DNA of 32,645 nucleotides from a virus, in IMG/VR virus record IMGVR_UViG_3300032236_000734, positions 1 to 32,645 of that record, one strand, 5' to 3'. Under the pieces are notes generated by a model. The model saw nothing but the letters and a program-made list of their open reading frames with translations. It searched no databases and was not told the origin of the DNA. The position numbers and the translations under genes were made by a program. Each line of letters begins with the position of its first letter. Position 1 is the first letter of the stretch. Shown piece after piece: positions 1-32,645 of this stretch.

Positions 1-459
1 AGTGGATTAAGCGGCGGTTCTGGTGGCGGTTCAGGTAATGGAGGAGCTGCTTCTCCTACAGGCGGTGCTGGTAATACGCCATCAACTTCACCAAGCCAAG
101 GAAACAACGGTGGTCAATATGTCCCTGTTTCAACAAACAACAACACTTCTGGTGGTGGCGGAGGTGCAAGCGCAGCAGGAGGTAGCCCAGCTAACCCATC
201 GACTAATGGTGGTGCGGGTGGTGCTGGAACAGCTACAACAATTTCTGGTTCGTCTGTAACGTATGCAGGTGGTGGCGGTGGTTTTGGGCCGGGGGCAGCA
301 GGCGCAGGGGGTTCTGGTGGTGGTGGAGCTGGGGCTGCATCTACTGCAACTGCTGGTTCAGTTAATACTGGAGGTGGTGGTGGCGGTTCTGGTAATTCCG
401 GTGGCGCACTTGGCGCAGCAGGCGGCTCTGGTATTGTCATCCTCAAATTGAATGCATAA
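1..459 (+). CDS. Glycine-rich tail fibre-type protein, C-terminal part (5' end outside window)
   Basis: Frame 1 is open from the first base to the TAA at 457-459, giving 152 residues of a protein that begins before the window. It is almost entirely Gly, Ser, Ala, Thr and Asn, with poly-Gly runs, and ends GSGIVILKLNA, matching the end of the next gene. It also shares the GNTPSTSPSQG and ISGSSVTYAGGGGGG blocks with that gene, so the two are paralogues or tandem duplicates. Glycine-rich domains of this kind occur in phage tail fibres and adhesins and may form a polyglycine-II-like sandwich at the receptor-binding tip. The role is inferred from composition and from the paralogous neighbour. The start codon and N-terminal attachment domain cannot be seen. 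Confidence 0.8.
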   Translation, partial: SGLSGGSGGGSGNGGAASPTGGAGNTPSTSPSQGNNGGQYVPVSTNNNTSGGGGGASAAGGSPANPSTNGGAGGAGTATTISGSSVTYAGGGGGFGPGAAGAGGSGGGGAGAASTATAGSVNTGGGGGGSGNSGGALGAAGGSGIVILKLNA

Positions 460-467
460 GGTGAACG

Positions 468-2138
468 ATGAGTAATTATCCCGGTCGGATCATCACAAAG
501 AATCCGGTAACAATATCAACCACGCAAGCTTCAGGTATCTGGACGCTGCAACAGGCGCTGCAAGCTATCAAATCAGGCGTGTGGCCCGGTATCGGCACAA
601 CCGTATCTCAAATATTTACATTTAGTGATGTGTGGACTGCACCTGCTGGTGTTACGCAAGTGGATTATTTAGTGGTAGCTGGTGGTGGTTCAGGTGGTGG
701 AAGCACTCGTGGTGGTGGCGGTGGGGCTGGTGGATTTTTAACTGGCACAGCGTTAGCTGTTGTCCCCGGCACTACATATGCTGTAACTGTTGGCGCTGGT
801 GCCGCTAGGTCAACAACCGGGAATGGTTTTAAAGGATCAGATTCTATTTTTAGTTCTATTACTTCTACTGGTGGAGGTTATGGAAATGGCGGTAACGTAG
901 GAACAGGCGGCGGCTCCGGTGGTTCTGGTGGCGGTGGTGCTTGTACTGATGGCCCTCAAGTTGGTCAACCCGGAGGCGCAGGTAACACACCGTCTACATC
1001 ACCAAGCCAAGGAAATAGCGGAGGCGCAGGAGCCACTCCTAACTATGCTGCTGGTGGTGGTGGTGGCGCATCTGCTTCTGGTCAAAACGGACAACCTGCT
1101 GTTGGCGGCGCTGGTGGTAATGGCACAGCTTCATCTATATCTGGTTCTTCTGTAACCTATGCTGGTGGCGGTGGCGGTGGCGCAAACGCTAATCCTGGTG
1201 GAGCAGGAGGTACAGGTGGTGGAGGAGCGGGTGGAAATTCTGGTTCTGCTGGCACTCCAGCCACCGCAAATACTGGTGGTGGTGGTGGTGGAGAAGGTGG
1301 TTCCCCAGCTTCTGGAACTGGTAGCGGAGCAGGCGGCAGCGGTATAGTCATCATCAGATACGTAGCCCCTAATTCTGCTGGTTATACGCTACGTTTTACA
1401 TCCACAACTACATTTACCATGCCACAGGGCGTAACGTCTGTTGACTATCTGGTTGTTGCTGGAGGTGGTGGCGGTGGCGGTGTAAATGGAGACGCATCTG
1501 GCGGTGGTGGTGCAGGTGGTTTTAGAACAGGTACTGCGTTAACAGTTACTGCTGGTACTTCATACACAATTACTGTAGGAGCTGGCGGTGCTGGCGGAGC
1601 TGCAGGCGGTGCAAATAATGGAGCTAAAGGTTCAGACTCTGTTTTCTCAAGTATTACTTCTACCGGCGGTGGTTATGGCGGAGGTGGAGCTAACGGAGGT
1701 ACAACCACTAATGCTGGTGGCCCCGGTGGTTCTGGTGGCGGCGCTTCTAATAATAACGGAACAGGCGGAACTGGCAATACTCCATCTACTTCTCCAGCCC
1801 AAGGTACTAATGGTGGAACTTCTGGCGGTGGTGGTGGTGGGGCTTCGGCAGCAGGAGCAGGAGGAGCAACTACCGGAAAAGGTGGAGATGGAACTGCAAC
1901 TTCAATTAGTGGGGCGTCTGTTTATTACGCTGGTGGTGGTGGAGGTGGAACAGTTGTCGCATCAAATGTTGGCGGTTTAGGTGGTGGTGGTAGAGGTACG
2001 CCAGCATTAAACTCTCCAAACAATACGCCGGGCGGCACTAATACAGGTGGCGGTGGCGGTGGTATGTGGTCTGACCCTCCCGGTCTTGCTGGACGTGCTG
2101 GCGGTTCAGGTATTGTTATTCTTAAACTAAACGCATAA
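468..2138 (+). CDS. Glycine-rich tail fibre/adhesin protein with two tandem Gly-rich domains
   Basis: A 556-residue protein starting at an ATG preceded by AAGGTGAACG, 8 bases after the previous stop. Residues 1-45 form a short non-repetitive N-terminal segment (SNYPGRIITK, then SGIWTLQQALQA) typical of fibre proteins built on Gly-rich repeats. Two long copies of a Gly-rich module follow. Each begins with a FT..W/M.APAGVTQVDYLVVAGGG-type strand and ends with GGSGIVII(L). The repeats GNTPSTSPSQG and YAGGGGGG recur in each copy. It is likely a distal tail fibre or adhesin subunit that contacts the host surface. It shares its C-terminal module with the upstream partial gene, which suggests module duplication and possible recombination between copies. 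The family-level call is firm; receptor and exact location in the virion are unknown. Confidence 0.85.
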   Translation: MSNYPGRIITKNPVTISTTQASGIWTLQQALQAIKSGVWPGIGTTVSQIFTFSDVWTAPAGVTQVDYLVVAGGGSGGGSTRGGGGGAGGFLTGTALAVVPGTTYAVTVGAGAARSTTGNGFKGSDSIFSSITSTGGGYGNGGNVGTGGGSGGSGGGGACTDGPQVGQPGGAGNTPSTSPSQGNSGGAGATPNYAAGGGGGASASGQNGQPAVGGAGGNGTASSISGSSVTYAGGGGGGANANPGGAGGTGGGGAGGNSGSAGTPATANTGGGGGGEGGSPASGTGSGAGGSGIVIIRYVAPNSAGYTLRFTSTTTFTMPQGVTSVDYLVVAGGGGGGGVNGDASGGGGAGGFRTGTALTVTAGTSYTITVGAGGAGGAAGGANNGAKGSDSVFSSITSTGGGYGGGGANGGTTTNAGGPGGSGGGASNNNGTGGTGNTPSTSPAQGTNGGTSGGGGGGASAAGAGGATTGKGGDGTATSISGASVYYAGGGGGGTVVASNVGGLGGGGRGTPALNSPNNTPGGTNTGGGGGGMWSDPPGLAGRAGGSGIVILKLNA

Positions 2139-2147
2139 GGAGAAGGC

Positions 2148-2402
2148 GTGGAATCAAAAATTTATCAACTCTACGGTATCGACACAGCTATGCACTTACT
2201 GCGCCCCGGCGCTAAGTGGGAGATCAGCAACACCATGTTCACACGTTGGGAAGACCCACGCCCGTGCCCGACTATGGAAGAAGTCATGGAAACGATGGAG
2301 AAGATAAAAGCGTTTGAGGACAGCATCAATACGATTTGGACTCAAGAGCAGATAGAACAATTACGTGGACAGCAAGAGATATACGACAGGGCGGTTGCAT
2401 GA
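2148..2402 (+). CDS. Small hypothetical protein (GTG start) after the tail fibre gene
   Basis: 84 residues, starting at GTG with a strong AAGGAGAAGG ribosome site directly upstream; no ATG fits as well. The N-terminal half (residues 1-40) looks globular and contains WEISNTMFTRWEDPRPCPT. Residues 43-78 are predicted helical and charged (MEEVMETMEKIKAFEDSINTIW, then EQIEQLRGQ). Small helical proteins encoded directly after tail fibre genes often act in fibre assembly, but nothing in the sequence proves this. It ends in a 4-base ATGA overlap with the oxygenase gene, so the two are translationally coupled. Confidence 0.75.
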   Translation: MESKIYQLYGIDTAMHLLRPGAKWEISNTMFTRWEDPRPCPTMEEVMETMEKIKAFEDSINTIWTQEQIEQLRGQQEIYDRAVA

Positions 2403-3007
2403 ACATAACTAACCTATTCCCAACAGCGGTAGGTTTTTCCAAACTCGGTCGTGATCTTACCGCCCGTGAGTTGGAGTTCATCATTGGTCAGGTGCGTTAT
2501 CCAAACGAAGGTAATACCACCAGCGAAAACAGAAAGATACTAAAGTCTGTTGAGTTGACAGAGATTCGTGAGTTTATTGAAGACGCAATGCTGGAGTATT
2601 TTAAGTCAGTGCATGCGCCTAAGTTTGATGTAACACCATACATAACGCAATCGTGGTCTAACTACACAGAGCCGGGTCAGTATCATCATAAACATGCTCA
2701 CCCCAACAGCATTATCTCTGGCGTGTTTTACCCGCAGGCGAACAAAGAAACAGACAGAATTTATTTTTACAAAGATGGTTACGAGCGCATCAAGATTCCA
2801 ACAGAAAACTGGAACCATTGGAATAGTGAGAGTTGGTGGTTTGATGTTGGTGCAGGAGACTTAATTATTTTCCCATCGCATTTAACGCACATGGTGCAGA
2901 CTAAGCAGGGCGACGGAACACGTATTAGCATTTCGTTTAACACCTTTGTTAAAGGTTACATTGGTTCGGACGAGAGTCTGACAGGACTTCATTTAGGAGA
3001 AGAGTAA
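2399..3007 (+). CDS. 2-oxoglutarate/Fe(II)-dependent oxygenase (phage TIGR02466-like)
   Basis: 202 residues, starting at the ATG that overlaps the previous stop (ATGA); a longer in-frame extension from 2336 would run inside the upstream gene and is not used. Residues 96-103 (HHKHAHPN) followed by SIISGVFYPQ give the first iron-ligand region. SHLTHMV (161-166) supplies the distal His, and TRISISFN (174-181) supplies the Arg that would bind 2-oxoglutarate. This order on a double-stranded beta-helix core matches the 2OG-Fe(II) oxygenase family common in marine and freshwater phages and cyanophages. The substrate is unknown; hydroxylation of a protein (for example tail fibre or host protein) or of a small molecule is possible. 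It lies among tail and structural genes, not replication genes. Confidence 0.85.
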   Translation: MNITNLFPTAVGFSKLGRDLTARELEFIIGQVRYPNEGNTTSENRKILKSVELTEIREFIEDAMLEYFKSVHAPKFDVTPYITQSWSNYTEPGQYHHKHAHPNSIISGVFYPQANKETDRIYFYKDGYERIKIPTENWNHWNSESWWFDVGAGDLIIFPSHLTHMVQTKQGDGTRISISFNTFVKGYIGSDESLTGLHLGEE

Positions 3008-3303
3008 TGGCGCATTTTGCTGAATTAGATAGCAACAAGGTTGTTCTACGTGTAATCGTAGTAGACAACAAAGATACCTCCGACGCTTATGGCGTAGAGA
3101 AAGAATACATCGGTGCTGCGTTTTGTGAGCGCGTACTAGGTGGCACATGGAAACAAACCAGCTACAACGGTAACTTCCGTGGCAAATACGCAGGTATTGG
3201 CGATACATTTGACGAAGTAAACAATGTGTTTGTTGCTCCTGTGACTGAAGTTCTAGCAACGCCTAGCACAGACTTAAACGCCATAACGTCGCAGTCTGTC
3301 TAA
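3007..3303 (+). CDS. Conserved small phage protein of unknown function (MAHFAELD family)
   Basis: 98 residues. ATG overlaps the oxygenase stop by one base (TAATG). The N-terminus MAHFAELDSNKVVLRVIVVDN, the central GGTWKQTSYNGNFRGKYAGIGDTFD and the position next to tail genes match a small protein that I recognise as widespread in cyanophages and other marine phages. It is probably a virion or tail-associated beta-rich protein; the function is not established. Residues 1-75 carry the conserved part. The last ~20 residues (VTEVLATPSTDLNAITSQSV) are low complexity. Confidence 0.8.
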   Translation: MAHFAELDSNKVVLRVIVVDNKDTSDAYGVEKEYIGAAFCERVLGGTWKQTSYNGNFRGKYAGIGDTFDEVNNVFVAPVTEVLATPSTDLNAITSQSV

Positions 3304-3304
3304 T

Positions 3305-3472
3305 ATGCAGATCAACTTACAATTTACGATTGACGAGGTTAATGAGTTGCTGACTGCATTGGGTCAGCTTCCCTACACCCGTTCATTCCAGCTTATCCAA
3401 GCTATTCACGATCAGGCTATACCGCAGATACAAGCGGCTAACACTGCACAACCCGAGGTCGCAAATGGCTGA
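3305..3472 (+). CDS. Small hypothetical phage protein (55 aa)
   Basis: 55 residues (MQINLQFTIDEVNELLTALG at the N-terminus, then QLPYTRSFQLIQAIHDQ), starting one base after the previous TAA and ending in an 8-base overlap with the next gene. The MQIN-L-FT-DEVN..L.ALGQLPY pattern resembles a short conserved phage protein often placed near lysis genes. It is predicted to be one short strand followed by two helices and has no membrane segment. The tight spacing on both sides supports it as a real gene. Function unknown. Confidence 0.7.
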   Translation: MQINLQFTIDEVNELLTALGQLPYTRSFQLIQAIHDQAIPQIQAANTAQPEVANG

Positions 3473-3662
3473 GGATACGGACACACGCTTGGCTGTGCAT
3501 GAGGCTATATGCACCGAGCGTTACGGCAACATCAAGGATAGTCTGGACAAAGGGTCAGACCGCATGCAAAAGATTGAATATCTAATCTATGCGGTGATGA
3601 TCCTTGTCTTGCTAGGCCCCGGTGTTGCTGCTGAATTCGTAAAGAAACTTTTGGGTTTATAA
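3465..3662 (+). CDS. Small single-membrane-segment protein, holin-like candidate
   Basis: 65 residues with a charged, helical N-terminal half (residues 1-38, MAEDTDTRLAVHEAICTERY and on) and one hydrophobic segment at about 39-58 (IEYLIYAVMILVLLGPGVAA), ending in KKLL. A cytoplasmic helix followed by one C-terminal membrane span is the arrangement of XhlA-type haemolysin and small holin-accessory proteins. It lies just upstream of the endolysin in a run of membrane proteins, so a role in host lysis is plausible but not shown. It overlaps the previous gene by 8 bases. Confidence 0.7.
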   Translation: MAEDTDTRLAVHEAICTERYGNIKDSLDKGSDRMQKIEYLIYAVMILVLLGPGVAAEFVKKLLGL

Positions 3663-3663
3663 A

Positions 3664-4275
3664 ATTGATCCCCTCACTATTCTTGCGGCTGCAAAAACTG
3701 CTGCAGCAGCTATACGAAAAGGCTGTGAGCTTTATCAAGAGTACAAAGCTCAAGGCATGGAACTGGTGGACGCTTACGGTCAAGCCAAGGACGTCGTTGC
3801 TGACATTAGCGGTTATTTGGGGCACTTTTTTAAAGCGCATGAGCAGCTTGAAAAGCATGTTCACGAAGAAGAGTTAAAGACCAAGAAAGCGCGTGATCCT
3901 GAACTGTCTGTAAACCAAGAGGCATTTAACAGGGTCATGGCTGTTAAAGAGATGCAGAGGTTGGAAACTGAATTACGCGAAACTCTCGTATATTCGGCAC
4001 CTCCACAGCTCGGTGCTATCTGGTCAGAATTTGAGGCAATGCGCGATAGGGTGAAGGCAGAACGGGCTGAAGTTCAACGTCAAGAGTTATTAAAGCGGCA
4101 GATAACAGAGTGGCGACGGGCAAATATAAAAAGAAAAATCGCGGAACAGATGACATCAATTCTCGCGGTCGTGTTCATAATATTGTGGTTTCTATGGGTG
4201 ATGATTCTGATAAGAACGAGCCAAACATTCCGTGGAGCTTACTCATTACCGTACTGGTACTGTGTATTGTGTTAG
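3664..4275 (+). CDS. Membrane-anchored coiled-coil phage protein, probable ATT start
   Basis: The frame is open from 3643 and only an ATT at 3664 gives the expected N-terminus: (M)DPLTILAAAKTAAAAI and on, resembling the MIDPITALAAA-type start of a conserved podovirus protein. The first in-frame ATG (3757) would cut off this conserved part. From 3664 the protein is 203 residues. It has an Ala-rich amphipathic helix (1-30), a central charged coiled-coil region (about 70-155, with RLETELRETLVYSAPPQLGAIW in the middle) and a membrane segment near 163-182 (SILAVVFIILWFLWVMILI). The last ~20 residues (after 4209) lie over the next gene in another frame and may be poorly constrained. Function unknown; homologues sit beside lysis genes. 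The start is uncertain. Confidence 0.65.
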   Translation: MDPLTILAAAKTAAAAIRKGCELYQEYKAQGMELVDAYGQAKDVVADISGYLGHFFKAHEQLEKHVHEEELKTKKARDPELSVNQEAFNRVMAVKEMQRLETELRETLVYSAPPQLGAIWSEFEAMRDRVKAERAEVQRQELLKRQITEWRRANIKRKIAEQMTSILAVVFIILWFLWVMILIRTSQTFRGAYSLPYWYCVLC

Positions 4276-4403
4276 TCCTAGTTTTACCAGTGATGGGAAT
4301 AGCTTACATGGACATGAACAACGCTACTGTTAGGGCAATGGAAGAGACAAGGAAGATGCGTGAATTACGCGCAAAGATATTGATGGAAATGCAGGGGGAA
4401 TAA
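4194..4403 (+). CDS. Small membrane protein overlapping the previous gene
   Basis: From ATG 4194 this is 69 residues: a short polar N-terminus (MGDDSDKNEPNIPW), one strong membrane span (about residues 15-39, SLLITVLVLCIVLVLVLPVM and on), then a charged helix (MEETRKMRELRAKILMEMQGE). An upstream GTG at 4110 would add 28 basic residues, but ATG 4194 gives the more typical N-terminus. It overlaps the preceding gene by 82 bases in a different frame and ends in a one-base overlap (TAATG) with the endolysin. A role in lysis (holin or antiholin) is plausible from position only. Confidence 0.65.
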   Translation: MGDDSDKNEPNIPWSLLITVLVLCIVLVLVLPVMGIAYMDMNNATVRAMEETRKMRELRAKILMEMQGE

Positions 4404-5023
4404 TGGAATTAACTTTAAGCCAGCTACGGCAGTTCCTGCCTAAAAACAAATACGTCGAACATTGGCACGATGCTTTAAAACAGCTTCTGCCTGATTACGA
4501 CATCAACACACCACAAAGAATTGCTGCTTTCTTAGCTCAGTGTGCTCATGAGTCTGCTGGGTTTACTGCACTTAAAGAAAACCTTAACTACAAGCCTGCC
4601 ACATTGTTGAAGCTCTTTGGCAAATACTTTACTCCTGAGATGGCGGCGGTCTATTGTGCGAAACCTAATAAACAAGAAGCTATTGCTAACCGTATTTACG
4701 CTAATCGTATGGGCAATGGCAGCGAAGATTCTGGTGATGGCTACCGTTACTCTGGCAAAGGTCTTATCCAACTCACAGGTAAGTCCAATTACCAAGCGTT
4801 TGCCGACAGTTTAGAGATTACTCCGACTGAAGCTGCTGAGTACATGCAGACGTTTGAAGGTGCTTGCCAATCAGCTTGCTGGTTCTGGGAGACAAATAAC
4901 CTGAACAGGTTTGCAGATGTAGGTGACTTTGAAACAATGACTAAGCGTATTAACGGTGGAACTATTGGCTTAGAAGACAGGAAGAAACATTATGCAGAAG
5001 CTCTACATATTCTTGGCGCTTAG
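4403..5023 (+). CDS. Endolysin, glycoside hydrolase family 19 (chitinase-like lysozyme)
   Basis: 206 residues with the GH19 endolysin signature. HESAGF places the general acid Glu at residue 50, and ENLNY places the second catalytic Glu at 59. YRYSGKGLIQLTGKSNY (114-130) is the conserved core block, followed by a SACWFWETNNLN segment. It should cleave peptidoglycan glycan strands. There is no signal peptide or membrane segment, so release probably depends on a holin, for which the neighbouring small membrane proteins are candidates. The length fits single-domain phage GH19 endolysins with no separate wall-binding domain. The ribosome site is AGGGGG, 6 bases before the ATG. The start overlaps the upstream gene by one base, and the end overlaps the following lipoprotein gene by 32 bases. 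Confidence 0.93.
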   Translation: MELTLSQLRQFLPKNKYVEHWHDALKQLLPDYDINTPQRIAAFLAQCAHESAGFTALKENLNYKPATLLKLFGKYFTPEMAAVYCAKPNKQEAIANRIYANRMGNGSEDSGDGYRYSGKGLIQLTGKSNYQAFADSLEITPTEAAEYMQTFEGACQSACWFWETNNLNRFADVGDFETMTKRINGGTIGLEDRKKHYAEALHILGA

Positions 5024-5168
5024 TTTACTGGCTGGCTGTCAGGATAGATTTAGATATCCTTGCCAAAATCCGGCTAACTGGGATACTCCAGAGTGCAAGC
5101 CGCCTATTTGTACAGCAACACAGACCTGTCCTGACGATATAACCAAACCTGAGAAGGTGAGCAAATGA
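4992..5168 (+). CDS. Small Cys-rich phage lipoprotein
   Basis: 58 residues starting inside the end of the endolysin gene (32-base overlap, different frame). MQKLYIFLALSLLAGC is a lipoprotein signal sequence with lipobox LAGC, so Cys16 would be lipidated. The mature part (QDRFRYPCQNPANWDTPECK, then PPICTATQTCPDD) has four further Cys likely to form disulphides in the periplasm. I recognise the QDRFRYPC.NPANW..PEC pattern as a conserved small phage lipoprotein near lysis genes; its role is unknown. It ends in an ATGA overlap with the next gene. Confidence 0.78.
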   Translation: MQKLYIFLALSLLAGCQDRFRYPCQNPANWDTPECKPPICTATQTCPDDITKPEKVSK

Positions 5169-5563
5169 CTGAAGAACAACTAAACGCTTGGCTGAAGTTT
5201 GCTATCGGTATCTGCTTTTGTTTAATTCTAATGATGATGGCTAGTCTGTCTATGTACTCGGTAGTGTTTGTAACCCAGCCGATGAGCGGTATGGCACCAG
5301 CGGATAAGCAGTTCTTCTTGCTTTTATCAGACATGTCTAAATATATACTTGGTGCTTTGGCAACTTTAATCGCGGTCAAAGGGAAAGATCAGTTCATACC
5401 TCCTAACTTGACCACGGCTAAAGAACGTGAAGAAGCCTGTAAGCCTACACCAGTAGTTGCTCGTGTAGAGCCAAAGATTGAGTCTGTATCAAGTGCTGCC
5501 CCTGTAATTACTGGATACGGCGGTAAAGCTGCTCCACCACCTGCACCACAACCGGAGATTTGA
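5165..5563 (+). CDS. Two-span membrane protein with Pro-rich tail, holin candidate
   Basis: 132 residues. Two hydrophobic segments at about 10-37 (LKFAIGICFCLILMMMASLS and on) and 60-78 (ILGALATLIAV region) are separated by a short loop (TQPMSGMAPADKQFF). The tail from residue 85 is polar and Pro/Ala-rich (TPVVARVEP, then KAAPPPAPQPEI). Two spans plus a hydrophilic tail next to an endolysin and spanins fit a holin. The loop pattern (V.QPM....P.D..FF) also resembles an uncharacterised membrane protein found in related podoviruses. It starts at ATGA, coupled to the lipoprotein gene. Confidence 0.72.
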   Translation: MTEEQLNAWLKFAIGICFCLILMMMASLSMYSVVFVTQPMSGMAPADKQFFLLLSDMSKYILGALATLIAVKGKDQFIPPNLTTAKEREEACKPTPVVARVEPKIESVSSAAPVITGYGGKAAPPPAPQPEI

Positions 5564-5564
5564 T

Positions 5565-5723
5565 ATGAAAATGCTATTGATAACTATCCTGATGTTCACT
5601 GTTAACTTATCGTGGGCAGAAGGTGAGATGAAGAAGGTTTGCCACGACGAGAAGGGCAAGCAGGTCTGTAAGACTATTAAAGTCCATAAGAAGCTGGAAG
5701 GCACCAAGGTTCCTACCAAATGA
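5565..5723 (+). CDS. Small secreted periplasmic protein (52 aa)
   Basis: 52 residues. An N-terminal signal peptide MKMLLITILMFTVNLSWA is predicted to be cleaved after WA, leaving a basic mature peptide of about 34 residues (EGEMKKVCHDEKGKQVCKTI, then KVHKKLEG). The mature part has two Cys that could form one disulphide. The EGEMKKVC.D..GKQVCK pattern is one I recognise from phage lysis regions. Function unknown; it would act in the periplasm. It begins one base after the upstream stop and overlaps the Rz gene at ATGA. Confidence 0.72.
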   Translation: MKMLLITILMFTVNLSWAEGEMKKVCHDEKGKQVCKTIKVHKKLEGTKVPTK

Positions 5724-6187
5724 ATCCTATTATTGTCGTAGCTGGCGGTGTTCTGGTGGCATCTATGGCTTTCGGCACAGGCTATTGGCGAGGTCATTCT
5801 GCAGGAGAAGCTGAAGTCCAGCAAAAATGGGATCATGAGAAAGCAGACCAACTAGCAGCATATGCAAAAGCGCAAGATGAAGCTCGAGCACGTGAGCAAG
5901 AAATGCAAGTAAATGCTGATAAGCTAAGACAGGAGAAAGATCGTGAGATTCGTGATATTGCTGCTCGTAATGCCGCTCTTGTTAACAGCTTGCGCGACAG
6001 GCCAACCCGCCCCGCCGAAGGCAGTGCCGTGCCCAGTACTTCCAGCTCTGGATCCACCGCCTGTAATGGAGGCCAGCTTTACAGACAGGATGCGGAATTT
6101 CTTGCAGGGCTCGCTGCCGAAGCCGATCAGCTCAGAGCAGTCCTCAACCAGTGTTACAAACAATATAACGCAGCCAAAGTGAAGTAG
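5720..6187 (+). CDS. Rz: i-spanin (Rz-like inner-membrane lysis protein)
   Basis: 155 residues. It has an N-terminal signal-anchor (about 3-23, IIVVAGGVLVASMAFGTGYW), a long charged coiled coil (about 30-95, rich in Glu, Gln, Arg and Ala) and a C-terminal region with two Cys (TACNGG, LNQCYKQ). This is the layout of Rz-type i-spanins (DUF2514-like), which span the periplasm and pair with an outer-membrane lipoprotein to fuse the membranes in the last step of lysis. The matching o-spanin gene is nested in the +1 frame at 5943-6182. The start is coupled to the upstream gene by ATGA. Confidence 0.88.
   Translation: MNPIIVVAGGVLVASMAFGTGYWRGHSAGEAEVQQKWDHEKADQLAAYAKAQDEARAREQEMQVNADKLRQEKDREIRDIAARNAALVNSLRDRPTRPAEGSAVPSTSSSGSTACNGGQLYRQDAEFLAGLAAEADQLRAVLNQCYKQYNAAKVK
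5943..6182 (+). CDS. Rz1: o-spanin (Rz1-like lipoprotein) nested inside Rz
   Basis: 79 residues encoded entirely inside the i-spanin gene in another frame. It starts at GTG 5943, 7 bases after a good AGGAG at 5931-5935. MRFVILLLVMPLLLTACATG is a lipoprotein signal with lipobox LTAC, so lipidation at Cys17 is expected. The mature part starts Pro-rich (QPAPPKAVPCPVLPALDPPP), as usual for Rz1 proteins, followed by a helical segment that would contact Rz. Nested Rz/Rz1 genes are known from lambda-like and other Gram-negative phages. The close ribosome site and lipobox make this call strong despite the GTG start. Confidence 0.85.
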   Translation: MRFVILLLVMPLLLTACATGQPAPPKAVPCPVLPALDPPPVMEASFTDRMRNFLQGSLPKPISSEQSSTSVTNNITQPK

Positions 6188-6204
6188 CACAAAATATCAA
6201 TTCT

Positions 6205-6226
6205 TTGCGTAAATTGGAATTATAAT
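6205..6226 (+). promoter_or_regulatory. Possible sigma70-type -10 before virion genes
   Basis: The 66-base gap between the spanin gene and the adaptor gene contains a perfect TATAAT at 6221-6226, about 28 bases upstream of the ATG at 6254. No good -35 lies at 16-18 bases: the TTGCGT at 6205 is only 10 bases away. It would need an activator or be a weak promoter. It could start a separate transcript for the virion genes. Support is the -10 match and the position in one of the few real gaps on this strand. Confidence 0.35.
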
Positions 6227-6253
6227 GACAGAGTATAAGTCAAGGGATCTACA

Positions 6254-6889
6254 ATGACCACCTCCTTTGTGCTCACTTACGACTCTCTCATTGAGACGGT
6301 CAAACAATATCTTGAACGTAAAGACGAGGCGGTCGTCAATCAAATTCCCACGTTTATTACTCTTTGTGAATTTGAAATTGCACAAGAGATTAAAACATTA
6401 GGGCAATTGCAGGTTGTAGAAGCTAACTTTACAACTGGCAATCCTGTATTGCAAAAACCTGCACGCTGGCGTAAAACGGTATCCATGAGTTATACCGACG
6501 CTGCAGGTAAAAAGCAACCCATCTTTTTACGTAAGTATGAATATCTAAAAGCGTATTGGCCGGATGATACAGCAACTGATACGCCTAAATACTATGCGGA
6601 CTATGACTACGAGCATTGGCTTATTGCGCCGACGCCTAGTAGCACATTTGCAGTTGAGATCTTATTTTATGAAAGAATTGCGCCTCTTTCATCATCCAAT
6701 CAAACCAATTGGATTACACAAAATGCGCCGAATTTGATGCTCTTTGGCACATTGCTTCAGGCGATGCCCTTTTTGAAAAATGACTCACGTCAAATTTTTC
6801 AAGATAAGTATAACCAAGCACTTGCTGTCTTGAAACGTGAAGATGATATTCGTCTTGCCGATCGTCAAGCTATTGCTAAAGAAAGTTAA
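6254..6889 (+). CDS. Phage adaptor (head-tail connector) protein, SU10/T7 gp11-like
   Basis: 211 residues. The N-terminal helical part (LTYDSLIETVKQYLERKDE, then VVNQIPTFITLCEFEIAQEI) and the middle block (RPARW-type PARWRKTVSMSY, a FLRKYEYLKAYWPD segment and YYADYDYEHWLIAPTP) match the phage adaptor family related to SU10 and T7 gp11 tail adaptors. Adaptors bridge portal and nozzle in short-tailed virions. The C-terminal part (LMLFGTLLQAMPFLKND) continues the helical fold. Typical length for the family is 200-220. It leads the virion gene block and is followed 2 bases later by a fibre-like gene. Confidence 0.75.
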   Translation: MTTSFVLTYDSLIETVKQYLERKDEAVVNQIPTFITLCEFEIAQEIKTLGQLQVVEANFTTGNPVLQKPARWRKTVSMSYTDAAGKKQPIFLRKYEYLKAYWPDDTATDTPKYYADYDYEHWLIAPTPSSTFAVEILFYERIAPLSSSNQTNWITQNAPNLMLFGTLLQAMPFLKNDSRQIFQDKYNQALAVLKREDDIRLADRQAIAKES

Positions 6890-6891
6890 TC

Positions 6892-8109
6892 ATGACCAGC
6901 TACGTCAATCCTTTTACAGGCCAAACTATTCAACCTTCTCAGGTTGGATACGAAAGTCTTACGATTGCCACAGATACTATTCTGCAATGGCCTATTAATG
7001 GCAATGATAATTTAGTTGTTGCAAATATCATTGATATTACAGCCACAGCAAATGGCTTACATCTATATCTACCTGATGCAACACAAGTATCTACAGGGCA
7101 ATCAATACTGATTAATAATATTGGTGCTGATACTTTTACTGTTGTTAAGAGTGACGGCACTACTATTATTGCAATACCCTCAGGTATTTCAGAATATATC
7201 TATCTGACCAATAATACGACAACTGCAGGTACATGGGTGTCAGTAACTTTTGGCGCAGGCACATCAGCTGCTAATGCATCAGCATTGGCTGGTTATGGCT
7301 TAACGCCTATAAGTACAACACTTAATCAAGCCTATAATGTTATTAAGTACTACTCTACTACAACTTTATCTTCAATAGATAGAGCTGAGTTTGCTGTATG
7401 GGCGGGTGGTGTGGGTACATTTTATTTGCCCTCAGCAGCTAGTGTAGGTAATAACTGGTTTTGCATGGTAGCCAATAATGGCTCGGGTATCTTAACCTTA
7501 ACACCACAAGGCACAGATACTATCAATGGTAACGCATCGCAGCAATTACAATTAACTGAGTCTTTGGTCATTGTTAGCAATGGCACTGGGTGGAATACCT
7601 TTGGCTATGGTAGATCTAATGCATTTGCCTATACGCAATTGGCGTTAAATGTTACCGGGGGTACGTTAACTCTTACTTCAGCCCAAGGCGCTAATACAAT
7701 TCAGGAGTATTCTGGTATCTTAACCAGCAATCAAATTGTGATTGTGCCTTCCACTGTACAGTTATATACCTTTACCAATAACGCAACTGGGTCATTCTCA
7801 TTTACAGTTAAGACGTCTGCAGTAGGTGGCGCAACTGTGGTTGTACCGCAAGGCAACTCATTGGTACTTATTTGCGATGGTACTAATGTGTATAACGCAG
7901 CCTCAGGCTCATCTAGTTCAATTACGTCTCTTACATTAGGCAATGGCTCCTTATCGGTGCCATCACTTAAGTTTGTAGGTGATACCAACTCTGGTATGTA
8001 TTTACCATCTACTGGTACTGTAGGTTTTGTGATTGCTAATGCATTAGCAGGATTTTTTGATTCTACGGGCTTTACTTCAGTCAATGGTATTTCTGGAGGT
8101 ACGTTTTGA
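6892..8109 (+). CDS. Virion structural protein, tail fibre/decoration-like
   Basis: 405 residues, rich in Thr, Ser, Asn and Gly and in predicted beta-strands, with no Cys-rich or enzymatic motif. The N-terminus (YVNPFTGQTIQPSQVGYESL) is a pattern I associate with tail or structural proteins of marine podoviruses. Three similar beta modules follow, each with a NIGADTFTV- or ANNGSGILTLTPQG-like strand pair. The C-terminus has LKFVGDTNSGMYLPSTGTVG and ends GISGGTF, a motif often seen at the end of phage fibre proteins. It is likely a tail-associated fibre or a short fibre subunit. It overlaps the next gene at TTGA. Confidence 0.7.
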   Translation: MTSYVNPFTGQTIQPSQVGYESLTIATDTILQWPINGNDNLVVANIIDITATANGLHLYLPDATQVSTGQSILINNIGADTFTVVKSDGTTIIAIPSGISEYIYLTNNTTTAGTWVSVTFGAGTSAANASALAGYGLTPISTTLNQAYNVIKYYSTTTLSSIDRAEFAVWAGGVGTFYLPSAASVGNNWFCMVANNGSGILTLTPQGTDTINGNASQQLQLTESLVIVSNGTGWNTFGYGRSNAFAYTQLALNVTGGTLTLTSAQGANTIQEYSGILTSNQIVIVPSTVQLYTFTNNATGSFSFTVKTSAVGGATVVVPQGNSLVLICDGTNVYNAASGSSSSITSLTLGNGSLSVPSLKFVGDTNSGMYLPSTGTVGFVIANALAGFFDSTGFTSVNGISGGTF

Positions 8110-9875
8110 CAGCTAAGGTTATATCCTTAACTATACCTGCTGGTATCCAGCGGGATGGTACGCTGTTTGACTCCCCTATGTATGTAGATGGGAAATGGGT
8201 ACGCTTTCAGCGTGGCCGTCCACGTAAGATAGGTGGGTATAGAGGTATCTTTCTTAATGCCAATGAGATTAGCCGCGGCATGATTATGCAATCGCAGAAT
8301 GGTATTAACTACGTCTATTCTGGATCTGCCAATTATGTTCAAGCATGGCAGGTGGATGATGATGACGGAGTAGGTTCTGGCCCCACCAATATAACAGTAA
8401 ATAATTTTACAGCCAGTGCACAAAATCTATGGCAGTTTGATGTAGGCTACGACTCCAATGGTACTGGTGCATTGCAAATTGTCGCGCACCCCGGACAAAA
8501 TCTATTGCATATTGACAATGACATAAACACACCCGTATTAACAGGTACTTTTCCCGGTGGTGCTTTAAGCGCTGTAGGTACGTTTACTTTAACAGGTAAT
8601 ATTACTGCAGCCAATACTATTGTTATTAGTTCAGAAGATTTTAGAATTGGTATTGGGCAAACTGTCTCAGCTACAACTTATATACCTTCCGGTGTGACTG
8701 TTAGTAATGTTGTCGTTGCAAGCGGCACAACCACGGTTACCACAACTGGTGGTTCCATGACGGTGCATTCAGGCGTAAGCATTAAGTTTGATAATAACAT
8801 TTCAGTATCTGGTGGTGCTGTTATGTTATACCCATATCTTTTTGTATATGGCGATAATGGGCTAATTCAAAATTGCGCTGCAGGGGACTTCACCAATTGG
8901 GTGAGTGCAGACTCCAATAGTAATAATGTGTCAGCCACAAAGATTGTTAAAGGCATGGCATTGCGAGGTGGTACTACTTCACCCGCCGGATTGTTTTGGT
9001 CGCTAGATCAACTAACTCGAGTAACGTATGCCCCACAAACAGTTGGTACTGCAACTTTGTATTGGCGATATGACATTATTTCTGGGCAGACATCTATATT
9101 ATCTTCTCAATCAGTTATTGAGTATGATGGTATCTATTATTGGTGTGGTGTTGATCGATTCTTAGCCTACAATGGAGTAGTGCAAGAGATTGAGAATAAT
9201 GTTAACATCAACTTTTTTTATGACAATTTAAATTATTCACAACGTCAAAAAGTATGGGCTACTAAAGTCCCACGTTGGGGTGAAATCTGGTGGTTCTATC
9301 CAAAAGGCGACGCAACAGAGTGCACTGACGCCATTATTTTAAATGTTCGTGATAAGACATGGTATGACGCAGGAGAAGCTTTAGGGGCACGACGCTCAGC
9401 TGGCTTATTCTCAGAAGTATTTAGATATCCTATTTGGGCAGGTAATACTGTTGATACAAGCGGTAAATACACATTGTGGCAGCATGAGACTGGCACTGAT
9501 GAGGTATATCTCACTAATGTGAATGCAGTTGAATCCTATTTTGAAACCAATAGCTTAGGTTGGGTTAATGGTGGCCCTGGTGTGCGAGCACCCGTAGGGG
9601 ATAACAGATATATACGATTAGAGCGTATTGAGCCAGACTTTGTGCAATCAGGCGAGATGAGTGTGATTGTGACAGGTAAAGGCTATGCAGATGGGACTGA
9701 TGAAGAATCAGCTCCTTACACATTCCAGCCAGATACATTAAAAATAGATATGCGTGAGCAACGCCGTGAAATGCGATTACGGTTTGTTAGCAATACTTTT
9801 AATGGTAATTACGAAACAGGTTGTGTATTATTAAGCGCCGATGTTGGCGATGAACGTAGTACAGGTAATCCATAA
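8106..9875 (+). CDS. Tail nozzle/tail tube-like structural protein
   Basis: 589 residues from a TTG start that overlaps the previous stop (TTGA). The N-terminus (IPAGIQRDGTLFDSPMYVDG, then KWVRFQRGRPRKIGGYRG) is typical of short-tailed phage proteins of the P22 gp10/T7 gp12 type. These form a beta-propeller ring below the adaptor and channel DNA out of the head. Beta-rich repeats follow, with SGSANYVQAWQVDDD, YWRYDIISGQTSILSSQSVI and WYDAGEALGARRSAG near 450. Its position directly after the adaptor and fibre-like genes fits. No enzymatic domain is seen. The nozzle role is inferred from the N-terminal pattern, length and context. Confidence 0.68.
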   Translation: MTAKVISLTIPAGIQRDGTLFDSPMYVDGKWVRFQRGRPRKIGGYRGIFLNANEISRGMIMQSQNGINYVYSGSANYVQAWQVDDDDGVGSGPTNITVNNFTASAQNLWQFDVGYDSNGTGALQIVAHPGQNLLHIDNDINTPVLTGTFPGGALSAVGTFTLTGNITAANTIVISSEDFRIGIGQTVSATTYIPSGVTVSNVVVASGTTTVTTTGGSMTVHSGVSIKFDNNISVSGGAVMLYPYLFVYGDNGLIQNCAAGDFTNWVSADSNSNNVSATKIVKGMALRGGTTSPAGLFWSLDQLTRVTYAPQTVGTATLYWRYDIISGQTSILSSQSVIEYDGIYYWCGVDRFLAYNGVVQEIENNVNINFFYDNLNYSQRQKVWATKVPRWGEIWWFYPKGDATECTDAIILNVRDKTWYDAGEALGARRSAGLFSEVFRYPIWAGNTVDTSGKYTLWQHETGTDEVYLTNVNAVESYFETNSLGWVNGGPGVRAPVGDNRYIRLERIEPDFVQSGEMSVIVTGKGYADGTDEESAPYTFQPDTLKIDMREQRREMRLRFVSNTFNGNYETGCVLLSADVGDERSTGNP

Positions 9876-10108
9876 TGATTACGTATGATCCACGCAATAT
9901 GTCATGGGATCAATGGTGCGCATTGATGGCTGAGCTATTTGCTTCCAATCAGTTAGGCACTGTGCCTGAAGCTAATTGGCGTGATTGGGCTGCCGGTATG
10001 CAAGGCATTGGATACTTTGTGCAATCAGGTGTGCCTGACGCTAGAGGTTTTAAGTCATGGCAAGATTGGGCAGCCGCGTTAGTTGGCATTATGAGTATAG
10101 GAAATTGA
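9875..10108 (+). CDS. Small conserved virion-associated protein
   Basis: 77 residues. ATG overlaps the upstream stop by one base (TAATG). It is Trp-rich (MSWDQWCALMAELFASNQLG, then WRDWAAGMQG and FKSWQDWAAALVG) with two similar halves that each carry a W..W pair, suggesting an internal duplication. I recognise the MSWDQWC.LMAELFA.NQLG.-P pattern as a small protein lying between nozzle and internal virion protein genes in environmental podoviruses. Function unknown; probably a small virion or assembly protein. Confidence 0.72.
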   Translation: MITYDPRNMSWDQWCALMAELFASNQLGTVPEANWRDWAAGMQGIGYFVQSGVPDARGFKSWQDWAAALVGIMSIGN

Positions 10109-10118
10109 GAGCATAATT

Positions 10119-12350
10119 ATGGCAAATTTTGCACTTACAGGCGGCAATGCTTCATTTTTCCCAAATATTGACCCTAATACAGGGCTGCCAATATTAAAAG
10201 CATCTGCAATTGACGCTGAATTAAAGAGGCATGGGAATGTTTTAACTGCTAATAATTCAAACATCCGTGATGCTATTTATGGCACAGGTTGGAATGCAAA
10301 GTCAGATGCTGTTAATGTTTTAAATGGCGCTGCCATTTTTGGTATTACAAAAGGCCCTGCTGGGATGGGTGGGTTCCAATATCAAACTCCAAGTGGCAAA
10401 AGCGTAACTGACACAGATTTTATAAATGCCGCAAAGAAAGCTGGCATTGATCCAACCCAATTTTATCATCAAGAAATTGTTGGTATGGGTGGTAAGCAAA
10501 ATGTGTTGGATAAAAATGCTGTCTATAATGCGCTACAGGATAAGGGTAAAGACTATTACTCAATAACCAATGCCATTGATCGTACAGGTGGTCGTGGGTC
10601 AACAGATCCACACGCAACCATTTTGTTCAAAGCTGATGGTAGCGGCAATCTTGATGCAGTTACTAATCCCCAAACTAGTCAGCCTGCAGTTAATTACTTT
10701 AATACTGTTAGCTACAATAAAGACCCTGGGATTCTTGCAGACTTGGCGCCTTTCCTTATGTTGGCGCCAGCAATTGGGGGTATTCTTGGCGATATAGGTG
10801 GCTTCTTTGGCGCAGACGCTGCCGCGGTTGACGCTGCAATTGGTGATTTAGGCGCAACAGAATTAGGCGTAGGTGCTTTAGATCTAGGCGCATTAGACCC
10901 TGAAGCATTGGCAGGAGGCGCATTAGATACTGCAGGTTTGACGACAGAAGAAGTTGCTGCGCAACAAGCTGCTGAAAAAGCCGCAGAAGAAGCTGCTGCT
11001 GAACAAGCTGCAGAAGAAACTGCCGCACAAGATTTACAACAACAAGCTGCGCAAGAATTATCGGGCGCATTGCCTACTGACCCTACAGCGCCTGGGTATC
11101 AGATTGGCCCTGAGGGTCCTGCCCAAATAGGAAATCAAGAGTTCCCTATTAATCCAGCCATTAAGAATGCAGCGTTCTTGCAAGATTTGAAGAACATGTA
11201 CAGTGCTTACCAAATGGCTAAGCAAGGTGCAGGTATTCTTAACTTATTGTCAGGCCCAGGTGGCCAAGGCCCAGGTGGTCAAGGCCCCGGAGGCATTAAC
11301 CCAGCAACTGGACTTTTAGACTCATCCACTGGGGGCATTCCTACTACTGGCGTAGGTGGTGGTACAAAGTATGGTGCATTACCAACTGAGGCAAAAGGTA
11401 GTGTTTTACCCGGCGCGCCAGTTGGACCTGATACGCCATTACAGCCTGCGCAATTGCAGCAGTTATCGCCTGAATTAGGCTCTGTAGACCCACGTCTACT
11501 AGCGCAATTGTTAACTAAAGCACGACAACAGCCCGGTGGCGCAAGTACGCAATCGCCCCAAAGTGGTGGGCAACAGCCCGGATCCAGTTATTATACTTAT
11601 GGCGCATTGCCTGCTCAAGATGCTACAATGGGTGGCGCTGGGTCATTATTATCAGGCGGTAGTTCGGCAGGCCAATATGACCCACTTGGTTCTGCAGGAT
11701 TGAGACAATTATCATCAGGCACAACGGGGTATAAAGACGGTGGCAATGTTGAAACGCAACAAGCAATTGAAGATCTTAGCCCTTTGGAATTAAGTCTGTT
11801 GCAAAAAGCTTATAATTTGCATAAGCATGATATGTATGGCACAAACAAATATCCATCAGGTCAAGATAATGTTGTAAGCCCATTGGCTCCATGGCAGCAG
11901 CCTATTGAAGATATGCCGGGTGATTTTAAGAATAACACGCTTAGAACAGATATTGGTGATAGAATTGCAAATGACCCGTATAGACCCGATAGTATGGACA
12001 CCTTAACAGGTGATTGGGATGAAATGGGCTTACGCAGGCAAGAGAAAATAAATCAGCGCTATTACGCCAAAGGTGGTGATGCGCATATCCCTGAGTTTAT
12101 TACTGGTAAAACCGGCTTTTATGTTGAGGGTAGAGGCGATGGGCAATCAGATAGTATACCTGCAATGCTGGCTGATGGCGAATATGTGTTTGATGCCGAT
12201 ACTGTTGCTGCTCTTGGAAATGGGTCCAATAAAGCGGGTGCACAAGTTTTAGATAAAATGCGTCAAAGTATACGTAAGCATAAGCGATCAGCATCGCATA
12301 AGAACATCCCACCTAAAGCTAAGTCACCACTTGAATATTTGAAAGGTTAA
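10119..12350 (+). CDS. Large internal virion (ejection-type) protein
   Basis: 743 residues. The N-terminal ~200 residues look globular and include a YYSITNAIDRTGG segment. Residues about 210-310 are hydrophobic and Ala-rich, then a strongly helical Ala/Glu/Gln stretch (EEVAAQQAAEKAAEEAAAEQ and on). The middle (370-550) is Gly/Pro/Gln-rich and low complexity, with a GPGGQGPGGQGPGG repeat. The C-terminal 60 residues carry a conserved block, FYVEGRGDGQSDSIPAMLAD followed by GEYVFDADTVAALG, and a basic tail. I recognise that C-terminal block from podovirus structural proteins. It probably belongs to the core or ejection proteins delivered with DNA; no lytic transglycosylase motif was found. Confidence 0.65.
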   Translation: MANFALTGGNASFFPNIDPNTGLPILKASAIDAELKRHGNVLTANNSNIRDAIYGTGWNAKSDAVNVLNGAAIFGITKGPAGMGGFQYQTPSGKSVTDTDFINAAKKAGIDPTQFYHQEIVGMGGKQNVLDKNAVYNALQDKGKDYYSITNAIDRTGGRGSTDPHATILFKADGSGNLDAVTNPQTSQPAVNYFNTVSYNKDPGILADLAPFLMLAPAIGGILGDIGGFFGADAAAVDAAIGDLGATELGVGALDLGALDPEALAGGALDTAGLTTEEVAAQQAAEKAAEEAAAEQAAEETAAQDLQQQAAQELSGALPTDPTAPGYQIGPEGPAQIGNQEFPINPAIKNAAFLQDLKNMYSAYQMAKQGAGILNLLSGPGGQGPGGQGPGGINPATGLLDSSTGGIPTTGVGGGTKYGALPTEAKGSVLPGAPVGPDTPLQPAQLQQLSPELGSVDPRLLAQLLTKARQQPGGASTQSPQSGGQQPGSSYYTYGALPAQDATMGGAGSLLSGGSSAGQYDPLGSAGLRQLSSGTTGYKDGGNVETQQAIEDLSPLELSLLQKAYNLHKHDMYGTNKYPSGQDNVVSPLAPWQQPIEDMPGDFKNNTLRTDIGDRIANDPYRPDSMDTLTGDWDEMGLRRQEKINQRYYAKGGDAHIPEFITGKTGFYVEGRGDGQSDSIPAMLADGEYVFDADTVAALGNGSNKAGAQVLDKMRQSIRKHKRSASHKNIPPKAKSPLEYLKG

Positions 12351-12352
12351 TC

Positions 12353-13369
12353 ATGGCAGATCTATCACAAGGTACGCCACTACCAAGTATTACTACCACA
12401 CAGGCGTCTAAAACTACAACGCCAAGTTGGTACAACGACTATTTGAGTGGTCTTGCAAAGACAGGCGCAACTGCTGCTACTGGAGCACAATTTGTAGGCC
12501 CTACATCTTTACAACAACAAGCATTTCAAGATGTTGCCGGTGCAGCAGGTGCGTATCAACCTACTTTACAAGCTGCAACAAATCTGACGCAGGCTGCGGG
12601 TGGTACCAATATTGCTGATTTATCTCAGCAAATGATGACCCCTTATGCCCAAAATGTTGTTAATGCATTAGGTAATATCAATCAACAAAATATTGCTAGA
12701 AATCTATCCCCTCAAGCTACAGCCGGAATTGTTGGATCAGGCCAATTTGGTTCTAGTCGTGGGGCTGGTGCGCTAGGGCAAGTTATTAGTGGCGCAAACT
12801 TGGCCACTCAAGCGCAACAGCAACAAGCTTTACAAGCAGGGTATACTCAAGCTTTGCAAGCTGCGCAAAATCAAGTGCAGAACCAATTAGCTGCAGGTCA
12901 ACAACTTGGCAATCTTGCAACAGCCAATCAAGCTCTTGGCTTAGGTAATATTAATGCTCTTGCTACTTTAGGTGGCCAGCAACAACAGATTGCACAGCAA
13001 CAGCAATTATTCCCATTGCAAACAGCCACAGCTGAAGCAGGTTTATTGCGTGGCTATAATGTACCTACTGCAACTGAATCTACGTACCAAGGCCCAATCC
13101 CTGGCGCATACGCAGCATCACCATTACAGCAAATTAGTACGTTGGGTAGCTTGTTGGCAGCGTTTAATACAACGCCTTCAACCGGCGGTAACACACCTGG
13201 GCAAAATCTTGCTTCTGCAATTGGTAAAATATTTGGTGGGTCAAGCGCAGGAACTTTTGATCTTTCTTCGCTTGGTTCAACCACGCCCCTTCCTACAGTA
13301 AGTACCGGAGGCTTTGATCCCAACCAATGGTTATATGACGTAAGCGGTGAAGGCACTGCAATAGTTTAA
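12353..13369 (+). CDS. Gln/Ala-rich internal virion protein
   Basis: 338 residues, very rich in Gln and Ala (QQQQALQAGYTQALQAAQNQ; QQQQIAQQQQL). The central part (about 45-235) is predicted as long helices. It contains GIVGSGQFGSSRGAGALGQV, a Gly-rich turn that I associate with internal or ejection proteins of marine podoviruses. The C-terminal 80 residues are Thr/Pro/Gly-rich and probably flexible. It lies between two other large virion proteins, with 2- and 10-base gaps. A role as a DNA-ejection or core protein is likely from composition and order, not from a defined domain. Confidence 0.62.
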   Translation: MADLSQGTPLPSITTTQASKTTTPSWYNDYLSGLAKTGATAATGAQFVGPTSLQQQAFQDVAGAAGAYQPTLQAATNLTQAAGGTNIADLSQQMMTPYAQNVVNALGNINQQNIARNLSPQATAGIVGSGQFGSSRGAGALGQVISGANLATQAQQQQALQAGYTQALQAAQNQVQNQLAAGQQLGNLATANQALGLGNINALATLGGQQQQIAQQQQLFPLQTATAEAGLLRGYNVPTATESTYQGPIPGAYAASPLQQISTLGSLLAAFNTTPSTGGNTPGQNLASAIGKIFGGSSAGTFDLSSLGSTTPLPTVSTGGFDPNQWLYDVSGEGTAIV

Positions 13370-13379
13370 AGGATAGATT

Positions 13380-14861
13380 ATGGCAAATACTGGCGCACTT
13401 CCTACTGCACCTTTTGCGATTGGGCAAGATCCACAAGCTCAAACTGAGTACATGACTGCAGTTAATAAAGTATTGCAATCATTAGAGTCTCGTGCTGCAA
13501 GCCCTATTAACTGGTGGAAAGTTGCCGGTGCTATGGCTGACCCCGGCAAAACAGGCAGTTTTTGGGAAGGCCTAGGTAAAGCATCTACTTCTATTGGGCA
13601 AGACGTTGAGAAAGCTCAAGAGATGGCGCTGCCTATTGCTCAACTTAGAGCGCAGTTGGCAGGTCAAAAATATAACATTTCACGTCAGAATGAAGCATTG
13701 TCGATGATCTCACAGATCTTTGGCACTACACCAGCAGCAACTCAAGAAATGCTTCAGAGAGGCGCCATCCCATCTGATTTGCTTAGTCGTATTACTCCAC
13801 AGGCTTATATGGCAGTGGCCTTACGCGACCCTACATTAGGCACTATGCTTAAGAATGCTGCTGAGATGGAGACAAGCAATACTAAACTGTTGACTGATGT
13901 TGCAGGTAAAGAAGTTGACCTAGCAAAACAACGCGCTGAATATGGTGATGATGTCACCAAGATGCTGTCGCCTACATCACGTAAAATCTTAGGCATTGAC
14001 GTGCCACAGCAAAAACCGCCTGTACAGGCTGAGCCAAATGTGCTTCCTGTCCCAGGTGGAAAGCTAGATATACAACAAGTGCCTAATGCTCCAGGGCCTA
14101 AAATTGATACTGGCAATGAGCCCATCATAGAAAAGCCTATGGCAGCAACGCCGGGGCCAACTCAATTAGCTGAGCAAACAGCCGCCGCAGATAATAATGT
14201 GCCTTTGGCAGTTCGAGCTAAAGCCATGCAAGAACGGCAAAGAATGATGGATGAGATGTACAAAGAGCAAGTAGGCACTATCACATCTTGGTCACCTGAG
14301 CGTGTTAACTCGTCTGTTAGAGATCTTCGTGAGCTGCATGACCTTGCCGATAAGTACCCACAAGTATTAGGCATCATGCAAAAGCAAGGATTACTTAGTG
14401 GTCTTGCAGCTGCAGCAGAAAAAGGCGTAAATACTCCATGGGGCTCTTTCTCAGCGCCTGTGCAAGAATTCTTATCTAAAGTTAGGTTAGCGCCTAATGA
14501 GCAACAAGCTTTGGCACGTATTAGTAATATTATTGCAAAGCAATTCTTTGAGAACGCACGTGTTAATAAGTCGGTACTTGGCCCACAGATATCTAATGCT
14601 GACGTAACTCTCTTGCAAGCGCCTATGATTACAGCTAAAGACTCTGCTGATGCAATCAAGTACTACGCCAAAGAGAGTCTTGTAGGTATGAAAATGCGCG
14701 GTGACTTGAATAGAATATATGGTGCTTGGAATAAGCAGTATGGCCCAGGTGCTGGCTTTAGTGACTTCTTTAGCTCAAAAGACTATGACAATGTTATAGG
14801 GCAATACAATAAACTATATGAAGAGTTGTATAGCAAACATAACCCTTTTGTAGGTAGATAA
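13380..14861 (+). CDS. Internal virion/structural protein (493 aa)
   Basis: 493 residues, mostly helical, starting at an ATG after AAAGGATAG. The N-terminal region has QDPQAQTEYMTAVNKVLQSL, then WWKVAGAMADPGKTGSFWEG and a long helix through IAQLRAQLAGQKYNISRQNE. A Pro-rich linker (about residues 205-265) separates it from a C-terminal helical domain whose last 60 residues include GDLNRIYGAWNKQYGPGAGF, then SDFFSSKDYDN. No catalytic motif is visible. Length, helix content and order suggest an internal core/ejection protein. The exact family is not recognised. Confidence 0.6.
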   Translation: MANTGALPTAPFAIGQDPQAQTEYMTAVNKVLQSLESRAASPINWWKVAGAMADPGKTGSFWEGLGKASTSIGQDVEKAQEMALPIAQLRAQLAGQKYNISRQNEALSMISQIFGTTPAATQEMLQRGAIPSDLLSRITPQAYMAVALRDPTLGTMLKNAAEMETSNTKLLTDVAGKEVDLAKQRAEYGDDVTKMLSPTSRKILGIDVPQQKPPVQAEPNVLPVPGGKLDIQQVPNAPGPKIDTGNEPIIEKPMAATPGPTQLAEQTAAADNNVPLAVRAKAMQERQRMMDEMYKEQVGTITSWSPERVNSSVRDLRELHDLADKYPQVLGIMQKQGLLSGLAAAAEKGVNTPWGSFSAPVQEFLSKVRLAPNEQQALARISNIIAKQFFENARVNKSVLGPQISNADVTLLQAPMITAKDSADAIKYYAKESLVGMKMRGDLNRIYGAWNKQYGPGAGFSDFFSSKDYDNVIGQYNKLYEELYSKHNPFVGR

Positions 14862-14863
14862 TT

Positions 14864-16072
14864 ATGGCAGGCTCATTAGCAGATCTGGATCCACTCTTTG
14901 CGGATAAAGCAGCGCCTAAAAATGCGCCTGCACCTGCGCCTCGTAAAAGAGGGCATGAAGAGTATACTGGCCCATTGCCACAAATACCTTCAGCGCCAAG
15001 CGAAAAAAGATTAGAAGATCTTAATGAGGTATTTCGACCTGGGCCATCTGCTCCGGCACCAGCACCGGGTACAACAGTTGATACTAGTAAGCGCTACACG
15101 TCGCCTGTAAGTAAAGAAAGCGCAGCCCTAGGTGGTGCAGGCGTTGGTGTTGCTCTTAACCGTGATAAGTTTGCCAAACTACCTTCACGAGAAGCGCGTA
15201 TTCAAGATCTTAAGATTACTTCACAGTTGGAGCGTGATGCAATCAAAGATGTATCTATGGATATACGCGCTTTAATGACACGCCAAGAAACTTTGAATAT
15301 AGCTTTAGATGACGCACAACGAGCTTTACGTGCTGCTGAAGCTGAAGCATTGCGGTATGGCGCGCCTACAACTGCACCAGACGGATTGCTACCGGGTGAT
15401 AAGTGGAGCGCAAAGACTGTTGGCTCCATGGGCCCAGGTGGTGATGCTACAACTGAAGCAGCTCGTAATTATCAAATACAAAAAGAGTTAACTGCAGCAG
15501 GCGAAGGTGCTAAGTTTAAAGCATCACGCACCGGATTGATTGTGCCTAATAAGCCTGAATTCTCTGGACAATTTACTTCTGCTGCCCAAGAAAATGCTTA
15601 CAATAAGTTTATAGAAGCACAATCCAAATACGATGCCACTGTACAAGCTGCCAATGAGAATAAGTTGGCGCTTGATAAGTTAAATAAAACATTAGGCACG
15701 TCGCAAACTACAGCAAATCGTGCGGGGCAACGCGCAAAAATGCTGGAAGAAATGACAACACCGGGCACGTTTGAAAAGATGGGCCGCTTTGTTAAGAACA
15801 TTCCTCTTACTGGTCTTTTAGGTGGCGCCGCTACAGGGTATGAGGGCGTGCAAGCGTATGAGGCGTATAAGAATCAAGATATCCCAGGTATGATAGAGCA
15901 TGGTATGTCAGCAACAGGTGGGGCGCTTATGGCTGTTCCCCACCCTGTAGCAAAAGGTTTAGGCTTAGCTATTTCAGCGCCGCCATTGATGTATGAGGCG
16001 TATAAAGCTATGCAAGATGAAAACCCCCCTCCGCAGCAGCAAACACCGCTAGCAACGCCTCCTGCTAGGTAA
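14864..16072 (+). CDS. Last late gene: helical virion protein with hydrophobic C-terminus
   Basis: 402 residues. Residues 1-75 are Pro/Ala-rich and probably disordered. A long coiled-coil-like part (about 95-160, RIQDLKITSQLERDAIKDVS and on) follows, then a second helical stretch (about 245-290). Near 315-330 and 345-380 there are hydrophobic, Gly/Ala-rich segments (IPLTGLLGGAATGYEGV; ATGGALMAVPHPVAKGLGLA) that could insert in or contact a membrane during DNA ejection. The tail is Pro/Gln-rich. It ends just before a hairpin and terminator that close the late transcript. Function inferred from position and layout only. Confidence 0.58.
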   Translation: MAGSLADLDPLFADKAAPKNAPAPAPRKRGHEEYTGPLPQIPSAPSEKRLEDLNEVFRPGPSAPAPAPGTTVDTSKRYTSPVSKESAALGGAGVGVALNRDKFAKLPSREARIQDLKITSQLERDAIKDVSMDIRALMTRQETLNIALDDAQRALRAAEAEALRYGAPTTAPDGLLPGDKWSAKTVGSMGPGGDATTEAARNYQIQKELTAAGEGAKFKASRTGLIVPNKPEFSGQFTSAAQENAYNKFIEAQSKYDATVQAANENKLALDKLNKTLGTSQTTANRAGQRAKMLEEMTTPGTFEKMGRFVKNIPLTGLLGGAATGYEGVQAYEAYKNQDIPGMIEHGMSATGGALMAVPHPVAKGLGLAISAPPLMYEAYKAMQDENPPPQQQTPLATPPAR

Positions 16073-16088
16073 CTCTCGCGCCTAGCAG
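16062..16088 (+). other. Inverted repeat directly after the last late gene
   Basis: CTGCTAGG (16062-16069) and CCTAGCAG (16081-16088) form a perfect 8-base inverted repeat with an 11-base loop that starts at the stop codon. There is no T-tract on either strand, so it is not a terminator by itself. It may protect the 3' end of the late mRNA or act with the downstream terminator hairpin. Confidence 0.5.
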
Positions 16089-16095
16089 TTGAGGA

Positions 16096-16260
16096 TTACC
16101 CCGCCGATTCGTCGGTGGGGATTTTTTTGTTTGCTATTACAGTGGCTACATGCCATGCTTCTTCCCAAACGGTAAAAGGGTCACGCAGCAGATCTTTGTT
16201 GTTGGTTCTAATTAACAAAGAAACCCAATCGTGATACTCTTTTTTTATTTGTTCTTCCAT
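16096..16260 (-). CDS. Small hypothetical protein at the end of the replication block
   Basis: 54 residues (MEEQIKKEYHDWVSLLIRTN, then KDLLRDPFTVWEEAWHVAT and a polar tail). The start overlaps the end of the upstream gene by 16 bases. It is predicted mostly helical and has no membrane segment. Its last codons (PTDESAG) are read from the DNA that forms the plus-strand terminator hairpin. The helical, W-containing pattern and the overlap support a real gene; function unknown. Confidence 0.6.
   Translation of the reverse strand: MEEQIKKEYHDWVSLLIRTNNKDLLRDPFTVWEEAWHVATVIANKKIPTDESAG
16099..16128 (+). terminator. Rho-independent terminator of the late (plus-strand) transcript
   Basis: A 9-base GC-rich stem (CCCCGCCGA with TCGGTGGGG, one G-U pair) around a TTCG loop is followed by A and seven T (16122-16128). 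It lies 27 bases after the last late gene. There is no equivalent T-run for the minus strand, so termination should be one-directional. The hairpin overlaps the 3' end of the convergent minus-strand gene at 16096-16260. Confidence 0.9.
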
Positions 16261-16478
16261 TGCAATACCCGCCCTTTATGATCTTTGGTTACATCCATTA
16301 AAGGATCTTCATGTGGCTCTAAGCTCTCAATACCTCGAGCAGATTGTGCTCTAAAGTCTGCCCACTTTTTCTTATAATGTTCTTGCTCAGATGGCGGCTG
16401 CCATTTATGTTTTACACGCCAACGAATGGTGACATCTGTTGTTGATGGCGTATATACATACTCAAATGGAATACTCAT
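16245..16478 (-). CDS. Hypothetical protein (77 aa)
   Basis: 77 residues, Trp- and charge-rich (RWRVKHKWQPPSEQEHYKKK, then WADFRAQSARGIESL). The start overlaps the upstream stop as ATGA, showing translational coupling. The first 25 residues look like beta-strands and the rest like a helix with a polar tail. I do not recognise the family. It is the second-last gene of the replication/modification transcript. Confidence 0.65.
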   Translation of the reverse strand: MSIPFEYVYTPSTTDVTIRWRVKHKWQPPSEQEHYKKKWADFRAQSARGIESLEPHEDPLMDVTKDHKGRVLQWKNK

Positions 16479-17149
16479 AGATCTTTTCCTTTCGTACTAA
16501 GCCAAGTCCTTAATGCTGTCATACCACCATCAATAAGAACATGGTTAGGTAGTGGCTTATACTTGTCATAAACTGAATGATTAATGAAGTTCTTCATTAG
16601 CAAGTACGCATCGGCAAGAGGCGGAAAATAATTAAGCGCCCGGTTAGTATCAATGCACGAGAGATCAAACTGCTTGCCAAACTCAGTAGTAATCATGTGT
16701 GCTTGTGCATCCAATAGTCCTATGATAATAACACGCGGCTTGTCATCACGACTACTTTCGTATTCTGGATTATGCTTGGCTACTTTAAACTCGTGCTCAA
16801 GTTCTTTGACAGCATTCCTAACTTCTTCTTTAAAAGTCTTTGCAAACTGCTTGGCCAGTAGGGCCACAAAGGCATCCAATGATGGGGTATCTTGAACCAC
16901 AGGAGTGGGCTCTGGGGCATCGATCTTTTGAGGCGCAATGGTAATTGCATGCGCACGAGCTTTAACTTCTTTGACAAGTTTCATATCGCAACGAACACTA
17001 GTTGCGGGTCGCTGACGATCAGCATCCAATACCGATTGCGCATCACTTACAGCAATAGATAACTTGGCCCCATTATTGTAAAGCTCAATAGCCCGTACAA
17101 TAACTTGCTCACGTTCTCTGGAAGTCCAACGAATTTTAGGTGGTTGCAT
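16475..17149 (-). CDS. Conserved phage protein with possible N-terminal DNA-binding helix
   Basis: 224 residues from the ATG at 17147-17149, which has AAAGGA 6 bases upstream; a TTG 15 bases earlier is less likely because it overlaps that ribosome site. The N-terminal segment (KIRWTSREREQVIVRAIELY, then QSVLDADRQRPATSV) resembles phage proteins with a short HTH-like start. A linker follows (about 85-110), then a helix, then an alpha/beta part (PRVIIIGLLDAQAHMITTEF, then FDLSCIDTNRALNYF). The gene has its own putative promoter and leader (17175-17190). Function unknown. Confidence 0.65.
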   Translation of the reverse strand: MQPPKIRWTSREREQVIVRAIELYNNGAKLSIAVSDAQSVLDADRQRPATSVRCDMKLVKEVKARAHAITIAPQKIDAPEPTPVVQDTPSLDAFVALLAKQFAKTFKEEVRNAVKELEHEFKVAKHNPEYESSRDDKPRVIIIGLLDAQAHMITTEFGKQFDLSCIDTNRALNYFPPLADAYLLMKNFINHSVYDKYKPLPNHVLIDGGMTALRTWLSTKGKDL

Positions 17150-17174
17150 TTGCGTTCCTTTCAATGGTCAAGTA

Positions 17175-17190
17175 CTACACGTGAATTATA
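17175..17190 (-). promoter_or_regulatory. Putative phage promoter, site 4 (perfect -10)
   Basis: On the minus strand a TATAAT (+ strand 17185-17190) shares its TAA with the stop codon of the hydroxymethylase gene. It is followed by CACGTGTAG (17175-17183), the counterpart of CTCATGTAG at three other sites, and then by a TTGAAAGG leader just upstream of the ATG at 17149. No clear -35 is present at 16-17 bases. It probably starts a short transcript for the last three minus-strand genes. Confidence 0.5.
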
Positions 17191-17971
17191 CATCCAAGAG
17201 CCAACGTGAGAATGGATGAGCTGTATCAATATGCTTATCCATTAACATATGTGCTTCATATCTTTGAATTCTAGGTGGTTTATCAGCCACAGGAATATGT
17301 TGTTGCTTTTTAAGTATCTCATTAAACATCTGCATACGGGATTCATAAACATGAAAAGACCCAACGGATATAGTCAATGCGCCTATTTCTGCATTAAGTA
17401 GGACTGCCACAATTTCTTGTAGGAACGAAAAAGTTGGGATATCATTAGCCATTCCCCATAAAATATCTTGGCTACGCATAATAACTCTCGCATTGAGCTT
17501 ACCACGGCGCAAGCGGAACTCAATAGCAATCGTACAGGGGACATCTTTAGCCTCCACGTCCATGTGATCCACATCAGTGCCAAACATAGGGATAACTGCT
17601 CGACGACTCATGGGGTCTTTTTGCAATAGTTTGACAATATGCCTAACGCCGTATTTGCCAAACCAATAGCTACCATAATTGCTATTTAGCTTACCATTGA
17701 CAACAATCTTACCCCATTGGGCTGCATGCTCTGAAATGGATGTATCAAAAGGGTCTGCTTTCACATACCATGCCATTTCACGCTTGAGATAGTTAAGGTT
17801 GAAATTACGACCAGCAAAAGAATTGAAGCGCACGAAAGGGCCAAGAGAATAAGTAAAGTTCTCTATTTCAAGTGTTTTTTCTCCTCGCGGGTTTGACTCG
17901 ACACCGCGGTATTCAAGTGCCTTATAGATAAGTATAAGATCTTCTTCATGATAGATGAGTGGTATTTCCAT
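17186..17971 (-). CDS. Deoxycytidylate (dCMP) hydroxymethylase, thymidylate synthase fold
   Basis: 261 residues with the thymidylate synthase fold. Motifs sit at the same numbers as in E. coli ThyA: SRR at 122-124, catalytic Cys146 (DVPC), R166-S-Q-D169, G173, and H207/Y209 (SFHVYE). The decisive difference is D177 (MANDIP), where thymidylate synthases have Asn177 (PFNI). That Asn selects dUMP, and Asp at this place is the hallmark of dCMP hydroxymethylases such as T4 gp42. The likely reaction is dCMP plus methylene-THF and water to 5-hydroxymethyl-dCMP. It overlaps the end of the dNMP kinase gene by 26 bases and is followed by a putative promoter. A ThyA-like methylase acting on dCMP is the main alternative. 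Confidence 0.85.
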   Translation of the reverse strand: MEIPLIYHEEDLILIYKALEYRGVESNPRGEKTLEIENFTYSLGPFVRFNSFAGRNFNLNYLKREMAWYVKADPFDTSISEHAAQWGKIVVNGKLNSNYGSYWFGKYGVRHIVKLLQKDPMSRRAVIPMFGTDVDHMDVEAKDVPCTIAIEFRLRRGKLNARVIMRSQDILWGMANDIPTFSFLQEIVAVLLNAEIGALTISVGSFHVYESRMQMFNEILKKQQHIPVADKPPRIQRYEAHMLMDKHIDTAHPFSRWLLDV

Positions 17972-18890
17972 AGTCGCTTTCTGTTACGTGATAAGGCTGG
18001 TGAGGGAAATGCTGCATGTGATATAACGGTGGTGGTAGCTTATAGGCTTGTATGTTATTGTTTAGCGCCCATGCGTAAGCGTTATTGCCTAAGGCAAAAA
18101 CTCTACTAGGCTTTAGCTCTTGTATAAATGACGAGTCAGTAGGTGTGCCTTGATAGTTTTGTGTATTGATCCAGTATAAGTCACTCTCTGGTACGCCTTC
18201 TCTTTCAAGTGTCTCAGCCAGCATACGACTAGGGCCATCATCATCTAGGAAGTTAATGAAAGGCACCACGGCTGCAGAGGCTTTAATATTGGTTCTAGGC
18301 CCTTTATCGCAAAGCATAAGTATATTACCGGGCTTAAAACTGCCACCTCCAGAAGCCCTATTAGGTGTGGATCTATTCACCAAAGTCTCAACGAGGGACT
18401 CCAGTGCATCTCTCTCGTAGTCATAATGCACAATTGGAAGGCAAGTTTGCTGTGGGAGTGTCTCGTAGGCCTCATATACTGCGCCAAGCTGCTCTGTTGT
18501 ATCTAAGTACTCAATGCCTTTGCGTTGCTTGAAAGTGTCGACGCATAATGACAAATCAGGTTGGCAATGTACAACCACTGCGCCACGAGATAATGCAACA
18601 CGTTCTAGCATACGACGCCTTGGCAAGTCTACACGATTGGCGCCATTACGATACACTGTGCCATAAATAGGTTCTGATAGCCATGACCGATCCATGATGA
18701 CATGATCATCATAAGTAAGTGCTTGAGTCATCGACCTAAAATACGTCTTACATAAGTCTTCGGTGCCCATTCCAGTATATGGGCCATGCTTAATAACATG
18801 AGCCATACGATCATTTTGGAATTTCTGTCGAAGCTTGTCAGCAAGGATGGTTTTACCACCCCCATCTGGCCCCTCAAGAATTACTATCAT
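17946..18890 (-). CDS. P-loop deoxynucleoside monophosphate kinase fused to UDG-like domain
   Basis: 314 residues. Residues 1-175 are a thymidylate-kinase-type P-loop kinase: Walker A GPDGGGKT (7-14), the DRSWLSEPIYGTVYR block (67-81) with the DR motif, and a QRKG lid-like stretch (122-125). After a Gly/Ser linker (about 178-186), residues 188-314 resemble the uracil-DNA glycosylase superfamily: GPSRMLAETLEREGV, then DLYWINTQ, then LKPSRVFALGNNAYAWAL and a PPPLYHMQHF end similar to the HP-Y-RF motif. The catalytic residues of family 4 UDG are not evident. Between a dCMP hydroxymethylase and a glycosyltransferase-like gene, the kinase probably phosphorylates hydroxymethyl-dCMP, as T4 gp1 does. 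The role of the second domain is unknown. Its ATG abuts the glycosyltransferase stop directly. Confidence 0.78.
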   Translation of the reverse strand: MIVILEGPDGGGKTILADKLRQKFQNDRMAHVIKHGPYTGMGTEDLCKTYFRSMTQALTYDDHVIMDRSWLSEPIYGTVYRNGANRVDLPRRRMLERVALSRGAVVVHCQPDLSLCVDTFKQRKGIEYLDTTEQLGAVYEAYETLPQQTCLPIVHYDYERDALESLVETLVNRSTPNRASGGGSFKPGNILMLCDKGPRTNIKASAAVVPFINFLDDDGPSRMLAETLEREGVPESDLYWINTQNYQGTPTDSSFIQELKPSRVFALGNNAYAWALNNNIQAYKLPPPLYHMQHFPHQPYHVTESDYGNTTHLS

Positions 18891-19778
18891 TTATAACCAC
18901 CCTTCTACGTTTAACAGCGTATCATGTAGAGTTGCTGTTTTTAGCTTATCTGCTTGAAGCCATGCAAGATATTCACGTGCTTCATCGCTCATTTTCTCAA
19001 TTTCTTTTAAAGTATATCCGTAGGCCGGATGTATGATGCCGGTTTCTTTCGGGTCACTACCGAGTATAGATCCGCTGTGCGCAGCATGTAGATAACGGAC
19101 TCTCCACCATCCACAACCTGCATGGGCATAGGTAGGACAAAGCACGCCTTTATATCCCCCGTATTCCCACACAATCTGAGATTCCAAGAGCCTAGGCTGT
19201 CCAAGGGACTTTCCACCCACGGAATGTAAAGACCATGTAAGATGTTGTCCGGCAGCCCAATCATGTGCGTCTTTCGATAATGATGCGTTATACCACTCTG
19301 TTTTACGCTGATCCCAACGCAACTTATGAGTAGCAGGTAGTTTATATAATGGCGATGGATCCCAATGACGTAAGTCATCAACCGGCAAATCCATCAATTT
19401 AGGATCACCCCATGGAAATAATGGTGCCAACCATGTGCGCTTAGTTAAAGTGTCTGCACTAATTCGTGTTTCCCATGTGGGTATCACACGTTGGAAAGAC
19501 CAATCATCCAAGCAAATCCATGCATCTGGCCGTTGTGCCAGTGCCCATATTGCGCCATCTGTGTTAGTAGCATTATGGTCAATAGGGTATAGGTACACAA
19601 AGACTTTATCATACTCAGATAAATCATCTCCAGATGCAACTGCTTGATGGTAGACATCATGCCCTAAGCGCTCGAAAGCATTACACATCAATGCTGGAAT
19701 AGATACAAACTTTGTAGAGCTTGCTCGATCAGGATGATTTGTATGCGTCTCGGTGACGCCGGTAATAAGGATCTTCAT
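18891..19778 (-). CDS. Putative DNA (hydroxymethylcytosine) glycosyltransferase, T4 BGT-like GT-B fold
   Basis: 295 residues. The N-terminal half reads like T4 beta-glucosyltransferase: MKILITGV start, ASSTKFVSIPAL helix, ERLGHDV, LSEYDKVFVYLYP, GAIWAL, and WICLDDW (88-93), where D92 lines up with the BGT catalytic base D100. A WYNASLSKDA segment follows. The C-terminal half has YGG (206-208), GVLCPTYAHAGCGWWRVRYL (211-230) and GSILGSDPKE (236-245), matching the sugar-nucleotide-binding part of BGT around R269. I align this by eye, without a search, so the fold is a strong guess and the donor sugar unknown. The gene order with hydroxymethylase and kinase supports a role in glycosylating hydroxymethylcytosine in phage DNA. 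The start overlaps the upstream stop (TAATG). Confidence 0.65.
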   Translation of the reverse strand: MKILITGVTETHTNHPDRASSTKFVSIPALMCNAFERLGHDVYHQAVASGDDLSEYDKVFVYLYPIDHNATNTDGAIWALAQRPDAWICLDDWSFQRVIPTWETRISADTLTKRTWLAPLFPWGDPKLMDLPVDDLRHWDPSPLYKLPATHKLRWDQRKTEWYNASLSKDAHDWAAGQHLTWSLHSVGGKSLGQPRLLESQIVWEYGGYKGVLCPTYAHAGCGWWRVRYLHAAHSGSILGSDPKETGIIHPAYGYTLKEIEKMSDEAREYLAWLQADKLKTATLHDTLLNVEGWL

Positions 19779-19990
19779 TATTCACTCAATGAGATATAAC
19801 CTGCTTCAACATCATGGTTAATGTCACCTGAGCGACCACCTTGCTCAAGATATTCTGCAACGATCATACCATTTTTGTATAGTGCAAAGCGATCAAATGA
19901 TAATGATGCTGGGCGTTTAGGGTTGCCTTTGAATACAACTGTGATGGTTGCATTCTTATTGACGTGACGACGCGACTTAGTCTCTGACAT
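19778..19990 (-). CDS. Small conserved phage protein (70 aa)
   Basis: 70 residues from the ATG at 19988-19990, preceded by AAGGAG with an 8-base spacing; an upstream extension to 20041 lacks such a site. It is basic at the start (MSETKSRRHVNKNATITVVF), then PKRPASLSFDRFALYKNGM, then VAEYLEQGGRSGDINHDVEA. I recognise the PKRP-S-S-DRFALYK-GM-V-EYL pattern as a small conserved protein in replication regions of many phages; its function is unknown. It is probably a small nucleic-acid-associated protein. It is coupled by TAATG to the glycosyltransferase gene. Confidence 0.72.
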   Translation of the reverse strand: MSETKSRRHVNKNATITVVFKGNPKRPASLSFDRFALYKNGMIVAEYLEQGGRSGDINHDVEAGYISLSE

Positions 19991-20037
19991 AGCAGGATCT
20001 CCTTGTTGTGTGAGTAATGGAATGGCATGCATACTTT

Positions 20038-21423
20038 TCAAATATCAATAGCTGCAATTTTATCACGTTGCACGTAATCACGCACAGCGTTTAACAGATT
20101 TTGTTGAGTCTTATCTTTGCGCTTAACGGCTGACATGATGGCTTCATCCACAGTATCTTTAGCAATAATGTGGTGTACTACAATGTGGTTTTTCTGTCCT
20201 TGCCTCCAGAGTCGGCGTATGAATTGCTCATAGACTTCAAGTGACCAAGTGAGTGAGTACCAGATAACCGCATGACCAGAGCCTTGTAAGTTAAGACCGT
20301 GGCCAGCTGACATCGGATGCGCAAGTAAAACTGGAATCTCCATGGCGTTCCATGCGCGAATAATGCTATCAAGTCGAGAACCCACAACACCAGAACCAAT
20401 GATTGGAGCTTCAGGAAACGCAGCTTGGAGTCTTTCCAAGTCGTGCTGAAAATGATACCCGATAATGCAAGGTTGTCCTGACAACTCCTCCACCAAATCT
20501 TGAACCGCCTGTGTTTTGGCATCGTGAATGTGGATGGTTTGTTTTTTTTCTCCATCTAAATAAGATCCTCCATTGGCCACTTGTTGACATTTCATGACAG
20601 CCACGGCTGCATTCACAGCGGTTATATTGCCATATTGCAAATCAATGGTTAGGTCATCTTCAAGGCTCTGGTAAATTTTCTTAGCATCTGCAGGTAGATC
20701 TACCACAATATTGTTATACGTTAGCTCAGGCAAATCTAGATGGTCTAGTGCCGCCATTCTAAGCACCTTACCTTCTAACCTATCGTAGATTTGTTGTTCA
20801 CCTTGTGGTTTGATCTTCCATTCATATCCACCAAAGCCAGATGGATAGAAGTAGGTATTTTTAAAATGCGTGATGTAAGGGCCAAAAGTAGCGCCTTGGT
20901 CAATGATATATTGAGGGCCAAAGATATCCAATAGACTATTAGGCGCAGGTGAGCCAGTTAAACCCCAACGGCGATCAAACTTGTTCAACAAAGGCTTTAG
21001 CGTTTTAAAGCGTTGCGTTTGTGTATTCTTTAAGTAAGAACTTTCGTCAATAACTAGAATATCAAATGGCCAAGGCTTACCATTGAGTTGAGATGATAGC
21101 CAACCAATGCCTTCAAAGTTAATAACAAAAATGTCGTTATTTTGCTTAAGTACTTTGGCTTTGTTAGGACCATGCAATACGCCTACTGAGTAGTCTGCAA
21201 ACTGCTCCCATTTCTTAATCTCAGCCGGCCATACTGCATGTACAGGCCGTAAAGGGGCAATGACTAGCATCTTTTTTGCAAGCCCTTTTGTACGTAATAC
21301 TCTATAAGCTGACAGCACAACTGAGGTTTTGCCTAGGCCCGGGTCTAGCCAAAGAGAACCAGAACCTCTAGTAATGAGGAACTTTACAGCCTCTTTTTGA
21401 TACTCATGCGGTTCCCAAAACAC
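20038..21423 (-). CDS. SNF2-family DNA helicase/translocase
   Basis: 461 residues, starting at GTG with AAGGGATC upstream and overlapping the nuclease gene by 20 bases. Motif order: PHEYQKEAV (Q-like motif), Walker A LDPGLGKT (26-33), motif Ia VIAPLRPV, DESS (126-129) as motif II followed by YLKN, motif III GLTGSPAPN (154-162), and in the C-terminal lobe HPMSAGHGLNLQ (motif V) and QFIRRLWRQGQ (motif VI). This is the SNF2/DEXH-box set. The length fits phage single-subunit helicases used in replication or recombination. It is the largest helicase in the window, so it may do the main unwinding, but a replicative helicase could lie elsewhere in the genome. Confidence 0.92.
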   Translation of the reverse strand: MFWEPHEYQKEAVKFLITRGSGSLWLDPGLGKTSVVLSAYRVLRTKGLAKKMLVIAPLRPVHAVWPAEIKKWEQFADYSVGVLHGPNKAKVLKQNNDIFVINFEGIGWLSSQLNGKPWPFDILVIDESSYLKNTQTQRFKTLKPLLNKFDRRWGLTGSPAPNSLLDIFGPQYIIDQGATFGPYITHFKNTYFYPSGFGGYEWKIKPQGEQQIYDRLEGKVLRMAALDHLDLPELTYNNIVVDLPADAKKIYQSLEDDLTIDLQYGNITAVNAAVAVMKCQQVANGGSYLDGEKKQTIHIHDAKTQAVQDLVEELSGQPCIIGYHFQHDLERLQAAFPEAPIIGSGVVGSRLDSIIRAWNAMEIPVLLAHPMSAGHGLNLQGSGHAVIWYSLTWSLEVYEQFIRRLWRQGQKNHIVVHHIIAKDTVDEAIMSAVKRKDKTQQNLLNAVRDYVQRDKIAAIDI

Positions 21424-21691
21424 TATCGATCCCTTCTTTAGAGTCTATAACGTGGACATCATGGCCTAGATTTTGGAGTTCTTTGTGTATCTTTGCTTGT
21501 AACGGCGATACTTTGCCTCCGGGCCTCTTCAGTTCTACCCATAATGTATTTCCACCAGATAGCACCACGATCCGGTCGGGCCACCCCCTGGCAAAGTGGA
21601 CATGTAGCTTTAATGTGAGGAGGCTTTTCTTTTTGCATTGTCTTGTAAAATAAGCTTCAAGGTCGCGCTCAAGTAGAACTTTGGTTACCAT
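21404..21691 (-). CDS. VRR-NUC domain nuclease
   Basis: 95 residues from the ATG at 21689-21691 (a TTG 6 bases upstream is an alternative). It starts TKVLLERDLEAYFTRQCKKK and continues to HFARGWPDRIVVL, then TLWVELKRPGGKVSPLQ, with the GWPDR and ELK catalytic motifs of the VRR-NUC (PD-(D/E)XK-like) family. QAKIHKELQNLGHDVHVIDS completes the fold. Small stand-alone VRR-NUC proteins are common in phages and cleave branched DNA or Holliday-junction-like structures. It lies between a SNF2 helicase and a RecB-like nuclease with short overlaps. Confidence 0.92.
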   Translation of the reverse strand: MVTKVLLERDLEAYFTRQCKKKSLLTLKLHVHFARGWPDRIVVLSGGNTLWVELKRPGGKVSPLQAKIHKELQNLGHDVHVIDSKEGIDSVLGTA

Positions 21692-22326
21692 TGGCAAGGC
21701 CCGCCATTATCTTTACGAAAGTGGCACCAACGGCAATTATTACTCGGTTTTGGCGCGTAAATGTCATCCCTTTCAATGCGAACAATACGATTTCCAATCC
21801 ATTCTTTAAGAAATGTGAAGTCTTTGCGCGTATACGTAGGCATTGCGGTTTGCTTATGAAGATCAATATAGCAAATTTCAGTAGTAACTTTTTCTACTTT
21901 CGGATACTCAGCCAAGATAATAGCTGCGTACAACTTGAGTTGATCTCCATAATCGCGCTCTTTACCTGTCTTCCAATCCAATACATGAGCATGATCACCA
22001 TCAATCCACAGCACGTCGTAAATACCACGAAGCCAAGCATTGGCAGCAAGAAAATCAGTGCGAACCCAGTCTTTTGTAATCGCAAACTGTACTTCACTTT
22101 TAGCCCCTTTTGCAATAAGTGCTGCAACGTAATCATTCCAATACGCAAATGTACCGTCAAGTTTTTGCTGTAAATCAAGCGCATTTTCAAACGTAGTATG
22201 AATATCTTTGCCACGTTGTGCTGCATCGCCTGTAGGTTCTTTTAAACCTTCTATGCGAGTTAGCTTATACTTATATGGGCATTCCTCATAAGTTTTAATT
22301 GAAGAATGCGATAAGGTTTTTGCCAT
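21685..22326 (-). CDS. PD-(D/E)XK exonuclease, RecB/Cas4-like, with probable Fe-S cluster
   Basis: 213 residues. The N-terminal SSIKTYEECPYKYKL gives Cys16. RGKDIHTTFE (39-47) supplies the motif I His, GIYDVLW the Asp104, and VLDWKTGK the Asp117/Lys119 pair, followed by QLKLY. The C-terminus CRWCHFRKDNGGPC provides Cys198, Cys201 and Cys211. Four Cys placed this way are the Fe-S cluster ligands known from AddB- and Cas4-type nucleases. It is probably a phage recombination or end-processing exonuclease, acting with the adjacent VRR-NUC, helicase and DNA polymerase. The start is coupled to the upstream small gene as TGATG. Confidence 0.9.
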   Translation of the reverse strand: MAKTLSHSSIKTYEECPYKYKLTRIEGLKEPTGDAAQRGKDIHTTFENALDLQQKLDGTFAYWNDYVAALIAKGAKSEVQFAITKDWVRTDFLAANAWLRGIYDVLWIDGDHAHVLDWKTGKERDYGDQLKLYAAIILAEYPKVEKVTTEICYIDLHKQTAMPTYTRKDFTFLKEWIGNRIVRIERDDIYAPKPSNNCRWCHFRKDNGGPCQW

Positions 22327-22418
22327 CAAGGTCTCCAGATAAATAAATCAAGTAGTTCTACAATAAAGACGGCAATATAAGTAATTACTAACCACCAGAT
22401 GTAATCAATATCATTCAT
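22326..22418 (-). CDS. Tiny membrane protein (30 aa)
   Basis: 30 residues: MNDIDYIWWLVITYIAVFIV and then ELLDLFIWRP, essentially one membrane span with a short charged start. It is linked on both sides, its ATG overlapping the CorA stop (ATGA) and its stop overlapping the nuclease start (TGATG), which supports translation. It could be a membrane partner of the CorA-like protein, or a coupling peptide. Such short proteins are hard to confirm by eye. Confidence 0.5.
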   Translation of the reverse strand: MNDIDYIWWLVITYIAVFIVELLDLFIWRP

Positions 22419-23323
22419 CTTAACCAACCTTTGCGCCAGAAAATATAAAAAGGAGTCAACGCAGTTGCAACCATAATAGCAAGCGATAGGGGGTACCCTA
22501 ATGCCCATTCAAGTTCAGGCATGTGTTTAAAGTTCATGCCATAAATACTTGCAACCAATGTGGGTGGAAGGAACACAACTGATGCAACTGAGAAAATTTT
22601 AATAATTTTGTTTTGATTGATACTAATAAAACCTCGAATTGCATCCATCAAAAAGTTAATCTTTGCAAAGATAAATTCTGTATGGCTTTCAAGACTTTCA
22701 ATATCGATATGCAATTGGTTGGCATGCTCAGTCTGGTCTGTATTTAAAAACTTGCCTTTGACCATAAATGAGATTAGTCGATGCGTATCCAATAAGTTTT
22801 GTCGAATCTTGCCATTAACATCTTCTTCATGCGCAATAACGTTCAAAGCTTCTGTTGCCTGCTCATCAGAAAAATTAGGCGTCATAACGTACTCAGATAC
22901 GCGTTCTAATTTGACATGAATACCGGCCAATACATCTGCAGTCAATTCAATATCGGTCTCATAAAGGCAAAACAATAAATCTTTTTCATCAGAAAGCAAG
23001 TGTGGCGTAGTCTTGGTGATGTTTACTACAGCATTAAATGTATCTAATTCACTTTGGCGAAAAGAAATAAGCGTGCCATCAACTAAAATAAATGACACCG
23101 ATTTTGCGCCATCTGGTGTAAGAAAGTTATTCTTTAAATGTATGTGCCCATCTTCTGTTTTAAAGAATTGCACAGCCAACTCACTATCTTCTAGCTTTAA
23201 ATTATAAGCCTGCTGTACTTGTAGTAGCTCATCTGTTGTGGGGTCAATCAAGTCTTGCCAGATATAAGGTGGCTGCGTAGTGTCTACCAACTTTGCGTCT
23301 TGTAATGTGTAGCCTCGAATCAT
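22415..23323 (-). CDS. CorA-type Mg2+/divalent-cation channel
   Basis: 302 residues with the full CorA layout. A soluble cytoplasmic domain (1-235) is followed by a long stalk helix (about 185-245), a first membrane segment (FSVASVVFLPPTLVASI), the YGMNF signature in the loop with MPEL after it, and a second membrane segment near the basic C-terminus (LAIMVATALTPFYIFWRKGW). The length is near that of bacterial CorA proteins. It starts with CAGGAGACAAA upstream and overlaps the DNA polymerase stop as ATGA, so it is co-transcribed with replication genes. A phage-encoded CorA is unusual; a role in raising Mg2+ for DNA replication is an inference. Confidence 0.9.
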   Translation of the reverse strand: MIRGYTLQDAKLVDTTQPPYIWQDLIDPTTDELLQVQQAYNLKLEDSELAVQFFKTEDGHIHLKNNFLTPDGAKSVSFILVDGTLISFRQSELDTFNAVVNITKTTPHLLSDEKDLLFCLYETDIELTADVLAGIHVKLERVSEYVMTPNFSDEQATEALNVIAHEEDVNGKIRQNLLDTHRLISFMVKGKFLNTDQTEHANQLHIDIESLESHTEFIFAKINFLMDAIRGFISINQNKIIKIFSVASVVFLPPTLVASIYGMNFKHMPELEWALGYPLSLAIMVATALTPFYIFWRKGWLR

Positions 23324-25137
23324 TTTGTCTCCTGATAGCTATTGCCTATCTTATAGTCACTCACCATAGGCACTGACATTTCCAAGGCATTACACATGGC
23401 ATTGGTAAGACATAATGCCTCACGTTCTATATTATCCTCAGGCGCACTAATAACTAATTCATCATGCACACTTAATAGTAAGCGACTACCTTGCCGTGTT
23501 TTTTGATACAGCAACATGGCAGCCTTAGCTTGATCGGCTGCAGAGCCTTGAATAAGAAGGTTAACGCCTTTATAGTCAAACTCTCGAAGTCTACCATTGA
23601 TAACCTTTGGGGGTTCCATTTTTACCAAGCGCCCACCAAGAGTTTTAATGGGTTGGCCAAGTTTATACCTTGTACGCATAGTTGCCTGCATTGCCTTGAG
23701 GCCCGGGGCTACAGCAGTGGTATAGGCATCCATCAATGTCTTTGCCAAGCCATAGTCAATCTCAAGCATTTCACTAATCTTCTTAGGCCCAGCCCCATAA
23801 AGAATAGCAAAGGATACGCCTTTGGAATAAGTACGGCTAACCTCGCGGCCACTTGCTTGTGTCATCATATTGGCGGCGTATGTATGCAAATCAGCTCTTG
23901 CATCTTGCTGATATTGTTGCATAAGATTGCCACCTTCAAAGTGAGCAAAGATACGTAACTCTTGAGCATTGAAGTCACATGCAACCAGCTTATGGCCTTC
24001 ATCAGGAAGAATGAAGCTACGCACCAATGGTAGTTCTGCTACATTTAAATCGTCGGGCAGTTTAACTTTTGGGTATCTGACCGGAGCATTTTGGAAATTT
24101 GGAGTACTACTGAGCCGTCCGGTCCGGGTCCCACCACGCTCACCTCTAACACTGTTCCAATTGGTATAGATGCGGCCCGTAGATCTACCCGATGCAAGCC
24201 AAGGTTCAATGAAAGTTGAGAGGCATGTAGATAGATTTGCCCTATATCGGAGGACATCTCGAAGGTACTCATTAGTTAGCATCTCCTCTAAAGCTTCTTT
24301 GGTTGCCTGCATCTGGCCTTTGTCTGTGGTAGGCCAAGTTTTATTTCTATCCCAATGCTTGGACATATAAATACATTCGACTAGCTGTTGATCGCTGTCG
24401 ACATTTAATTCAGGAGAATTCAAACATGTACGAACCCAATCATTACACAAAGCAATATCTACTGTCGCTTGTAGTCTTGCTTTTTCTAAACCTGGGACAT
24501 CAACTCGAACCCCTAACCGTGAGTTTTCAAGTAACATTGGCATCAACTCAATCTCACGAAGATAAGCCTCTTGTTGAGCCGGTAAAACGTGAGAAGAAAC
24601 GAAGTCAAAAAGCTTTGAAGTAAGCCGCACATCGGCTTGAGCATAACGACCTACCAGCTCGACTGGTCCTTTACTGATGTGTGCTCCCCATTGTGACTTT
24701 TTTCGTTTAGCTTCAGGGACGTTATTAATGATCCATTCTTTAAGTTCATCTCGTTCGTCTGGTCTGTCGAGGTTCCAATGCGTAACAAGATCTTTGAGTG
24801 ATAGTGAAGGAGTATGTGGGTCGAAGAGAAAAGAAAGAATGAGAGTATCGTGTATCCGAACAGGGTCAGGGATTGTAAGGCCGAAATGGCTATCAGCAAC
24901 ATCCAAGTCAAATAGGGCATTATGAAAGCAGAGCTGGCGAGTAGATTCATACATACTCCTCATTAAGTTAATTACAACGTCTTGTGTAGTGGTATTACCG
25001 GTAATATGCCCAAACGCAAAGTAACCATTGGGGAATTCATTTTCCGGATCATATACAGCCAAGCCAACTGGCTTAGGTGGATATAGAGGGCGTGCCTCAA
25101 TACCTTCGGTTTCAAAGTCTAAGAAGATGGGTTTCAC
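23320..25137 (-). CDS. DNA polymerase I family (PolA) with 3'-5' exonuclease
   Basis: 605 residues from a GTG start at 25135-25137, which fits best: it follows AAGGTATACC and begins at KPIFLDFETEG, the exonuclease motif. Exonuclease motifs are D7/E9 (FLDFETEG), N73 and D77 (FHNALFDLD) and Y165..D169 (YAQADV). Polymerase motif A is at D388 (CDFNAQELR), motif B runs R435 to Y447 (RTYSKGVSFAILYG) with K439, and motif C is H558-D559 (SVHDELV). There is no 5'-3' exonuclease domain, as in T7-type polymerases. Phe443 occupies the site of E. coli PolA Phe762. It heads a run of replication genes, overlapping the CorA gene as ATGA. Confidence 0.95.
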   Translation of the reverse strand: MKPIFLDFETEGIEARPLYPPKPVGLAVYDPENEFPNGYFAFGHITGNTTTQDVVINLMRSMYESTRQLCFHNALFDLDVADSHFGLTIPDPVRIHDTLILSFLFDPHTPSLSLKDLVTHWNLDRPDERDELKEWIINNVPEAKRKKSQWGAHISKGPVELVGRYAQADVRLTSKLFDFVSSHVLPAQQEAYLREIELMPMLLENSRLGVRVDVPGLEKARLQATVDIALCNDWVRTCLNSPELNVDSDQQLVECIYMSKHWDRNKTWPTTDKGQMQATKEALEEMLTNEYLRDVLRYRANLSTCLSTFIEPWLASGRSTGRIYTNWNSVRGERGGTRTGRLSSTPNFQNAPVRYPKVKLPDDLNVAELPLVRSFILPDEGHKLVACDFNAQELRIFAHFEGGNLMQQYQQDARADLHTYAANMMTQASGREVSRTYSKGVSFAILYGAGPKKISEMLEIDYGLAKTLMDAYTTAVAPGLKAMQATMRTRYKLGQPIKTLGGRLVKMEPPKVINGRLREFDYKGVNLLIQGSAADQAKAAMLLYQKTRQGSRLLLSVHDELVISAPEDNIEREALCLTNAMCNALEMSVPMVSDYKIGNSYQETK

Positions 25138-25145
25138 GGTATACC

Positions 25146-25424
25146 TTAGTTGGAAAACCAGCGGAGACGTGGCATACATTGCACGTCAATAATGATATCA
25201 GACATCATACCTGACACCATACGCTTAGAAATAATTGGCACAGCACGTAAGCCGTTGGTTTCACAATCACCTACGGCATGGATAACTTCATTACGGCTCA
25301 TTTGTTGTGCACGTGGATCCACTATAATGGGCACTACAGGAGGTTCTGAGTAAGATGTGATAGGTTTATTGGTACCACATGCTGATAGGCTTAGAAGCCC
25401 TATTATCAATAGCAATTTATTCAT
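25146..25424 (-). CDS. Small phage lipoprotein before polA
   Basis: 92 residues from the ATG at 25422-25424, which has AGGA 5 bases upstream; an earlier in-frame ATG 12 bases upstream is overlapped by that site. MNKLLLIIGLLSLSACG is a lipoprotein signal with the lipobox LSAC. The mature domain (QQMSRNEVIHAVGDCETNGL, then RAVPIISKRMVSGMM and VQCMPRLRW) matches a small conserved lipoprotein I recognise near replication genes of podoviruses. It should be attached to the outer membrane or periplasmic face. The function is unknown; superinfection exclusion is a possibility without direct support. Confidence 0.75.
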   Translation of the reverse strand: MNKLLLIIGLLSLSACGTNKPITSYSEPPVVPIIVDPRAQQMSRNEVIHAVGDCETNGLRAVPIISKRMVSGMMSDIIIDVQCMPRLRWFSN

Positions 25425-25457
25425 TTCAATCCTCATAAGTGGTAGTGCCGGTTACGA

Positions 25458-25604
25458 TTATCCGGCGTATGTGTCGATGCTACATTGGCCCATACCGATT
25501 AGGTGGGGTACTCGCTGCGTCTGCGGTTGTGTGGCAATGGGCTTATCATTCCTATCCACACTCACCTTGGTTGCCGGATTACCGCAACATCCGCTTTCCC
25601 CCAT
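25458..25604 (-). CDS. Small Cys-containing hypothetical protein (48 aa)
   Basis: 48 residues: MGESGCCGNPATKVSVDRND, then PIATQPQTQRVPHLIGMGQC and a short end. The adjacent Cys pair near the start and one Cys near the end could bind metal or form a disulphide. The start lies 7 bases after the previous stop without a strong ribosome site, so expression would depend on coupling. It fills the gap between two well-supported genes. I do not recognise a family. Confidence 0.4.
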   Translation of the reverse strand: MGESGCCGNPATKVSVDRNDKPIATQPQTQRVPHLIGMGQCSIDTYAG

Positions 25605-25611
25605 AACTCAA

Positions 25612-26358
25612 TTAAAAGCGATCAGATTCAGCAACAGGTGCTGCCTCAGACTCTTCATTAGCTGCACCAGCAGTATCGATGGCACGTTGTGTTTCTTCAC
25701 CTGAGCGTTTGATGATGGCCTGAATGATAGCAGGATCCTCAATAGCCTTGATGACGTTAAAGGTTACCTTGAACTGAGTCTTTGGATCTGGTACTACAGC
25801 CAACTCAGTAATGACAGCCAATGGTGGACGTTTCAAAGTAGCTGCCACAGTCTGTACGTAGTTAGCGTAGTTCTTCAAACTAGTTACAGGTGGACGAAGC
25901 GCCGCGACCTCTGCCGAAGCCACAGACTCCGCAGTGGTAATACTGTCTGCTGGGATGAGGAGGAGTCGGCGTGTTTCTCTACAGGCTTTGCCTTTGCCGC
26001 CACTTGGCGACGAGCCCCATTCATTTTGCGGACAGCCTTCGCATGTGTCATGTTGTTTTTGCTCCGCACTTGGTGCTGGTCCCATACCTGTAGCCACACT
26101 TGCAATGGCAAAGCATTTAGGGCCAACGATTTTGGTGGGGTCGTAACGATCTGCGTAATAAAGACGCTCAATAGGAGCTGCTAAAATAACGCAGGCCAAC
26201 TTGTTACCAGTGATGGGGTCACCACGGTAAGTAAGAATACCACCTTTGGTTGATAGGAATGTAGCTGTTAAGCCAGACTGCTCGGCTTTCACAACCTCTG
26301 TAGCCATAGCGGCCAATTGATCTTCAAATAGTGCTACTGCATTTTGTGGCTTTGCCAT
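25612..26358 (-). CDS. Probable single-stranded DNA-binding protein (acidic tail, Cys cluster)
   Basis: 248 residues from the ATG at 26356-26358, preceded by AAAGGAGCC. The N-terminal 60 residues look like a beta/alpha domain (MAKPQNAVALFEDQLAAMAT and on). Four Cys at 82, 106, 109 and 126 (KCFAI; CEGCP; KACRE) can form a zinc site. The C-terminus is an acidic tail that ends in Phe (ANEESEAAPVAESDRF). Acidic tails ending in an aromatic residue are a hallmark of single-stranded DNA-binding proteins such as T7 gp2.5. A zinc-bound ssDNA-binding core with such a tail just upstream of polymerase, nucleases and helicase suggests replication SSB, but no fold assignment can be made by eye. Confidence 0.6.
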   Translation of the reverse strand: MAKPQNAVALFEDQLAAMATEVVKAEQSGLTATFLSTKGGILTYRGDPITGNKLACVILAAPIERLYYADRYDPTKIVGPKCFAIASVATGMGPAPSAEQKQHDTCEGCPQNEWGSSPSGGKGKACRETRRLLLIPADSITTAESVASAEVAALRPPVTSLKNYANYVQTVAATLKRPPLAVITELAVVPDPKTQFKVTFNVIKAIEDPAIIQAIIKRSGEETQRAIDTAGAANEESEAAPVAESDRF

Positions 26359-26377
26359 AATGGCTCCTTTTAACGAG

Positions 26378-26743
26378 TTACTTGCGACGAACGGAAAGTT
26401 CCCAGACAGACGACGGCTTTGTGCCGGGGATTGTTTCACCTGCTTCCCACCGCTCACGGAAAACAGTTGAGGATAAACGCTTGTGAAGAAGTTCAAATTG
26501 ATTTGTTGATGCAACATAGCTATAGAAGGCGTCCCAGTCTTCGATGGCTGGGTGGACGGTTTCTCGCATTGAGCAGCTAGCCTTATCCGACGCGGCTTGC
26601 GTAATTCCTGCGTTTGCCATTTGCTCCATAATGTCGGCCTCAATTTGCGCCAATTTTTCGTTACATTTTTTGATGTCCTCATTTAAGCTTTCCTTCAAAG
26701 CTTTGGTTTCAACAAACATGTCGATAAGATCAGAGATTTTCAT
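26378..26743 (-). CDS. Conserved phage protein with N-terminal coiled coil
   Basis: 121 residues. Residues 1-45 form a charged coiled coil (IDMFVETKALKESLNEDIKK, then CNEKLAQIEADIMEQM). The C-terminal part (DWDAFYSYVASTNQFELLHK, then RLSSTVFRERWEAGETIPG) contains the RLSST-RERWE-G-xIPG pattern of a small conserved phage protein family of unknown function. It lies between the MazG-like enzyme and the probable SSB, and the start overlaps the upstream stop as ATGA. A nucleic-acid or replication-associated role is likely only by position. Confidence 0.7.
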   Translation of the reverse strand: MKISDLIDMFVETKALKESLNEDIKKCNEKLAQIEADIMEQMANAGITQAASDKASCSMRETVHPAIEDWDAFYSYVASTNQFELLHKRLSSTVFRERWEAGETIPGTKPSSVWELSVRRK

Positions 26744-27141
26744 AGCTCACCTTGCTTGCTTTGGATGATGGCCAACATCTCACCTTCAGGTGCAGTCCAG
26801 CCCGGAGGCTTAATGACATCGTATTGGCTACCTCTCATAGAGCGCAAATACTCATTAGCAGGTTCCTTAGCCATATTAGCGCGGTGGACAACGCTGAATA
26901 ATTCATCGAAAGGTATTCCCATGGCGTGAGCACAACCAAGGGCAACATACACCAGATCAACAACAGCGTCCGCAGCGTCAACAAGACTATTCTCCTCACA
27001 TGCACGTAAGTACTCAGATAACTCTTCCATGATAAAACGAGCGAAATAGGATGCCTCACTCGCAGGTAATAGATGGGGGTCTATGGACATAGGCAACCCC
27101 ATTTTGGTTCTAAATTCACCTACATTTTTGAAGTACGTCAT
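26740..27141 (-). CDS. MazG-like all-alpha NTP pyrophosphohydrolase
   Basis: 133 residues from the ATG at 27139-27141, which overlaps the upstream stop (ATGA) and has GGAG 8 bases away; the in-frame start 30 bases earlier is not needed. The catalytic layout is E39/E40 and E43 (EELSEY), D58 and D62 (DAADAVVDLVYVALG), then GIPFDELFSVVHRANMAKE. This matches phage phosphoribosyl-ATP-pyrophosphatase/MazG-type all-alpha enzymes with the NMaK ending. Members hydrolyse dNTPs such as dCTP or dUTP. Here it could supply a dCTPase activity like T4 gp56, keeping unmodified cytosine out of DNA. Confidence 0.82.
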   Translation of the reverse strand: MTYFKNVGEFRTKMGLPMSIDPHLLPASEASYFARFIMEELSEYLRACEENSLVDAADAVVDLVYVALGCAHAMGIPFDELFSVVHRANMAKEPANEYLRSMRGSQYDVIKPPGWTAPEGEMLAIIQSKQGEL

Positions 27142-27377
27142 TCTGTTGTCTCCACGTTTGAGCTTTTCCAAAAGATGTCACCCCAAAGGACTGTGTTAGG
27201 GGCAGTGTGTGGCTTAATCTCATCAACCCATTCATTGACATGATAAGCTATGCAATACATCTCGCAATCATCAGCACCGACGCTAAATTCAAAATCCATT
27301 GCTAAGTTGATGGCCATCTCAGGTGTATTGCAAATGGCTACAAGAGTGTCGTAGTTATAAACTAAATAGACTTCCAT
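27138..27377 (-). CDS. Hypothetical protein (79 aa)
   Basis: 79 residues, acidic, starting MEVYLVYNYDTLVAICNTPE and continuing to DFEFSVGADDCEMYCIAYHV with three Cys in all. It looks like a compact beta-sheet plus helix. It overlaps its upstream neighbour at TAATG and the downstream MazG-like gene at ATGA. I do not recognise the family. It may be a small antirestriction or host-takeover protein, but nothing specific supports that. Confidence 0.62.
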   Translation of the reverse strand: MEVYLVYNYDTLVAICNTPEMAINLAMDFEFSVGADDCEMYCIAYHVNEWVDEIKPHTAPNTVLWGDIFWKSSNVETTE

Positions 27378-27676
27378 TAGTTCACCTCTGCTTCAAGTGT
27401 TTGTGCCAGAATGACCAGCTCATTGACCCAGTTAGGTGGAAGGACTGGGCCTTTATGTTCTTTCATATCTTGCAGCAAGACAGCCATTTCGTACACTAAT
27501 TGCTGCTGCACTTTGAAGCTATCACGTACACGCTTTTCAGACGCAGTTTGCCAGTCATCTAGCAGTTGGACAAAGTCATGTACATCTTCAGGCGTTATTG
27601 AAGAGTTTGCATTGACCAATTTAGCTTGTGTGGCAAGCTCAAGTACTTTGTTACGGGAGATAAGTGAGAGCTTCAT
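27377..27676 (-). CDS. Hypothetical helical protein (99 aa)
   Basis: 99 residues, almost all helix: SRNKVLELATQAKLVNANSS, a short break, then DVHDFVQLLDDWQTASEKRV and a further long helix before the end (LPPNWVNELVILAQTLEAEV). There is no membrane segment. Starts and stops overlap with both neighbours (ATGA and TAATG). It reads as one member of a translationally coupled early cluster. Function unknown. Confidence 0.65.
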   Translation of the reverse strand: MKLSLISRNKVLELATQAKLVNANSSITPEDVHDFVQLLDDWQTASEKRVRDSFKVQQQLVYEMAVLLQDMKEHKGPVLPPNWVNELVILAQTLEAEVN

Positions 27677-28200
27677 GCTGCCACCTGCAATTCTGATTGA
27701 CGCTCGTTGATAAGGTCGCTTAGCCAGATTGGCATAGGACGCTCACCACGGTGGTAAATGAGGGGCATGGTTGCAGATTTGCTTGCGTAATAGCGACGGT
27801 ATGAGTCGACAGCATTATCGGACTTGAATTCGTCTGGCATTGCAAGGGGTGGCGTTGACCACGTGGCAGGTAAGTCATACATAGCTGGGGGTGGGTTAAG
27901 GAGCTCAGCAACGAGAACGTCGCGTGATTTATGATTTTTACCATAGCGTATGTAGAATTCGCGGCCAAGGTAAATGGCCAAAGTAACGACATAGTGATAA
28001 TGGAGACGTGATTGACGTGTCCATATAGCACTTGGATGGTTGACGTGAGTAGACTTATAGGATACTGCATCGCCATTGCCATGGACATGGTGAGCCGTGG
28101 CAAGTAATTGGCATGATTCGATAAGCATTTTGCCAACATGTTTGTCGCAATGCATGGCTGCGGCAACAGGGGCAAGTTGATGTAGATAGAAGATGTTCAT
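27673..28200 (-). CDS. Conserved phage protein (MNIFYL family) with His-rich N-terminus
   Basis: 175 residues from the ATG at 28198-28200, preceded by TTGAAAGGTATACC. The start MNIFYLHQLAPVAAAMHCDK, then HVGKMLIESCQLLATAHH and the later HPSAIWTRQSRLHYHYVV are the core blocks of a common phage protein found across many tailed phages. The C-terminal RRYYASKSATM segment is also typical. Conserved His, Cys and Lys residues suggest a metal or nucleic-acid site. I recognise the pattern but not a proven function. The gene has its own putative promoter (28240-28277) and leader. Confidence 0.78.
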   Translation of the reverse strand: MNIFYLHQLAPVAAAMHCDKHVGKMLIESCQLLATAHHVHGNGDAVSYKSTHVNHPSAIWTRQSRLHYHYVVTLAIYLGREFYIRYGKNHKSRDVLVAELLNPPPAMYDLPATWSTPPLAMPDEFKSDNAVDSYRRYYASKSATMPLIYHRGERPMPIWLSDLINERQSELQVAA

Positions 28201-28239
28201 GGTATACCTTTCAAAAATCAAAACAAGTGGACGAGTGGA

Positions 28240-28277
28240 CTACATGAGCAATATACATCAAGTCGTGACAGTTTCAA
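28240..28277 (-). promoter_or_regulatory. Putative phage promoter, site 1 (-35 TTGAAA, -10 TATATT)
   Basis: On the minus strand a TTGAAA (+ strand 28272-28277), a 16-base spacer and a TATATT (28250-28255) form a near-consensus sigma70 promoter. It is followed by CTCATGTAG (28240-28248) at the expected start region, and a TTGAAAGG leader (28207-28214) lies just before the ATG at 28200. It reads the MNIFYL-family gene and downstream genes. The -35 lies in the end of the upstream gene. Confidence 0.65.
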
Positions 28278-28485
28278 CAGAAAAATTTGTAATAGACTTA
28301 TAGGCCCAGATTTTAGCTTCAAGCGGTTGATAAGCTGACATCAGTCTTGCGCGAATCTCACGGTACTCAGGTTTCATAGTTGAGTTGTAACTGTAGTGCT
28401 CATCCAAAGTATGGGCAAGATAGTCATCAAGAGCATGGCACAGAGCATCCAGTTGGGCTAGAGAGAGGGTTGGAGTATAGGACAT
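28258..28485 (-). CDS. Hypothetical protein (75 aa)
   Basis: 75 residues, predicted two helices: LSLAQLDALCHALDDYLAHT, then MKPEYREIRARLMSAYQPLE. The start has TTGAAAGGTAACTACC upstream, the same leader type as other genes in this area, but no promoter directly before it. The last codons contain the -35 of the promoter for the next gene. There is no recognised family; probably a small accessory protein. Confidence 0.62.
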   Translation of the reverse strand: MSYTPTLSLAQLDALCHALDDYLAHTLDEHYSYNSTMKPEYREIRARLMSAYQPLEAKIWAYKSITNFSVETVTT

Positions 28486-28504
28486 GGTAGTTACCTTTCA
28501 ATGA

Positions 28505-28690
28505 TCAGTTTTTGGTTGTGGTGTCCACGTGGAGAGCACCGGTATCAGAATCAATAATGCGATAGTCTTGCTTGTATTTCTTGCCGAAGATAGAGTCTGC
28601 AATGCTTTGCAATTGGATGACACTAACTCCAGCAAGGATGGCACGCCATGTGCCATCATCTTGCTTGGTTTCGAGAACATAGCGTAGCAT
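28505..28690 (-). CDS. Hypothetical protein (61 aa)
   Basis: 61 residues from the ATG at 28688-28690, which follows GAGGATTAAC; an earlier start 12 bases upstream is overlapped by that site. MLRYVLETKQDDGTWRAILA, then VSVIQLQSIADSIF and a KYKQDYRIIDSDTGAL end make a small beta-alpha-beta fold. There is one base between the upstream stop and this start. The pattern looks like a small phage protein with a substrate or protein-binding role; not recognised. Confidence 0.62.
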   Translation of the reverse strand: MLRYVLETKQDDGTWRAILAGVSVIQLQSIADSIFGKKYKQDYRIIDSDTGALHVDTTTKN

Positions 28691-28691
28691 G

Positions 28692-29108
28692 TTAATCCTC
28701 AATCAGTTCACGAAGGTTTTCGATAGCTTCTTCAGGGGTGGCGCCGTAGGCATGAGTATCATCACCACAGGCACCTTTTTCATAAGCTATGTAGGCCTCA
28801 TCAGGAAACAAAGAAGCACCGGCAGAAATGAAAGTCTCGTACTCTCTAAACTTAAGCAGGCCTTTTTCCCAGGTGCCTACTTTCTTAGTGGTGGTAGTGG
28901 CAGCTACAGGAAATCGAACCATGGCTTCACGTGCCGAGTCGTTGGCTGACGAGAAAGCGTAGTCATTGGTGAAAGTATTGAAGCCGCTGAAGTATGTCCA
29001 CTCACCATCTTTGAGAACTTCGACCACCAAGTCGTAGCGATTTGTAAACGGATCGCCGAGAGACATGATGCGGACATTGGATGCTAAGGTTTTGTGTACG
29101 TGTGCCAT
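28692..29108 (-). CDS. Hypothetical protein (138 aa), promoter-proximal
   Basis: 138 residues. The N-terminal half is beta-rich (MAHVHKTLASNVRIMSLGDP, then RYDLVVEVLKDGEWTYFSG). It continues to AFSSANDSAREAMVRFP and ends with ATPEEAIENLRELIED, a helix typical of small HicB-like or acidic proteins. TTGAAAGGTATATC precedes the ATG. It is the first gene after a promoter with a strong leader hairpin, so it is probably well expressed. No family recognised. Confidence 0.65.
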   Translation of the reverse strand: MAHVHKTLASNVRIMSLGDPFTNRYDLVVEVLKDGEWTYFSGFNTFTNDYAFSSANDSAREAMVRFPVAATTTTKKVGTWEKGLLKFREYETFISAGASLFPDEAYIAYEKGACGDDTHAYGATPEEAIENLRELIED

Positions 29109-29136
29109 GATATACCTTTCAATAGTCAGTTGGTTA

Positions 29137-29155
29137 GTGGGGGAGTAGCCCCCAC
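29137..29155 (-). other. Stem-loop in the 5' leader
   Basis: GTGGGGG (29137-29143) and CCCCCAC (29149-29155) form a perfect 7-base GC-rich stem around a 5-base loop. On the minus strand it lies just after the putative start point of the promoter at 29153-29190 and before the TTGAAAGG leader of the next gene. There is no T-run, so a terminator is unlikely. A 5' hairpin may stabilise the transcript. Confidence 0.6.
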
Positions 29156-29190
29156 ATGAGTCATTCTACCATTTCGCTGGAGAAAGTAAA
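29153..29190 (-). promoter_or_regulatory. Putative phage promoter, site 2 (extended -10)
   Basis: On the minus strand TTTACT (29185-29190), a 16-base spacer and TAGAAT (29163-29168) with an upstream TGG (extended -10) form a promoter-like element. CTCATG (29155-29160) follows, part of the shared start region. It reads the 138-residue gene at 28692-29108. Confidence 0.55.
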
Positions 29191-29195
29191 CAGTT

Positions 29196-30152
29196 TTATG
29201 CCAAGGCCAGCAATTCTTCAGCAACCTTTGCCTTAACATTAACACCGCCACCAAACCAAGCATTTGCCATTCTAGCATCTGGTGTACGAGCTGTTTCCCA
29301 GTCCATCAATTGAGTGACAGCGTTTAAAGCACCCCATGCTGTACCTTTGGCAGATTCCAGCTCGGCGCCGATACCAGCACCATCAAAGAGAGCCAAAGCT
29401 CGAGTGGCAGCGCGGCTGGGTTTCTTATCGTCACCACCAAGAACCTTGGTGAAGATGGCCTGAGCCTGAGCACTTGACAACTTGATGGATGCCAGATACT
29501 TGGCTGTATGCTCAAAGGCCTTGAAGGCGTCATCGAACTCACCAAGTTGAGACTTAACAGCTTGTGGGTTGAAGATGGAGTTGTGGCGAACTTGAACCAC
29601 GTTGCCTTTTTCCTTAGCAGCGATCTGTAAAGTGTTATTACATACAACACGTACCGAAGTCAGGCGTGCCTGAGTGGCCAGAGATCCATCGCAACTAGAA
29701 GCCAAGAGGAGATATTGGTTAACTTTATCGCCAGCCATGGAGAACTCGCCATCCATTTTAGCCAAAGCCCAGTAATGAGCGCCATTACGTAGTACACCAG
29801 CAGTTTCAAGGTGAGCTATGCTGCCAACCATATCGCGGAAGAACTCAAGGACTTCCATAGGTTGCACTACTTTATAACGATCAGATACTAAGCCAAGTGG
29901 CAGATTGGAGTCGGTGCGGTAAAGAACCTTCTTACCTGCAAAAGGAAGTACTTGGCTCTTTGACCAAGCTGTTGCAGGAGTTTGAAACTGAACATCTGCT
30001 GCGTCGATCATAAAATCCAGACCAGCTTCCTCTGCCCAAGTTTCGATGGGTGCGTCGTTAGATAATTGCTGACCAAGACCATGCCATGGAGTATCACCTA
30101 CATAAGCCATTGCATCTTTGCCGGTGGAGGTGGTTGCGATCATGTGTGCCAT
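29196..30152 (-). CDS. DUF932 family protein (phage/plasmid-like TIGR03299)
   Basis: 318 residues. The start MAHMIATTSTGKDAMAYVGD, the TPWHGLGQQL block at about 22-31, and the middle (PLGLVSDRYKVVQPMEVLEF, then RLTSVRVVCNNTLQIA) are the recognised features of DUF932, a family of phage and plasmid proteins of unknown biochemical function. The C-terminal helical part includes NAWFGGGVNVKAKV. It is the largest gene of the early block outside replication and stands alone between a terminator and a promoter. DUF932 members often lie near recombination or antirestriction genes; the function is unproven. Confidence 0.88.
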   Translation of the reverse strand: MAHMIATTSTGKDAMAYVGDTPWHGLGQQLSNDAPIETWAEEAGLDFMIDAADVQFQTPATAWSKSQVLPFAGKKVLYRTDSNLPLGLVSDRYKVVQPMEVLEFFRDMVGSIAHLETAGVLRNGAHYWALAKMDGEFSMAGDKVNQYLLLASSCDGSLATQARLTSVRVVCNNTLQIAAKEKGNVVQVRHNSIFNPQAVKSQLGEFDDAFKAFEHTAKYLASIKLSSAQAQAIFTKVLGGDDKKPSRAATRALALFDGAGIGAELESAKGTAWGALNAVTQLMDWETARTPDARMANAWFGGGVNVKAKVAEELLALA

Positions 30153-30190
30153 TTTGCATTCCTTTCAAAGTTCAATTAAAAGATAAAGTG

Positions 30191-30206
30191 CTACATGAGA
30201 ATAGTA
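30191..30206 (-). promoter_or_regulatory. Putative phage promoter, site 3
   Basis: On the minus strand TACTAT (30201-30206) is followed by CTCATGTAG (30191-30199) and, 22 bases later, by TTGAAAGGAATGC before the DUF932 ATG. The -35 is not clear. The site is called mainly by its strong match to the start region of the promoter at 28240-28277 and by lying after a terminator. Confidence 0.5.
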
Positions 30207-30250
30207 TTCAACTTTTCGCAAATGAAACACAAAAATATGCACAAAATAAG

Positions 30251-30299
30251 AAAAAAAGTGCATGTTTAGTTGTCAAATCAGATAACTAGGCATGCACTT
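30251..30299 (-). terminator. Minus-strand Rho-independent terminator
   Basis: AAGTGCATG and CATGCACTT form a perfect 9-base outer stem (30256-30264 and 30291-30299), with an inner TAGTT/AACTA pairing. On the minus strand the stem is followed by a run of seven T (30251-30257 on the plus strand). It ends the transcript of the small genes at 30316-32645 before the DUF932 promoter. Confidence 0.75.
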
Positions 30300-30315
30300 A
30301 TTAACAAAAAGAAAC

Positions 30316-30519
30316 TTAATCTTCCACAATAGGGATATCTATCCATTGGTCGTTGTATAAACCTTGCAATATCTTGGCACCATTTTGCTTCTTGTGGAAG
30401 CGCAGGTCGGTGATAGGGTAGTTATATTGAGCTTCTACGCTAATAGGCTCAATTTGTACCGAGTCGGTTACTGTAATAGATTCTATTGCAGTTTCAGGGG
30501 TTGCTTTCTTGCGTACCAT
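30316..30519 (-). CDS. Hypothetical protein (67 aa)
   Basis: 67 residues from the ATG at 30517-30519, which has a strong AAAGGAGG upstream. The first 27 residues are basic and polar (MVRKKATPETAIESITVTDS and on) and probably disordered. The end has NYPITDLRFHKKQNGAKILQ, then WIDIPIVED. It is the last gene before the terminator. Not recognised. Confidence 0.65.
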   Translation of the reverse strand: MVRKKATPETAIESITVTDSVQIEPISVEAQYNYPITDLRFHKKQNGAKILQGLYNDQWIDIPIVED

Positions 30520-30529
30520 ACGGCCTCCT

Positions 30530-30775
30530 TTATTGTCGTTGCTGGGGTATTCTATTACGGATTTTCTCAGCAAGAGTTATTTCTCCATCATCTTCTGCAA
30601 CTTTTGCGCAAGCATCTCTTTCAATAAAGATGGCCTGTTTTGTGGTTTCGATAGCCACAGTCATGATCTCGGCTTTAGCCAAAGCCAATGCGTCATCAAA
30701 CTCTTTTTGAGTAAAGACTTGCACTTGGCCTGAGTTGGCCAGAAATTGTTTTTGAAAGTTAGATAGTTCAGCCAT
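30530..30775 (-). CDS. Hypothetical helical protein (81 aa)
   Basis: 81 residues, mostly helix: FQKQFLANSGQVQVFTQKEF, then DDALALAKAEIMTVAIE and ERDACAKVAEDDGEITLAEK. The start has AAAAAAGGAGAGCC upstream and overlaps the previous gene by 8 bases. No family recognised. Confidence 0.65.
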   Translation of the reverse strand: MAELSNFQKQFLANSGQVQVFTQKEFDDALALAKAEIMTVAIETTKQAIFIERDACAKVAEDDGEITLAEKIRNRIPQQRQ

Positions 30776-31025
30776 TAGGCTCTCCTTTTTTCCATTTTAA
30801 GATTTGTGCTTGTAAAGTACCTTCACTCGCAGTTTCGGGTTGAGACAAAATAAAGCGTGCCAATTCAAGCATGCGGAAATAAAGATCGTCTAAACGATCT
30901 CCTTCTGCGGTGCAAAAAGAAGCCATCTTTTCGGGATCATCAGCACAAGACTGTATTGCTTGATCATAAGCCAATATGGCACGTGCCAGATCTTTATGTA
31001 TAAATCGCATGTGTAAGAGCTCCAT
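30768..31025 (-). CDS. Hypothetical helical protein (85 aa)
   Basis: 85 residues, helical (MELLHMRFIHKDLARAILAY, then DQAIQSCADDPEKMASF, then DDLYFRMLELARFIL). A downstream ATG (MRFIHKD) is a possible alternative start with a weaker ribosome site. The start overlaps the HTH gene stop (TAATG). Not recognised. Confidence 0.62.
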   Translation of the reverse strand: MELLHMRFIHKDLARAILAYDQAIQSCADDPEKMASFCTAEGDRLDDLYFRMLELARFILSQPETASEGTLQAQILKWKKGEPNG

Positions 31026-31270
31026 TAGTCAAGTAGTACCTTTTGTTTAAAGAGAGAACGTATTTGATCAATAGGCATACCTGTACGATCGTGAATAATA
31101 AGAATCATTTTAGGCGTTAAGCCAAGTCTTCCATTCATTATGCGACTAATGGTAGGAGACGAGGAGAATAAGAACTTCGCCAATTGACTATCACTGGTAA
31201 GTTTATATGTCTTCTTAATATGCACAAACAATTTATTTGAGCAATACGTAGGTGCCACTTGGTTAATCAT
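31025..31270 (-). CDS. Cro/CI-type HTH transcription regulator
   Basis: 81 residues. The core, KLTSDSQLAKFLFSSSPTIS, then RIMNGRLGLTPKMILIIHDR, is a lambda-repressor-like helix-turn-helix (S..LA..L......IS.I..G..G....) with its recognition helix near SPTISRIM. There is no ligand or cleavage domain. It probably regulates early phage genes, for example the nearby small-gene operon or the putative promoters. The start overlaps the upstream gene at ATGA. Confidence 0.75.
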   Translation of the reverse strand: MINQVAPTYCSNKLFVHIKKTYKLTSDSQLAKFLFSSSPTISRIMNGRLGLTPKMILIIHDRTGMPIDQIRSLFKQKVLLD

Positions 31271-31425
31271 GCGCCGTCACCCCAATAAAGTTCTAGCCAA
31301 TCGTCGTATGCAGCCCAGCAAAGCAGCCAGCCCCACATTAAATCTTCGTTCTTGGATACATCGCAGTAATACTGAGCCATCCGTAAGCAAGTATTCTGCG
31401 ATGGTGGTGGAGATTTATTAGCCAT
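31267..31425 (-). CDS. Small Trp-rich hypothetical protein (52 aa)
   Basis: 52 residues: MANKSPPPSQNTCLRMAQYY, then CDVSKNEDLMWGWLLCWAAY and a WLELYWGD end. It is rich in Trp and Cys. It overlaps both neighbours, the HTH gene at ATGA and the upstream gene by 8 bases. There is no clear membrane span. The neat overlaps support a real gene. Not recognised. Confidence 0.6.
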   Translation of the reverse strand: MANKSPPPSQNTCLRMAQYYCDVSKNEDLMWGWLLCWAAYDDWLELYWGDGA

Positions 31426-31828
31426 TTTTTTCCTTCAAAGCTTGCTCAATTCGTTTTGCATCAAGCAATAGTTGTTTGTGGTTGTAATCAGCATCGCCTA
31501 TATAAGTACCAAATATTCCAAAGATTTCCTCATCCGTCAGCCCTACCCATTCTTTCTTTGGCGGTGTGTAATAAAGGGGCTTGTACGTCCAGCCTTCGGG
31601 CAAATCACCTTTTGGTTCTACATACCAAACATCATCTTCTTCGCCATAGGCATTAAAACTCATCCACGCTACTGGCTCCGGTTGGTTAGCAATCGGTTCT
31701 TTTTCACGATCTTCTAATGGAGACAGCTTTTTGCAATGCGCACACTCAACCCATTGCTTTGGTTTAATAACCGTTCCTAATGCGCTAGTTGCTTCAGGTA
31801 AGTTTGGCTGCATAGGTACAGGCTTCAT
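31418..31828 (-). CDS. Hypothetical phage protein with EWVGLTDEEI motif (copy 1)
   Basis: 136 residues. CAHCKKL near residue 30 gives a Cys pair that could bind metal. PVAWMSFNAYGEEDDVWYVE leads to PLYYTPPKKEWVGLTDEEI and a helical C-terminus. The PVAW...PLY.PP...WVGLTDEEI layout is common in small early phage proteins of unknown function. It shares the WVGLTDEEI block with the next upstream gene, including a 37-base exact DNA repeat (31524-31560 and 31925-31961). Starts with ATGA overlap. Confidence 0.65.
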   Translation of the reverse strand: MKPVPMQPNLPEATSALGTVIKPKQWVECAHCKKLSPLEDREKEPIANQPEPVAWMSFNAYGEEDDVWYVEPKGDLPEGWTYKPLYYTPPKKEWVGLTDEEIFGIFGTYIGDADYNHKQLLLDAKRIEQALKEKNG

Positions 31829-31961
31829 GTGTTCTTCTCCTTTAGTTCAACTTCCAGTTCGCGAACCGCACTAATAAAACTAAAAATATTCGCACCAAAC
31901 CCATACTTACTTTTAACCGCCGTTATTTCCTCATCCGTCAGCCCTACCCATTCTTTCTTTG
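31524..31961. repeat. 37-bp exact direct repeat in paralogous genes
   Basis: The same 37 bases occur at 31524-31560 and 31925-31961. They encode the KKEWVGLTDEEI block of the two neighbouring paralogues in the same frame. This marks a recent duplication or gene conversion. Confidence 0.9.
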
Positions 31962-32073
31962 TGTACAACGGAATCTTATCCATTTTCACAACTGTCGGCG
32001 TTTCCCATTTAATAGGCGTTGCCCACTCCAGCTTGCGCTCTTCTATGTTGATGTACGCTATTGGTTCATTCAT
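31825..32073 (-). CDS. Hypothetical phage protein with EWVGLTDEEI motif (copy 2)
   Basis: 82 residues: MNEPIAYINIEERKLEWATP, then KIPLYTKKEWVGLTDEEITA and a helical tail ending in ELKEKNT, like the other copy (ALKEKNG). It is a shorter paralogue of the neighbouring gene, sharing the PLYT/Y..KKEWVGLTDEEI part. Overlap of 8 bases with the upstream gene. Function unknown. Confidence 0.65.
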   Translation of the reverse strand: MNEPIAYINIEERKLEWATPIKWETPTVVKMDKIPLYTKKEWVGLTDEEITAVKSKYGFGANIFSFISAVRELEVELKEKNT

Positions 32074-32227
32074 CTTTTATCCCCAAAGCGTTTTTCAAAT
32101 GCCGGTCTTGTATTTCCTTGGCAATCTTAAAGTCTGCGATTAGTTCTTCTAAATCTTTGATGGTGTACATACCTTCTTCTATGTAAAAACTAGCCATCTC
32201 ATGTGTTGTGTAGGTGTACTCGCTCAT
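32066..32227 (-). CDS. Small hypothetical protein (53 aa)
   Basis: 53 residues: MSEYTYTTHEMASFYIEEGM, then YTIKDLEELIADFKIAKEIQ and a short end. It is predicted helical and overlaps both neighbours (8 bases downstream, ATGA upstream). The ribosome site is weak (AAAAGATG), so coupling to the upstream gene is likely. Not recognised. Confidence 0.6.
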   Translation of the reverse strand: MSEYTYTTHEMASFYIEEGMYTIKDLEELIADFKIAKEIQDRHLKNALGIKDE

Positions 32228-32421
32228 CTTTTATCCCTTCTTTCGTAGCCTCGCGCATCATTTAACTGCTCAACTTTTTTCTCTACCATTTCTACACAAA
32301 TTTCACCTGCAATATGTTCTGAAACACCAAGGTACTTTTGCAATAAAACACTTATAACAGCACAAGCAGCGTCTAATGCCACTCGACAAGCGTTGTGTTC
32401 TTGCATTTCTTCTTCAGTCAT
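32224..32421 (-). CDS. Small hypothetical protein (65 aa)
   Basis: 65 residues: MTEEEMQEHNACRVALDAAC, then AVISVLLQKYLGVSEHIAGE and EMVEKKVEQLNDARGYER. It is helical with a slightly hydrophobic middle and no clear membrane span. The ends overlap both neighbours at ATGA. Not recognised. Confidence 0.6.
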   Translation of the reverse strand: MTEEEMQEHNACRVALDAACAVISVLLQKYLGVSEHIAGEICVEMVEKKVEQLNDARGYERRDKR

Positions 32422-32612
32422 GCTTCCTCCGTAGGTACGTCACGCCATTCACCACCCTCAATAGGTAGCCATCCGCTTTCGGTCAGTTGTATGTTATTCC
32501 ACCACTGCTGAAGAATCATTCTTACCGTGCCTACTGAACCATTAGGACTATTTGGTTCGCCGTGTATGGGTATAACTCGCTTAACAAATCGTAGTCTGTT
32601 TGTTGGGTTCAT
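32418..32612 (-). CDS. Small hypothetical protein (64 aa)
   Basis: 64 residues from the ATG at 32610-32612, preceded by GGAGAAGTCATT. The frame is open to the window edge, so a longer N-terminus cannot be excluded. MNPTNRLRFVKRVIPIHGEP, then RMILQQWWNNIQ and ESGWLPIEGGEWRDVPTE suggest a small phage-specific fold. ATGA overlap with both neighbours. Not recognised. Confidence 0.55.
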   Translation of the reverse strand: MNPTNRLRFVKRVIPIHGEPNSPNGSVGTVRMILQQWWNNIQLTESGWLPIEGGEWRDVPTEEA

Positions 32613-32645
32613 AATGACTTCTCCAAAGCCCAAACAAAAATTAAA
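32609..32645 (-). CDS. C-terminal end of an upstream gene (partial)
   Basis: Reading from the window edge on the minus strand gives LIFVWALEKSL and a TGA at 32609-32611 that overlaps the next ATG (ATGA). The ATGA junction matches the coupling style of this gene cluster, so it is probably the end of a real gene beyond the window. Only 11 residues are visible. Confidence 0.35.
   Translation of the reverse strand, partial: LIFVWALEKSL

Follow-up and report, generated by a model that had tools for sequence, protein, structure and literature searches.

Several described phage systems serve as a reference for the locus considered here, and viral DNA glycosyltransferases as such have already been reported (Pyle et al. 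2024, as cited in PMC13216743). T4 combines a dCMP hydroxymethylase of the ThyA fold (gp42), a dNMP kinase (gp1) and a DNA beta-glucosyltransferase (BGT). In the 85-kb Enterococcus phages VFW and VPE25, a ThyA with Asp at the position of Asn177 of thymidylate synthase lies beside a glucosyltransferase; VFW has this Asp-type ThyA, a dUTPase and a homologue of T4 BGT side by side. RB69-type phages, which have an arabinosyl-cytosine pathway, are reported to use a homologous 5-hydroxy-dCMP synthase (PMC13390438). Of the restriction enzymes tried on the DNA of phage AXL3, only two cut it, both with A/T-only sites; another 35, all with G/C in the recognition site, left it uncut (PMC7504290).

We analysed a linear virus record of IMG/VR (IMGVR_UViG_3300032236_000734; 32,645 nucleotides, hereafter the window), which is probably a fragment. 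We consider it quite probable that three of its genes form a cassette for hypermodification of DNA cytosine, with activities, substrates, sugar and protective effect that we infer. This reading draws on the invariant Cys146 and Asp177 of the ThyA-fold protein, its hydroxymethylase neighbours in the PDB and its gp42-like motifs, together with the BGT-like model of the glycosyltransferase (GT), synteny across about 70 loci, co-occurrence in 13 plus 5 GT-bearing records, and AXL3.

As predicted from sequence and fold, the cassette probably makes a modified cytosine and then attaches a sugar to it in viral DNA. The ThyA-like enzyme would hydroxymethylate dCMP using methylene-THF, with Cys146 attacking and Asp177 selecting cytosine. 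The kinase domain would then phosphorylate 5hm-dCMP, and a host NDP kinase would turn the resulting diphosphate into 5hm-dCTP, which the phage PolA would incorporate into DNA. The MazG-like pyrophosphohydrolase, a possible dCTPase whose specificity for dCTP is presumed, may remove dCTP, and the UDG-like domain of the kinase protein may recognise the modified base. Finally, the GT-B enzyme would move a sugar from a presumably host-made nucleotide sugar onto 5-hydroxymethylcytosine (5hmC) in the polymer, where it would mask the DNA from restriction and perhaps from CRISPR nucleases.

The gene cluster and its conserved surroundings

The features of the locus are as follows.

17186–17971, minus strand: ThyA-fold protein, predicted dCMP 5-hydroxymethylase (PF00303, 1.2e-19; Cys and Asp invariant; nearest PDB sequences MilA and T4 gp42)
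17441–17443, minus strand: codon for Asp177 of the ThyA-fold protein, at the Asn177 position of thymidylate synthase
17534–17536, minus strand: codon for the catalytic Cys146 of the ThyA-fold protein
17946–18890, minus strand: dNMP kinase fused to a UDG-superfamily-like domain, 314 aa (full length kept in AXL3, PW916 and ctUtU524)
17991–18350, minus strand: C-terminal UDG-superfamily-like domain, residues ~181–300 (PF03167 in family members; motif columns)
18375–18890, minus strand: kinase domain, residues 1–172, with Walker A GPDGGGKT and a DRSW motif (phrog_761, 2.5e-18; Foldseek; motifs conserved)
18891–19778, minus strand: GT-B glycosyltransferase, predicted acceptor 5hmC in DNA (AF2 pLDDT 92.7; T4 BGT at Foldseek ranks 1–5)
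19503–19505, minus strand: codon for the invariant Asp92 of the GT
19778–20041, minus strand: small conserved ORF upstream of the GT (43–73% in clade loci; no family match in Pfam or PHROGs)
20038–21423, minus strand: SNF2-type helicase, in the conserved block (phrog_62, 1.7e-136)
21685–22329, minus strand: PD-(D/E)XK exonuclease, in the conserved block (PF12705, 1.1e-23)
23320–25179, minus strand: PolA-type DNA polymerase, presumed to incorporate 5hm-dCTP (PF00476, 3.2e-58)
26740–27171, minus strand: MazG/PRA-PH-like nucleotide pyrophosphohydrolase (PF01503, 7.9e-16; phrog_671, 2.9e-24)

A first-pass annotation had placed three adjoining genes at 17186–19778, and the exact ORF coordinates bear this out, with all three on the minus strand and tightly packed. 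The ThyA and kinase genes overlap by 26 bases and the GT stop codon is followed directly by the kinase ATG, an operon-like arrangement. The gene order from polymerase through exonuclease, helicase, small ORF, GT and kinase to ThyA is kept in about 70 other IMG/VR loci, a number in which a few contigs appear twice; this excludes chance as an explanation for the three-gene cluster. The carriers of this block are a widespread, uncultured group of mid-sized bacterial viruses. Between polymerase and exonuclease, the window has a CorA-like magnesium transporter gene (22415–23323; PF01544, 1.9e-44) that was found in no other locus of the comparison. Its tail and lysis region includes a 2OG-Fe(II) oxygenase (2336–3007; phrog_81, 3.7e-44).

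Among the sister contigs that we read through, of 57–60 kb, one (G001) encodes terminase and portal matches; no portal gene was found in the window itself. The G001 portal is 47–59% identical to those of Caulobacter RW/MW202545 and 31–35% to those of pelagiphages HTVC023P/HTVC027P and Roseobacter phages (CRP-901/902). The HTVC023P type is described as podoviruses (PMC9599517), so a podovirus identity for the window phage is suggested only indirectly, through relatives of a sister contig's portal. PolA is closest to those of ctUtU524, PW916 and AXL3, which hold the kinase fusion. Given that portal and polymerase point to different relatives, the replication-modification block may have passed from one virion type to another.

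The predicted hydroxymethylase and the kinase fusion

Numbering from Met as residue 1 (an alignment reference without Met gives 145/176), Cys146 and Asp177 of the ThyA-fold protein are invariant in an alignment of a clade sample, T4 gp42, AXL3 and ctUtU524. A sequence search of the PDB places MilA CMP 5-hydroxymethylase (4.1e-16) and T4 dCMP hydroxymethylase (1e-13) first, with all thymidylate synthases ranking below. The first-pass reading of a hydroxymethylase with Asn177 changed to Asp in a ThyA fold thus agrees both with the invariant Asp177 and with the closest solved structures by sequence, which are cytosine hydroxymethylases. A single PF00303 gene is present in every one of 13 contigs from the clade. 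By identity, the closest relatives in cultured phages are those of Acinetobacter MD-2021a and Xanthomonas Xp15, where Asp is present and a NodU-like carbamoyltransferase is encoded nearby.

Two alternatives concern the product of this enzyme. It could be an ordinary thymidylate synthase or a dCMP methylase, in which case the genes would serve nucleotide supply. Pfam and NCBIfam do name it thymidylate synthase, and the kinase is annotated as thymidylate kinase in relatives. Counter to this, its NCBIfam thymidylate synthase scores fall far below the cut-off, the adjacent GT has no role in dTMP supply, Asp177 is invariant, and the td thymidylate synthase of Aes508 keeps Asn at this position in the alignment that shows Asp in ThyA proteins of GT-bearing records outside the clade. 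An ordinary thymidylate synthase is unlikely given Asp177, and we regard the nucleotide-supply explanation overall as very improbable.

Alternatively, the enzyme could make 5-hydroxy-dCMP, as its homologue in RB69-type phages reportedly does, with the GT adding sugar directly via the C5 hydroxyl. The RB69-type synthase is a homologue that also has Asp (PMC13390438), and one GT relative occurs in the arabinose-type Morganella phage Rgz1. However, the active-site motifs of the window enzyme (RSQD, HVY, NSNYG) are those of T4 gp42 (RSxD, HVY, NSNYG), whereas RB69p048 and the Rgz1 homologue have RSQN, HVF and NTFYG. Likewise, the window protein matches gp42 over its full length (2e-18) but RB69p048 only partially (1e-10). 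We judge this second alternative improbable, if slightly less so than the first. Because its motifs are shared with gp42 and not with RB69p048 or Rgz1, we place the window enzyme with the hydroxymethylases and predict that it turns dCMP into 5-hydroxymethyl-dCMP.

The first-pass annotation had called the second protein a dNMP kinase in the manner of T4 gp1. This holds for its N-terminal half, to which the kinase-type matches are confined (phrog_761 as listed; YorR 2axp, 3e-7) and whose fold retrieves YorR and thymidylate kinases in Foldseek; homology to gp1 was not significant (hhalign probability 6%, P-loop only), and the second, UDG-like domain had been missed. By sequence and predicted structure, the kinase domain belongs to the P-loop dNMP kinases and is thymidylate kinase/YorR-like.

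Of 45 family members, 6 match the Pfam UDG family PF03167, the strongest at 4.9e-5, and the window protein alone has no match. At the glycosylase motif positions, most relatives outside the clade have VG(E/D) and HPQ, and the window and its clade sisters have LCDKGP and PPP. These altered motifs suggest that in the clade the domain is more likely to recognise a base than to excise it. A search of genome contigs recovered one Gallionella MAG contig, possibly from a phage or prophage, that encodes a protein related to the kinase fusion over nearly its full length; no host of the window phage was obtained from this search.

The predicted glycosyltransferase, its likely acceptor and possible sugar donors

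The GT gave no informative sequence match among Pfam, PHROGs, NCBIfam or PDB profiles, and none at the sequence level to a characterised glycosyltransferase. Its AlphaFold2 model, built on 42 aligned sequences, is confident (pLDDT 92.7, pTM 0.89). A structural search of the third protein, put forward in the first-pass annotation as a check, identifies a GT-B enzyme: in Foldseek against the PDB, T4 BGT takes ranks 1–5 (E 2.2e-8 to 1.2e-5, TMq 0.53–0.57, rmsd 7–8), followed by other GT-B enzymes. A BFVD search gave mostly uncharacterised viral proteins at the top, one of them from a Gordonia phage. At the sequence level, hhalign against single T4 BGT or AGT sequences was not significant, and a profile-profile comparison with a BGT family alignment was marginal (probability 69–73%, E 3–4.5e-5) and covered the C-terminal region only. 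The alignment of distant GT members is too divergent for scanning.

D92, E199, R226, R228 and E245 of the GT are invariant (in 42 and 31 aligned sequences). Aligned by eye, BGT D100, R195 and R269 correspond to GT D92, R196 and R228, of which R196 is mostly conserved. The position of the ribose-binding Glu272 of BGT is not conserved in the GT (H/Q/Y/F/I, by eye), and E245 might replace it. Since D92 and R228 are invariant and R196 is mostly kept but the E272 position is not, we suggest that the GT probably works like BGT without filing it as a member of the BGT family. The earlier label "T4-BGT-like" thus stands for the fold, likeness in sequence being marginal at most; the GT forms its own family.

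T4-like Aeromonas phages have homologues of the GT, as do actinobacterial, Gordonia and cyanophage-like viruses. Among 18 GT-bearing records outside the clade, which are not phylogenetically independent, 13 have an Asp-type ThyA and 5 a TET/JBP oxygenase, the latter scoring above Pfam's cut-off in records that lack ThyA and lying upstream of the GT at a distance of up to about 3.6 kb. In none of the 18 do both exceed the Pfam cut-off; the TET matches of one ThyA record are weak and fall below it. In the window's clade, TET/JBP is absent from the 4 contigs searched. TET enzymes act on DNA, so the common denominator of the two GT contexts is a 5-hydroxymethylpyrimidine in the polymer. As Asp-type ThyA and TET/JBP both give 5-hydroxylated pyrimidines, the co-occurrence pattern makes 5hmC in DNA the likely acceptor. 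This either/or pairing with a nucleotide-level hydroxymethylase or a DNA-level oxygenase would point to the acceptor even without a cultured phage. Rgz1, one of the 13 ThyA records, has the RB69-type enzyme, and its acceptor may therefore be 5-hydroxycytosine.

It is also conceivable that hydroxymethylcytosine is made but that the GT has another target, for instance a protein or a surface glycan. No assay of the GT family is known to us, and its common neighbour, UDP-galactopyranose mutase, is usually a surface-glycan gene. Arguing against such a target, all 18 records have one or the other source of hydroxylated pyrimidine, the GT sits between the replication and hydroxymethylase genes in clade loci that extend far enough, and its best structural match is a DNA glucosyltransferase. 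We consider a different acceptor unlikely, and retain 5hmC in DNA as the probable one.

The identity of the sugar is a separate matter. Nothing in the window sequence indicates glucose. Outside the clade, UDP-galactopyranose mutase is adjacent to the GT in 27 of 46 loci; at some loci two GT copies flank a mutase and could build a two-sugar chain. Cyanophage-like contigs have a TET/JBP oxygenase, a GT of this family and the mutase as neighbours. Within the clade, the mutase was considered as a local sugar source and is absent from 13 contigs of 38–111 kb, perhaps incomplete, so the nucleotide sugar is presumably host made. In Rgz1, the GT-family gene (5001–6068 of the Rgz1 locus) is adjacent to an arabinose-5-phosphate isomerase gene, and its product has near-identical copies in two Providencia phages. 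Some related phages carry arabinose genes without a known transferase (PMC8056088).

These neighbours lead us to a tentative proposal, which we hold to be possible but rather doubtful: the family would comprise phage DNA glycosyltransferases with furanose or other non-glucose donors (UDP-galactofuranose beside the mutase, arabinose beside the isomerase), and most cytosines in the window's clade would bear a non-glucose sugar. To our knowledge, galactofuranosylated 5hmC DNA has not been described. The mutase and isomerase neighbours render the donor directly testable, and the Rgz1-type GT is offered as a candidate arabinosyltransferase for Morganella and Providencia T4-like phages.

Comparison with known systems

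AXL3, PW916 and ctUtU524 share with the window the kinase fusion, an Asp-type ThyA and a related PolA and helicase. They differ in having a SAM methyltransferase and an NTP pyrophosphohydrolase at the GT's place and a dCMP deaminase downstream; the GT homologue search gave no match in AXL3. The AXL3 digestion pattern fits cytosine modification by the shared kinase-ThyA core and, as AXL3 is without this GT, supports the core only. Restriction resistance of the window phage's DNA would follow by analogy, with AXL3 as the one measured case. In many phages with kinase fusion and ThyA, these two are surrounded by a SAM methyltransferase, a MazG-like pyrophosphohydrolase and a dCMP deaminase. Such phages have no GT of the family, which suggests that their modified cytosine ends up with another cap.

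In the cassettes of TET/JBP, GT and mutase, as in the window, a member of the GT family has a source of 5-hydroxymethylpyrimidine as its neighbour. These cassettes have an oxygenase in place of the nucleotide-level hydroxymethylase, and a mutase that the window's clade is without. The RB69-type pathway likewise has a ThyA-family enzyme and a thymidylate-kinase-like protein, and in Rgz1 a GT-family gene beside the isomerase. It differs in the active site of RB69p048, and no isomerase or sugar genes were seen near the window cassette.

The Enterococcus phages come close in layout, with a compact module in which an Asp-type ThyA lies beside a glucosyltransferase. Theirs is a true T4-BGT homologue (41.7% identity), and no kinase-UDG fusion was seen beside the module. 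The first-pass annotation had stressed a cassette without the large T4 genome; it is indeed compact here, but since the Enterococcus ThyA-dUTPase-BGT module already exists, the compactness is not new.

Like T4 itself, the window combines an Asp-bearing ThyA-fold enzyme with a dNMP kinase and with a GT-B enzyme, here one whose model is BGT-like. Its kinase belongs to a different P-loop family from gp1 and is fused to the UDG-like domain, its GT has no sequence-level kinship to BGT from single sequences, and its genes are adjacent, in contigs of about 50–60 kb with PolA. If our reading is correct, a widespread clade of environmental phages would shield its DNA as T4 does, via a separate and largely uncharacterised GT family and with a kinase fused to a glycosylase-like domain.
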